A stretch of 40,483 nt of DNA from a virus: positions 1 through 40,483 of the IMG/VR virus record IMGVR_UViG_3300022602_002739; one strand, 5' to 3'. Made by a program: the position numbers and the translations under genes. The notes under the pieces are model-generated. The model ran no database searches. It worked only from the letters and a program-made list of their open reading frames with translations, and had not been told where the DNA came from. Position 1 is the stretch's first letter. The number at the start of each line of letters is the position of its first letter. Below are positions 1 to 40,483 of this stretch, in pieces.

Positions 1-2
1 CC

Positions 3-110
3 TTTGAGGTTAGAGGAAAACCAGCAACTGATACACATTATGTTATTGGGTATGACCGTGCTTGTGAAAAAATGATTGACGCCATTAAAGAATCTTACGG
101 AGTTGAATGA
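3..110 (+). CDS. C-terminal end of an unknown phage protein (partial)
   Basis: An open frame enters from the left edge and ends at a TGA after 35 codons (end ...ESYGVE). The start lies outside the window. No motif is recognisable. It overlaps the next gene by 4 nt (ATGA), so it belongs to the same rightward early-type operon. Confidence 0.6.
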   Translation, partial: FEVRGKPATDTHYVIGYDRACEKMIDAIKESYGVE

Positions 111-286
111 TGAATCTAACAAATTTTCAAGATGACTTCACGAGAATTAGAAATACCCCAGACCAATACCGGCCTGAAGTTGAGCATAGAGAATTAAAAC
201 AAGTAAAGGTTGGTACATGGTTGTTTGGCCTGTTACCCGTTTACAGATACGAATTTACCCCTTGGGAAAAGTACCGGTATGAATGA
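107..286 (+). CDS. Small unknown phage protein, 59 aa
   Basis: Begins with two consecutive ATG codons (107 and 110); the first overlaps the upstream TGA in an ATGA junction. The product is polar in its first half and aromatic-rich at the end (WLFGLLPVYRYEF...PWEKYRYE). There is no domain I can name. It overlaps the following gene by 4 nt, the coupling pattern used throughout this operon. Confidence 0.6.
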   Translation: MMNLTNFQDDFTRIRNTPDQYRPEVEHRELKQVKVGTWLFGLLPVYRYEFTPWEKYRYE

Positions 287-495
287 ATTTAATTGGGCAT
301 CATGACATGATGCCACTACATAACAATCTATTATTAGATCACGAATATACTGTAGTAGAAATTAATGATCGTACACTTGTACATGATTGGCTAGTAGAGT
401 CATTTGGAGATCCAGGTACTCGTTGGTTTTACAATGGGAACAAACTCTATTTCAGAGATGAGCGAGATTGGATGTGGTTTGAATTGAGAACATAG
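283..495 (+). CDS. Small unknown phage protein, 70 aa
   Basis: Starts at an ATGA overlap with the preceding gene. The product is aromatic-rich at its C-terminus (RWFYNGNKLYFRDERDWMWF). It shares a loose layout with the next gene product: an internal HDW/HDR stretch, then an aromatic beta-like segment ending in FRD/CRD followed by W or Y residues. The two may therefore be distant paralogues. This is my reading only; function unknown. Confidence 0.65.
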   Translation: MNLIGHHDMMPLHNNLLLDHEYTVVEINDRTLVHDWLVESFGDPGTRWFYNGNKLYFRDERDWMWFELRT

Positions 496-496
496 C

Positions 497-778
497 ATGA
501 CAAGTCTAATTCAAGAAGAAATGCGTGTTGCAATGGAACTTAAACGAGATGGGTGGGTATATGACACAATTGATCTATCAGTTATGGAATGCCACGATCG
601 TGCCAATTGGTGTAGAGATGCCTTTGGTCCCATGTTTGACAATATAACTTGGGCGGGCAAATGGTATGGTGCTATACTACCATTTCAAACTGGCAGTATT
701 GTACCTAATAGACAATTTGTTTTCATGTGCCGTGATGATAAACTATATACAATATATCGAATGATGTGGCCCGAATGA
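497..778 (+). CDS. Small unknown phage protein, 93 aa
   Basis: Follows the previous stop by 1 nt and ends in an ATGA overlap with the DD-peptidase gene. The product is rich in Trp, Met and Asp, with no transmembrane segment and no motif I recognise. Its C-terminal third resembles the upstream 70-aa protein in pattern. Function unknown; position suggests an accessory early gene co-translated with the cell-wall enzyme. Confidence 0.65.
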   Translation: MTSLIQEEMRVAMELKRDGWVYDTIDLSVMECHDRANWCRDAFGPMFDNITWAGKWYGAILPFQTGSIVPNRQFVFMCRDDKLYTIYRMMWPE

Positions 779-1587
779 AAAGACTATTATTACTATTACT
801 ATTTTGTACCACAGCACATGCTGAAGGTAGTTTTGCTTTATACGATTATGAACAACACGACTATCAAATTGCCTACAATGCTGACGAAGTTAGGCCTATT
901 GCTAGTATAAGCAAACTGTTCACTGCCATTACTATATTTCGTAGCGGAGTGGATATGAACGAAAAGGTTCCTGTTCAGGGAAAAAGCTCTGGACATTTTC
1001 CTAATGGATTATTAGTTAGTCGTAATGATCTTATGCAGGCCATGTTAATCTCTAGCGATAATCGTGCCGCGGAGACATTGGCTAATACTTATCCTGGGGG
1101 ATTTGATCGGTTCATTCACGATGTTAATGAATACATTCATAGTAGGGGATTATTACATACTAGTATAGAAGAGCCAACTGGACTATCCCGTAATAATATC
1201 AGTACCGCATTTGAACTGATTAGTTTTTTAGGATCAATCAAGGACAACGCAGATATTAGACAATACGCGGATCAACGAACAGCAGAATTATCTATACCAA
1301 AAGGTAAAAGACTATTACATATTCATTTGCACAATACCAATCCTAGTATCTTTAAGTTTGATAATATACTGATCAGCAAGACAGGCTTTACTAATCCAGC
1401 CGGACGATGTGTTATTATGTTAGTTGAAAAGGATCACAGACATTTTGGTGTAATAGTATTGGGACAAAAGAATGTTAATGTTCGAAGTATTATTGCTAAC
1501 AGTTTGATTATAGCAGAGCCATTGCCAGCAAAGCCTCAAGAAAAAGAACAGTCTGATCCAATTGAGTTTGATTGGAGCTTGCTGTGA
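775..1587 (+). CDS. Secreted D-alanyl-D-alanine peptidase (penicillin-binding protein, S11 family)
   Basis: Predicted serine DD-peptidase acting on peptidoglycan peptides in the periplasm. All three active-site motifs of the S11 family (DacA/PbpG type) are visible in order: SxxK as SISK (residues 44-47), SxN as SDN (94-96) and KTG (202-204). An N-terminal signal peptide (KR, then a Leu-rich core, cut after AHA) supports export. I chose the ATG at 775 over the in-frame GTG at 766 because it makes a tight ATGA overlap and starts the signal peptide directly. At 270 aa it matches a PBP7/PbpG-like core without a long C-terminal beta domain. Phages rarely carry an exported DD-peptidase; it could remodel the wall during infection, aid lysis, or alter receptor access. 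These roles are inference; the fold assignment is firm. Confidence 0.9.
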   Translation: MKRLLLLLLFCTTAHAEGSFALYDYEQHDYQIAYNADEVRPIASISKLFTAITIFRSGVDMNEKVPVQGKSSGHFPNGLLVSRNDLMQAMLISSDNRAAETLANTYPGGFDRFIHDVNEYIHSRGLLHTSIEEPTGLSRNNISTAFELISFLGSIKDNADIRQYADQRTAELSIPKGKRLLHIHLHNTNPSIFKFDNILISKTGFTNPAGRCVIMLVEKDHRHFGVIVLGQKNVNVRSIIANSLIIAEPLPAKPQEKEQSDPIEFDWSLL

Positions 1588-1919
1588 AATCTACAGTATT
1601 ACCATTACCAAACGGTGACTTTACAACCGTTGAGCATATTGAACGGCACGGACCACTTCGAGTCGTTTGCCATCGTTTTAGATTAGGCGATGTAGAAGAT
1701 CCGGACTTGTATGCCGCAGAACCACTTTGGCAATGGCAAAACAGTGAAATGGGCAAATGGGTAATGGCTAACGCTGTTCAACCTCCTAGCTGGCATAAGA
1801 GTCCAGACTTTCCTAACTACGGATATTCTTATTCAATTCGAGCAGAACTCACACCCAAAGACTATACCTATTGGTGGATCAAATGGGGCCACGAACTTGA
1901 CATAAAGACAAACAGATAG
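1584..1919 (+). CDS. Unknown phage protein, 111 aa
   Basis: I chose the GTG at 1584 because it overlaps the previous TGA in a GTGA junction; an upstream TTG at 1572 lies inside the DD-peptidase frame. A purine-rich TTGGAG precedes it. The product is Trp-rich in its second half (EPLWQWQ, TYWWIKWGHEL), soluble-looking and without a named domain. The tail of the gene contains the -35 element of the next promoter. Confidence 0.65.
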   Translation: MKSTVLPLPNGDFTTVEHIERHGPLRVVCHRFRLGDVEDPDLYAAEPLWQWQNSEMGKWVMANAVQPPSWHKSPDFPNYGYSYSIRAELTPKDYTYWWIKWGHELDIKTNR

Positions 1920-1925
1920 TATAAT
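1897..1925 (+). promoter_or_regulatory. Perfect-consensus sigma70 promoter
   Basis: TTGACA (1897-1902), a 17-nt spacer and TATAAT (1920-1925) match the bacterial housekeeping consensus exactly. The -35 and spacer lie inside the end of the preceding gene. A small inverted repeat (TGTTGT, 7-nt loop, ACAACA; 1926-1944) covers the expected start site and might be an operator. It drives the 1956-3537 gene string. Confidence 0.85.
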
Positions 1926-1955
1926 TGTTGTATCTAAAACAACACGAGATGTATC

Positions 1956-2321
1956 ATGGCAGGTTGGAATACAATTGAACGAGTTCGTCGTCTTGAAGAA
2001 CAAGTTGATAAGCTAGGATTTAAGTTTGCCAAGAGCAAACATGCCGAATGGGATAACGATCAAGGGTCGTTATGCTTGAAGCCAAAAGACCCAGATGCTC
2101 TTCCAATTTACAATCGCGATGCTGAACTGTATGTAGGCAGTGTAGAAGCATTGGACACATTGGACACATGGCTCATGGGAGTACGTTGGGCACGTGAATA
2201 CGACATGATGCTTAAACTTTCTAATGACGAAAAACGTGCCACAGCTGAACAAAAAGAACGCAATCGTCAATTGATGCGTACACTCAAAGAAGGTAAACGA
2301 GTAGAAGGAATTGAAAAATGA
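1956..2321 (+). CDS. Conserved-type phage protein of unknown function, 121 aa
   Basis: First gene behind the perfect sigma70 promoter; a purine stretch (CACGAGAT) lies upstream of the ATG. The N-terminus is a short amphipathic/coiled-coil helix (ERVRRLEEQVDKLGF) and the C-terminus is a charged helix (NDEKRATAEQKERNRQLMR). The middle is acidic and Trp-containing. No enzyme motif is visible. It overlaps the next gene by 4 nt. Confidence 0.7.
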   Translation: MAGWNTIERVRRLEEQVDKLGFKFAKSKHAEWDNDQGSLCLKPKDPDALPIYNRDAELYVGSVEALDTLDTWLMGVRWAREYDMMLKLSNDEKRATAEQKERNRQLMRTLKEGKRVEGIEK

Positions 2322-2503
2322 TTAAAGGCTTTGAACACGTAGGCGAGGATCACAAGTGCAATGTATGTGCCTGTGAATTTACTGAAGATGAAGGCGGCAC
2401 TATTGGATACTTTGGTATGTTGCCTGTGGCATTTTGTCCAACCTGCTATGCCAGTATGACAGATATGGTGCAACAAGACTTGGGGATTACAAATGAGTAT
2501 TAG
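2318..2503 (+). CDS. Small zinc-ribbon-like protein, 61 aa
   Basis: Two cysteine pairs, CNVCAC near residue 16 and CPTC near residue 43, form a CxxC...CxxC arrangement typical of small treble-clef or zinc-ribbon folds. The rest is acidic. It starts at an ATGA overlap and overlaps the next gene by 11 nt. It may bind RNA, DNA or a protein partner; no specific family recognised. Confidence 0.65.
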   Translation: MIKGFEHVGEDHKCNVCACEFTEDEGGTIGYFGMLPVAFCPTCYASMTDMVQQDLGITNEY

Positions 2504-2684
2504 TGCAGATGATATGAGTCGTTGTTGGTGTGGGCGTAGCAAGACTGGACTGTGTGATGGTAGTCACACCTTTACCGACGACCAATGGGCTGAAATAAAC
2601 TATGAATACACAGATAAAAGTAAACTGCCGTCTGACAGTTGGTTAGACAAATCAGATGACTATTGGAATAAGGATATCGAATAA
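2493..2684 (+). CDS. CDGSH-type iron-sulfur protein, 63 aa
   Basis: Contains CWCGRSKTGLCDGSH near residues 11-25, the C-x-C-x2-S-x3-x-x-C-D-G-S-H signature of the CDGSH (mitoNEET-like) family, which binds a redox-active [2Fe-2S] cluster through three Cys and one His. The usual Pro of the motif is Gly here. There is no membrane anchor, so a soluble cytoplasmic protein is expected. The rest is an acidic tail rich in Asp, Trp and Tyr. A second, degenerate copy lies two genes downstream. Electron transfer or cluster donation (for example to phage reductive enzymes) would be inference. Confidence 0.8.
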   Translation: MSISADDMSRCWCGRSKTGLCDGSHTFTDDQWAEINYEYTDKSKLPSDSWLDKSDDYWNKDIE

Positions 2685-2866
2685 TGGAACCAAGACATCT
2701 CTATACTATAAGATGGTCGCAACCCTATTCAAATGAGTGGGAACGCCCTTATCTGCGTCAATTACATGAAGCATTTGAACGTTCAATAGAGGCTCAACTC
2801 GAGCGTGGCGAATGGTCAGAAGCTCAAGAGGTGATTGAAAGGATTAAAAATGCAAGTAAGAGTTAA
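2684..2866 (+). CDS. Small helical unknown protein, 60 aa
   Basis: Starts in a TAATG overlap with the CDGSH gene and runs into the next gene by 17 nt. It is largely amphipathic helix after residue 20 (LRQLHEAFERSIEAQLERGEW). It sits between the two CDGSH-like genes, so it could be a partner of either; function unknown. Confidence 0.6.
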   Translation: MEPRHLYTIRWSQPYSNEWERPYLRQLHEAFERSIEAQLERGEWSEAQEVIERIKNASKS

Positions 2867-3017
2867 AGAAGATGGTAAGAAATTTGGATCGTGCGGTTGT
2901 GGTCGTAGCCCAACAGGTGAGTGCTGTGGTTGGCATGGCCTTACTGAAGATCAGTATAAAGATGCACTTGAAAAATATCTAACTAATCAACAAGACAAAG
3001 AAGGTAAATCTGTATGA
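2850..3017 (+). CDS. Degenerate CDGSH-like protein, 55 aa
   Basis: The ATG at 2850 follows an AAAGGA ribosome-binding site; an upstream in-frame TTG (2835) is less likely. The segment CGCGRSPTGECCGWH (about residues 16-30) keeps the C-x-C...C...H ligand spacing of the CDGSH family but has CCGWH in place of CDGSH: Asp becomes Cys and Ser becomes Trp. It is shortened around a single metal site. Like the 2493-2684 product it has a T-(E/D)-D-x-(Q/W) segment after the His, so the pair probably arose by duplication. Whether it binds [2Fe-2S] or zinc cannot be told. Confidence 0.7.
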   Translation: MQVRVKEDGKKFGSCGCGRSPTGECCGWHGLTEDQYKDALEKYLTNQQDKEGKSV

Positions 3018-3253
3018 CAGAGGAAAACAAACCTTCAATTGAGTTTGCTCCGGGATGCTTTGACAATTTTGAAGGCACACAGGAAGAACTAGATGAATTG
3101 GTAGTTGAAATTCAGCGCATGTTTGAAAGCGGTGAACTAGAAGCTAATAGTTATGAAGTGGATATCGACGAAATTATTGAAGAAGACCCAGAAGTTGCTG
3201 AAAAGATTTTTCAAGCATTACAAGAAGATAACACGCAGAGGAAATTACAATGA
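3014..3253 (+). CDS. Small very acidic unknown protein, 79 aa
   Basis: ATGA start overlap with the CDGSH-like gene, and a 4-nt overlap into the next. The product is strongly acidic (EEDPEVAEK, EVDIDEIIEED) and mainly helical. Phage-encoded acidic small proteins are often inhibitors or DNA mimics, but no family is recognised and this is only a possibility. Confidence 0.65.
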   Translation: MTEENKPSIEFAPGCFDNFEGTQEELDELVVEIQRMFESGELEANSYEVDIDEIIEEDPEVAEKIFQALQEDNTQRKLQ

Positions 3254-3537
3254 ATTGGTTAAAACGTCGAATACGTCGCTGGTTAGACAGCGAACAAGAT
3301 ATCATTCTTCCAGAAACTGTGCATGGCAGGAATTCAATTGTTAGCTCACGTGATGTGGGTAGCGATCCTACACTACAGTTTAAGATTTACAATGCTATCG
3401 GCGGTAAAGTTGTAGAGTTTAGTCGTTATGATCGTCAAAAGGATCGTAACTTCCATGATATCTATATTATTGGTAAAACTGAGGACTTCGGGGAGAAAAT
3501 CGCCAAAATCGCCATGTTAGAGAGCATGAAAGACTGA
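3250..3537 (+). CDS. Conserved-type unknown phage protein, 95 aa
   Basis: ATGA overlap start. The N-terminus is a basic amphipathic helix (MNWLKRRIRRWLD), followed by a beta-rich domain (LQFKIYNAIGGKVVEFSRYD) and a C-terminal helix. The pattern of mixed-charge beta hairpins is common in small T4-like phage proteins of unknown role. Last gene of the 1956-3537 operon. Confidence 0.7.
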   Translation: MNWLKRRIRRWLDSEQDIILPETVHGRNSIVSSRDVGSDPTLQFKIYNAIGGKVVEFSRYDRQKDRNFHDIYIIGKTEDFGEKIAKIAMLESMKD

Positions 3538-3571
3538 TCATTCGTAAATAACTTTACCAAAGGAGATATCC

Positions 3572-3934
3572 ATGGAAACATTTTTCACATTCATGCCTTA
3601 TTTTTGTGTAGCATACGGGGCATTTTTTATTGGCAAACACTGGGCATTGTATCAGTTCAGTCAAAACTTAACTAAGAATCCTGATCGAATGATTGAAATA
3701 CTTAATCAAATTAAAACACTCAACGATCAATCAGAAGTAACTGAAGTTCCTGAAGATGCTGTCATTGTTCAAGCTGAAGAAGTAAATGGTATGGTTTATG
3801 CTTATGATAAACTAACCGGAGACTTTTTAGCACAAGGCCAAAATCTCATGCAGGCCGTTGCATTGGCCACAGCACGTTTTCCAGGCAAGAAGTTTTGGCA
3901 TCCTGATCTAAAGCAAGATAGCCAAACAGCTTGA
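3572..3934 (+). CDS. Membrane-anchored unknown protein, 120 aa
   Basis: An AAAGGAG ribosome-binding site sits 6 nt before the ATG. A hydrophobic segment at residues 4-23 (FFTFMPYFCVAYGAFFIGKH) is a likely membrane anchor; the remainder is soluble, with an acidic linker and a compact C-terminal domain (VYAYDKLTGDFLAQG). A TAAATA element at 3543-3550 could be a late promoter for it, with low confidence. Function unknown. Confidence 0.7.
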   Translation: METFFTFMPYFCVAYGAFFIGKHWALYQFSQNLTKNPDRMIEILNQIKTLNDQSEVTEVPEDAVIVQAEEVNGMVYAYDKLTGDFLAQGQNLMQAVALATARFPGKKFWHPDLKQDSQTA

Positions 3935-3959
3935 AGTATTGTAATCAGTTTGTTATAAT
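3931..3959 (+). promoter_or_regulatory. Sigma70-like promoter
   Basis: TTGAAG (3931-3936), 17-nt spacer, TATAAT (3954-3959), overlapping the stop of the preceding gene. It is placed 46 nt before the winged-helix-type gene at 4006. Confidence 0.7.
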
Positions 3960-4005
3960 AGATACAGCTGATAAATTTCAGCATAATCTATAGAGGAAAA
4001 ACTAA

Positions 4006-4278
4006 ATGAAATATTTTAATCCAGAAACAAAAACATACAAGGTCTTTAACGCACTTTACAATGGTGAGTCATTGACAGCATCACAAGCTGAAAAACGTTT
4101 TGGTGTTAAGAACTTGTCAGCAGAAGCTAGCCGCATCCGTTCAAACGGTTATGCCATTTATGCTAACTCACGTAAGGCAGGCAACGGTGTTCAGGTTACT
4201 GAATATGTCATGGGAAAACCATCGAGAGAGATTGTTGCGTTGGGATACAAAGCAAAAAGCATGGGAATTACCCTGTAA
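4006..4278 (+). CDS. Small winged-helix-like protein (possible regulator), 90 aa
   Basis: Preceded by TAGAGGA. The product has a helix-turn-helix-like layout: a helix (TYKVFNALYNGES), a turn (LTASQAEKRFGV), a recognition-like helix (NLSAEASRIRSNGYAI), then a beta wing (VTEYVMGKPSREIVAL). It is basic. Genes of this design in T4-like phages are usually annotated as hypothetical or HTH proteins. It has its own sigma70 promoter and a strong terminator, so it is a monocistronic unit, as expected for a regulator. Target unknown. Confidence 0.75.
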   Translation: MKYFNPETKTYKVFNALYNGESLTASQAEKRFGVKNLSAEASRIRSNGYAIYANSRKAGNGVQVTEYVMGKPSREIVALGYKAKSMGITL

Positions 4279-4302
4279 TCTTTTTTAAATAAAAGATGAA
4301 TT

Positions 4303-4327
4303 AGGCTACTTCGGTAGCCTTTTTTTT
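4303..4327 (+). terminator. Rho-independent terminator with UUCG loop
   Basis: AGGCTAC, loop TTCG, GTAGCCT, followed by a run of T: a 7-bp stem capped by a very stable UUCG tetraloop. It ends the monocistronic unit at 4006-4278. Confidence 0.93.
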
Positions 4328-4373
4328 GCTCCACGTTTTACCTTTGTTCCAAGATGATGACATATTGTTCTCC

Positions 4374-4425
4374 GTTGCTTTATTGAATCAATAAAGCAAC
4401 GATTTAATGTTCGGTAGCCTTTTTT
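4374..4425 (+). repeat. Perfect 12-bp hairpin plus duplicated terminator half
   Basis: GTTGCTTTATTG (4374-4385), loop AAT, CAATAAAGCAAC (4389-4400) is a perfect inverted repeat. About 10 nt later, 4410-4425 repeats the loop, 3' arm and T-run of the terminator at 4303-4327 (TTCGGTAGCCTTTTTT) but without its 5' arm. The region 4328-4426 holds no gene. It looks like a duplication or recombination scar, or a second terminator using the new hairpin. Confidence 0.75.
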
Positions 4426-4426
4426 G

Positions 4427-4455
4427 TTGAGTCGCATTTAAAAATATGCTAAAAT
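4427..4455 (+). promoter_or_regulatory. Sigma70-like promoter with extended -10
   Basis: TTGAGT (4427-4432), 17-nt spacer ending TGC, TAAAAT (4450-4455). Transcription should begin near 4461-4463, exactly at the ATG at 4461, so the first message is predicted to be leaderless. Confidence 0.65.
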
Positions 4456-4460
4456 ACAGT

Positions 4461-4757
4461 ATGATAGACAATTTATTTAAACCTACCTTAGAATGGATAC
4501 GAGATGACTACACTAGCAATCGCTTTCGTTTTTGTATTGAGTTGCTTGCTTGGGCTATTAGCATTGGCAATTCGATTACCATGGCTCTCACAGTACCCAA
4601 TCCGCCCTTACTTACTCTTTACCCTATTTGGATCTTCGGTTGCGCTCTCTATGCTTGGGCTGCTTATACTAGGAAATCTTTTGGCATGTTGGCTAATTAC
4701 ATCCTACTAGTGAGTATTGACAGCACTGGACTAATAAGGATGATAATTAATGGATGA
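4461..4757 (+). CDS. Polytopic small membrane protein, 98 aa
   Basis: The frame is open from an ATG at 4446, but that codon lies within the promoter spacer; the ATG at 4461 coincides with the predicted transcription start and is preferred. Three hydrophobic segments follow a charged N-terminus: FCIELLAWAISIGNSITMAL, LTLYPIWIFGCALYAWAAY and a third at residues 75-97. No holin or transporter signature is clear. It overlaps the next gene by 8 nt. Confidence 0.7.
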   Translation: MIDNLFKPTLEWIRDDYTSNRFRFCIELLAWAISIGNSITMALTVPNPPLLTLYPIWIFGCALYAWAAYTRKSFGMLANYILLVSIDSTGLIRMIING

Positions 4758-4971
4758 TGATGACAAAGATGTAGTGGCATTTGTAAATGATTTAGATGAA
4801 GTTATTTTAAAATATCAAGATAAGTTTTCTGCACACAACATCACAGGCATGCTGTTAAGTCGTGTTACACTATTAATGAGCACCGATCCAATTGTAGGAA
4901 AAGAATTACTAAAATTTGTCTGGACCAAACTAGACGAATTAGAACAATCAAATCCAGGACAATACTTATGA
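4750..4971 (+). CDS. Small acidic helical protein, 73 aa
   Basis: Starts with MDDDDKDV and continues as three predicted helices (DEVILKYQDKF, TGMLLSRVTLLM, GKELLKFVWTKLDEL). No motif recognised. Tight overlaps on both sides (8 and 4 nt) place it in the operon behind the 4427 promoter. Confidence 0.65.
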   Translation: MDDDDKDVVAFVNDLDEVILKYQDKFSAHNITGMLLSRVTLLMSTDPIVGKELLKFVWTKLDELEQSNPGQYL

Positions 4972-5153
4972 CAACAATAAAAGAAGGATCTAAATGGGTA
5001 GGAAGTTCTTCTAGAGAAGAGTTTACTGTGCTAGCCATTTGGAATCCAAACGAAGAAAACGACCCGTGGGTTCGATACAATAACCAAAATGATCAAGAGT
5101 TTACCTGTAGACTCGAAGCGTTCTTATCTAGATTTACTCCATTGACAAATTAA
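4968..5153 (+). CDS. Small beta-rich protein, 61 aa
   Basis: ATGA overlap start. The sequence pattern (KEGSKWVG, EFTVLAIW, PWVRYNN, EFTCRLEAFLSRF) is that of a small SH3-like beta barrel of the sort seen in DUF1653/DUF4222-like phage proteins; that family link is only a resemblance. Ends 1 nt before the epimerase start. Confidence 0.65.
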   Translation: MTTIKEGSKWVGSSSREEFTVLAIWNPNEENDPWVRYNNQNDQEFTCRLEAFLSRFTPLTN

Positions 5154-5154
5154 T

Positions 5155-5973
5155 ATGCGTATCCTAGTAACTGGGCACGAAGGCTTTATTGGCCGTAATA
5201 TGCTAGCCTGGTTAAACCAAGAAGACGGCTGGCAAATCGACGGATGGGAATGGGATCCTAATAGTTTGCCCGATGTAGTTAACTATGACTGGGTAATACA
5301 TTTGGGTGCTATTTCTGACATGTCATCTACTGATGTAGATGCTATCATGCGACAGAACTTGGAGTTCAGTCAGTGGCTTTTTAAGCAATGTGAACAACAC
5401 GGTGTACACTTACAATATGCTAGTTCCAGCAGTGTTTACGGAAACACCAAAGACTTCTCCGAACTAGCACCTTGCCAACCGCAAACAGCCTATGCCTGGA
5501 GCAAGTATCTATTTGATCGTTGGGTATTTCAACAGGCACCCACTATCTATGTACAAGGATTCCGTTACTTTAATGTCTACGGCAAGTACATGCATCTTAG
5601 AGGTAACCGTGCTAATGCTATACACAAATGGAGAGCACAAGCTCGGAAAGAAGGTAAAATTACAGTTTGGGAAGGTGCCGAGCACATTAAACGTGATTGG
5701 ACTTGGGTTGGAGATGTGTGCAGACTACACATGGATTTTATCAAAACAGTCAAAGGTTCAGGTATATGGAACTGCGGTTCAGGACTAGCACACAGTTTCC
5801 TAGACATAGCAGAAGAAATTGCTGAAATAGAAGGCGCTGAAATAGAGTTTGTACCCATTCCTGCTGATGAACTAGCTCGTATGCGAGTTAAAACTTGCGC
5901 GGATCTAGCACATCTTAAAGAAACTGTGGGCAAACGAAAATGGCTAAATGTGTTCGAGTATTTAAATCAATAA
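5155..5973 (+). CDS. HldD-like NAD-dependent sugar-nucleotide epimerase
   Basis: Short-chain dehydrogenase/epimerase of 272 aa. The nucleotide-binding glycine motif GHEGFIG is at residues 7-13 and the catalytic YxxxK is YAWSK (113-117), with the upstream Ser in ASSSSVYG. Its closest recognisable relative is ADP-L-glycero-D-manno-heptose 6-epimerase (HldD/RfaD): the segments GFRYFNVYG, KRDWTWVGDV and WNCGSGLAHSFLDIAEEI align well with HldD and less well with GalE or RmlB. HldD makes the heptose precursor of LPS inner core. It is shorter than the usual ~310 aa, mainly in the N-terminal half. In a phage it may alter LPS to block superinfection, glycosylate phage products, or supply a sugar nucleotide; which one cannot be seen. 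It is the last gene before the first late promoter. Confidence 0.88.
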   Translation: MRILVTGHEGFIGRNMLAWLNQEDGWQIDGWEWDPNSLPDVVNYDWVIHLGAISDMSSTDVDAIMRQNLEFSQWLFKQCEQHGVHLQYASSSSVYGNTKDFSELAPCQPQTAYAWSKYLFDRWVFQQAPTIYVQGFRYFNVYGKYMHLRGNRANAIHKWRAQARKEGKITVWEGAEHIKRDWTWVGDVCRLHMDFIKTVKGSGIWNCGSGLAHSFLDIAEEIAEIEGAEIEFVPIPADELARMRVKTCADLAHLKETVGKRKWLNVFEYLNQ

Positions 5974-5976
5974 ATA
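5969..5976 (+). promoter_or_regulatory. T4-type late promoter (AATAAATA)
   Basis: The octamer AATAAATA followed by C overlaps the stop codon of the epimerase and ends 6 nt before the ATG at 5983, predicting a leaderless or nearly leaderless message. First late element in the window. Confidence 0.75.
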
Positions 5977-5982
5977 CATATT

Positions 5983-6237
5983 ATGAGAGCAAACGAATTT
6001 ATCAACGAAAAAGCCAAGCGAGCGTTGTGTGTTGGAACAACACCGGACAAAGACTTAGGTGCCAGCCAACTAGCCAGTTGTAAAAGTCAAGGGCTTCGTG
6101 CTCGCGACGGAGAAAAGAGTCATTTGATTACACACGGTAAACGTAAAGTTCGTATTGTAGTCGGTGGCAAACGTATTAAGGGACGCAAATACGGCGGCCC
6201 GTTGCCAGATTATGGAACTAGGAAAGATCAGTTATGA
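5983..6237 (+). CDS. Small basic protein with capsid-targeting-like leader, 84 aa
   Basis: The N-terminus MRANEFINE, then K, resembles T4 internal-protein leaders, in which gp21 cuts after [L/I]xE; INE fits. The mature part is very basic (KSHLITHGKRKVRIVVGGKRIKGRK), suited to DNA binding in the head, and includes a CxxxQGLRARDGEKS stretch typical of small phage proteins annotated as DUF5872-like (resemblance only). No Shine-Dalgarno is visible and the late promoter abuts the ATG. It overlaps the lysozyme-like gene by 4 nt, so the two are co-made late. Confidence 0.75.
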   Translation: MRANEFINEKAKRALCVGTTPDKDLGASQLASCKSQGLRARDGEKSHLITHGKRKVRIVVGGKRIKGRKYGGPLPDYGTRKDQL

Positions 6238-7157
6238 AAGTTTTTGAAGTTATATCAGAGATAGCTGATCCAGGCACAAATTTATCAACGATGATGAATA
6301 AAGCCAATCAGAACGCTACAAATCAAGCACAAGGACTAGCTGGTAATATCAATGACATCATGGGACAGATTAAGAGTGGTGATGTTAATAAAGCTGTAAA
6401 CAGTGCCTTCAAACTTGTTCCACCTATGGGTCGTATTAGTCCACAGGTTGCCGATGTGCAAAAAGTATTACAAAACATGGGATTCGACATTGGCCCAACT
6501 GGTATTGATGGTGTAAGAGGTCCCTACACTAGTAATGCTATTAAACAATTTCAAAAGTCTGCTGGTATAACTGTAGACGGGGATCCGGGACCTGAAACTA
6601 TTGGAGCAATGAATCAGGTAGTTGCAACTGATCCTAAAATTGTAGCAGGTTTAACAAAAAGCACAGATGCTGATGTTAAAATGCGTAGCGGTCAAAAGTT
6701 TAGCAGTACAGTAGGTACAGGTGTTGGTTCTTCGGCTAGCGCAGACACAGCTATGAAGTTCTTTATAAGCAAAGGTTGGACATCCGATCAAGCTGCAGGC
6801 ATTGTAGGTAACTTACAAGCAGAGTCTGGTGCTAATCTTAAAACTAATGCTGTCGGTGATGAAGGACAGGCTTATGGAATTGCACAATGGCATCCTGACA
6901 GAGCTGAACAGTTTGCCAAGGTTATAGGCAAAGACATTAGAGGATCTAGTTTAGAAGATCAACTAGCATTTGTTCAATGGGAACTTACTCATACAGAATC
7001 TAACGCTGGAGACAGAATTAAGTCTTGCGAAACAGCACAAGATGCAGCTGCGGCAATGGATGCTTACTACGAACGAAGCAGTGGTTCAGCTAGAGGACAA
7101 CGTATAGGCAATGCACTAGCATTGATGAAATCACAAACTCCTACAGCTACAGCATAA
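6234..7157 (+). CDS. Peptidoglycan hydrolase with PG-binding and tail-lysozyme-type domains; CTS-like leader
   Basis: 307 aa. Residues 1-9 (MKVFEVISE) form a T4-like targeting leader ending in ISE. A peptidoglycan-binding type 1 domain spans roughly 65-130 (VQKVLQNMGFDIG...GPYTSNAIKQFQKSAGITVDG). The catalytic domain, about 170-300, matches the phage tail lysozyme family: MKFFISKGWTSDQAAGIVGNLQAESG, with E197 the likely catalytic acid, then GQAYGIAQW. There is no signal peptide. Together this suggests an enzyme carried in the virion that opens the murein at DNA entry rather than a classical endolysin, although an endolysin role remains possible. Co-transcribed with the basic CTS protein before it. 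Confidence 0.88.
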   Translation: MKVFEVISEIADPGTNLSTMMNKANQNATNQAQGLAGNINDIMGQIKSGDVNKAVNSAFKLVPPMGRISPQVADVQKVLQNMGFDIGPTGIDGVRGPYTSNAIKQFQKSAGITVDGDPGPETIGAMNQVVATDPKIVAGLTKSTDADVKMRSGQKFSSTVGTGVGSSASADTAMKFFISKGWTSDQAAGIVGNLQAESGANLKTNAVGDEGQAYGIAQWHPDRAEQFAKVIGKDIRGSSLEDQLAFVQWELTHTESNAGDRIKSCETAQDAAAAMDAYYERSSGSARGQRIGNALALMKSQTPTATA

Positions 7158-7160
7158 AGT

Positions 7161-7168
7161 TGTAAATA
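7161..7168 (+). promoter_or_regulatory. T4-type late promoter (TGTAAATA)
   Basis: TGTAAATA followed by CT ends 5 nt before the ATG at 7174; the yqgE-like message should be leaderless. No Shine-Dalgarno is present. Confidence 0.7.
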
Positions 7169-7173
7169 CTCGC

Positions 7174-7722
7174 ATGAACTTTGTAGGTAATCTCTTAATT
7201 GCTCCTCCCGCGGTAAACAATAGCTTCTGGCATAAGACTGTAATCATGGTTACAGAACATTCCTCTCAAGGCACACTGGGCCTAGTCTTAAACAAGCCCA
7301 GCAATTTGTCTATCGTAGACTTTGGTAAAGAATTGGATATGATACTCAACATACCAGGAATGGTTTATGTTGGCGGTCCAATTAATAGTCAAAGTTTATC
7401 ACTATTACACACCAGCGATTGGTTAAGCAAAAACACTCTAAGAATAAATGAAAAGTTTAGTTTAAGCAGTGCAGATGATATTTTGCCTAGATTGGCAACA
7501 GGTGATTGTCCAAGAGAATGGCGTTTATTCTTAGGTATGTGTGGTTGGGCTAATGGCCAATTGCTAAATGAAATCAAAGGCACTGGCGATTACAAAACTG
7601 AAACTAGTTGGGTAACAGCAACACCTACTATTGATTTGGTATTTGAATCTGATGGTGCAGGACAGTGGTGCGCAGCCTTGGATCATAGTGCAGCAGAATT
7701 TGCACAAAATATCTTGACATAA
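7174..7722 (+). CDS. YqgE/AlgH (UPF0301) family protein
   Basis: Full-length (182 aa) member of the UPF0301/DUF179 family. Family hallmarks are visible: GNLLIAPPAVNNSFWHKTVIMVTEHSSQGTLGLVLNKPS near the N-terminus, YVGGPI in the middle, LFLGMCGWANGQL and a C-terminal segment around ESDGAGQWCAAL. In bacteria the gene commonly sits beside yqgF, and AlgH in Pseudomonas influences alginate expression; the biochemical role is unsettled. A phage copy is unusual; it has its own late promoter. Possible roles: modulating host envelope or nucleic-acid metabolism. None can be chosen from sequence. Confidence 0.9.
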   Translation: MNFVGNLLIAPPAVNNSFWHKTVIMVTEHSSQGTLGLVLNKPSNLSIVDFGKELDMILNIPGMVYVGGPINSQSLSLLHTSDWLSKNTLRINEKFSLSSADDILPRLATGDCPREWRLFLGMCGWANGQLLNEIKGTGDYKTETSWVTATPTIDLVFESDGAGQWCAALDHSAAEFAQNILT

Positions 7723-7747
7723 ACTCTAATCTTCTGTATAATAAATA
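7714..7747 (+). promoter_or_regulatory. Perfect sigma70 promoter fused to a late promoter
   Basis: TTGACA (7714-7719), 17-nt spacer, TATAAT (7737-7742) is an exact sigma70 consensus. The late octamer AATAAATA (7740-7747) overlaps the -10, so the same site could serve early and late RNA polymerase. Drives the HNH, DUF454 and PIG-L genes with a leader of about 40 nt and an AGAAGGT ribosome-binding site. Confidence 0.87.
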
Positions 7748-7787
7748 CTTCAGTTGGGTCTGTAAACACAACTAGAAGGTAATCAAA

Positions 7788-8303
7788 ATGGCCGACACAC
7801 TTTTGCTTAATGCGGACGGTAACCCTGTTTCTTACATGCCATTAAGCACACTAATTTGGGAAGATGCAATCAAGTACATGGTTTTGGACAAGGCCGATGT
7901 AATATTATTTCATGAGAATTGGATTGTACACTCAGCTACGTGGGAAACATCTGTGCCTAGTGTTATGATTCTCAAAGAATATATGAAACCAAAAATTACT
8001 GTTCGTTTCAGTCGCAGTAATGTCTACTTACGAGATAATGGACAATGCCAATATTGTGGTGAGTTTGTTGATCGCAAAGCAACAACGTTAGATCATGTAA
8101 TACCTGTAAGTAAAGGTGGAAAAAGCGTATGGGAAAACTGTACAACAGCCTGTGGTCCTTGCAACAGCAATAAAAGCGATAAGACCAAAGGTTGGAAGCC
8201 ACGAATCAAACCTTACAAGCCAGACTTCTACGAATTAGTAAATAAGCGTAAGAAAGAAGCATTTAACGTAAGGTTTAAAGAATGGTTACAATTCATAAAT
8301 TAA
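7788..8303 (+). CDS. HNH nuclease-domain protein
   Basis: 171 aa. An N-terminal ~75-residue domain (LLLNADGNPVSYMPLSTLIWEDAIKY...) precedes a standard HNH module: CQYC (87-90), LDHVIPVSKGG with H103, N117, and CGPCNSNKS (122-130). This architecture is the stand-alone HNH protein common in bacterial and cyanophage genomes rather than an intron-type homing enzyme. It may nick or cut DNA during recombination or packaging; substrate unknown. It overlaps the DUF454 gene by 22 nt. Confidence 0.88.
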   Translation: MADTLLLNADGNPVSYMPLSTLIWEDAIKYMVLDKADVILFHENWIVHSATWETSVPSVMILKEYMKPKITVRFSRSNVYLRDNGQCQYCGEFVDRKATTLDHVIPVSKGGKSVWENCTTACGPCNSNKSDKTKGWKPRIKPYKPDFYELVNKRKKEAFNVRFKEWLQFIN

Positions 8304-8710
8304 AGAAAGCCATGTGGTTAACTCTGGGATTTTTATTCCTAGGACTAGCTTATATAGGTCTAGTTACTCCAGGAATTCCTTTTAGTACGCCAACAGTTGC
8401 CGCTGCTTATTGTTTTAGCAAAGGCAGTGAACGTATGCACAATTGGATCATGAATCATAAGATTTTTGGTCCATTCCTTCGTGGCTGGGCAGAGAAGCGT
8501 GTGTTCCCAGTTAAAGCTCGTTGGCTAATGATTATCATGATGGACTCGAGTTTAGTTATTATGTGGTTCACTACACATAATTGGAAAGCTGTAGCAGGAA
8601 CAGCCTTCTTTATGTTGTTATGTGCTGTTTGGGCACTACGCTATCCCAAAAGTGTTGAAGATCACGATGCTCGTATTGCCGAAGGAAAGCGAGTCGGCTG
8701 GTTCAAATAA
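8282..8710 (+). CDS. DUF454 (YbaN-like) inner-membrane protein
   Basis: 142 aa. An N-terminal membrane hairpin (LTLGFLFLGLAYIGLVTPGIPFSTPTVAAAYCF) is followed by the family's conserved middle, CFSKGSERMHNWIMNHKIFGPFLRGW, then two further membrane segments. This matches DUF454/YbaN, small inner-membrane proteins of unknown function in proteobacteria. It starts inside the end of the HNH gene and ends in an ATGA-type overlap with the deacetylase gene. In this operon it may help an envelope change or act in superinfection exclusion (inference). Confidence 0.85.
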   Translation: MVTIHKLKKAMWLTLGFLFLGLAYIGLVTPGIPFSTPTVAAAYCFSKGSERMHNWIMNHKIFGPFLRGWAEKRVFPVKARWLMIIMMDSSLVIMWFTTHNWKAVAGTAFFMLLCAVWALRYPKSVEDHDARIAEGKRVGWFK

Positions 8711-9219
8711 TGAAAGCTATCTGCATGGTAGCCCACCCAGATGACTGTATAATATTTGGGTTAGGTTTTATACTGGCACATCCAGAATACGATTGGCATA
8801 TCTGTTATCTAACTTATAGACTTAATACGCCAAGAGGTAGAGAGATTTACAATTTCTGGAGTCGAAGAAGTGTTACCGTAGATTTTTTAGGGTTTTTAGA
8901 TAATAAAAAAGATATTATACTAGACAAACTCAGTTTCGATCCTATTATGGCACGTAATTTTATTATGAACGAAATTGCGCAATATGATCTAGTTTTAACT
9001 CATAACTCAGACGGAGAGTACGGGCATGTACATCATAGATTCGTGCATGATTGCTGTAATCATCATCCAAAACTAGTAACATTTGCCGCAGAAGGCGAAG
9101 AATATTCAGTTCCAGCACAATACTATACACTAGAAGAACTACCAAACCATGCTCGAGTAATTAGACAATTTGTCAATCCTGAAAATCATATTAACTACTA
9201 TGATACTAGTAAATTATAA
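8710..9219 (+). CDS. PIG-L/LmbE-family deacetylase
   Basis: 169 aa. The zinc-binding AHPDD is at residues 8-12 and the second metal/substrate motif, THNSDGEYGHVHH, at 97-109 (H106 and H109 as candidate ligands). The family removes N-acetyl groups from GlcNAc-type sugars (LmbE, MshB, PIG-L). At this length it is a compact version lacking some C-terminal elements. The substrate may be a surface or nucleotide-linked amino sugar; with HldD-like epimerase, DD-peptidase and lysozyme genes nearby, cell-envelope glycan modification is the favoured inference; hypermodification of phage DNA is an alternative. Confidence 0.87.
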   Translation: MKAICMVAHPDDCIIFGLGFILAHPEYDWHICYLTYRLNTPRGREIYNFWSRRSVTVDFLGFLDNKKDIILDKLSFDPIMARNFIMNEIAQYDLVLTHNSDGEYGHVHHRFVHDCCNHHPKLVTFAAEGEEYSVPAQYYTLEELPNHARVIRQFVNPENHINYYDTSKL

Positions 9220-9222
9220 ATA
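9215..9222 (+). promoter_or_regulatory. T4-type late promoter (exact TATAAATA)
   Basis: Exact TATAAATA overlapping the stop of the deacetylase gene and 27 nt before the nuclease ATG. Confidence 0.85.
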
Positions 9223-9249
9223 ATAGCACTTAACTTAAAAGGTGTTATT

Positions 9250-10071
9250 ATGAAAAAGATTCTATTTGCGCTAGTACTAGCTCTAGTCAGCGCATCCAGC
9301 TTTGCCTGGACACAAAGAGCTCCACAAGATCCACAGACATGTAAAGTACATGCGCCATACGGATTTCCAGAAGCACAAGGCGTACAGCCACTTTGCCAAC
9401 AAGCATATCTAGTAGGATACGATGCGGCCGCTAAACTACCAAAGTATGTAACCTACGAACTATTGCCACAAAACGCACTAGGATGTGTAGCACGTACTAA
9501 CGCATTTGCTCCAAACCAATTCGTACCAAACGGTGCAGTTCCAGCTGACTATGCTGGCACAGGCTACGACAAAGGACACATGGCTCCAGACGGGGATTTG
9601 TCCTGGGACCCACAAGTGGAATACGAATCATTCTTGATGACAAACATGAGCCCACAAGCTGGATCTCTTAACAGGGGCGCGTGGAAATTACTTGAAACTT
9701 CAGTAAGAGGATGGGCAGTTCAACAAAACCAATCTTTCACTGTGATGGCTGGTAATATATACGGGCCTGGCGACAAAACAATTGGCAAGGGAGTTGTTGT
9801 ACCACATGCTTTATACAAGATTGTTATTGATAATCAAACAGGGCAAGTTGCTGGTTGGAGGTTTCCACATGTAGCACCTTATCCTAATTTAGGTAACGAC
9901 TTGACAAAGTTGCGTATGCCCATTGCTCAAATTGAACAAGAAGCAGGCGTTAAATTTGCTTTCCCTGCTAACGCTAAGGAGTTACAACCAGGGCAAGAAT
10001 GGCCGGTGGATTTTGCCAAGTTAACTAACAGCAAAAGACAGAAGTGTGGAGCAAATGCTTCCGCTGATTAA
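9250..10071 (+). CDS. Secreted DNA/RNA non-specific endonuclease (NucA/EndA type)
   Basis: 273 aa with a clear signal peptide (KK, then LFALVLALVSA, cut after SFA). The core motif is DKGH (107-110), a conservative form of the DRGH of Serratia nuclease, with H110 the expected general base; NMSPQ (132-136) and N141 fit the metal-binding segment. Such enzymes degrade any DNA or RNA in the presence of Mg2+. Export means it acts in the periplasm or outside, for instance clearing extracellular or competing phage DNA or yielding nucleotides after lysis. Its own late promoter and a purine-rich AAAAGG site precede it. Its 3' end overlaps the leftward homing endonuclease by 4 nt. Confidence 0.9.
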   Translation: MKKILFALVLALVSASSFAWTQRAPQDPQTCKVHAPYGFPEAQGVQPLCQQAYLVGYDAAAKLPKYVTYELLPQNALGCVARTNAFAPNQFVPNGAVPADYAGTGYDKGHMAPDGDLSWDPQVEYESFLMTNMSPQAGSLNRGAWKLLETSVRGWAVQQNQSFTVMAGNIYGPGDKTIGKGVVVPHALYKIVIDNQTGQVAGWRFPHVAPYPNLGNDLTKLRMPIAQIEQEAGVKFAFPANAKELQPGQEWPVDFAKLTNSKRQKCGANASAD

Positions 10072-10835
10072 ATCTTAGATTTACACTTATTAAAATGCCA
10101 GCGTTTTGCATTACTTGCATCGCTGGCTTTTTCACAATGTGGACAAATTAATATTTCTCTTTTCTTATTATGTGGCCCAGTGGGCTGTCTCATTTTAGCA
10201 AGAGATTCATCTGTATGATTTTTATTCTTAAAAGTTCCAGGTTTACCGTATCTTGGATTGCTCTCACCTGATAACTTCTCTTTTTGCTTAGTTTGTATGT
10301 TGGCAGCTTTTTCCTCCCCGTATATCTCTTTATAGGTCATTCCTATACGAGCTTTACCGTAAGGTAATTTTTTTGATTTTTCTTTTGGTGGCTGGCAATT
10401 TATTTTTTTCTTACAAGATTCTTTGAACTTTTTAACTTTCTCTGCAGCCTTTTCTGGACCATATATTTCTTCGTAACTCTTTCCCTTGTTTAACGATGGT
10501 TGCCCTTTGAAACGATTACTTTGATTAATCCTCATCTGTTCAGTCCATATAATACCATTATTGCCGCCAGCACCACTTTCTTCTGTTAAATTAGCCCATT
10601 CGTTGCTTTCTACTACATTCCACAGTTTACTATAATACTGTCCCCATTCAGCCACTTCTTGATTATTTTGACATTCTTTAAGTATTTCTGTATCATAATC
10701 ATAGCCGTGTTTATCTAAATGTTTTCGCCAGTAGATACCAGATCCAGGATATATATGCGGATTATTAGAGGAAGTTTTGCCCAGATATTTTAGGCCAGTT
10801 TTTCTATGGGTCTTTTTGTATAGGTAAATACACAT
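10068..10835 (-). CDS. GIY-YIG homing endonuclease with YEEIYG repeats
   Basis: 255 aa on the opposite strand to its neighbours. The N-terminal GIY-YIG motif appears as IYLYKKT (3-9) and KYLGKT (16-21), followed by a conserved Glu around 63. The middle contains two copies of a YEEIYGPEKAAEK-like unit, then a NUMOD3-like segment (NPRYGKPGTFKNKNHTDES), and a C-terminal zinc-finger-like CPHC...H...C. This is the layout of free-standing T4 Seg-type enzymes that cut phage DNA and spread themselves. A ribosome-binding site AAGGAG precedes the ATG. Mobile, likely of recent arrival; not needed by the neighbouring genes. Confidence 0.88.
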   Translation of the reverse strand: MCIYLYKKTHRKTGLKYLGKTSSNNPHIYPGSGIYWRKHLDKHGYDYDTEILKECQNNQEVAEWGQYYSKLWNVVESNEWANLTEESGAGGNNGIIWTEQMRINQSNRFKGQPSLNKGKSYEEIYGPEKAAEKVKKFKESCKKKINCQPPKEKSKKLPYGKARIGMTYKEIYGEEKAANIQTKQKEKLSGESNPRYGKPGTFKNKNHTDESLAKMRQPTGPHNKKREILICPHCEKASDASNAKRWHFNKCKSKI

Positions 10836-10897
10836 GCTGATTGCTCCTTGTAAGCGTTAGAGTAGTTGGATATTTCCAGTATCGCGAACTACACTAA

Positions 10898-10905
10898 TAT
10901 TTATA
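10898..10905 (-). promoter_or_regulatory. T4-type late promoter on the minus strand (exact TATAAATA)
   Basis: Exact TATAAATA reading leftward, about 62 nt upstream of the GIY-YIG start. Along with the rightward late element at 10915 it forms a divergent pair, so the selfish gene appears to have its own late promoter. Confidence 0.8.
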
Positions 10906-10914
10906 CTATTTTAG

Positions 10915-10922
10915 GGTAAATA
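10915..10922 (+). promoter_or_regulatory. T4-type late promoter (GGTAAATA)
   Basis: GGTAAATA 16 nt before the ATG at 10939, with an AAAAAGGG ribosome-binding site between them. Confidence 0.65.
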
Positions 10923-10938
10923 GTAAAAAGGGTTGTTT

Positions 10939-11076
10939 ATGAAAACACTTAGAGATTACATCAACTTAATAGAATCAAACGAGCAAGGTGTGGCGGAAGG
11001 TGCTCAACAGGCCGCTATTGCTATTGCCAAACGTGAAAGCGGTAAGTATACCAAACTCGGCAAGCGTAAAAAATGA
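10939..11076 (+). CDS. Small basic peptide with capsid-targeting-like leader, 45 aa
   Basis: The frame has a good AAGGG ribosome-binding site and an ATGA overlap with the next gene. The leader MKTLRDYINLIE, then S, fits the T4 rule (cut after LIE), and a second candidate site follows at VAE, then G. Cleavage would leave a short Ala- and Lys-rich peptide (AQQAAIAIAKRESGK...KRKK) that could neutralise packaged DNA. The leader wording, ending in GVAEG, is of a type I have seen recurrently in marine T4-like phage proteins (memory, not checked). Confidence 0.75.
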   Translation: MKTLRDYINLIESNEQGVAEGAQQAAIAIAKRESGKYTKLGKRKK

Positions 11077-11735
11077 GGTTAGTTGAATTTGAATCAGTAG
11101 ATATGAATAAGCTAGATGACCATCTAGCTAAACTTTGCTCTATGGTCAAGCGAGGACAACAAGAACGTCCTGAATACTATGGTCGAGTGGCCGCCGGCAT
11201 ATTAACACCCAAAGGCAAGTTTGTTGCCAAACTGAACTATCCCAAAGATGACAACCGTAGGGTACATGCTGAACGTGCCGTGATAGAAGAGTACACCAAA
11301 TATCATGGCGAGATACCCAAAGGCAGTATCATGATCTCTACCCTGAGTCCCTGTAATGAAACTGATGATGCCACAGCAGACTCCAGACACGGCATGAGTT
11401 GCACAGACTTGATCAATCATCATGGTTTTGAAAAAGTGTACTGTGGCTATAAAGATCCTACGCAGGATCAGGATCACGGCCACTACAAAGAAATTGTAAC
11501 CAAGAATCAACAACTGCATGAAATGTGCAAACAGATAGCTTGGACATTCTTGAAGAACTTGGACGAAAACTTTGCTGATGGAAAACATCCTGAAGACAAA
11601 GGCGATAGTAAACGCTATCATGTGCCAACTAAAGGTAGCGTAAGTAGTTTGCGTAAGTTTGCCAAAGGACATCATGGTCGTGCGGCACAGTTAGCCAACT
11701 GGATGGCTAACATGAAATCAGGACATAAAAAATGA
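11073..11735 (+). CDS. Cytidine/dCMP-deaminase-fold protein
   Basis: 220 aa. Zinc-site motifs of the deaminase superfamily are present: HAE (65-67), with E67 the expected proton shuttle, and PC (93-94) with a second Cys at 110. The spacing between the two Cys is about 15 residues, far longer than the usual 2-4, implying an insertion at the active site (NETDDATADSRHGMS). The C-terminal 50 residues are basic and Gly/His-rich. The first residues, MRLVEFE, faintly recall the capsid-targeting leaders of neighbouring genes but lack a clean [L/I]xE. It may deaminate a nucleotide or a nucleic acid; substrate cannot be told. Co-translated with the CTS peptide before it. Confidence 0.82.
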   Translation: MRLVEFESVDMNKLDDHLAKLCSMVKRGQQERPEYYGRVAAGILTPKGKFVAKLNYPKDDNRRVHAERAVIEEYTKYHGEIPKGSIMISTLSPCNETDDATADSRHGMSCTDLINHHGFEKVYCGYKDPTQDQDHGHYKEIVTKNQQLHEMCKQIAWTFLKNLDENFADGKHPEDKGDSKRYHVPTKGSVSSLRKFAKGHHGRAAQLANWMANMKSGHKK

Positions 11736-12121
11736 AAAGATTATTATTGATAGCACTATTGGCATTAAGTGGCTGTAGTACCTTAAGTGATTTAAAAGAT
11801 CAAATTCCTAGTTTCTGGGACGGCAATCAAAGTGTAGTAGTTACAGACATGCAACAACTTACTCGCCACATTGATTGTACAACAGATTTAAAGCCACAGC
11901 TACATGACTTGTTTATGCGAGTAGAATGGTATGATTTGTATGCCAACACAAAAGGCACAAGGGATATGGCCAAGTTAGATCAAGTAATGCTAACAACAAT
12001 TAAAGAGTTTCAAGACAGGGCATCAGCAGGACCAATCAGCCCTATGTATTGTGATATGAAAAAGAAAATCTTAATACAACAAGCTGATATAATTGCACAA
12101 ACAGTGCAGGGGAGATTTTAA
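11732..12121 (+). CDS. Predicted outer-membrane-type lipoprotein, 129 aa
   Basis: Signal peptide MKRLLLIALLA with a lipobox LSGC (12-15), so Cys15 is the predicted lipidated residue. The mature region is helical with two Cys (HIDCTTD and MYCDMKK) that may form a disulfide. It could be an o-spanin-like or superinfection-exclusion lipoprotein; no paired i-spanin is obvious beside it, so this is speculation. It overlaps the deaminase gene by 4 nt and the next gene by 1 nt. Confidence 0.78.
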   Translation: MKRLLLIALLALSGCSTLSDLKDQIPSFWDGNQSVVVTDMQQLTRHIDCTTDLKPQLHDLFMRVEWYDLYANTKGTRDMAKLDQVMLTTIKEFQDRASAGPISPMYCDMKKKILIQQADIIAQTVQGRF

Positions 12122-12357
12122 TGAGCGATCAATTACAACAAGTAGCAGCTAGTGGTGATCAATGGGCAGCCGAACGTGCCAATTACGCAATGCAAGTTCA
12201 CGGTGCTGTAGGTGCCGGACAACTTAGTGCTAGTGAAGCCAAAGAGATTCTACAAGATATGATTAACACACAGCAGTTACAAGAACAGGCCAATGCTGAT
12301 CATGTAAAAGCTGCTTTGTTCTTTGGCATTATGGAACTAATAAGTTTCTACGCTTAA
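12121..12357 (+). CDS. Small helical unknown protein, 78 aa
   Basis: Starts at the last base of the lipoprotein stop after a GGGGAGA ribosome-binding site. Gln/Ala-rich helices fill most of it, ending with a hydrophobic tail ([14 protein letters not shown]) that may touch membrane. Its 3' end overlaps the convergent ALAS gene by 29 nt. Function unknown. Confidence 0.68.
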
Positions 12358-13543
12358 AGATTTCTGAAAGAGCTTGTACTAGGTCCTCAATCATTCCGTC
12401 ATCGTGGAATGGAGTTGGTGCAAACCGTAGTCTTTCTGTACCTACAAGAACTGTTGGCGAATTTATAGGCTGCGCATAGATACTATATTCAGTTAGAAGT
12501 TCGTCGCTAATCTCTTTACACAATTTAGCTTCTCTTATCATCACAGGCACAATGTGACTGGTACTACAATCCATAACTGGAATTCCAGCAGCTTTTAATC
12601 TATATTTTAACTTACGTGCTCGCTCTTGATGTTTATCACGAACTTCGTTGTGATCTTTAAGCCATTTAATTGCTGCCATTGCACCGCTACAGCTTACAGG
12701 ACTCATACTTGTTGTAAAGATAAAACCAGCGGCAACACTACGAATGGCGTCAGCTACAATCTTATCGCAAGCAATGTAACCTCCTTGAACTCCAAAGGCC
12801 TTTCCCAAGGTTCCGTTGATTATATCAATCTTGTCTTCAAGCCCAAGTTCCTCTACTTTGCCGCCGCCAGTTTTACCATACAACCCTACAGCGTGTACTT
12901 CGTCGATGTAGGTTATAGCCTTGTATTTTTCAGCTAGTTTACATATTTCTTTAATATGCCCAACATCGCCGTCCATACTATACACGCTTTCAAATACTAC
13001 ACAGGGAGTTTTACCCTGTGCAAAACTAATCTTAAGTTTCTGTTCTAGATCTTCTAAGTCGTTGTGTTTGAAGACAACTTTATCTGCACGACTATGACTA
13101 ATACCTACAATAATACTGTTGTGATTGTTTTCATCGCTGATGTATTCTATGTTAGGAATAATCTTAGCAAGAGCAATTAGTGTCCATTCGTTAGCTACAT
13201 AAGCTGAACTAAACAGAACAGCCTTTTCTTTCTTATGTAAAGTGGCAAGTTCATGCTCTAATGCCACATGATAGTGACTAGTTCCACCAATATTACGTGT
13301 TCCACCTGAACCAGATCCTGTATGATCCAATGCTGTATGCATGGCATCTAAGACTATTTTATTCTGCCCCATGCCAAGATAATCGTTACTACACCAATTA
13401 ACTATAGTTTTAATGTTGTAAGGACCGTACCAGATAGCCTGTGGGAACTTGCCCGTTTCACGCACAATGTCGTTAAACACACGATATTTGCCGTTGTCTT
13501 TTAGGTCTTGTATTAATTTTTCAAAAGGTTGCTTGTTAATCAT
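12329..13543 (-). CDS. hemA: 5-aminolevulinate synthase (ALAS)
   Basis: 404 aa, full length for bacterial ALAS of the C4 pathway. It condenses glycine and succinyl-CoA to 5-aminolevulinate, the first step of heme and other tetrapyrrole synthesis, using PLP. Visible features: NDYLGM (53-58), [14 protein letters not shown] (75-88), DEVHAVG (214-220; D214 and H217 contact PLP in the family) and the PLP lysine K248 in [12 protein letters not shown]. The motif set fits ALAS rather than BioF or KBL. It is leftward, opposite to most genes, with no clear Shine-Dalgarno. A phage ALAS could boost heme, bacteriochlorophyll or cobalamin precursors during infection. Because ALAS is typical of alphaproteobacteria, the gene was probably taken from such a host. 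Confidence 0.93.
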
Positions 13544-13557
13544 ATCTATACTTATCC

Positions 13558-13565
13558 GATAAATA
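13558..13565 (+). promoter_or_regulatory. T4-type late promoter (GATAAATA)
   Basis: GATAAATA 19 nt before the ATG at 13585, with TAGAGGA as ribosome-binding site. It begins the tail-fibre transcription unit and lies between divergent genes. Confidence 0.75.
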
Positions 13566-13584
13566 TCAGTAGAGGACTCAGAAT

Positions 13585-13833
13585 ATGACTAGAATCGCCG
13601 TTCCTGTAGGTTATACAAGCTGGAATGCTTACATAGAAGCACAAGCCAATGCCGCATCTCCACAAACTATTGAGCAAAGAAGATTAGTAAAACGCAATAT
13701 AAAACTAGGAATGGAATCGGCTGTTGATCGTCAAGCTGGTGGTAACACTTCGGCTCCTAACTATCGTCCTTATAATAATTACACAAGTCCAGGAACACAC
13801 AGTCCTTCAACTGGACATCCATGGACCACTTAA
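13585..13833 (+). CDS. Small protein leading the tail-fibre operon, 82 aa
   Basis: Short, with a helical middle ([19 protein letters not shown]) and a disordered Pro/Ser/Thr/Tyr-rich tail. The opening [20 protein letters not shown] resembles small proteins that accompany fibre genes in T4-like phages (memory-based). First gene behind a late promoter and 13 nt before the collagen-like fibre gene; probably virion-associated. Confidence 0.68.
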
Positions 13834-13846
13834 GAAAGGAATTTAA

Positions 13847-14752
13847 ATGATACTTAATTTTCCTCCAAGTCCTTATGTAGGACAAACCTTTGTAGGTGAT
13901 AATGAAATTACCTACACTTGGGACGGTGTTAAATGGATGGGTAAAGGATTTCTTGGAAACTTACCCAAAGCTGGCACTAGCACTTATATTTTAACTCCAC
14001 CTAGTCCAGGGCAAATTGGCGGTGTAAAAGCTGGATCAGGAGTAACAATTGGCCCTGACGGAACAATTAGTGTTCCAGATTATAGTCAAGCTGGGCCAAC
14101 TCCACCCACTAATGTGCAAGATGGTGATCTTTGGTATGACACCAATGACGGTAATTTGTATGTAAGATATGAAGGTGCTTGGGTAAGCGCTGTAACCACT
14201 GTAGTTGGTCCAAAGGGTGATCAAGGAGATCGAGGACCAGCAGGAGCACAGGGTCCTTATGGACCCAAAGGCGACAAGGGAGATACAGGACCCCAGGGAC
14301 CTGGTTTTATTGATCGTGGAGTTTGGCAATCAAACATAATTTATTATCCTAGTGATGTTGTTGTTTTTCAAGGCAGTGCTTATGTTTGTAAGCAGAGCAA
14401 TGAAGGTATCACACCTTTAGATAGTCCTAATTTTTGGACACTTTTGGTATCAGCAGGTGCTACTGGACCGCAAGGCCCGCAAGGCAACAGCGGACAAATA
14501 GCTTCGGCAACTTCCGCAGGCGGCGTCAAAGTAGTCGGCGGCTCGTCTAATGTCAATATTGCGGTAGATGGCACGATCAGCGTACCCAAGGGAGCTGGAA
14601 TAAATACAGTAGCGGATATTCCTGATGTGAACACAACTAGTGGTGGAGCAGCACTAAATGATGGTGCATTGCTAGTTTATAATAATACTTCACAGCGTTG
14701 GGATACAATAAACAATTTAAGAGCCGACACAATGGACGGCGGATTCTTTTAA
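13847..14752 (+). CDS. Collagen-like tail fibre / fibre-tip protein
   Basis: 301 aa. Residues 121-153 are eleven uninterrupted Gly-x-y triplets (GPKGDQGDRGPAGAQGPYG...), a trimeric collagen-like rod; a shorter GATGPQGPQGN lies around 205-215. Between them, residues 154-203 look like a CBM5/12-type carbohydrate-binding module (GVWQSNIIYYPSDVVVFQGSAYVCKQSN). Two repeats of a GGVK...GSGVTIGPDGTISVP unit (58-77 and about 223-247) flank the rod. An AAGGA ribosome-binding site precedes the ATG. Predicted adhesin or fibre component that binds surface glycan. Confidence 0.85.
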   Translation: MILNFPPSPYVGQTFVGDNEITYTWDGVKWMGKGFLGNLPKAGTSTYILTPPSPGQIGGVKAGSGVTIGPDGTISVPDYSQAGPTPPTNVQDGDLWYDTNDGNLYVRYEGAWVSAVTTVVGPKGDQGDRGPAGAQGPYGPKGDKGDTGPQGPGFIDRGVWQSNIIYYPSDVVVFQGSAYVCKQSNEGITPLDSPNFWTLLVSAGATGPQGPQGNSGQIASATSAGGVKVVGGSSNVNIAVDGTISVPKGAGINTVADIPDVNTTSGGAALNDGALLVYNNTSQRWDTINNLRADTMDGGFF

Positions 14753-14766
14753 CGGAGCGGTTATAA

Positions 14767-17700
14767 ATGGCTAATGTAGCAAATACAATTCAAATCAAAC
14801 GATCAGGCACTAGTGGCGCACCCAGTCAGCTGAAACTAGGTGAACTAGCCTACTCGTACTTAACCGCGTCAGGAAATCCTACCACAAACGGTGGTGACAG
14901 ATTATTCATTGGTGCAAATGGCGTCAACGGCGGTACTGGCTATGCCAATGACGTTATTGTCATAGGTGGTAAGTATTTTACAGATTTACTCGACGGAACA
15001 CGTGGTGTTTTAACAGCGTCAAGTGCAATTTTAACAGACAGCAATAGCAAAGTTGATCAGTTATTAACTACTAATTTGGCCATTGGTGGTGCAAGTGGTG
15101 GTGGTTTAGATCAAACAATCAGTGTAACCAACACAAACGGCAACTTGGTGTTGAGTGCTAATGGTAGTGGTTTAGTAACTATCAGTGGCACATATGGTTT
15201 GGTAATTCCAGTAGGTTCTAACAGCAATCGCGGCACTGGTGTACAGGGTGAAATTCGTTATAACACCAGCATTACTGGCTTTGAAGGCTACAATGGTTCA
15301 AGCTGGTCCAGTCTTGGTGGTGTTCGCTCAGTTGATGGCAATGCCTATATCATTGCTGAAACAACGCCAGGTGCCGGCGATGATACGCTACATTTCTATG
15401 CAGGTACAAGTGGTTCACCAGGTACCAGTGTAAGTGTTGCAGATTGGTCAACTACTACATTAACTGTTAAAACAATTCTTACAGCTACCACAGCCAATAA
15501 AGATATCAATCTTGGTGCAAGTACTGGCACTGGTGTTACCACAATCAATTCGGGTGCACTGGGTAGTTTAGATAATATCACAATTGGTGCTAATACAGCA
15601 GCTGCCGGTACATTTACATCAGTAACTGATACTGGATTAACAGCAACTCGTGTTACATTTGCTGGCACTAACGGCCTGTTGAGCGACAATGCTAATTTGA
15701 CCTATGCTAGTGGTACACTTACAATTGCAGATACCACAGCCAGTTCTGATACTACTCACGGTGCATTGGTTGTGTCAGGCGGTCTTGGCATTGCAGGTGA
15801 CTTGAATGTTGGCGGCAATATTGTTGGTGCAAGTAACAGTAGTGCTCAGTTCTTTGGTGATCAATACGGTTTTAACGCTTTATATGCTGGTTATGCTACA
15901 TTTACAGCATTACCAAACACTGTATTACAATTAACCGCAGATAAAAACGATCACGCACAGACAAACTTCCAAAACTACAGCAACGGTAATATTGCTAGTA
16001 TTGACTATGTAGCAACAGCTGCCAACGGTACTAATGAAACTGCGTTCCTTGACTTAGGTATCGCAAGTGGTACCTACGATGGAACACAAACTGGCGTACT
16101 AGGTAACATTGTTACAGCCAACGACATCTACTTGTATTCAGCTGGTGGCGCTCCAATTACTGTAAATGGAGTTAGTGGAACTAGTGTTGGTAATTTGATT
16201 ATTGGTACAGTTACTCCTGGCAGTCAGGTTAAGATCGCTGTAGGCACCAATAGTAATGTTGACCCAATGAATGTCACACTACCTAGCGTGGTATTCAACC
16301 CAGCTAATACAGCAGCTACCAACACAACTAGTGGCACAATGATTGTTACTGGTGGTGCTGGTATCAGTGGCGATTTGTATGTTAATGGTGAAATTAGTGC
16401 TAATACAGCTACATTTGACAGCATTAACAATACTCCAATTGGTAATCTGACTCCAAGCACTGGTGCATTTACAACTTTAACAGTTGACAACACAACAGGT
16501 AATAATGTTACATTAAATCCAGCTACAACTGGCACAATTGATAATATCACAATTGGTGCTACTACAGCTGCCGCAGGTAACTTTACAACTGTTACAGCTA
16601 ATGGATTTTTAGCAGCAGAAGGCGTTCCAAATAACGGAGCTACAGGCTATTCATTCCAAAATGACGGCGGCTATGACACTGGTATGTTCAGTGATGCTGA
16701 TGGCAATGTTAATTTTTATGCCAACAATGATATAGTTGCCACTTTCAGTAACAATATAAGTAAAGCATTTAGTTGGACATTCGATGCTCCAGTATCATTT
16801 ACCAATAGTGGTTCAGGTGGTTATACACTACCACAAGTGGATGGTACAAGTGGATATGCACTGGTAACAGATGGATCTGGCAATGTAAGTTGGACAGCTA
16901 TTGTTGATAGTATCACAGCTGGCACAAACTTAAATACCACAAGCAGTGCTACAACTGGCGCTGTTACTATTAATTTAGATACAACATTAACTGGCCTAAC
17001 TGAGGTTGATGTTGGTAGTTTGAAATTAAGCGGCGCAGCCGTTAGTTCAACCAGTACAAGCGGTAGTGTTAATATCAACACTAGCCCAGATGGTAGTACA
17101 ATACACAACTGGGAATTCAACACAGACGGAAGTACAGCATTTAACAATGCTGCATACACCTTCCCAGCCGCTGGTGCTGGATCTGGTAACGACTACTACA
17201 TTTTAACTGATGCCACAGGCAGTGGTACACTCAGCTGGGTAAGCACTACACTTACAATTAACGGTGATGCTAGCACAACCAGCACACTACAGCTGCTAAG
17301 TCAAGCATTGACATTTGCCGGTGACACAGGTCCAGTTAAAGTCGAAGTCAGTAACCAAACAGTTACCACAACGGTTGATGCGGCCACTACAACAACACTA
17401 GGTCTTGCCAGCTTTGACAGCACATACTTTACAGTTACCATGGGTAATGCTACTATTACCAGTGGCAGTATTGGCAATGATAGATTAACAAACAGTACGA
17501 TCAGTGGTATTAGTTTAGGTAGTTATTTAGATGATTTAACAGTTGGCACAAACTTAAACTTTGATTCAGGCACTACATATAATGGCGGCGCTGCAAAGAC
17601 AATTAATCTAGATTCAACACTAACTGGATTAACAGAAGTTGATGTGGGCAATTTGGTCATTGCTACCAACGACATTTCAGGTAAGCTAGGACACGGTACT

Positions 17701-18720
17701 CAGGAAGTAGTTATTAATACTACAGCTAGCGACGGTACAACCCAGTACACATATACATTTGGTGCTGACGGCAACTTGAATGTTGCAGGTAAGATTACTA
17801 ATGTAACAACACCAACAGCCGATTATGATGCAGCCAACAAGTTGTATGTTGACAGTGTGGCTCAAGGCCTACATATACATGATCCAGCACAAGTTGCTAC
17901 CAATGATACATTGGCCGTATTAAGTGGCGGTACTGTAAGTTATAACAATGGCACAAGTGGAGTTGGTGCTTACATTACCCTAGCAACACCGCTAACTGTA
18001 ATTGACAACTATACACTACAAGATCTAGATAGGATCTTGGTTAAGAATGAAACCACAACAGCTTATAATGGTGTGTATGTTTGGCACACTGGCGGAACAA
18101 ATCTTACTAGAGCCACTGACTTTGACAAACCAATCGATATTACCGGCGGTGATTTCGTATTTGTTGAACACGGTACATTAGGTGGATCTACAGGTTGGGT
18201 ACAAACAGATCAAACACTGGCTTCAGTTGGTTCAGATGCTGTTACATTCAAACAGTTTGCTGGTGCTGGAACTTACGTTGCTGGTGCTGGATTAAATCTA
18301 AGTGGTAACAGTTTCAGTGTAAATGCGGGTTACGGTTTAGATACAAGTGGCATGGGCAATGCACTTGAACTTGCAAGTACAGTTGCAGGTGACGGTTTAA
18401 GTTACAGTGCAGGTGTTATCACTGTCGGCGGAACAACCGATAGAATTACAGTCAACACACACAGTATTGATATTGCCAGTACCTATGTGGGTCAGTCGAG
18501 TATTAATACACTGGGTACAGTTACAACTGGTACATGGCATGCAGACACAATTGGTAGCGGATACGGTGGTACTGGCTTAACAAGTTATGCCAAGGGTGAT
18601 ATCATATATGCCAGTGCTACAAACACACTGAGCAAACTTAATGCAGGCACAGACGGACAAGTGTTGATGCAACAAGGCGGAGTTCCAGTCTGGGCTGATT
18701 TAGACGGCGGTACATATTAA
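14767..18720 (+). CDS. Long tail fibre protein, 1317 aa
   Basis: Starts with ANTIQIKRSGTSGAPSQLKLGELAYSY, the N-terminal anchoring module shared with the fibres at 19217 and 37216. The body is Thr/Ser/Gly/Asn-rich beta repeat sequence with no transmembrane or catalytic motif. Repeats such as TAAAGTFTSVT/TAAAGNFTTVT and TLTGLTEVDVG (twice, near residues 742 and 955) show internal duplication. The C-terminal part (YGGTGLTSYAKGDIIYASATNTLSKL) is a common fibre module. No intramolecular chaperone motif is seen. Expected to be a distal host-recognition fibre; co-transcribed with 13585-19103. Confidence 0.87.
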   Translation: MANVANTIQIKRSGTSGAPSQLKLGELAYSYLTASGNPTTNGGDRLFIGANGVNGGTGYANDVIVIGGKYFTDLLDGTRGVLTASSAILTDSNSKVDQLLTTNLAIGGASGGGLDQTISVTNTNGNLVLSANGSGLVTISGTYGLVIPVGSNSNRGTGVQGEIRYNTSITGFEGYNGSSWSSLGGVRSVDGNAYIIAETTPGAGDDTLHFYAGTSGSPGTSVSVADWSTTTLTVKTILTATTANKDINLGASTGTGVTTINSGALGSLDNITIGANTAAAGTFTSVTDTGLTATRVTFAGTNGLLSDNANLTYASGTLTIADTTASSDTTHGALVVSGGLGIAGDLNVGGNIVGASNSSAQFFGDQYGFNALYAGYATFTALPNTVLQLTADKNDHAQTNFQNYSNGNIASIDYVATAANGTNETAFLDLGIASGTYDGTQTGVLGNIVTANDIYLYSAGGAPITVNGVSGTSVGNLIIGTVTPGSQVKIAVGTNSNVDPMNVTLPSVVFNPANTAATNTTSGTMIVTGGAGISGDLYVNGEISANTATFDSINNTPIGNLTPSTGAFTTLTVDNTTGNNVTLNPATTGTIDNITIGATTAAAGNFTTVTANGFLAAEGVPNNGATGYSFQNDGGYDTGMFSDADGNVNFYANNDIVATFSNNISKAFSWTFDAPVSFTNSGSGGYTLPQVDGTSGYALVTDGSGNVSWTAIVDSITAGTNLNTTSSATTGAVTINLDTTLTGLTEVDVGSLKLSGAAVSSTSTSGSVNINTSPDGSTIHNWEFNTDGSTAFNNAAYTFPAAGAGSGNDYYILTDATGSGTLSWVSTTLTINGDASTTSTLQLLSQALTFAGDTGPVKVEVSNQTVTTTVDAATTTTLGLASFDSTYFTVTMGNATITSGSIGNDRLTNSTISGISLGSYLDDLTVGTNLNFDSGTTYNGGAAKTINLDSTLTGLTEVDVGNLVIATNDISGKLGHGTQEVVINTTASDGTTQYTYTFGADGNLNVAGKITNVTTPTADYDAANKLYVDSVAQGLHIHDPAQVATNDTLAVLSGGTVSYNNGTSGVGAYITLATPLTVIDNYTLQDLDRILVKNETTTAYNGVYVWHTGGTNLTRATDFDKPIDITGGDFVFVEHGTLGGSTGWVQTDQTLASVGSDAVTFKQFAGAGTYVAGAGLNLSGNSFSVNAGYGLDTSGMGNALELASTVAGDGLSYSAGVITVGGTTDRITVNTHSIDIASTYVGQSSINTLGTVTTGTWHADTIGSGYGGTGLTSYAKGDIIYASATNTLSKLNAGTDGQVLMQQGGVPVWADLDGGTY

Positions 18721-19103
18721 TGTCAGCTCCCTTACTTTCAATAAATCCAGGCGTAACTATTAATGCTGGTGTGACTTTGAATGGTTATTCTACGGGTGTA
18801 AGTGCTCCTGTGATTACAGGTGACTTTACTGTAGGTCCTTACTACGGAGATCAGTCTAGCACACAAATTGATGTTAGCGGTTATGTCACCGGAACTTTTA
18901 CTAATTTGACCATTATTTCTGTAGTACAAACGCAAGGTGCTGGCGGTGACGGCTCGGCTGTATCTAACGGCATATATATATCATTTTCAGCTACAGAGCC
19001 TGGTAGTGGAGAAGATGTTTACGATATTACTTATACAGTGATTGGTCCAGGCGGAACCAGCAATACAGGTGTAGTACATGTTCCCGTGGATAATTCCGCA
19101 TAA
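18720..19103 (+). CDS. Small fibre-associated beta protein, 127 aa
   Basis: Its ATG overlaps the last base of the long fibre stop. The product is beta-rich, with repeated I-N-P-G/N-A-G-V-T units at the N-terminus and an Ig-like or fibre-head-like body (YDITYTVIGPGGTSNTGVVHVPVD). The position directly after a fibre suggests a tip, adaptor or chaperone role comparable to T4 gp38, by position only. Confidence 0.7.
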   Translation: MSAPLLSINPGVTINAGVTLNGYSTGVSAPVITGDFTVGPYYGDQSSTQIDVSGYVTGTFTNLTIISVVQTQGAGGDGSAVSNGIYISFSATEPGSGEDVYDITYTVIGPGGTSNTGVVHVPVDNSA

Positions 19104-19145
19104 TAATATTAAAAAATTCTAGTCTAAACCTAATTCTTATAAACT

Positions 19146-19195
19146 AATAAATACTACATCAATACATATTGAGTAGGGTTCCTCGCTATATAGCG
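19146..19195 (+). promoter_or_regulatory. Late promoter (AATAAATA) and palindromic leader
   Basis: AATAAATA (19146-19153) followed by CT precedes the 1090-aa fibre. The roughly 55-nt leader contains a perfect 12-bp palindrome CGCTATATAGCG (19184-19195) and then a TTAGGGA ribosome-binding site. The palindrome may stabilise or regulate the message. Confidence 0.72.
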
Positions 19196-19216
19196 TGTAA
19201 AAATTAGGGATGCCAG

Positions 19217-22200
19217 ATGGCAAATGCGGCAAATATCGTTAAATTAAAACGCAGTGCAGTTGCGGGGAAAAGTCCGTTAACTTCAGACTTACAACTGGGC
19301 GAACTAGCCTTAAACACTTACGACGGTCGCTTATTCTTTACCGCTACACAGAACAGCGGCAGCACTTATAATCTTGTAACCCTTACTGAAAACAGCCTAA
19401 TCAACGGCAGTAATAATGTCACCCTAAATAGTGATGGTACTGTTAGTTTCCCTAATTATACTTTCCCAGCTGCAGACGGAATATACGGACAGGTTCTAAT
19501 TAGCGATGGCATGGGTAATCTGTCATGGCAAACTACCGGAGCAACCAGTAGCGGAACAGTTACCGCTGTTAGTGTAGTTAATGCCAACGGTTTTAGTGGC
19601 ACAGTGGCCACAGCCAATACCACTCCAGCAATTACAATTCAGACCACTGTAACTGGTTTGCTTAAAGGCAATGGTACCAGTGTTAGTGCCGCAACTAGTG
19701 GTACTGATTATCTAGCTCCTGGAAGCCTTAGCATTACAACTCTTAGTGCTGGCTCTGAAAGTTTAAGTTATACAAATGGAGTGTTTACATTTACTCCAGC
19801 TGATTTGAGCGGTTATGTAACCAGTTCAAGTTTATCAAGCACCCTAAGTAGTTATGTCACAAGTACCAGTTTATCCAGCACACTGAGTAGTTATGTAACA
19901 AGCACCAGTTTATCCAGTACCCTAAATAGTTATGTTACTGGTACCACGCTAAGTGGTTACCACTATATCAGTTTAACCAGTTTAAGTACTGGCACACCTA
20001 ATGCACCCAGCGGCACTGGCGCAATTAGTTATAGCAATACAACTGGAGTGTTTACATATACTCCTCCGGATCTAAGCGGTTATGTAACTAGCACAAGTTT
20101 ATCAAGTACACTGAGTAGTTATGTAACTAGTACTAGTTTAACTAGCACACTGAGTAGTTATGTAACTAGTACTAGTTTAACTAGCACACTGAGTAGCTAT
20201 GTAACTGGTACAACACTAAGTGGTTACCACTATATCAGTTTAACTAGTTTAAGCACTGGCACACCTAATGCAGCCAGTGGTGGTGGCGCAATTAGTTATA
20301 GCAATACAACTGGAGTGTTTACATATACTCCTCCAGATCTCAGTAGCTATGCAACTCAATCCTATGTAACTGGTCAGGGCTATATTACTAATTCAGTCGC
20401 AGCCTTGACCAGTTTGACATCAATTGGATCAAACGGCGTAGATACCACAGCTAATGGTAATTTGATTGTTAGTGGCAATCTAACAGTTAATGGTACTACA
20501 GAAACTATTAACAGTACCACAACAACATTTGCTGATAAAAATATTGAGCTGGCAAAACCAATCAGCCCATCCACCGCCAGTGATGCTGGTGCTAATGGCG
20601 GTGGCGTTACATTACACGGCACAACTGACAAGACATTAAACTGGGTCTTGAGCACAACTGCTTGGACAAGTAGTGAAAACTTTGATATAGCCAACGGCAA
20701 GACTTACAAGATAAATGGCACTGATGTACTAAGTGCAACAGCATTGGGTAGTGGAGTAACTGGCTCAAGTTTAACCAGTGTTGGTACAATTACCAGCGGT
20801 GTGTGGCATGGCAGTACTATTGATAATAGTTATCTAACCAATACCACTATCCAACTTAACGGTGTCACACTAACATTAGGTGACACTGGAAAAACTATAA
20901 AAGCCAGTACTACTAATGCACTTACGATTGGTACTGGACTAACTGGTACAAGTTTTGACGGATCAAGTGCTGTAACTGTTGCTGTAGATACTACTACTAT
21001 TGCTACAAGAACTTATGTAACTGGACTAAATTACATCACATTGACCAGTTTAAGCACTGGCACACCTAATTCAGCCAGTGGTACAGGTGCAATCAGTTAT
21101 AGCAATACCACGGGAGTGTTTACCTACACTCCACCAGATCTTAGTAGCTATGTAACAAGCACTAGTCTAACTAGTACATTGAGTAGCTATGTAACAAGTA
21201 CTAGTCTAACTAGTACATTGAGTAGCTATGTAACAAGTACTAGTCTAACTAGTACATTGAGTAGCTATGTAACAAGTACTAGTCTAACTAGTACACTGAG
21301 TAGTTATGTAACAAGTACCAGTCTAACTAGTACATTGAGTAGCTATGTAACAAGTACTAGTCTAACTAGTACACTGAGTAGTTATGTAACAAGTACCAGT
21401 CTAACTAGTACATTAAGCAATTATGTAACAGCAACAACTTTAAGTGGTTATAATTATATAACACTCACAAGTTTGAGTATGGATACACCAGGTGCTGCAA
21501 GCGGCAGTGGCAGTGTAACATACAGCAATACAACTGGCAAATTCAAATACACTCCTCCAGATTTGAGCAGTTACATCACAGCCAGTGTTGCTACTCTTGC
21601 TAGCTTAACTACAATTGGATCAACGGGAGTAGACACAACAGCCGCAGGCAACTTGATTGTTAGTGGTAATTTAACAGTTAATGGTACTACAGAAACTATT
21701 AACAGCACTACTACAACATTTGCCGATAAGAATATTGAATTGGCAAAACCCGTTAGTCCGGCCACAGCCAGTGATGCTGGTGCTAATGGCGGCGGCATAA
21801 CACTGCATGGCTCAACTGATAAGACATTAAACTGGGTCTTGAGCACAACAGCTTGGACATCAAGTGAAAATTTTGATCTAGCAAGCGGCAAAACTTATAA
21901 AATAAACGGAACTGATGTATTAAGTAGTACCACATTGGGCAGTGGTGTTACCAGCTCTAGTTTAACCAGTGTTGGTACACTGACTAATCTAACAGTAACG
22001 AACACAATTACAGGTAGTGTAAGTGGTAATGCTGGTACAGTTACCAACGGTGTGTATACCACTGGAAGCTATGCTAACCCTTCCTGGATCACCAGCCTAG
22101 CCTATAGTAAACTGACTGGCGCTCCTACCAATGTAAGCACATTTACCAATGATGCGGGTTATATTACAACTGGTAGTTTAAGTATAACTACTAATAGTCC

Positions 22201-22489
22201 TGGAACAGAAAGCCTAACCTATTCAGGCGGAGTATTTACATTTACGCCTTACCAATTGCCCACAGCCAGTACCACAGTATTAGGCGGTGTTAAAGTTGAC
22301 GGAACTACCATAACCATATTTAATGGCGTTATTAGCAGTGCTGGCGGAGGTGGAACTGGTGCATATGTCAACACTACTCCAAACGAAAACTTAACTACTC
22401 AGCAACAGACAAATGCTAAGGATAACATGGGTTTGGCCAAAGCTGCTTATACAGACATAGATTTTTGGGCATACAGCATGATTATGTAA
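19217..22489 (+). CDS. Repetitive tail fibre protein, 1090 aa
   Basis: N-terminal anchor module ANIVKLKRSAVAGKSPLTSDLQLGELALN, as in the fibre at 14767. The central body carries three blocks (3, 3 and 7 units) of a 13-residue repeat SYVTSTSLTSTLS, encoded by 39-bp DNA repeats, separated by SLTSLSTGTPN...GAISYSNTTGVFTYTPPDLS modules that occur four times. A ~130-residue segment (LTVNGTTETINSTTTTF...KNIELAKP) is present twice, 1191 bp apart. The C-terminus is YTDIDFWAYSMIM. The repeats predict a long, flexible trimeric beta shaft whose length could change by recombination. Confidence 0.87.
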   Translation: MANAANIVKLKRSAVAGKSPLTSDLQLGELALNTYDGRLFFTATQNSGSTYNLVTLTENSLINGSNNVTLNSDGTVSFPNYTFPAADGIYGQVLISDGMGNLSWQTTGATSSGTVTAVSVVNANGFSGTVATANTTPAITIQTTVTGLLKGNGTSVSAATSGTDYLAPGSLSITTLSAGSESLSYTNGVFTFTPADLSGYVTSSSLSSTLSSYVTSTSLSSTLSSYVTSTSLSSTLNSYVTGTTLSGYHYISLTSLSTGTPNAPSGTGAISYSNTTGVFTYTPPDLSGYVTSTSLSSTLSSYVTSTSLTSTLSSYVTSTSLTSTLSSYVTGTTLSGYHYISLTSLSTGTPNAASGGGAISYSNTTGVFTYTPPDLSSYATQSYVTGQGYITNSVAALTSLTSIGSNGVDTTANGNLIVSGNLTVNGTTETINSTTTTFADKNIELAKPISPSTASDAGANGGGVTLHGTTDKTLNWVLSTTAWTSSENFDIANGKTYKINGTDVLSATALGSGVTGSSLTSVGTITSGVWHGSTIDNSYLTNTTIQLNGVTLTLGDTGKTIKASTTNALTIGTGLTGTSFDGSSAVTVAVDTTTIATRTYVTGLNYITLTSLSTGTPNSASGTGAISYSNTTGVFTYTPPDLSSYVTSTSLTSTLSSYVTSTSLTSTLSSYVTSTSLTSTLSSYVTSTSLTSTLSSYVTSTSLTSTLSSYVTSTSLTSTLSSYVTSTSLTSTLSNYVTATTLSGYNYITLTSLSMDTPGAASGSGSVTYSNTTGKFKYTPPDLSSYITASVATLASLTTIGSTGVDTTAAGNLIVSGNLTVNGTTETINSTTTTFADKNIELAKPVSPATASDAGANGGGITLHGSTDKTLNWVLSTTAWTSSENFDLASGKTYKINGTDVLSSTTLGSGVTSSSLTSVGTLTNLTVTNTITGSVSGNAGTVTNGVYTTGSYANPSWITSLAYSKLTGAPTNVSTFTNDAGYITTGSLSITTNSPGTESLTYSGGVFTFTPYQLPTASTTVLGGVKVDGTTITIFNGVISSAGGGGTGAYVNTTPNENLTTQQQTNAKDNMGLAKAAYTDIDFWAYSMIM
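19808..19924 (+). repeat. 39-bp tandem repeat block 1 (3 units)
   Basis: Three consecutive 39-nt units (AGTAGTTATGTAACAAG...) encoding SYVTSTSLSSTLS-like residues. Units differ by a few third-position changes, so this block is older or less homogenised than block 3. Confidence 0.85.
20075..20191 (+). repeat. 39-bp tandem repeat block 2 (3 units)
   Basis: Three 39-nt units of the same family; units 2 and 3 are almost identical, ACTAGTACTAGTTTAACTAG forming their core. In the protein they are followed by the GTTLSGYHYISLTSL connector. Confidence 0.85.
20401..20790 (+). repeat. Long intragenic repeat, copy A (copy B at 21592-21981)
   Basis: About 390 bp encoding LTS(I/T)IGS-GVDTTA...TSVGT is repeated 1191 bp downstream with strong identity, including the stretch TAATGGTACTACAGAAACTA. 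The pair could recombine to delete about 1.2 kb in frame (397 codons). Confidence 0.8.
21143..21415 (+). repeat. 39-bp tandem repeat block 3 (7 units)
   Basis: Seven head-to-tail 39-nt units (273 bp) with core TAACAAGTACTAGTCTAACT. Units 2 and 3 look identical and the others differ at 1-3 silent positions in an alternating A/B pattern (units 5 and 7 alike; 4 and 6 similar), a sign of recent unequal expansion. Confidence 0.92.
21592..21981 (+). repeat. Long intragenic repeat, copy B
   Basis: Second copy of the ~390-bp segment at 20401-20790; mostly silent differences. It marks the fibre as built by duplication of a repeat block plus globular module. Confidence 0.8.
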
Positions 22490-22492
22490 ATA
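22485..22492 (+). promoter_or_regulatory. T4-type late promoter (TGTAAATA)
   Basis: TGTAAATA followed by CAGT lies 4 nt before the ATG at 22497 and overlaps the stop of the fibre gene. No Shine-Dalgarno is possible; a leaderless message is predicted. Confidence 0.72.
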
Positions 22493-22496
22493 CAGT

Positions 22497-22907
22497 ATGA
22501 AGATAAAAGAACTATTAACTGAAAGCCTAGAAAAGAAAGATACTTATAAGAGCCTATTGGATTTTATTCGTTTTGCCGCGGAAGATTTAGAACTTAAAAC
22601 ACTACCAAAATTTGACTTTCGTTTTGATAATGCTCGTAGCCTACAGCATCATAGTTTTGGTGGATATCAGCCAGGTGCTGAACATATTACTATTACTGTA
22701 AAGAATCGCCATATCATGGATGTTTGCCGTACACTGGCACATGAACTGGTACACTACAGTCAAGACTTAAAGAAAGAATTAGAAGATGATGATGCTGGCG
22801 CAACAGGCAGTCCACAAGAAAACGAAGCCAATGCCCGTGCCGCTGTGATTATGCGCAACTGGGGTAAGCGTAATCCTAATTACTTTGACAAAGATTCTAT
22901 AGAATAA
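22497..22907 (+). CDS. HExxH metalloprotease-like protein with capsid-targeting-like leader
   Basis: 136 aa. The leader MKIKELLTE, then S, is nearly ideal for a T4-type prohead protease site (LTE, as in the T4 major capsid protein). The core has HELVH (82-86) with E83 as the catalytic Glu, and a downstream ENEANARA helix (108-115) offering a third Glu ligand, as in small gluzincin-type zinc peptidases. There is no secretion signal. If packaged, it could act on head proteins during maturation or on host proteins after ejection; both are inference. It stands alone behind its own late promoter and faces the leftward block. Confidence 0.83.
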   Translation: MKIKELLTESLEKKDTYKSLLDFIRFAAEDLELKTLPKFDFRFDNARSLQHHSFGGYQPGAEHITITVKNRHIMDVCRTLAHELVHYSQDLKKELEDDDAGATGSPQENEANARAAVIMRNWGKRNPNYFDKDSIE

Positions 22908-22934
22908 AAAAGCCCACGCTTTTTAGGCATGAGC
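22905..22934 (-). terminator. Leftward rho-independent terminator
   Basis: Read leftward: GCTCATGC, loop CTAAAAA, GCGTGGGC with two G-U pairs, then TTTTTTATT. The same sequence read rightward has C-A mismatches, so it serves the minus-strand genes; it overlaps the stop of the small gene at 22923. Confidence 0.75.
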
Positions 22935-23126
22935 TCTTTTATATGCTTCTAACGCTTTCATCCTAGCTAGAGCTAGTCTAATTTTTACATAATCGGAAAG
23001 TTCTATTTCCTTTTCATGTACAATCTTCCCAAACTCTTTAGCACGCCTGTTACGCCCTAGTACTAGATCGTCATCTACTACTAGAGTGTCTTCGGGATTA
23101 CTTAGCGGCTGGTGCTTTAACTTCAA
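22923..23126 (-). CDS. Small helical unknown protein (start uncertain)
   Basis: The open frame runs further upstream, but that part is the shadow of the secreted peptide gene. The plausible protein is about 55-67 aa: NPEDTLVVDDDLVLGRNRRAKEFGKIVHEKEIELSDYVKIRLALARMKALEAY. It has no ATG; TTG at 23126 is the best conventional start, with no good ribosome-binding site, overlapping the upstream gene by 29 nt in the +1 frame. Translation by reinitiation, or by a frameshift from the upstream gene, is possible. The charged helical sequence looks genuinely coding. Confidence 0.5.
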   Translation of the reverse strand: MKLKHQPLSNPEDTLVVDDDLVLGRNRRAKEFGKIVHEKEIELSDYVKIRLALARMKALEAYKRAHA

Positions 23127-23307
23127 CTTTAGCGTCAGTTTTCTTGTGCTCTTTTGGAGCTTTGCTTTTGACAGGCTTAGTTTCGTTCTTGTTAGGAGCG
23201 GCTGGAGCTGTAACACTTGCGGCTGGCTTAACTTCTGCTTTTGGAGCGTCTGCGGCCATTGCTGACATTGCGAATACTGTGGCTACGATTGCTAATAGTG
23301 ATTTCAT
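23098..23307 (-). CDS. Secreted Ala/Lys/Pro-rich peptide, 69 aa
   Basis: Signal peptide MKSLLAIVATVFAMSAMA, cleaved after AMA, then a low-complexity mature part rich in Ala, Lys, Pro and Glu (DAPKAEVKPAASVTAPAAPNK). An AAAGGAAA ribosome-binding site precedes the ATG. Such peptides in bacteria are periplasmic and disordered; function unknown. Codon choice is GCT/GCA-rich as in the neighbours. Confidence 0.75.
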   Translation of the reverse strand: MKSLLAIVATVFAMSAMAADAPKAEVKPAASVTAPAAPNKNETKPVKSKAPKEHKKTDAKVEVKAPAAK

Positions 23308-23330
23308 TTTAAAGTTTCCTTTTTAGTTGT

Positions 23331-23355
23331 TATGCAGACAACTATTATCTGCATA
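23331..23355 (-). promoter_or_regulatory. Inverted repeat upstream of the secreted peptide gene
   Basis: TATGCAGA and TCTGCATA form a perfect 8-bp inverted repeat separated by 9 nt (CAACTATTA). The spacer contains TAATAG on the minus strand, which could be a -10; the repeat is then positioned as an operator. Followed upstream by an alternating AT tract. Confidence 0.5.
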
Positions 23356-23401
23356 TATATATACAACGCGGTAGCCCAACAAATAGTTGACAAATTTGAG
23401 C

Positions 23402-23425
23402 AAATAAAAAGGGCCCGTAGGCCCT
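23402..23425 (-). terminator. Leftward rho-independent terminator
   Basis: Read leftward: AGGGCC, loop TACG, GGCCCT, then TTTTTATTT. A UNCG-type tetraloop on a GC stem. It closes the two-gene unit 23462-23934. Confidence 0.88.
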
Positions 23426-23461
23426 AGTGAATGTTACGCTATTCTAGCGATAAAGCTATGC

Positions 23462-23728
23462 TTACTTCTTAGTGCCCGTATTGACGAACCCATAGAACTT
23501 TTCAGCCGCCTCCATGATCTTTTCCATTCCTGGAAACTCTGGCATGGCCACTGTGCTAACAACTTGACCTGTTTTCTCATCGCGAGCAACGGACATTTCC
23601 CAGCCCTTGAACTTCATGTGGTATTCTTCCATAACAGCATCTTTGGCCATAGCCAAAACATCTGAACGAATTTCATAGCCGTTTTTCGAGAATTTTACTT
23701 CTGGTAGTTTTGGAGTATAATCGCTCAT
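23462..23728 (-). CDS. Small unknown phage protein, 88 aa
   Basis: Preceded by an AAAGGAG ribosome-binding site. Lysine- and glutamate-rich with a helical middle (DVLAMAKDAVMEEYHMKF), a short beta hairpin (WEMSVARDEKTGQVVSTV) and a C-terminal helix. Follows the 68-aa gene directly with a 1-nt overlap. The pair probably acts together; role unknown. Confidence 0.7.
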   Translation of the reverse strand: MSDYTPKLPEVKFSKNGYEIRSDVLAMAKDAVMEEYHMKFKGWEMSVARDEKTGQVVSTVAMPEFPGMEKIMEAAEKFYGFVNTGTKK

Positions 23729-23934
23729 TATTTTGCTCCTTTGTAAACTGTATCTTTGAAATTAGAAACTAGTGTTTGTGCAAGTGTAAGAGTTGTATCA
23801 ACCCAACCTTGATAAAACTTAGTTTGTGCTTCGATTAAATTGATTAGTTCTTTTTGAACTACTTCGTCTTTAACAAATGTGTTAACGATTACTTTTTTAC
23901 CGCTTTGCACGGCGTCGATGGCTTGATTAAACAT
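23728..23934 (-). CDS. Small helical phasin-like protein, 68 aa
   Basis: AAGGAG ribosome-binding site before the ATG. The product is an amphipathic helix-rich polypeptide (FNQAIDAVQSGKKVIVNTFVKDEVVQKELINLIEAQTKFYQGWVDT), reminiscent of phasin or apolipoprotein-like surface-binding helices; that is a resemblance, not a firm family call. First gene of its unit behind a sigma70-like promoter. Confidence 0.7.
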   Translation of the reverse strand: MFNQAIDAVQSGKKVIVNTFVKDEVVQKELINLIEAQTKFYQGWVDTTLTLAQTLVSNFKDTVYKGAK

Positions 23935-23983
23935 ATTTTTCTCCTTGTGTGTGTATGTTTACAATATCTTGCAACATTGTACT

Positions 23984-24012
23984 ATTATATATGCCTTATT
24001 GAAATAAAGCAA
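23984..24012 (-). promoter_or_regulatory. Leftward sigma70-like promoter
   Basis: Read leftward: TTGCTT (24012-24007), 17-nt spacer, TATAAT (23989-23984). The -35 is inside the end of the GNAT gene. Leader of about 45 nt to the ATG at 23934. Confidence 0.65.
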
Positions 24013-24553
24013 GTGGTTTTGTAATGCGTTTGCTCAAGTAGTCTACTACAGCTAAGTTACTATCTGTGGCTTCACTTACATAAGTAAGCACGTCTGGATG
24101 GTCTAGTTCTATATCTGCTAGCGTTTCGCCTTGATCACTGTGGATATGTATGCCATGTTTTAAACACAGGTGTTTTATAGCAGCATTGGTACTTAAACAT
24201 ACCATACAGCCCTTGAGCTTACCCTGTATGCGGCACCATTGAATAACACGCTTCATAAGCAAGCTACCCATACCTTGTCCTTGATAGCCTTTGAGTACAC
24301 TAAATGCTAACTCAAGTTCTTCTTGGTCAGCTATGTGTCCAATAGCTATAAAGTCTAAGTCGTCGTTTTCAATAGCAAACAAGATATTTTTATCTGGCTC
24401 AGCGGCCCATTTGTCGCAAAGACTATCTAACATTTCGTCTTTGATTTGATAACCAAATCGAAGATATTTGCTAGCGTCATCTAGCGATTTCAAGTGTTTA
24501 CGATACTTAGGGTATTCGTGTGGCAATACCCTGCGAACTGTAGAATACGGCAT
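23996..24553 (-). CDS. GNAT-family N-acetyltransferase
   Basis: 185 aa. The acetyl-CoA-binding motif A is visible: ELAFSVLKGYQGQGMGSLLMKRVIQWC (about 81-107), with Q91-G-Q-G-M-G96 as the pyrophosphate loop. The C-terminal half (CMVCLSTNAAIKHLCLKHG) has the alpha4/beta6 region typical of the fold. The acetyl acceptor is unknown: protein, tRNA, antibiotic or polyamine. The ATG follows the stop of the upstream microprotein by one base (TAACATG), so it is translationally coupled. Last gene of the leftward microprotein operon. Confidence 0.85.
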   Translation of the reverse strand: MPYSTVRRVLPHEYPKYRKHLKSLDDASKYLRFGYQIKDEMLDSLCDKWAAEPDKNILFAIENDDLDFIAIGHIADQEELELAFSVLKGYQGQGMGSLLMKRVIQWCRIQGKLKGCMVCLSTNAAIKHLCLKHGIHIHSDQGETLADIELDHPDVLTYVSEATDSNLAVVDYLSKRITKPLALFQ

Positions 24554-24554
24554 G

Positions 24555-24653
24555 TTACTGTGTTATAAGCAAATAAACTACTATAGCCACTACGGACCAC
24601 ATTGCTATTGTAATACCATATTTTTTTTCAAAATTTGCAATAGCTTTAGTCAT
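24555..24653 (-). CDS. Single-span membrane microprotein, 32 aa
   Basis: Complete ATG-to-TAA frame lying exactly between two other genes. The N-terminus is charged (MTKAIANFEKKYG) and residues 14-31 form a hydrophobic span (ITIAMWSVVAIVVYLLIT). Both its own start and the GNAT start sit in the same junction, TAACATG, arguing for coupled translation rather than chance. Confidence 0.62.
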   Translation of the reverse strand: MTKAIANFEKKYGITIAMWSVVAIVVYLLITQ

Positions 24654-24654
24654 G

Positions 24655-24747
24655 TTACACCCAATGTTGGCCTTTGAGTACAGCTTCAGCGCGAAGTTGT
24701 TGGATAAGTTTAAACGTTTCCCAGCAGTCTTTAAAAAACTGTTTCAT
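24655..24747 (-). CDS. Microprotein, 30 aa
   Basis: Starts in an ATGA overlap with the 55-aa gene and ends one base before the next ATG. Product: MKQFFKDCWETFKLIQQLRA, then EAVLKGQHWV, an amphipathic helix. It recalls short basic helical proteins of the DUF1127 kind, only by look. Its exact fit in the tandem array supports it being real. Confidence 0.58.
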   Translation of the reverse strand: MKQFFKDCWETFKLIQQLRAEAVLKGQHWV

Positions 24748-24911
24748 AATCCGCGCCACCATGAATAACTACCGCGTTTTTGATCATATTCGCGAGCGTA
24801 AAAATCTACTTCAGCTGCATTGGTTGGTTTTTTGCTATTGATATAAGCTTCTAAGCCGCCCATTTGGCTTTCAGTAAAAACCTTTTTGAGTTTTTCTAAT
24901 AGTTTTGTCAT
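24744..24911 (-). CDS. Small DUF3563-like protein, 55 aa
   Basis: A strong AAAAGGAG ribosome-binding site precedes the ATG. An N-terminal helix (MTKLLEKLKKVFTES) is followed by LEAYINSKKPTNAAEVDFYAREYDQKRGSYSWWRGL. The pattern of a short basic helix and then a ...YL/YI...A..D/E..F/L..R.... segment is like DUF3563 small proteins of proteobacteria; tentative. First gene of the leftward operon that ends with the GNAT. Confidence 0.7.
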   Translation of the reverse strand: MTKLLEKLKKVFTESQMGGLEAYINSKKPTNAAEVDFYAREYDQKRGSYSWWRGL

Positions 24912-24944
24912 TGTGTGACTCCTTTTAAGTGTGTGTAATATTCT

Positions 24945-24969
24945 ATTATAGCAGAAACTTGGTGTTTCT
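24945..24969 (-). promoter_or_regulatory. Leftward extended -10 promoter with operator-like repeat
   Basis: Read leftward, TGCTATAAT (-10 at 24950-24945) is an extended -10 with no good -35. Directly upstream is an inverted repeat AGAAAC, TTGGT, GTTTCT (24953-24969), and the 13-mer GTTTCTACTAATA (24964-24976) recurs with one mismatch at 24998-25010. This is a plausible regulator-binding array. No gene is seen in 24970-25038. Confidence 0.6.
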
Positions 24970-25038
24970 ACTAATACTATTTAGCCCTAATATCATGGTT
25001 TCTACTGATATATGAATGTATACCTGCGCTCAACCCAT

Positions 25039-25077
25039 TTGATATAACATAAACTAGGCTGTATAATTCAATAAATA
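25039..25077 (+). promoter_or_regulatory. Tandem sigma70-like and late promoter
   Basis: TTGATA (25039-25044), 17-nt spacer, TATAAT (25062-25067), then the late octamer AATAAATA (25070-25077). The layout parallels the site at 7714-7747. It drives the 85-aa CTS-type gene. Confidence 0.75.
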
Positions 25078-25095
25078 GTGTACAAGAGAAACAAC

Positions 25096-25353
25096 ATGAG
25101 AAAAACAACTCGTAGTATTTTACAAGAACTAAATGATGTTAATCTCAGCAGAGATCCTGAACTCATGATCGAAAGCAGAGGCAGTAATATCATTGCCGGG
25201 GCCATCAATCTCTTAAACATGATTCGTGAAAACTACGATGTAGAAACAGCTGCCGAACTAGAACGCAGATTCATTAATTCAATAAAAAGTTCAGATCCTA
25301 ACAAATTCAAGCGTGGAATCAAGCGTATACAAGAAAGTAAAGGCCAAATATAA
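25096..25353 (+). CDS. Small helical protein with capsid-targeting-like leader, 85 aa
   Basis: I chose the ATG at 25096 over the GTG at 25078, which overlaps the late promoter region; AAGAGAAA precedes it. The leader MRKTTRSILQE, then L, fits the [L/I]xE cleavage rule (LQE). The rest is helical and charged, ending basic (FKRGIKRIQESKGQI), as for other head-packaged candidates. Function unknown. Confidence 0.72.
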   Translation: MRKTTRSILQELNDVNLSRDPELMIESRGSNIIAGAINLLNMIRENYDVETAAELERRFINSIKSSDPNKFKRGIKRIQESKGQI

Positions 25354-25394
25354 TGGCCAAAATACACTGTATCTTCTGACTTTTTTTAGTTCGA

Positions 25395-25402
25395 ACTAAA
25401 TA
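25395..25402 (+). promoter_or_regulatory. T4-type late promoter (ACTAAATA)
   Basis: ACTAAATA followed by C; about 50-nt leader with AGAGGAGAA ribosome-binding site before the ATG at 25453. Confidence 0.7.
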
Positions 25403-25452
25403 CATTACAAGGGCTACAGAGTGTGGCTCGTACCATATAGAGGAGAACTAAA

Positions 25453-26007
25453 ATGGCACAATATTCAGGTAATTTAATCACAGGTGATTCATTAGTAGCG
25501 GCTAACTATCGTCGTGCTATGGCACCATTCAGCAATTTTGGCACACGTCAAATTGCTTTCTTAGCTGTTCAAAACTTAACAGTTAACACAAGTACAACAG
25601 ACAATTCAGTAGCAGTAACTGACGACAGCGGCGATAACGCTTATGTTTACGGTACTGGCGACAACTATGGAATCAATGATTCTAGTTCAAATGTTGTAGT
25701 TCCAGAAGCACAAATCTTCCAAACAGACAGCGCAATTTACAAAGCTATCAGCGGCGTTCAATTGTCAGCTGAAGTTGCTATGGTTGGTAACGTTTCTGTT
25801 AGCTCTACATTGGCAGCTTTTGTAGTTGGTATCTATATCGATACAGCCGCAAGTGCTAATGCTGATGAGCAACACGCTGCACTAGCTAATACTAACGCTC
25901 GTACAATCCAAGCGGCAGTTCGTGCTGCAACTGGTGATAGCGGTGTTACAGTTGAACCAGCATACTTGAATGGTGCTGCATTAACAATTAACGGCGCTGA
26001 GTATTAA
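25453..26007 (+). CDS. Structural-type paralogue 1 of the YxG...NYRR...FGTR family
   Basis: 184 aa. The N-terminus AQYSGNLITGDSLVAANYRRAMAPFSNFGTRQIAFL defines a family shared by four consecutive genes. The remainder is beta-rich, Ala/Ser/Thr/Asn-rich and without Cys, typical for a virion protein. Followed by a terminator and then by the next paralogue's promoter. Strong ribosome-binding site and individual late promoter suggest high expression, for example a head decoration, neck or baseplate-associated protein; the exact role is unknown. Confidence 0.75.
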   Translation: MAQYSGNLITGDSLVAANYRRAMAPFSNFGTRQIAFLAVQNLTVNTSTTDNSVAVTDDSGDNAYVYGTGDNYGINDSSSNVVVPEAQIFQTDSAIYKAISGVQLSAEVAMVGNVSVSSTLAAFVVGIYIDTAASANADEQHAALANTNARTIQAAVRAATGDSGVTVEPAYLNGAALTINGAEY

Positions 26008-26042
26008 TCAATACTAATTCTCAAAGGGATGGGAAGCAAACT

Positions 26043-26064
26043 AGGGCTCTTGGAGTCCTTTTTT
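26043..26064 (+). terminator. Rho-independent terminator
   Basis: AGGGCT, loop CTTGG, AGTCCT (one G-U pair), then TTTTTT. It ends the transcript of paralogue 1. Confidence 0.82.
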
Positions 26065-26073
26065 GTTGGCTGG

Positions 26074-26081
26074 TATAAATA
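26074..26081 (+). promoter_or_regulatory. T4-type late promoter (exact TATAAATA)
   Basis: Exact TATAAATA followed by CT, 10 nt after the preceding terminator; leader about 38 nt to the ATG at 26126 with TAGGAGAG ribosome-binding site. Confidence 0.85.
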
Positions 26082-26125
26082 CTACACAACGATCATATAA
26101 TGTGATCACCTATTAGGAGAGAAAT

Positions 26126-26716
26126 ATGGGAAGATATAATGGCGACCAAGTCGCAAATAATACAACAGTAACAGCTAACTATCGTCGTCAAATCGTGCCA
26201 TTTACACGATTCCAAACACGCCGAATCATTTGGTTGTCTATTGGTGAATTAGCAATTAAAAATGAAGATGGTTCAGTTAACATGGCTTATCTAAATGCTA
26301 TCATCCAAACAATTCAGACACAAGCTGAGATCGCAGTAGTTGGTGCACCTTATCTAGGCAGTGTACACGGTCGTATGACAGTTGGTGTGTTTTTGAATAC
26401 ATTTGACAACGGTGACTTAACAGGCGTTAATGATACTGATCCATACAACTATTTTACAAATACAGCCAGTGGTAACCAAATTGGTTCAGAAGAATTGGTA
26501 ACAGCTATTCAAAATGCTATTAATACTGCTGTTGACTTTACAGTAAGTGGTAGCCAAGAAGATATTACAGTAACTCAAGTTTACATGTATGGCGGTTTTG
26601 GCGGTAACGCTAGCCAAGGCGATACAGGTTGGAGTGATAACCCTAACTATCAAGAATATGAAACAGTAGCAGAATTTGATGCTCAGTCATATTTGAACCC
26701 AACTGACGCACCTTAA
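26126..26716 (+). CDS. Structural-type paralogue 2 of the YxG...NYRR...FGTR family
   Basis: 196 aa. N-terminus GRYNGDQVANNTTVTANYRRQIVPFTRFQTRRIIWLSIG aligns with paralogues 1 and 3; the FGTR motif reads FQTR here. The C-terminal half diverges and ends in a disordered acidic tail (ETVAEFDAQSYLNPTDAP). Own promoter and own terminator, so it can be made at a level different from its relatives. Confidence 0.75.
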   Translation: MGRYNGDQVANNTTVTANYRRQIVPFTRFQTRRIIWLSIGELAIKNEDGSVNMAYLNAIIQTIQTQAEIAVVGAPYLGSVHGRMTVGVFLNTFDNGDLTGVNDTDPYNYFTNTASGNQIGSEELVTAIQNAINTAVDFTVSGSQEDITVTQVYMYGGFGGNASQGDTGWSDNPNYQEYETVAEFDAQSYLNPTDAP

Positions 26717-26737
26717 TTTTTTACTAAATTAGCAATC

Positions 26738-26759
26738 AAGGATCTTAGGATCCTTTTTT
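26738..26759 (+). terminator. Rho-independent terminator
   Basis: AAGGATC, loop TTAG, GATCCTT, then TTTT; 7-bp stem downstream of paralogue 2. Confidence 0.87.
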
Positions 26760-26772
26760 GTTGACTAAGATA

Positions 26773-26780
26773 CATAAATA
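26773..26780 (+). promoter_or_regulatory. T4-type late promoter (CATAAATA)
   Basis: CATAAATA followed by CT, 25 nt before the ATG at 26806, with TTAGGAGA ribosome-binding site. Opens the transcript 26806-30308. Confidence 0.8.
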
Positions 26781-26805
26781 CTTGAAACGCATTTAGGAGA
26801 TAATA

Positions 26806-27708
26806 ATGCCACGATACGCAGGTGATCAAATTTATCAAGGCGGCAGTGAAAACGGTAATGTAACCACAACCGCCCTTAACTACCGCAGAACAGCAGCCAG
26901 CTCAAACTTCGGTACACGTAAACTAGCATGGTACACAGTATGTGTAAACCAAGATTTAGGTGTAGCCGCTAACTATGCTGAAAACAACAGTTTGTACTAT
27001 CAAATGGTTCGAGCCATTCAACAAGGTGATGGTATTGGTGGTATCGATGCCCCTACCGAACACAACGGTGATATCCGTGGCGGTGGCGGTGGTGGAGCAG
27101 AATTGTTCTACGTTGGCCTACCACAAAATTCATCTAGTAGTCCATTGAATCAACAGGATAACTGGTATACAATTAAACCTACAGCTCCTACATCAGCTAT
27201 CGATGTTACATCAGCTAGCGGTGATGGTACTACTGCTACATTGACATTTACTACTGTTCAAGGTGCTGCACCATTTAATGTAGGTGATGCCGTTGAAGTT
27301 CAAAATGTTGGATCTGGTTACGATTGTGTTCTAATTGATCAACACTTTGTTACAGAATGCACAACAACTTATGTCAAATACAACAGTACAGCCACAGCAA
27401 CATTGACTAGTTTAGAAGCTAGTGTGTATGCTGACTTAGGCTATGACTGTTTTACATTTGCCATCGTAGACGATGCAGAACCGTTCTTACCATTAGGTAG
27501 TGGATATTTTGGCGATACAGACTTTTCAGGTGTAGCCGGCGATTATATTTGCTATTGTAATATCAGTATTCAAGGTAACACTGGTTACTGTGCAAGTGCA
27601 TTAAATTTATCAGATGCAATTAGACAAGTACTAGTCGACAACGATCTGAACGGCAGCGATTTCACTTTGTTCAGACTACAAGAAAGCTTCGGCCTACTAC
27701 AATTCTAA
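26806..27708 (+). CDS. Structural-type paralogue 3 of the YxG...NYRR...FGTR family
   Basis: 300 aa. N-terminus PRYAGDQIYQGG...ALNYRRTAASSNFGTRKLAW matches the family. Compared with the 184-196-aa relatives it contains an inserted beta domain around residues 125-205 (SAIDVTSASGDGTTATLTFTTVQGAAPFNVGDAVEVQNV) and a Gly-run GGGGGG near 100. The inserted domain recurs in paralogue 4, so the two form a subgroup. Likely virion component. Confidence 0.75.
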   Translation: MPRYAGDQIYQGGSENGNVTTTALNYRRTAASSNFGTRKLAWYTVCVNQDLGVAANYAENNSLYYQMVRAIQQGDGIGGIDAPTEHNGDIRGGGGGGAELFYVGLPQNSSSSPLNQQDNWYTIKPTAPTSAIDVTSASGDGTTATLTFTTVQGAAPFNVGDAVEVQNVGSGYDCVLIDQHFVTECTTTYVKYNSTATATLTSLEASVYADLGYDCFTFAIVDDAEPFLPLGSGYFGDTDFSGVAGDYICYCNISIQGNTGYCASALNLSDAIRQVLVDNDLNGSDFTLFRLQESFGLLQF

Positions 27709-27717
27709 GGAACAATC

Positions 27718-28536
27718 ATGCCACAATACGCAGGTAATTTATACGATCAAAGCAACGCAAGCGAAGTTGCTGTAAACACTCAAAAAGCTAGTCCAAGCAG
27801 CTTGTTTGGCACAAGAAATCTAAAGTTTTTTACCTTTAGCATTTTTTATAATCTATACACTAATCAAAATGATTTCGGCGACGGTTCTATTAGTGTAACA
27901 GGCGGCACAGCTGATGGTAAGCAAGTAACTTATACGTTTGCTCCACAAGCTAGTGTTCCTTACGCTGTCGGCGACACAATCTTTGTTTATGACATGGACC
28001 ACGGACAGTACAATGGCGAGTATACTGTTGTGGCCAGTACTAACAGCAGTGTTACTGTTGATTGGTACGCAACTGGCAACACAGTAACTGGTGGAAATAT
28101 TGTACGTGTTGCTTACAACGACGCTGATAGTTTTTATTCTTACATTGTTCGTGCTATACAAAAAGTAGCAGAAGTTTATTATCTCAGTGCTCCAACTTGG
28201 AAAGATGCATTCTACACTGAAACTAATGATTTTGGTAACTTTGTATTTGGTATTAGTGACGAGTTAACAGCATACGATGTAGACTTTTCAAACGATAATA
28301 GCGATGGTGGCCACACTTATCCAACAGGCTTTGGCGCCGGTGAAGGAGCTCCAGGAGCAACACCAACAGACTTAGCCAGTGCATTACAAAATGCCTTTGA
28401 CGCAATAGGCGGCTGGGGCGGCAACGGTGACGGATGGAGTATTGCCGTGTGTGATGACCTTGGATGGGGATTTGCTCCAGGACGACTAGCAGGCGAATCT
28501 ACAGGTTACAGTCTTGTAAGTCCAAATAATCTATAA
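27718..28536 (+). CDS. Structural-type paralogue 4 of the YxG...FGTR family
   Basis: 272 aa. N-terminus PQYAGNLYDQSNASEVAVNTQKASPSSLFGTRNLKFF keeps the YAGN and FGTR ends but lacks the NYRR core. It carries the inserted domain seen in paralogue 3 (GGTADGKQVTYTFAPQASVPYAVGDTIFVYD). Starts 9 nt after paralogue 3 with an AAGGA ribosome-binding site; no separate promoter. Confidence 0.74.
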   Translation: MPQYAGNLYDQSNASEVAVNTQKASPSSLFGTRNLKFFTFSIFYNLYTNQNDFGDGSISVTGGTADGKQVTYTFAPQASVPYAVGDTIFVYDMDHGQYNGEYTVVASTNSSVTVDWYATGNTVTGGNIVRVAYNDADSFYSYIVRAIQKVAEVYYLSAPTWKDAFYTETNDFGNFVFGISDELTAYDVDFSNDNSDGGHTYPTGFGAGEGAPGATPTDLASALQNAFDAIGGWGGNGDGWSIAVCDDLGWGFAPGRLAGESTGYSLVSPNNL

Positions 28537-28551
28537 TTAAGGAAGAATAAA

Positions 28552-28746
28552 ATGGCAAGAACACCAACACCAAGTAGCATTACACTAGCCCGTGCTACAG
28601 CACAGGCTAAACTAGACACTATGAAAGAAAAAAACGCTGCAATTCGCGCACAGATGGGGTTAACTGGTAACCAACTGTTAAAAGTAAAACCTTTAAGTGC
28701 TGAGCGTAAAGCATCGATTGCAAATTCAAAATACGGTAAAAAATAA
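28552..28746 (+). CDS. Small basic helical protein, 64 aa
   Basis: AAGGAAG ribosome-binding site. Lys/Ala-rich helices (ITLARATAQAKLDTMKEKNAAIRAQMG) and a basic tail (SIANSKYGKK). It lies between paralogue 4 and the subtilisin gene and overlaps the latter by 1 nt; it may be a partner or inhibitor of the protease or a DNA-condensing head peptide. No family recognised. Confidence 0.68.
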   Translation: MARTPTPSSITLARATAQAKLDTMKEKNAAIRAQMGLTGNQLLKVKPLSAERKASIANSKYGKK

Positions 28747-30308
28747 TGCAAGAATACGTCATTGTCGCTAAGAGCGAAGCAGATATTGACAGCTTACACG
28801 CTGAGTTAGTTGCAAATGGAACTGAGGTTGCTGATCTTGTTCCATTGAACGAACTTATGTATCACTACATGCTAGAAGACGATGAAGCGGCTGAAATCGC
28901 TCAAGATCCTCGTGTAGAACACATACATAAAAAACTACCAGATCGCACGATCCGTTTGCACACAGTTGCACCTGATGTAGTAGAAACTCCCCGTGCTTAC
29001 AACAACACAGCTGGCAACTTTGCTCGTCGTGCTACCAATCCAGACTTTTACAATGTAAACTGGGGACTTCGTCGTGCTACACAATCAACTACAGAAAGCG
29101 CACCAGGTGCTACCTATGCAGCTGATCGTGATGGCACTGGTGTTGACATTGTGATCATGGACGATGGCGTACAATCAGGACATCCGGAGTTTGGTGCAAG
29201 ACTACAAACTGGGTTTGATTGGTATGCTGGCGCTGGAGTTGCAGGCACAATGCCCACAGGTTTTTATGACTACAGCATCTATGGTGAAGCCGAACACGGA
29301 ACGCATGTGGCCGGCATAGCCGCAGGCCGAACCTATGGTGCTGCAAAAGGTGCAAACATTTACAGTCTGCGCATATTCGATAATACCACCAGTGGCCCTG
29401 CAAAGAGCTTTGATGCTTATACAGCATTTGATTTACTTCGTGCTTGGCACATTAGAAAAAACACAGCTGGACCACACTACACAGGTCGCCCAACAATAGT
29501 TAACATGAGTTGGGGTTATGTTTGGTACTACAGTGATAATCCAAATCGTCCTAGCCAAAAGGTTATCAACAAGATTAGTTACGAAGGCACTACTACCAAC
29601 TACGCCAGTTATACACAATATTTGTCTAGTAAAGGCATGGTGGGTCCTGATCACTGTATTGTTGATCCAGCTACTGAAACTCGTATTGCTCAAGGCCAAG
29701 CAGCTGGTATTGTTTATGTAGCAGCCGCTGGTAACTATGGACACAAGATCGATGTAAGCGGTGGAGCAGACTATAATAACTATTACACACTACCATTTAA
29801 CAACACAATTACTACAGCTAATACACCAATTTATTATCATAGAGGCGGAAGTCCTAGTGGTACTATTCGGGTAAGTGCTAGTGACAGTGCAACAGTTCGT
29901 AGTGGAAATAGCTATCTAGAACAATTGGCCTATTACAGCGAGCGTGGTCCAGGCTGTGATATTATCAGTCCAGGAACTGATATCACATCAAGCACTAGCA
30001 ATGTAAGCAGCTTTAGTCCTTTCCAATATGTGTTTGGTACACAACAACAAAATACATATAATGCTTGTAAGATAGCTGGAACCAGTATGGCAACCCCTCA
30101 AGTAACAGGCGTTGTTGCGTTGTACTTACAGGCCAATCCCTCAGCTACTCCGGCGGCTGTAAAAACTTGGTTACTGGGACAAGCTAAGACTAATCAAGTG
30201 TACAATCCAACTTCAAGTACTAACGCATGGAGCAACAGTACAGCACTATTAGGTGCGCCTAATAAGTATTTGTACAATCCATATCACGGTGGATACGCTG
30301 GAGCATAA
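28746..30308 (+). CDS. Subtilisin-like serine protease (S8)
   Basis: 520 aa. The full catalytic set is present: D139 in IVIMDDGV, H184 in EHGTHVAG, the oxyanion N330 in VAAAGN and S447 in GTSMATPQV. Residues 1-63 (QEYVIVAKSEADIDSLHAEL...) resemble an I9-type inhibitor propeptide, so self-cleavage may activate it. There is no signal peptide, and no C-terminal sorting element is seen. It ends the transcript of the structural-type paralogues, which suggests a virion-associated protease that processes structural proteins or host surface proteins during adsorption. Phage S8 proteases are uncommon; the catalytic assignment itself is firm. Confidence 0.93.
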   Translation: MQEYVIVAKSEADIDSLHAELVANGTEVADLVPLNELMYHYMLEDDEAAEIAQDPRVEHIHKKLPDRTIRLHTVAPDVVETPRAYNNTAGNFARRATNPDFYNVNWGLRRATQSTTESAPGATYAADRDGTGVDIVIMDDGVQSGHPEFGARLQTGFDWYAGAGVAGTMPTGFYDYSIYGEAEHGTHVAGIAAGRTYGAAKGANIYSLRIFDNTTSGPAKSFDAYTAFDLLRAWHIRKNTAGPHYTGRPTIVNMSWGYVWYYSDNPNRPSQKVINKISYEGTTTNYASYTQYLSSKGMVGPDHCIVDPATETRIAQGQAAGIVYVAAAGNYGHKIDVSGGADYNNYYTLPFNNTITTANTPIYYHRGGSPSGTIRVSASDSATVRSGNSYLEQLAYYSERGPGCDIISPGTDITSSTSNVSSFSPFQYVFGTQQQNTYNACKIAGTSMATPQVTGVVALYLQANPSATPAAVKTWLLGQAKTNQVYNPTSSTNAWSNSTALLGAPNKYLYNPYHGGYAGA

Positions 30309-30324
30309 TACATACTACTAAATC

Positions 30325-30348
30325 AAAGGACCTTCGGGTCCTTTTTTT
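30325..30348 (+). terminator. Rho-independent terminator with UUCG loop
   Basis: AAAGGACC, loop TTCG, GGTCCTTT, within a T-run. It ends the 26806-30308 transcript. Confidence 0.93.
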
Positions 30349-30352
30349 ATCA

Positions 30353-30360
30353 AATAAATA
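30353..30360 (+). promoter_or_regulatory. T4-type late promoter (AATAAATA)
   Basis: AATAAATA ends 4 nt before the ATG at 30365 and follows the terminator by a few bases; predicted leaderless message for the di-iron protein. Confidence 0.75.
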
Positions 30361-30364
30361 TCAT

Positions 30365-31144
30365 ATGTTTACAAGTTATCAATTAAAACAAGACTGGAAT
30401 CAAGAGTTACCTTATTATTGGTGCGACAACAGTCCTTTCAAAAGTCATTTGTTTAATGCCATGAGTCTTACATTCCCTGACGGTGAACGATTCTATGTTC
30501 ATTCGGTTAAGGCATTCAAAGATCAAATTACCGATACAGCATTGCTAGAAGAAATTGATGAATTTGCCAAGCAAGAATATTTTCACAGTTATGCTCATAA
30601 ACAATACAACGATTGGTTGGATCGTCAAGGATTGCCAGCCGAACAATTAAGACAGGATGTGGTAAAGATTATCAGCTGGGCTAACCGTAAACTTACAGCA
30701 GAAACTAGACTAGCTGTAACTGTATGCCAAGAGCACATTACTGTTATACTAGCGGTCAACGGCCTAACTAATAGAAGTTTTTATCGAAGGATGCATCCGC
30801 ACTTTGAACATATTTGGCGTTGGCACAATATCGAAGAAGTAGAACATAAATCTACCAGTATGCTAGTATGGCAAGCTATAGGCGGCAAACCGAATAAGTT
30901 GCATCGTGTTATGATTCTTGCTACAATAGTGTTTTGGTATACTGTATTAAAATTTGCTGTTAAGATGCTACATCGGGACAAACAGTTATGGAAATGGCGT
31001 ACAGTAAAAGATGCTTGGGATTTGTTATTTTCCAAAAACGGAATGTTCAGCTTTGGAAGAGACCGCTGGTTTGCTTTCTTTAAGAAAGATTATACTCCTT
31101 TAGACCATAACGATGCTAAACTATTAAATTATAGAAAAACATGA
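30365..31144 (+). CDS. PF10118-type metal-dependent hydrolase / di-iron protein
   Basis: 259 aa. The pattern matches the predicted metal-dependent hydrolase family PF10118: carboxylate/histidine pairs in helices, EYFH (71-74), EH (123-124) and WHNIEEVEH (153-161), giving a ferritin-like set of E...ExxH...E...ExxEH ligands. A hydrophobic, partly membrane-like segment lies around 178-202. Reaction unknown; the ligand layout suggests a di-iron oxidase or hydrolase. It overlaps the acyl carrier protein gene by 4 nt, so an acyl-ACP substrate is an attractive inference (desaturation, hydroxylation or hydrolysis of a lipid precursor). Confidence 0.8.
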   Translation: MFTSYQLKQDWNQELPYYWCDNSPFKSHLFNAMSLTFPDGERFYVHSVKAFKDQITDTALLEEIDEFAKQEYFHSYAHKQYNDWLDRQGLPAEQLRQDVVKIISWANRKLTAETRLAVTVCQEHITVILAVNGLTNRSFYRRMHPHFEHIWRWHNIEEVEHKSTSMLVWQAIGGKPNKLHRVMILATIVFWYTVLKFAVKMLHRDKQLWKWRTVKDAWDLLFSKNGMFSFGRDRWFAFFKKDYTPLDHNDAKLLNYRKT

Positions 31145-31380
31145 ACGATATTACACAACAAGTTATAAAAATTATAGCAGACGAATTACACTTAAAACTC
31201 GAAGCAGTTACAGAGGACAAAGTGCTTAAAGACGATCTCGGTGTTGAAAGTTTAGAAGCATTAGAAATTCTTATAGCTCTAGAAGACGGGCTTAATGTTG
31301 TGTATCCAGAAGATAGCCACGAACATATTACTACAGTACAGGATGTTATTGACTTAACTCGAAAGTTGTTGAAGAGATGA
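31141..31380 (+). CDS. Acyl carrier protein
   Basis: 79 aa, the normal ACP length, acidic and four-helical. The phosphopantetheine site is S37 within GVESLEALEI; the usual D-S-L is E-S-L here, a conservative change. The helix II region (EALEILIALEDGLNVVYPEDSHEHITTVQDVIDL) has the ACP pattern, including the TVQDVIDL end. It must be loaded by a host phosphopantetheinyl transferase, since none is seen here. Translational coupling with the PF10118 protein indicates a dedicated partner. Confidence 0.9.
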   Translation: MNDITQQVIKIIADELHLKLEAVTEDKVLKDDLGVESLEALEILIALEDGLNVVYPEDSHEHITTVQDVIDLTRKLLKR

Positions 31381-31766
31381 ACTATAAACTATACACACTG
31401 GTGGACATTACCCACACCAAGCGGCCAACTACTGATATAGAACGTTGGAAAGAACAGAACTTTCAAACTGTAGTTCAAACACTGGGCATTCGTGCAAATG
31501 TGACTTATACACAAACACCGGTAGTAGTTGAAACTAAGGGCAATTTGGCAGGATTTGATACAGACGAAATAATTCGTCTTTGGCGTTTTGATTTCACTAC
31601 TGATAGAGATGCCTTATACGAAAATAACGGAGACCCGGTAGGCAGTCTTAAACAAGATTTCCACCTAGTACCCTATATCAGCGGATTAGACGAACTAATG
31701 GATCAAAAGTATGCTGTGTTCACTACACAAAATCTTGGCAAAAACATAGCATTTTTTAAAAAGTAA
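31377..31766 (+). CDS. Conserved-type T4-like phage protein, 129 aa
   Basis: ATGA overlap with the ACP gene. Opening MNYKLYTLVDITHTKRP, a central VVQTLGIRANVTY and a C-terminal DPVGSLKQDFHLVPYISGLDE make up a sequence type I recall from several T4-like cyanophages as a hypothetical protein. The fold appears alpha/beta with no catalytic motif. Although in the same transcript as ACP it may be unrelated in function. Confidence 0.7.
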   Translation: MNYKLYTLVDITHTKRPTTDIERWKEQNFQTVVQTLGIRANVTYTQTPVVVETKGNLAGFDTDEIIRLWRFDFTTDRDALYENNGDPVGSLKQDFHLVPYISGLDELMDQKYAVFTTQNLGKNIAFFKK

Positions 31767-31771
31767 TTTAA

Positions 31772-31886
31772 ACTAAATAAAGTTGTAGGCAAATAATCAT
31801 TATCTAGGCACTTTTTAATCACACCCAATCATAGAATAGGCCCGGCTCGGAGCGAGCAAAAGACTTATAACATTGGAGAGCCTATA
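31772..31886 (+). promoter_or_regulatory. Late promoter (ACTAAATA) and long structured leader
   Basis: ACTAAATA (31772-31779) is followed by an approximately 100-nt untranslated leader containing no open frame. It includes a hairpin GCTCG, GAG, CGAGC (31845-31857) in a C/G-rich patch within otherwise AT-rich DNA, and ends with TTGGAGAG as ribosome-binding site. The length is unlike the other late genes here and suggests leader-based control. Confidence 0.6.
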
Positions 31887-32249
31887 ATGGCCCGAACAGC
31901 AATAGCTAAAACTGAAGCAATATCACAACTGGCAACACTACCTGAACGTGTAGCTGTAGTTGAAACCAAAGTACATGCAATTGAAGAAAAAATTGACGAC
32001 CTTAAATTAGACGTCAAAGAAATGCACGACTGTTTGGATAATACACGCGATCTGTTAGCCAGCAAACTCAAAGAAATGAGCGAAGAGTCCACCAAACAGC
32101 ACGATGAACTAGCTGGCAAAATAAAAGATCTCTACACAGTAAAAAACAAGGTAATGATGTACAGCATGGCTGGTCTGGCGTTTCTAGCTGGTACAGGTTG
32201 GATACATGCCGCAAACTTGCCTAGCATATTAAAGTTTCTAGGCTTGTAA
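31887..32249 (+). CDS. Coiled-coil protein with C-terminal membrane segment (XhlA-like layout), 120 aa
   Basis: Residues 17-90 are a long heptad-rich coiled coil (VAVVETKVHAIEEKIDDLKLDVKEMHDCL...). Residues 92-112 (VMMYSMAGLAFLAGTGWIHAA) form a single membrane span. The layout is that of XhlA/hemolysin-type or spanin-like phage membrane proteins, supporting a role in lysis or envelope association; there is no direct family proof. It has its own late promoter and a long leader. Confidence 0.72.
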   Translation: MARTAIAKTEAISQLATLPERVAVVETKVHAIEEKIDDLKLDVKEMHDCLDNTRDLLASKLKEMSEESTKQHDELAGKIKDLYTVKNKVMMYSMAGLAFLAGTGWIHAANLPSILKFLGL

Positions 32250-32253
32250 TTCA

Positions 32254-32261
32254 GTTAAATA
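32254..32261 (+). promoter_or_regulatory. T4-type late promoter (GTTAAATA)
   Basis: GTTAAATA followed by CTGA ends 4 nt before the ATG at 32266; predicted leaderless. Confidence 0.7.
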
Positions 32262-32265
32262 CTGA

Positions 32266-32952
32266 ATGAACTTAGAAGAACTAATCGATCCTAATCCTCA
32301 TCATCACGAGCTTAATCCTGTACTCTGGGATAACAATAAGCTACGAGCAGAAATACGCCATAAGCTATTAGAAATAGCACGTCACTTTGCCTTATATCTA
32401 AATGTTCCTAGATTATATCTAAAAGATGTTACCCTTAGTGGAAGCAGTGCTGGTTACAACTATAGTGAATACAGCGATATAGATTTACATTTGGTTGTGA
32501 ACAAGCTAGAAAGTGAAGAATTATTCACAGCCAAAAAGAATTTATATAATAGCCAACACGAATTGCATATACAAGGCATTCCTGTAGAACTATATGTACA
32601 GCCCGCAAGTCAACCGCATCATTCAGCTGGTATTTACAGCGTACTAGATGACAAGTGGATCAACGAGCCAGTACACGAAGAACCCACAATAGACCCAAAA
32701 GAAATTAAGAGCAAGGCCCGCAACTACGCAGGCAAGATCAATTTAGCCATGAGAACTAATGATATCGCACAATGTCGTAGTGTTATGGATGAGCTTAAAA
32801 GACTTCGTAAAGCAGGGCTAGAATCAGGCGGTGAACAAAGCGTGGAAAACCTAGCTTTCAAGCTACTCAGAGCTCGAGGACAAATCGAAAAATTGCGTAA
32901 ATATATAGATAAACTAACAAGTGCAGAATTAAGCATCGGAGAACATAAATGA
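32266..32952 (+). CDS. Pol-beta superfamily nucleotidyltransferase
   Basis: 228 aa. The signature is GSSAGYNYSEYSDIDLHLVV (59-78): helix-turn GS followed by DxD (D71, D73), the metal ligands of the Pol beta/MNT fold. The N-terminal LNPVLWDNNKLRAEIRHKLLEIARHF is characteristic of the T4-like phage nucleotidyltransferases. A helical C-terminal domain ends basic. The opening MNLEELIDP is leader-like but has no Glu at the cut position. Substrate unknown (tRNA, protein or antibiotic). It overlaps the next gene by 4 nt. Confidence 0.85.
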   Translation: MNLEELIDPNPHHHELNPVLWDNNKLRAEIRHKLLEIARHFALYLNVPRLYLKDVTLSGSSAGYNYSEYSDIDLHLVVNKLESEELFTAKKNLYNSQHELHIQGIPVELYVQPASQPHHSAGIYSVLDDKWINEPVHEEPTIDPKEIKSKARNYAGKINLAMRTNDIAQCRSVMDELKRLRKAGLESGGEQSVENLAFKLLRARGQIEKLRKYIDKLTSAELSIGEHK

Positions 32953-33578
32953 AGATTAAAGACGTATTAGGCGAAGACGGAGTAACTGTAGCAGCTGTAA
33001 GTGGCGACAAAGCTAAACTATCAACTGGACAAGAAATTGATGCAAAGTCACTAACTCCAGATGCACAACATCCTGGGCAATATACTATGCCAACTATGGA
33101 TCCAAATGCAATTAAACCTGGAGCTGTAGTTAATACTGATACTTCTTCAACTACATCCGAAGATGCTGGTAGTACACCTTACTTTGTTACTGTACAAAAC
33201 GGTAAACCCATGATTAAAAGCGGCAATGGACTTACACCAGTACAAGCTAGTAAGTTATGGACTGAAATTACACCTGAAGTTGAAGAAAAAGCAAACAGCC
33301 AAGGTTTCAGACGCATTGAAATTTCTGCTAACGGGCAAACTATTCATGGTCTAGAAGGCGGCGGAAAAGTTATTGTTAGCCCAGCAGACTATCAAGCTCT
33401 AAGTTCTACCAAAGAAGGCCATCACGATACAATTCATAGCGGGAACCATGATATCGGTGGTGATGCAACTGATAACTTTATTGATCAAGTTCGAGATAAA
33501 GATTTTGAACGTGCTCAACGCCCACTAGGTGAAAGTGAAGAACTCACGGCCATGCTACGTATTGCTGGACTAAGATGA
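32949..33578 (+). CDS. Protein with capsid-targeting-like leader, 209 aa
   Basis: The leader MKIKDVLGE, then D, matches the T4-type cleavage rule (LGE). The middle contains repeats of short beta units (KAKLSTGQEIDAKSLTP, VVNTDTSSTTSEDAG) and a likely folded region (KLWTEITPEVEEKANSQGFRRIEISANGQTIHG). The C-terminus ESEELTAMLRIAGLR is a short helix of a type common in T4-like virion proteins (memory). Probably an internal head protein; no catalytic site visible. Confidence 0.75.
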   Translation: MKIKDVLGEDGVTVAAVSGDKAKLSTGQEIDAKSLTPDAQHPGQYTMPTMDPNAIKPGAVVNTDTSSTTSEDAGSTPYFVTVQNGKPMIKSGNGLTPVQASKLWTEITPEVEEKANSQGFRRIEISANGQTIHGLEGGGKVIVSPADYQALSSTKEGHHDTIHSGNHDIGGDATDNFIDQVRDKDFERAQRPLGESEELTAMLRIAGLR

Positions 33579-33778
33579 AGATTAACGAATTAATCCAAGA
33601 GTTTGAAATTTGGACTACTAACGAAGAAGCAGAGCTACTTAAAAAACTTAAGAGGCCTGTAAAACTTAGTAGTTTAACCGAGCACGAGCAAGTCAGAGTT
33701 CAGGCTATGATCCGTAAGAGTTTGGTAAGTAAGATAGGAAATAATGATCCTACAATCGTTGCCAATGAAAAAAACTAA
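33575..33778 (+). CDS. Small conserved-type protein with capsid-targeting-like leader, 67 aa
   Basis: ATGA overlap start. The leader MKINELIQE, then F, fits the cleavage rule (IQE). The mature sequence FEIWTTNEEAELLKKLKRP...LTEHEQVRVQAMIRKSLVSK is helical and resembles small conserved T4-like cyanophage proteins. It overlaps the next gene by 14 nt. Candidate head-internal protein. Confidence 0.75.
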   Translation: MKINELIQEFEIWTTNEEAELLKKLKRPVKLSSLTEHEQVRVQAMIRKSLVSKIGNNDPTIVANEKN

Positions 33779-34223
33779 AAAATCCAAAACACCTCCAAAA
33801 GTTATCAAAGAACTTGCGGCTCACTTTGAAGAAGATCTCAAAAAGAGTCTGCCTATAGTTGTACATGCCAATGGTGCAATAACTTATGAAAATTACGGCA
33901 TAATAAAATTGCCGTCGGATAACTGGGGCTTGTTTGATCTGCACAGTAAAGATTTAATAAATCAATTTTACCTAAAAACCTGTGCAATAATGGCCGCAAA
34001 AGCCTACAACAGCACAAAATTAGAAAAGTTTTTTGAAATTAAAAGACTAGACAATAGGTATTGGGCATTTTATTGCGACCATCAACTTTATAAAGAAAAC
34101 ATAACAAAAGCTAAAGAATTTTCAAGATACATGATCTTGTTAAATAAATTAGAATACAGTCAAGAAAAGGCGGACTATTACAAATCTGAAATCTCCAGAA
34201 TGTTTAAGTTCACTTTTGCATAA
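33765..34223 (+). CDS. Conserved T4-like phage protein, 152 aa
   Basis: I favour the ATG at 33765 (MKKTKKSKTPPKVIKELA); an in-frame ATG at 33744 lies deeper in the previous gene. Conserved-looking features: IVVHANGAITYENYGIIKLPSDNWGLFD, FYLKTCAIMAAKAYNS, DNRYWAFYCDHQLYKENI and the ending SEISRMFKFTFA, a sequence type I recall in many T4-like cyanophages next to the following gene. Function unknown. The next late promoter overlaps its stop. Confidence 0.78.
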   Translation: MKKTKKSKTPPKVIKELAAHFEEDLKKSLPIVVHANGAITYENYGIIKLPSDNWGLFDLHSKDLINQFYLKTCAIMAAKAYNSTKLEKFFEIKRLDNRYWAFYCDHQLYKENITKAKEFSRYMILLNKLEYSQEKADYYKSEISRMFKFTFA

Positions 34224-34226
34224 ATA
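34219..34226 (+). promoter_or_regulatory. T4-type late promoter (CATAAATA)
   Basis: CATAAATA overlaps the stop of the upstream gene; leader about 24 nt to the ATG at 34256 with a CTTAGGGA ribosome-binding site. Confidence 0.75.
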
Positions 34227-34255
34227 ACATATAATAAGAGCTTAGGGAAATCACC

Positions 34256-35239
34256 ATGCAATTAAGAGAATTATCAAAGCCAGTTACTAGCAAACAGCTT
34301 AACGAAAGCCTTGCTAAGAAATTTGGATATAAATTAAATTTAGAACAGTTTACAGATGTGCAACTTGAAGATGCACGTAATAAACTACGCACCAAATTAA
34401 GTCAATTTGAAGTTAGCGAAAGTTACGGTTCGATTAGTGAAAGCCCAGACTATCAAAAAACTCGAGTGATGCTTGATTGCATTAATACAGAAATTATGGA
34501 ACGTGAAGAAGGCAAAAGCCCAGATTGTCATTGTGATCCATGTGAGTGCGATGATGAAGAACACGATCATAAAGAAGAACACAAGGCCGAAATGCACAAA
34601 AAATTAAAAGCCGAAAAATTAAAAGAAAAAGCTGAACAGTACAGTGTTCCAACTTGTTGGATCAACAGTGCTATGAAGCGTATTGAATTAGATGAAAGCG
34701 ATGAAGAAGAATTAGCTGCAGAACTAGTAACTCGTTATGACTTACGTGAGTCAGTGGCCAATCACATTGTTTATCTAAAAGAAGGCGAAGAAGAAAAAGC
34801 TGAAGTTATTATGGCAACTAAAGACATGGTCGACCGTGTTACAGGCTGGCTAGAAGATGCTGCTGAAATGAAAGCAGAACAACTTCTTGAACTAACAGAT
34901 TCCATAGGAAAATCATTTGGCAGTGATGTCGCTAGACAATATACAGACGCAGTTAAACCAGCATTAGAAGCAATTTATTCTACACTAGAAGGCAGTCGTC
35001 AAAGTATCCAAGGCGCATTAGCAATCGTATCAGGCGGTGAAGCCCCAACAATGGGTGCTGGTACTCCTCCAATGGGCGGCGAAGCTCCAGGCGGTGCGAT
35101 GCCTCCAGAAGAAGGCCCAAAAGTTCCTCCAGGCGCAGACATGGGTTCAGGACCAGAAGGCGTTTCAGGCAGAGAAAAACGTGAAAGTGTCGACTACAGT
35201 CGTCGACTAGGCATGTTACTTGCATCAAAAAAAAAGTAA
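34256..35239 (+). CDS. Prohead-core/scaffold-like protein with targeting-like leader, 327 aa
   Basis: The N-terminus MQLRELSKPVTSKQLNE, then S, ends in LNE. Residues 20-90 (KKFGYKLNLEQFTDVQLEDARNKLRTKLSQFE) are conserved-looking in T4-like marine phages. A His/Cys-rich acidic patch (CHCDPCECDDEEHDH, about 98-112) could bind metal. Long charged helices follow (170-255), then a Gly/Pro/Met-rich linker and a basic end (RRLGMLLASKKK). Overall composition (acidic, helical) fits a core scaffold, but no specific T4 gene can be named. It ends in a nine-A run directly before TAA; see the frameshift feature. Confidence 0.7.
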   Translation: MQLRELSKPVTSKQLNESLAKKFGYKLNLEQFTDVQLEDARNKLRTKLSQFEVSESYGSISESPDYQKTRVMLDCINTEIMEREEGKSPDCHCDPCECDDEEHDHKEEHKAEMHKKLKAEKLKEKAEQYSVPTCWINSAMKRIELDESDEEELAAELVTRYDLRESVANHIVYLKEGEEEKAEVIMATKDMVDRVTGWLEDAAEMKAEQLLELTDSIGKSFGSDVARQYTDAVKPALEAIYSTLEGSRQSIQGALAIVSGGEAPTMGAGTPPMGGEAPGGAMPPEEGPKVPPGADMGSGPEGVSGREKRESVDYSRRLGMLLASKKK

Positions 35240-35319
35240 TTCTTGAGACAATAGATCCCTTAGTTCTTACACTAAGGGCTCTTCAAAGTGCTGCAAACAA
35301 TCAAAATTCCGAAGCCCAA
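35227..35319 (+). promoter_or_regulatory. Candidate -1 frameshift site or non-AUG start joining two genes
   Basis: Nine A then G (35227-35236) contains the heptamer A AAA AAG in phase with the upstream frame, directly followed by TAA. In the -1 frame the sequence continues without stop: VILETIDPLVLTLRALQSAA, then NNQNSEAQ, into the ATG at 35320. This stretch looks protein-like and lies in the frame of the next gene. A 7-bp hairpin (CCCTTAG/CTAAGGG, 35257-35278) lies 20 nt downstream. Alternatively an ATT at 35239 starts the second gene. Confidence 0.55.
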
Positions 35320-35559
35320 ATGACATGGGATGCGCTTAATAACGCAGGTCAAAATTACGGATCTCCCGATATAGATTACGATCGATTTGCTGCTCGTTGG
35401 GAAAGTGATCCAATTCTTAAAGAACTAGTAGCACGTTTTGACGAACACGGCGTTGTTATTAAAACTGACAAGCACGAACCTAAACCAGAGCAAGGTGAAC
35501 CTAAAGGTAACGAAATTAGCAAAATGGCTAAACGTGCCACTCAAAAGGCTTTGAAATAA
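35320..35559 (+). CDS. Conserved-type phage protein, 79 aa from ATG (probably longer)
   Basis: The first standard start is ATG 35320, without a clear ribosome-binding site. The frame is open for 28 codons upstream with a good protein-like sequence (ETIDPLVLTLRAL), so the natural product is probably about 106 aa, or is the tail of a fusion with the upstream protein. Sequence: TWDALNNAGQNYGSPDIDYDRFAARWESDPILKELVARFDEHGVVIKTD, ending in a basic helix. Function unknown; likely linked to the upstream scaffold-like protein. Confidence 0.7.
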   Translation: MTWDALNNAGQNYGSPDIDYDRFAARWESDPILKELVARFDEHGVVIKTDKHEPKPEQGEPKGNEISKMAKRATQKALK

Positions 35560-35578
35560 TAGAAAGTTAGTGTATACT
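35551..35578 (+). promoter_or_regulatory. Sigma70-like promoter
   Basis: TTGAAA (35551-35556), 16-nt spacer, TATACT (35573-35578). The -10 ends 7 nt before the ATG at 35586, so the nuclease message is expected to be leaderless. Confidence 0.62.
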
Positions 35579-35585
35579 ATCAGTT

Positions 35586-36302
35586 ATGACCTTATTAACT
35601 GAAAGATATACCTATACTTCTATTAGCAGAGAAAGTGTAGAAGGCAAACGCTTATACGCGACACCGGATGGATCAAAAGTACCTAGTGTAACTACCATCT
35701 TAGACAAAACTAAACCCCAAGAAGAAAAAGATGCATTAATGGCATGGCGCCGTGCTGTCGGTGAAAAGAAAGCACAAGAAATTACTACCGAAGCTGCTAA
35801 TCGCGGAACACGCATGCACAAGTGGCTTGAAGATTATGTTAAGACAGGCTCTATAGGCCAACCTGGCACTAATCCATTTAGCCAAGAAAGTCATAAAATG
35901 GCCGAATGTGTTATTAGTCAAGGACTATGCAACGTAAACGAAGTATGGGGTGTAGAAGTTCCATTGTACTTTCCAGGATTATATGCCGGCACTACTGATG
36001 CTTGCGGTTTACATTTAAATGAACAGGCTATCCTAGATTACAAGCAAACTAATAAACCCAAGAAAGAAGAATGGATTGAGGATTATTATCTACAACTGGT
36101 GGCGTATAGTGAGGCACACAACGAAGTCTACGGTACTAAGATTCGCAAGGGCGTGATATTAATGTGCGTTAAGCCGCCTGCTACAGGCCCGTTTGCCGGT
36201 ATTCCTGTATATCAAGAATTTATTCTTGACGGTAGTGACTACGACAAGTATGTTGATCTATGGTGGAAGCGCCTTGAACAATATTATATGTTACAAGGTT
36301 AA
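35586..36302 (+). CDS. PD-(D/E)XK nuclease (RecB-like exonuclease)
   Basis: 238 aa. RecB-type active site: H78 in [12 protein letters not shown]124, D138 in [10 protein letters not shown]151-Y-K153 in [10 protein letters not shown], and the motif IV-like Y-Y-L-Q-L-x-A-Y (167-174). Such proteins in T4-like cyanophages and pelagiphages are annotated as exonucleases. Role probably in DNA recombination, end processing or host DNA breakdown. A sigma70-like promoter suggests early expression, unlike the late genes around it. Confidence 0.88.
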
Positions 36303-36305
36303 ATA
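36298..36305 (+). promoter_or_regulatory. T4-type late promoter (GTTAAATA)
   Basis: GTTAAATA overlaps the stop of the nuclease and ends 5 nt before the ATG at 36311; predicted leaderless. Confidence 0.7.
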
Positions 36306-36310
36306 CTTGT

Positions 36311-37024
36311 ATGAAATTTAACTTACCATCTGAATACTATGTGTATGCTTATGTAAGACATACAGACTCACAAACTGCCAAAGCAGGCACGCCGTATTAC
36401 ATTGGCAAAGGTTTTGGCTTGCGAGCTTGGGATTCTCATGCTTTTTCTATTCCAGATAATTACAGAATTGTCATTATAGAATCAAACTTAACAGAAATAG
36501 GTGCCCTTGCATTAGAAAGGCGCTTAATACAATGGTGGGGACGCAAAGATATTGGCACAGGAATTCTTATCAATCAAACTAATGGCGGTGACGGAGTTTC
36601 GGGGATAATTCCTTGGAATAAAGGCCTTACTAAAAATACAGATAACCGTATTGCACAAGCTGGTAAAAAATTATCAGACACAGTAACAGGAAGGACTGCT
36701 CACAATAAAGGTATTCCGTCAGGTAAAAAAGGTCTTACTTACGAAGAAATTTACGGTAAAGAATTAGCAGAAAATTTAATAACTCTTCGTCAAAAAAATA
36801 TGTCTCCTGGGATGGGACTAGCGGGTGCTAAAAATGGCAACGCTAAAATATTCAAAGCCACATCGCCCAGCGGGGATAATTACGAATTTGCTGGATCTCT
36901 TAAGACATTCTGCAACCAGCATAGATTATCGTTAGCAACAGTTAAATCGCGCCTATTACATGGATTTATACCTATATCAGGAAATTGTGTGGGCTGGAAA
37001 ATAGAAAGAATCCTACAAGCCTAA
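36311..37024 (+). CDS. GIY-YIG homing endonuclease with HTH tail
   Basis: 237 aa. GIY-YIG motif: YYVYAYVR (8-15) and PYYIGKG (28-34), then R38 and the conserved Glu in [10 protein letters not shown] (~69). The linker contains one [16 protein letters not shown] unit of the same kind as in the leftward homing endonuclease, and the C-terminal 55 residues ([35 protein letters not shown]) form a NUMOD1-like DNA-binding helix-turn-helix. Located between a nuclease and fibre genes; likely a mobile free-standing homing gene. Expressed late, possibly from a leaderless mRNA. Confidence 0.87.
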
Positions 37025-37027
37025 CCA

Positions 37028-37035
37028 GCTAAATA
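37028..37035 (+). promoter_or_regulatory. T4-type late promoter (GCTAAATA)
   Basis: GCTAAATA followed by CT, 26 nt before the TTG of the fibre relic; likely the original promoter of the truncated fibre gene. Confidence 0.65.
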
Positions 37036-37061
37036 CTGGATAGAATTCAAGGACGACTAAA

Positions 37062-37175
37062 TTGGCTATTGTACAAATCTCCCAAATAACAAACCGTAAA
37101 GGTTTACAAATTGACTTACCACAATTAGCTGGTGCTGAGCTTGGCTGGTCAACAGATACTCGCACTTTTATTTAG
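37062..37175 (+). pseudogene. Truncated tail-fibre N-terminal module (relic)
   Basis: TTG start with a CAAGGAC ribosome-binding site; 37 codons: LAIVQISQITNRKGLQIDLP, then QLAGAELGWSTDTRTFI, then TAG. It aligns with the N-terminus of the next fibre (AVYQIARIQVRRGKL...PPQLASGELAWAIDMQELFIGNG) and breaks exactly where that continues into GNG. It has its own late promoter. It reads as the leftover 5' end of a fibre gene after deletion or replacement; translation of a short peptide is still possible. Confidence 0.75.
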
Positions 37176-37186
37176 TACTCAAAACT

Positions 37187-37194
37187 GATAAATA
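37187..37194 (+). promoter_or_regulatory. T4-type late promoter (GATAAATA)
   Basis: GATAAATA 21 nt before the ATG at 37216, with AAGAGGGA ribosome-binding site. Confidence 0.77.
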
Positions 37195-37215
37195 TCACAT
37201 AAGAGGGATATTTTC

Positions 37216-38976
37216 ATGGCTGTTTATCAAATTGCAAGAATTCAAGTACGTCGAGGTAAACTTGGAGTAGGAACTGGAGTTCCACCACAGTTGGCTAGCG
37301 GTGAACTAGCGTGGGCTATCGATATGCAAGAGCTTTTTATCGGAAACGGAAGTGTAGCAGAAGGTGCTCCTGCTGTAGGAAACACTAGACTTCTAACTCT
37401 TAACGACCTTTCAGCTGAAGGTAATGTATTAGAATTATTACAATATGCATATCGCGCTAACGATTCTACAATCAGTACAGGTGTTGATGGTACTATTACT
37501 TTTAGACCTATTCAAAGTCGTATGGATGACCAAGTGTCATCTAATGATTTTGGCATAGCAGGCGACGGCTCAACAGATGATACAGCAGCTATACAGAATG
37601 CAATTGATCAGTTGTTTTTAAACCCTAATAATTATGCTTATGTAGATGCAGGAACTACATCTGCTGTTGCGGCTAGTGCAAGTACTAGATATACGCTAAA
37701 TTTTGCTCCAGGCGTATATTATATAACTGGAACACTATACATTCCAAGTTATGCAACTATTGTAGGTGCAGGACTTGGCAAAACTATTTTTAGTTTTAAT
37801 CCGACAGCCGGTTCTACAGACCCGGTATTTCAATTTGTAAATGACACTAGTACTATTGGAAATCCTGCCGATTTAAGTAGTACAATGCCGTCAGAACAAC
37901 CTCGCGGCATTGACATGCGAGATTTCACTGTATCGATGCCTTTAGGTCTAAACACAGGATTTCAAATGAATGCTGTACGAGATAGTTTATTTGAAAACAT
38001 TAGTTTCGAAGGCAACTCTTTCGGATATACAACTTACAACAGTACCAGTAATGGAATTGTCATGGATGCAGTAAGTAGTTCGATCACTTGTGAAAATAAC
38101 AAATTTAAAAATATCAAATTTAAAAGTTTAGCAACAGCTGCATTTTTACAAAAAGATATATTAAATAATATTTTTGAAAATTGTTATATAAACGATTGTC
38201 AATCAGGATTCCTTTTAGGAACTGGCATCACAAATACTAATTTGTTAGGTCAACAATACGGACCACGTCAGACAAAAATAATGAATACTAAATTTTATAA
38301 AGTTCGTAAAAATGCTGTAGTCGTTGCATTTGGCGAATATAATTTAGTTAAAGATTGTATAATGATTGATGTTGGAAATAATAATGCAGGAAACGATTTT
38401 GCAGTATATCCTCAAGTATTTTTTCAAACGATTAATAATACATGTAGTAATATACAAAGTGACAGGAATGATGACCTAGCTGTTCAAACTATTTCGAATG
38501 GAACCACTCCATATATTCCCGAAGTAACTGGCAATGTAATTTACACAACAAGCGGGATAAAAAGAACAACACTATCTCAAGCAAATCCAGCTGTTCAATT
38601 GTGTAGATTGCCAGTATCCACAGACTATCTTGGTGTTCCGACTGGTAGTATAAGATATGAAATAGAATACCTGTTTAAAAGTACGACTATATCATTGTTT
38701 ACTCGTAAAGGAACAATTAGTATATCAGCAGACATAGATCAATACTACATTGAATCTAGTGACGAGTACGACTTTGCCGGTAGTGATGCAGGAAATACAA
38801 TAGCAACTGATTTATCATTTAGTGCGGTGTTCTTGGATGCAAACAGCAACATATACACTGGCGCAGCTGGTCAAACTATCAATAGTATTGGTATCTACTA
38901 TACCAATACACTAAGTAATAGTGACGGGCGACTAAATTACTCGTACACAGCAGAATCATATTATAATATCGGTTAA
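37216..38976 (+). CDS. Tailspike-like fibre with pectate-lyase-type beta-helix
   Basis: 586 aa. Residues 1-60 are the common fibre anchor (VYQIARIQVRRGKLG...LASGELAWAIDMQELFIGNG). Around 112-135 is the entry signature of the pectate lyase superfamily, NDFGIAGDGSTDDTAAIQNAID, followed by a right-handed beta-helix with regular coils (PSYATIVGAGLGKTIFSF, FENISFEGNSFGY, NKFKNIKFKSL, NIFENCYINDCQ). A beta-sandwich-like C-terminal domain follows (residues 480-586). Depolymerase activity is possible, although no catalytic pair can be assigned. Late promoter and own ribosome-binding site. Confidence 0.88.
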   Translation: MAVYQIARIQVRRGKLGVGTGVPPQLASGELAWAIDMQELFIGNGSVAEGAPAVGNTRLLTLNDLSAEGNVLELLQYAYRANDSTISTGVDGTITFRPIQSRMDDQVSSNDFGIAGDGSTDDTAAIQNAIDQLFLNPNNYAYVDAGTTSAVAASASTRYTLNFAPGVYYITGTLYIPSYATIVGAGLGKTIFSFNPTAGSTDPVFQFVNDTSTIGNPADLSSTMPSEQPRGIDMRDFTVSMPLGLNTGFQMNAVRDSLFENISFEGNSFGYTTYNSTSNGIVMDAVSSSITCENNKFKNIKFKSLATAAFLQKDILNNIFENCYINDCQSGFLLGTGITNTNLLGQQYGPRQTKIMNTKFYKVRKNAVVVAFGEYNLVKDCIMIDVGNNNAGNDFAVYPQVFFQTINNTCSNIQSDRNDDLAVQTISNGTTPYIPEVTGNVIYTTSGIKRTTLSQANPAVQLCRLPVSTDYLGVPTGSIRYEIEYLFKSTTISLFTRKGTISISADIDQYYIESSDEYDFAGSDAGNTIATDLSFSAVFLDANSNIYTGAAGQTINSIGIYYTNTLSNSDGRLNYSYTAESYYNIG

Positions 38977-39184
38977 TCGTTCTTATAGACAAAATCAAAA
39001 AATACGTATATAATTTTATATGTACTTGTGATAAGAAATCTCAATATAAAAATATTGAAAAATCCCATTAAAACCACGCTTAATTCATTGACTATGAATA
39101 GATTTTGGCCGGTATTTTTTTGTCACTAAATACTTTCTAAAAAACATTAAGTACATATTATAGTCAGCCCAAAGAAGCGAAAAC
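38977..39184 (+). promoter_or_regulatory. Intergenic region with late promoter (ACTAAATA)
   Basis: 208 nt, very AT-rich, with no open frame. ACTAAATA (39125-39132) followed by CT is placed 52 nt before the reductase start. A TTGACT at about 39088 with a distant TATTTT has a non-ideal 19-nt spacer and is only a weak early promoter candidate. No clear terminator for the tailspike. Confidence 0.6.
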
Positions 39185-40483
39185 ATGAATAACATAATAG
39201 TAATCAAAAGAAACGGTAATAAAGAATCACTTGCGGTTGAGAAGTGGCAAGCGCAAATTACAAAAGTCTGTCAAGGTATTGCAGACGTTAGTCAGAGTAT
39301 GATTGAGATCAAAAGTCAACCGCACTTCTATGATGGTATAACAACTAAAGAAATTGATGAGATCACACTACGTGCTATCGTTGATCTTATTGACGTAGAA
39401 CAAAATCCAGACGTGGGTCATGTTAACTATCAATACGTAGCAGGTAAACACCGTTTATCAATGTTGCGTAAAGATGTTTATGGATCATATACACCTCCTA
39501 GTCTTTTCTCTATTGTGCAACGGAATGTTGAAGTAGGATTATACACTCCAGAATTATTGAATTGGTATTCAGAAGATGACTGGAACAAAATGAATGACAT
39601 GCTGGATCATGAAAAAGATGAACAGTATAGTTACGCGGCGATTGAACAGTTAATAGAAAAGTATTTGGTACGCAATCGTGCGACAAAGGAAATTTATGAA
39701 ACACCTCAAATTAGATACATTGTGGCCGCGGCTACAGTCTTCCATAAGGAAGAACCTAATACAGCCCGTATGCGTTATATTAAAGAGTATTACCAAGCCG
39801 CTTCAGATGGTTTGTTTACTTTGGCCACTCCAGTGCTTGCTGGTCTTGGTACTCCCACTAAACAGTTCAGTTCCTGTGTACTCATCCGCAGTGACGACGA
39901 TTTGGATAGCATCTTTGCTAGTGGAGAGATGATGGCCAAGTATGCCAGTAAACGTGCGGGGATTGGACTGGAGATCGGTCGACTACGCCCACTGGGCTCC
40001 CCAATTCGCGGGGGCGAAATCATGCATACTGGTATGATACCATTTTTGAAAAAGTGGTTTGGAGATTTACGCTCATGCAGTCAAGGAGGTATTCGTAATG
40101 CAAGTGCTACTGTATTTTATCCCATCTGGCATCATCAGTTTGATGACCTTATTGTTCTTAAAAACAACCAAGGAACAGAAGAAACTCGGGTACGACACAT
40201 GGATTATGGAGTGGTACTTTCAGCCTTCTTCTGGAGGCGCTTTAAGAACAAAGAAGACATAACATTCTTTGATCCTAATGAAGTGCCTGACTTATATGAA
40301 GCATTTTATAAAAATACAGCATTGTTTGAAGAACTTTATGTAAAATATGAAAAGCGTACAGACTTGCGTAAAAAAGTTATGAACGCTGAGGATGTATTCA
40401 AAGGCGGCATACTAAAAGAACGTACAGATACAGGACGTATCTATCTGGTGTTTATTGACAATGTACAGAAACAAGGACCATTT
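39185..40483 (+). CDS. nrdA: Class Ia ribonucleoside-diphosphate reductase alpha subunit (5' part; continues beyond window)
   Basis: 433 codons, open to the right edge. It converts ribonucleotides to deoxyribonucleotides for phage DNA synthesis. The N-terminal ATP-cone-like domain (VIKRNGNKESLAVEKWQAQI...FYDGITTKEIDE) and the barrel segments align closely with E. coli NrdA: QFSSCVLI with C231 (redox Cys, E. coli C225), KRAGIGLEIGRLRPLGSPIRGGE, SCSQGGIR, then FYPIWHHQFDDLIVLKNNQGTEETRVRHMDYGV. The distal active-site cysteines lie beyond the window. A small difference: GGIRNASAT replaces the usual GGVRGGAAT. A late-type promoter precedes it, although this gene is normally early or middle in T4. 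Confidence 0.96.
   Translation, partial: MNNIIVIKRNGNKESLAVEKWQAQITKVCQGIADVSQSMIEIKSQPHFYDGITTKEIDEITLRAIVDLIDVEQNPDVGHVNYQYVAGKHRLSMLRKDVYGSYTPPSLFSIVQRNVEVGLYTPELLNWYSEDDWNKMNDMLDHEKDEQYSYAAIEQLIEKYLVRNRATKEIYETPQIRYIVAAATVFHKEEPNTARMRYIKEYYQAASDGLFTLATPVLAGLGTPTKQFSSCVLIRSDDDLDSIFASGEMMAKYASKRAGIGLEIGRLRPLGSPIRGGEIMHTGMIPFLKKWFGDLRSCSQGGIRNASATVFYPIWHHQFDDLIVLKNNQGTEETRVRHMDYGVVLSAFFWRRFKNKEDITFFDPNEVPDLYEAFYKNTALFEELYVKYEKRTDLRKKVMNAEDVFKGGILKERTDTGRIYLVFIDNVQKQGPF

Follow-up and report, generated by a model that had tools for sequence, protein, structure and literature searches.

In the -1 frameshift signal of Escherichia coli dnaX, a Shine-Dalgarno-like stimulator is located about 10 nt upstream of the slippery heptamer. 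This signal and those of IS3 share three further elements, namely an in-phase A_AAA_AAG, a stem-loop downstream of it and a 0-frame stop nearby, and the junction described here has all three. In E. coli, few -1 motifs are as efficient as A_AAA_AAG, and in IS3-type signals the stem follows the heptamer by 4-10 nt, as an empirical rule (PMC4066793). A change of frame can also arise during transcription; in bacteria, slippage on runs of nine A is known (PMC1088944). In phages, a frame change extends part of the virion protein in the case of the T7/T3 coat protein and of Lactobacillus phage A2, and virion proteins are likewise extended by frameshift in the Listeria phages A118, A500 and PSA (PMC5009743).

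Here we analyze a window of viral DNA, by which we mean the whole stretch of 40,483 nt, that contains a junction of this kind. A gene, called here gene 1, ends at a slippery run, and an open -1 frame, called here ext, continues from it (Table 1). The preliminary description of this junction had named it dnaX-like. The name is appropriate as regards the in-phase A_AAA_AAG, but not as regards the stimulator upstream: no Shine-Dalgarno-like element was found at the usual dnaX spacing, and the nearest AGG, if there is one at all, ends 18-27 nt upstream. Furthermore, the junction differs from both dnaX and IS3 in that the stem is mostly farther from the heptamer (8-30 nt), and in that the conserved run has nine A instead of six. 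As in IS3, but not as in dnaX, the shift yields the longer of the two proteins.

The junction and its reading frames

Gene 1 finishes with TCA AAA AAA AAG TAA, the G being at 35236. Reading in the -1 frame from the GTA that begins at this G meets no stop for 107 codons, up to a TAA ending at 35559, and a shift into this frame would give a gene 1-ext fusion of 434 aa, versus 327 aa for the unshifted protein. There are 28 ext codons before the ATG at 35320, and an ATT occupies 35239-35241. On recheck, the coordinates given in the preliminary description were exact in every case.

Table 1. Coordinates of the features at the junction, with the evidence for each.
Feature	Position	Strand	Evidence or remarks
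Gene 1	34256..35239	+	ORF; 327-aa 0-frame protein
Nine-A run	35227..35235	+	at least 9 A in 76/76 distinct junctions
Second heptamer A_AAA_AAA	35227-35233	+	in phase; overlaps A_AAA_AAG
Slippery heptamer A_AAA_AAG	35230..35236	+	in phase; A_AAA_AAA or A_AAA_AAC in some relatives
ext, -1-frame extension	35236..35559	+	107 aa; conservation, open in 76/76, AlphaFold model
0-frame stop TAA	35237..35239	+	TAA in every relative
RNA hairpin CCCUUAGU-UCUUAC-ACUAAGGG	35257..35278	+	covariation, localised folding z, per-locus stems; candidate 3' stimulator
ATG	35320..35322	+	choice of ATG/GTG/TTG gene caller; start not conserved
PD-(D/E)XK exonuclease gene	35586..36302	+	phrog_298 E 3e-50; synteny

The run at the end of gene 1 is the only one of at least 8 A in the 40.5-kb window, for which a first-order model predicts about 1 run of at least 9 A; by itself, the nine-A run is unremarkable in the window. 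As for the heptamer, among the 32 window ORFs checked an in-phase A_AAA_AAG is present only at the end of gene 1.

Some other genes of the window should be mentioned. At 30365-31380 (plus strand), a gene predicted to encode a metal-dependent hydrolase (PF10118, E 1e-65) overlaps the gene for a small phosphopantetheine-attachment protein, which is acyl-carrier-like (PF00550, E 1e-7), and this pair is an unusual cargo for a phage. A subtilisin-family protease gene (28746-30308, plus strand; PF00082, E 1e-31) adjoins virion-type genes. The minus strand carries a class I/II aminotransferase gene (12329-13543; PF00155, E 7e-63) and, near it, a homing-endonuclease-like gene (10068-10835; phrog_314).

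Conservation of the slip site

Relatives were searched for in viral contigs (IMG/VR). The ext query gave 28 and then 42 loci. With gene 1 there were hundreds, and for each query the 80 best were retrieved; the junction set comprised 189 loci, which represent 76 distinct junctions. In all 76, gene 1 ends in at least nine A, followed by G, C or nothing and then by TAA. The run is A9G in 61 junctions, A10 in 9 and A9C in 6, and is shorter in none. The heptamer A_AAA_AAZ (Z = G, A or C) is in phase in every one, with the TAA directly after it. In addition, the base preceding the Lys codons is always A (TCA in 73 junctions, CCA in 3; TCA makes up 33% of the Ser codons), and the ext frame remains open for 100-122 codons in the 76 junctions. 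The junction signal is far beyond chance, because each of the 76 distinct homologous junctions carries it.

In 452 kb of the relatives' flanks no further run of at least 9 A was observed, versus about 27 expected, and runs of 7 and 8 A do occur there. This group of phages strongly avoids long A-runs; the mutability of such runs may be another cause of their dearth elsewhere. The longest contigs among the relatives measure 345 kb (L018) and 356 kb (L098), and the window is therefore probably part of the genome of a giant phage. A tblastn search of phage records with gene 1 and ext gave no match, and no relatives of ext were found in bacterial and archaeal genome contigs.

RNA structure downstream of the slip site

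Local folding was evaluated by z scores in segments (folding windows) of 50 nt from 55 representatives. The mean z was -3.2 to -3.3 at 0 and +8 relative to the stop, with z below -2 in 75-80% of the representatives, and was close to 0 at more distant offsets in both genes. The structure was detected only by this windowed test over many relatives; when 131 nt of the window were folded as a single sequence, a z of -1.1 was obtained, which is not significant.

The hairpin of the window has weaker outer pairs that start at 35254. In the window's clade, the CCCUUAGU/ACUAAGGG stem together with these outer pairs is 91% paired, compared with 28-54% for slid partners. Covariation is seen as GC/AU and CG/UA exchanges, and the number of hairpin cells changed on both sides was above that of all 500 shuffles. 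In other clades this place is taken by other stems, among them GGCTGCAGGTT/AATCTGCAGCC, ATCGGAAGCTG/CAGTTTCCGAT and CATAGAGCCC/GGGCTCTATG. A strong stem is missing in about a dozen junctions, and is present in the six junctions out of six that have the weak heptamer A_AAA_AAC.

Counted from the heptamer, the main stem begins at 17-20 nt in the window and at 8-30 nt in the relatives, which is mostly beyond the 4-10 nt of IS3-type signals. In the minimum-energy fold of the window, a weaker outer helix begins already at 6 nt from the heptamer. We propose the hairpin as a likely frameshift stimulator, although the stem mostly lies farther than 4-10 nt and about a dozen junctions lack a strong one. 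A search of Rfam gave no match. A terminator-like match on the minus strand (35278-35257), which is the identical hairpin, was at chance level and was discarded.

Proteins encoded at the junction

The gene 1 protein consists of a helical core, a variable Gly/Pro/Ala-rich linker and a conserved C-terminal motif, GREKRESVDYSRRLGMLLASKKK; its predicted model is almost wholly helical, with a low pTM of 0.31. It matches phrog_14154, annotated as a virion structural protein (hmmscan E 6e-9), and in profile-profile comparison the CBB gp298 family (hhalign 96%, E 3e-9). These comparisons make gene 1 a homologue of a virion protein found in the CBB/121Q/RaK2-type giant phages. The preliminary description had called gene 1 scaffold-like, a label that no family match supports. 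A Pfam search with gene 1 and ext returned nothing. At about residues 86-130, the gene 1 protein of the window and those of L032 and L050 contain a Cys-rich CxxCHxxPCxC insert; L034, L036 and L044 have at the same place an alternative insert with a KPDYIDLDKDGNKKE motif, which has the look of an EF-hand-type calcium loop.

In its AlphaFold model (pLDDT 72), ext shows the order helix-strand-helix-helix-strand-strand, as in winged helices, and the first long helix corresponds to residues 8-22, before Met29. We consider ext a predicted winged-helix-like domain. Foldseek against PDB gave weak winged-helix matches only, the best being the MCM8 WH domain (VIA-align Z 5.5, rmsd 3.1 over 68 residues), and because the structural matches are weak no function is given to ext. 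Against BFVD there was one match below 1e-3, an unnamed protein of an uncultured phage. The exonuclease gene that follows ext is a conserved neighbor, found in CBB/121Q/RaK2-type phages too.

Probable mechanism of the frame change

A frame change that fuses ext to gene 1, whether ribosomal or transcriptional, is very likely. The fusion would be the only product of ext, because ext lacks a usable start codon of its own. The preliminary description had proposed a -1 shift joining the 327-aa protein to a 107-aa extension, and the proposal gains support, at the level of sequence, from the slip site conserved in 76 of 76 junctions, the coding and open -1 frame with its conserved residues before the Met, the lack of a general start codon and the local RNA structure.

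Programmed -1 ribosomal frameshifting is, in our opinion, the best explanation, and a reasonably probable one. The 327-aa protein would come from the majority of ribosomes, which read TCA AAA AAA AAG and stop at the TAA. The remaining fraction would slip back one base, with the lysine tRNAs on A_AAA_AAG or on the overlapping A_AAA_AAA and with the aid of the RNA structure just 3', and would go on reading through GTA ATT CTT GAG to produce the 434-aa fusion with its winged-helix-like C terminus. The rate of slipping would set the ratio of the short to the long virion protein. We infer that the ribosome is the slipping machine, and likewise the efficiency of the slip and the function of the ratio in the virion. 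On the one hand, the constant phase, the variable Z, the adjacent stop and the 3' structure favor the ribosome; on the other hand, the stem mostly lies beyond 4-10 nt, about a dozen junctions lack a strong one, an upstream Shine-Dalgarno-like element is missing at dnaX spacing, and nine A are kept beyond the need of the heptamer.

The main remaining rival, absent from the preliminary description, is transcriptional slippage: the polymerase would add one A to the nine-A run (or drop two), and some mRNAs would then read TCA AAA AAA AAA GTA. The conservation of at least nine A in all the junctions, a length greater than the heptamer requires, speaks for it, but does not decide the question, because nine A in phase also create the second, overlapping ribosomal heptamer. 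The polymerase is further favored by the invariable A before the Lys codons, by the lack of other such runs in the 452 kb of flanks, and by the A9C junctions, which are without an efficient ribosomal motif. Nine A is, moreover, a length with selection against slippage in bacteria and the one used by Thermus dnaX (PMC1088944). The window is thus comparable to Thermus thermophilus dnaX and to IS-element transcriptional slippage in its nine A and in the avoidance of such runs elsewhere (PMC1088944), and is unlike them in the fixed phase of the run, the fixed adjacent TAA and the conserved 3' RNA structure. It should be noted that an invariant phase and a directly adjoining TAA are needless for transcription, and that a structure 3' of the run is untranscribed when the polymerase would slip. 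Taking both sides together, we regard transcriptional slippage as possible but rather unlikely. In the window, ribosomal and transcriptional slippage lead to the identical fusion protein, with the junction SKKKV, so the mass spectrometry of the junction put forward in the preliminary description cannot separate them there.

A combination of the two may also be considered, as a speculative proposal that we find doubtful. The A9 would be a double device, in which slippage of the polymerase gives a base level of fusion and the overlapping heptamers, aided by the hairpin, tune ribosomal slippage; it would have arisen when a giant-phage lineage lost the start of the second virion gene, with recoding as the sole route of expression left.

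Initiation of the second protein

Explanations without a frame change fare much worse. It is highly improbable that the second protein is translated separately from the ATT at 35239, in a TAATT stop-start overlap, the alternative offered in the preliminary description. ATT is very rare as a start codon in bacteria. The codon is found in the window and in 34 of the 76 junctions after the ZTA, and its place is taken by AAT, ACT or AGT in 32; the ATT start fails, since only these 34 carry it. Fifteen junctions (15/76) have neither an NTG nor an ATN codon among the first five of ext, and as a common mechanism the ATT start is refuted by L044, L037, L038 and L058: in these four, no codon ahead of DPL is NTG, ATN or ACG.

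There is hardly any more chance that the protein begins at the ATG at 35320 and that the -1 frame upstream is fortuitous. This ATG opens an ORF of 79 codons, and several relatives have ATG at the same position, but the nearest one (L030, 94%) has TTA in its place, and 37 of the 76 junctions have no ATG, GTG or TTG in the first 25 ext codons. The preliminary description had pointed to conserved residues before this Met as a sign of the extension, and to homologues beginning at it as a sign against. In the alignment of 22 ext sequences, six positions before Met29 are invariant (E4, D7, P8, L9, L13 and Q17), and helix 1 of the predicted fold (residues 8-22) also precedes Met29. Because of this conservation, the helix, the TTA of L030 and the 37 junctions, the ATG is refuted as a general start. 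As had been anticipated, gene callers limited to ATG, GTG and TTG truncate ext or miss it.

Finally, an error of sequencing or assembly in the A-run, with a real gene in one frame, has practically no chance of being the explanation: homopolymers are error-prone, but 76 distinct junctions from many metagenomes show an equal frame relation, the run being followed by G, A or C and the TAA being constant.

Counterparts in giant phages

The order gene 1, gene of about 110 aa, exonuclease is found in seven phages, CBB, XbC2, 121Q, RaK2, XaC1, Hallingskeid and Vibrio phage 2.275.O, in which the middle gene has its own ATG and the gene 1 homologue is without the slippery run. Pectobacterium phage CBB resembles the window in that it has a gene 1 homologue (gp298), a protein of about 110 aa (gp299) and the same exonuclease, and the arrangement is as in CBB in Escherichia phage 121Q (gp27/gp28) and Klebsiella phage RaK2 (ORF135/ORF136). 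Unlike the window, CBB and some of the others provide the second gene's own ATG with a Shine-Dalgarno-like sequence. The CBB-type gene pair corresponds to phrog_14154 and phrog_15050, both annotated as virion structural proteins. When ext was compared with the phrog_15050/CBB gp299 profile, a score of 23.9 was obtained, whereas the highest score from 60 column shuffles was 16.7, and the probability was only 17%; ext and CBB gp299 occupy the same position, between gene 1 and the exonuclease. We infer, on a putative homology of ext, that a separate virion gene was likely turned into a frameshift extension.

As in T7/T3, phage A2 and the Listeria phages, the frame change would give a C-terminal domain to some copies of a virion protein. 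The proteins are unrelated, however, the extension being here predicted as winged-helix-like and not Ig-like, and, unlike in those cases, the putative counterpart of ext has a gene of its own in cultured giant phages. A frameshift of the tail assembly chaperone G/GT, whose place is between the genes for the major tail protein and the tape measure, was discarded on account of the wrong position, since the next gene is the exonuclease; the sole tape-measure-like match in the scanned ORFs is at 6234-7157.

In the literature searched, which covered few subscription papers, the site was not described, and the recoding of these genes and of this clade appears undescribed there; the type of mechanism is itself known from dnaX/IS3 and from Thermus dnaX. 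The series of G, A and C after the run, together with the gain and loss of hairpins, forms a natural set on which ribosomal slippage can readily be tested against transcriptional slippage. Recoding of these virion genes would be conserved throughout a whole clade of giant-phage-like viruses known only from uncultured material; in the cultured relatives the two parts appear to be encoded separately. This suggests a route by which two genes may become a fusion whose ratio is controlled.
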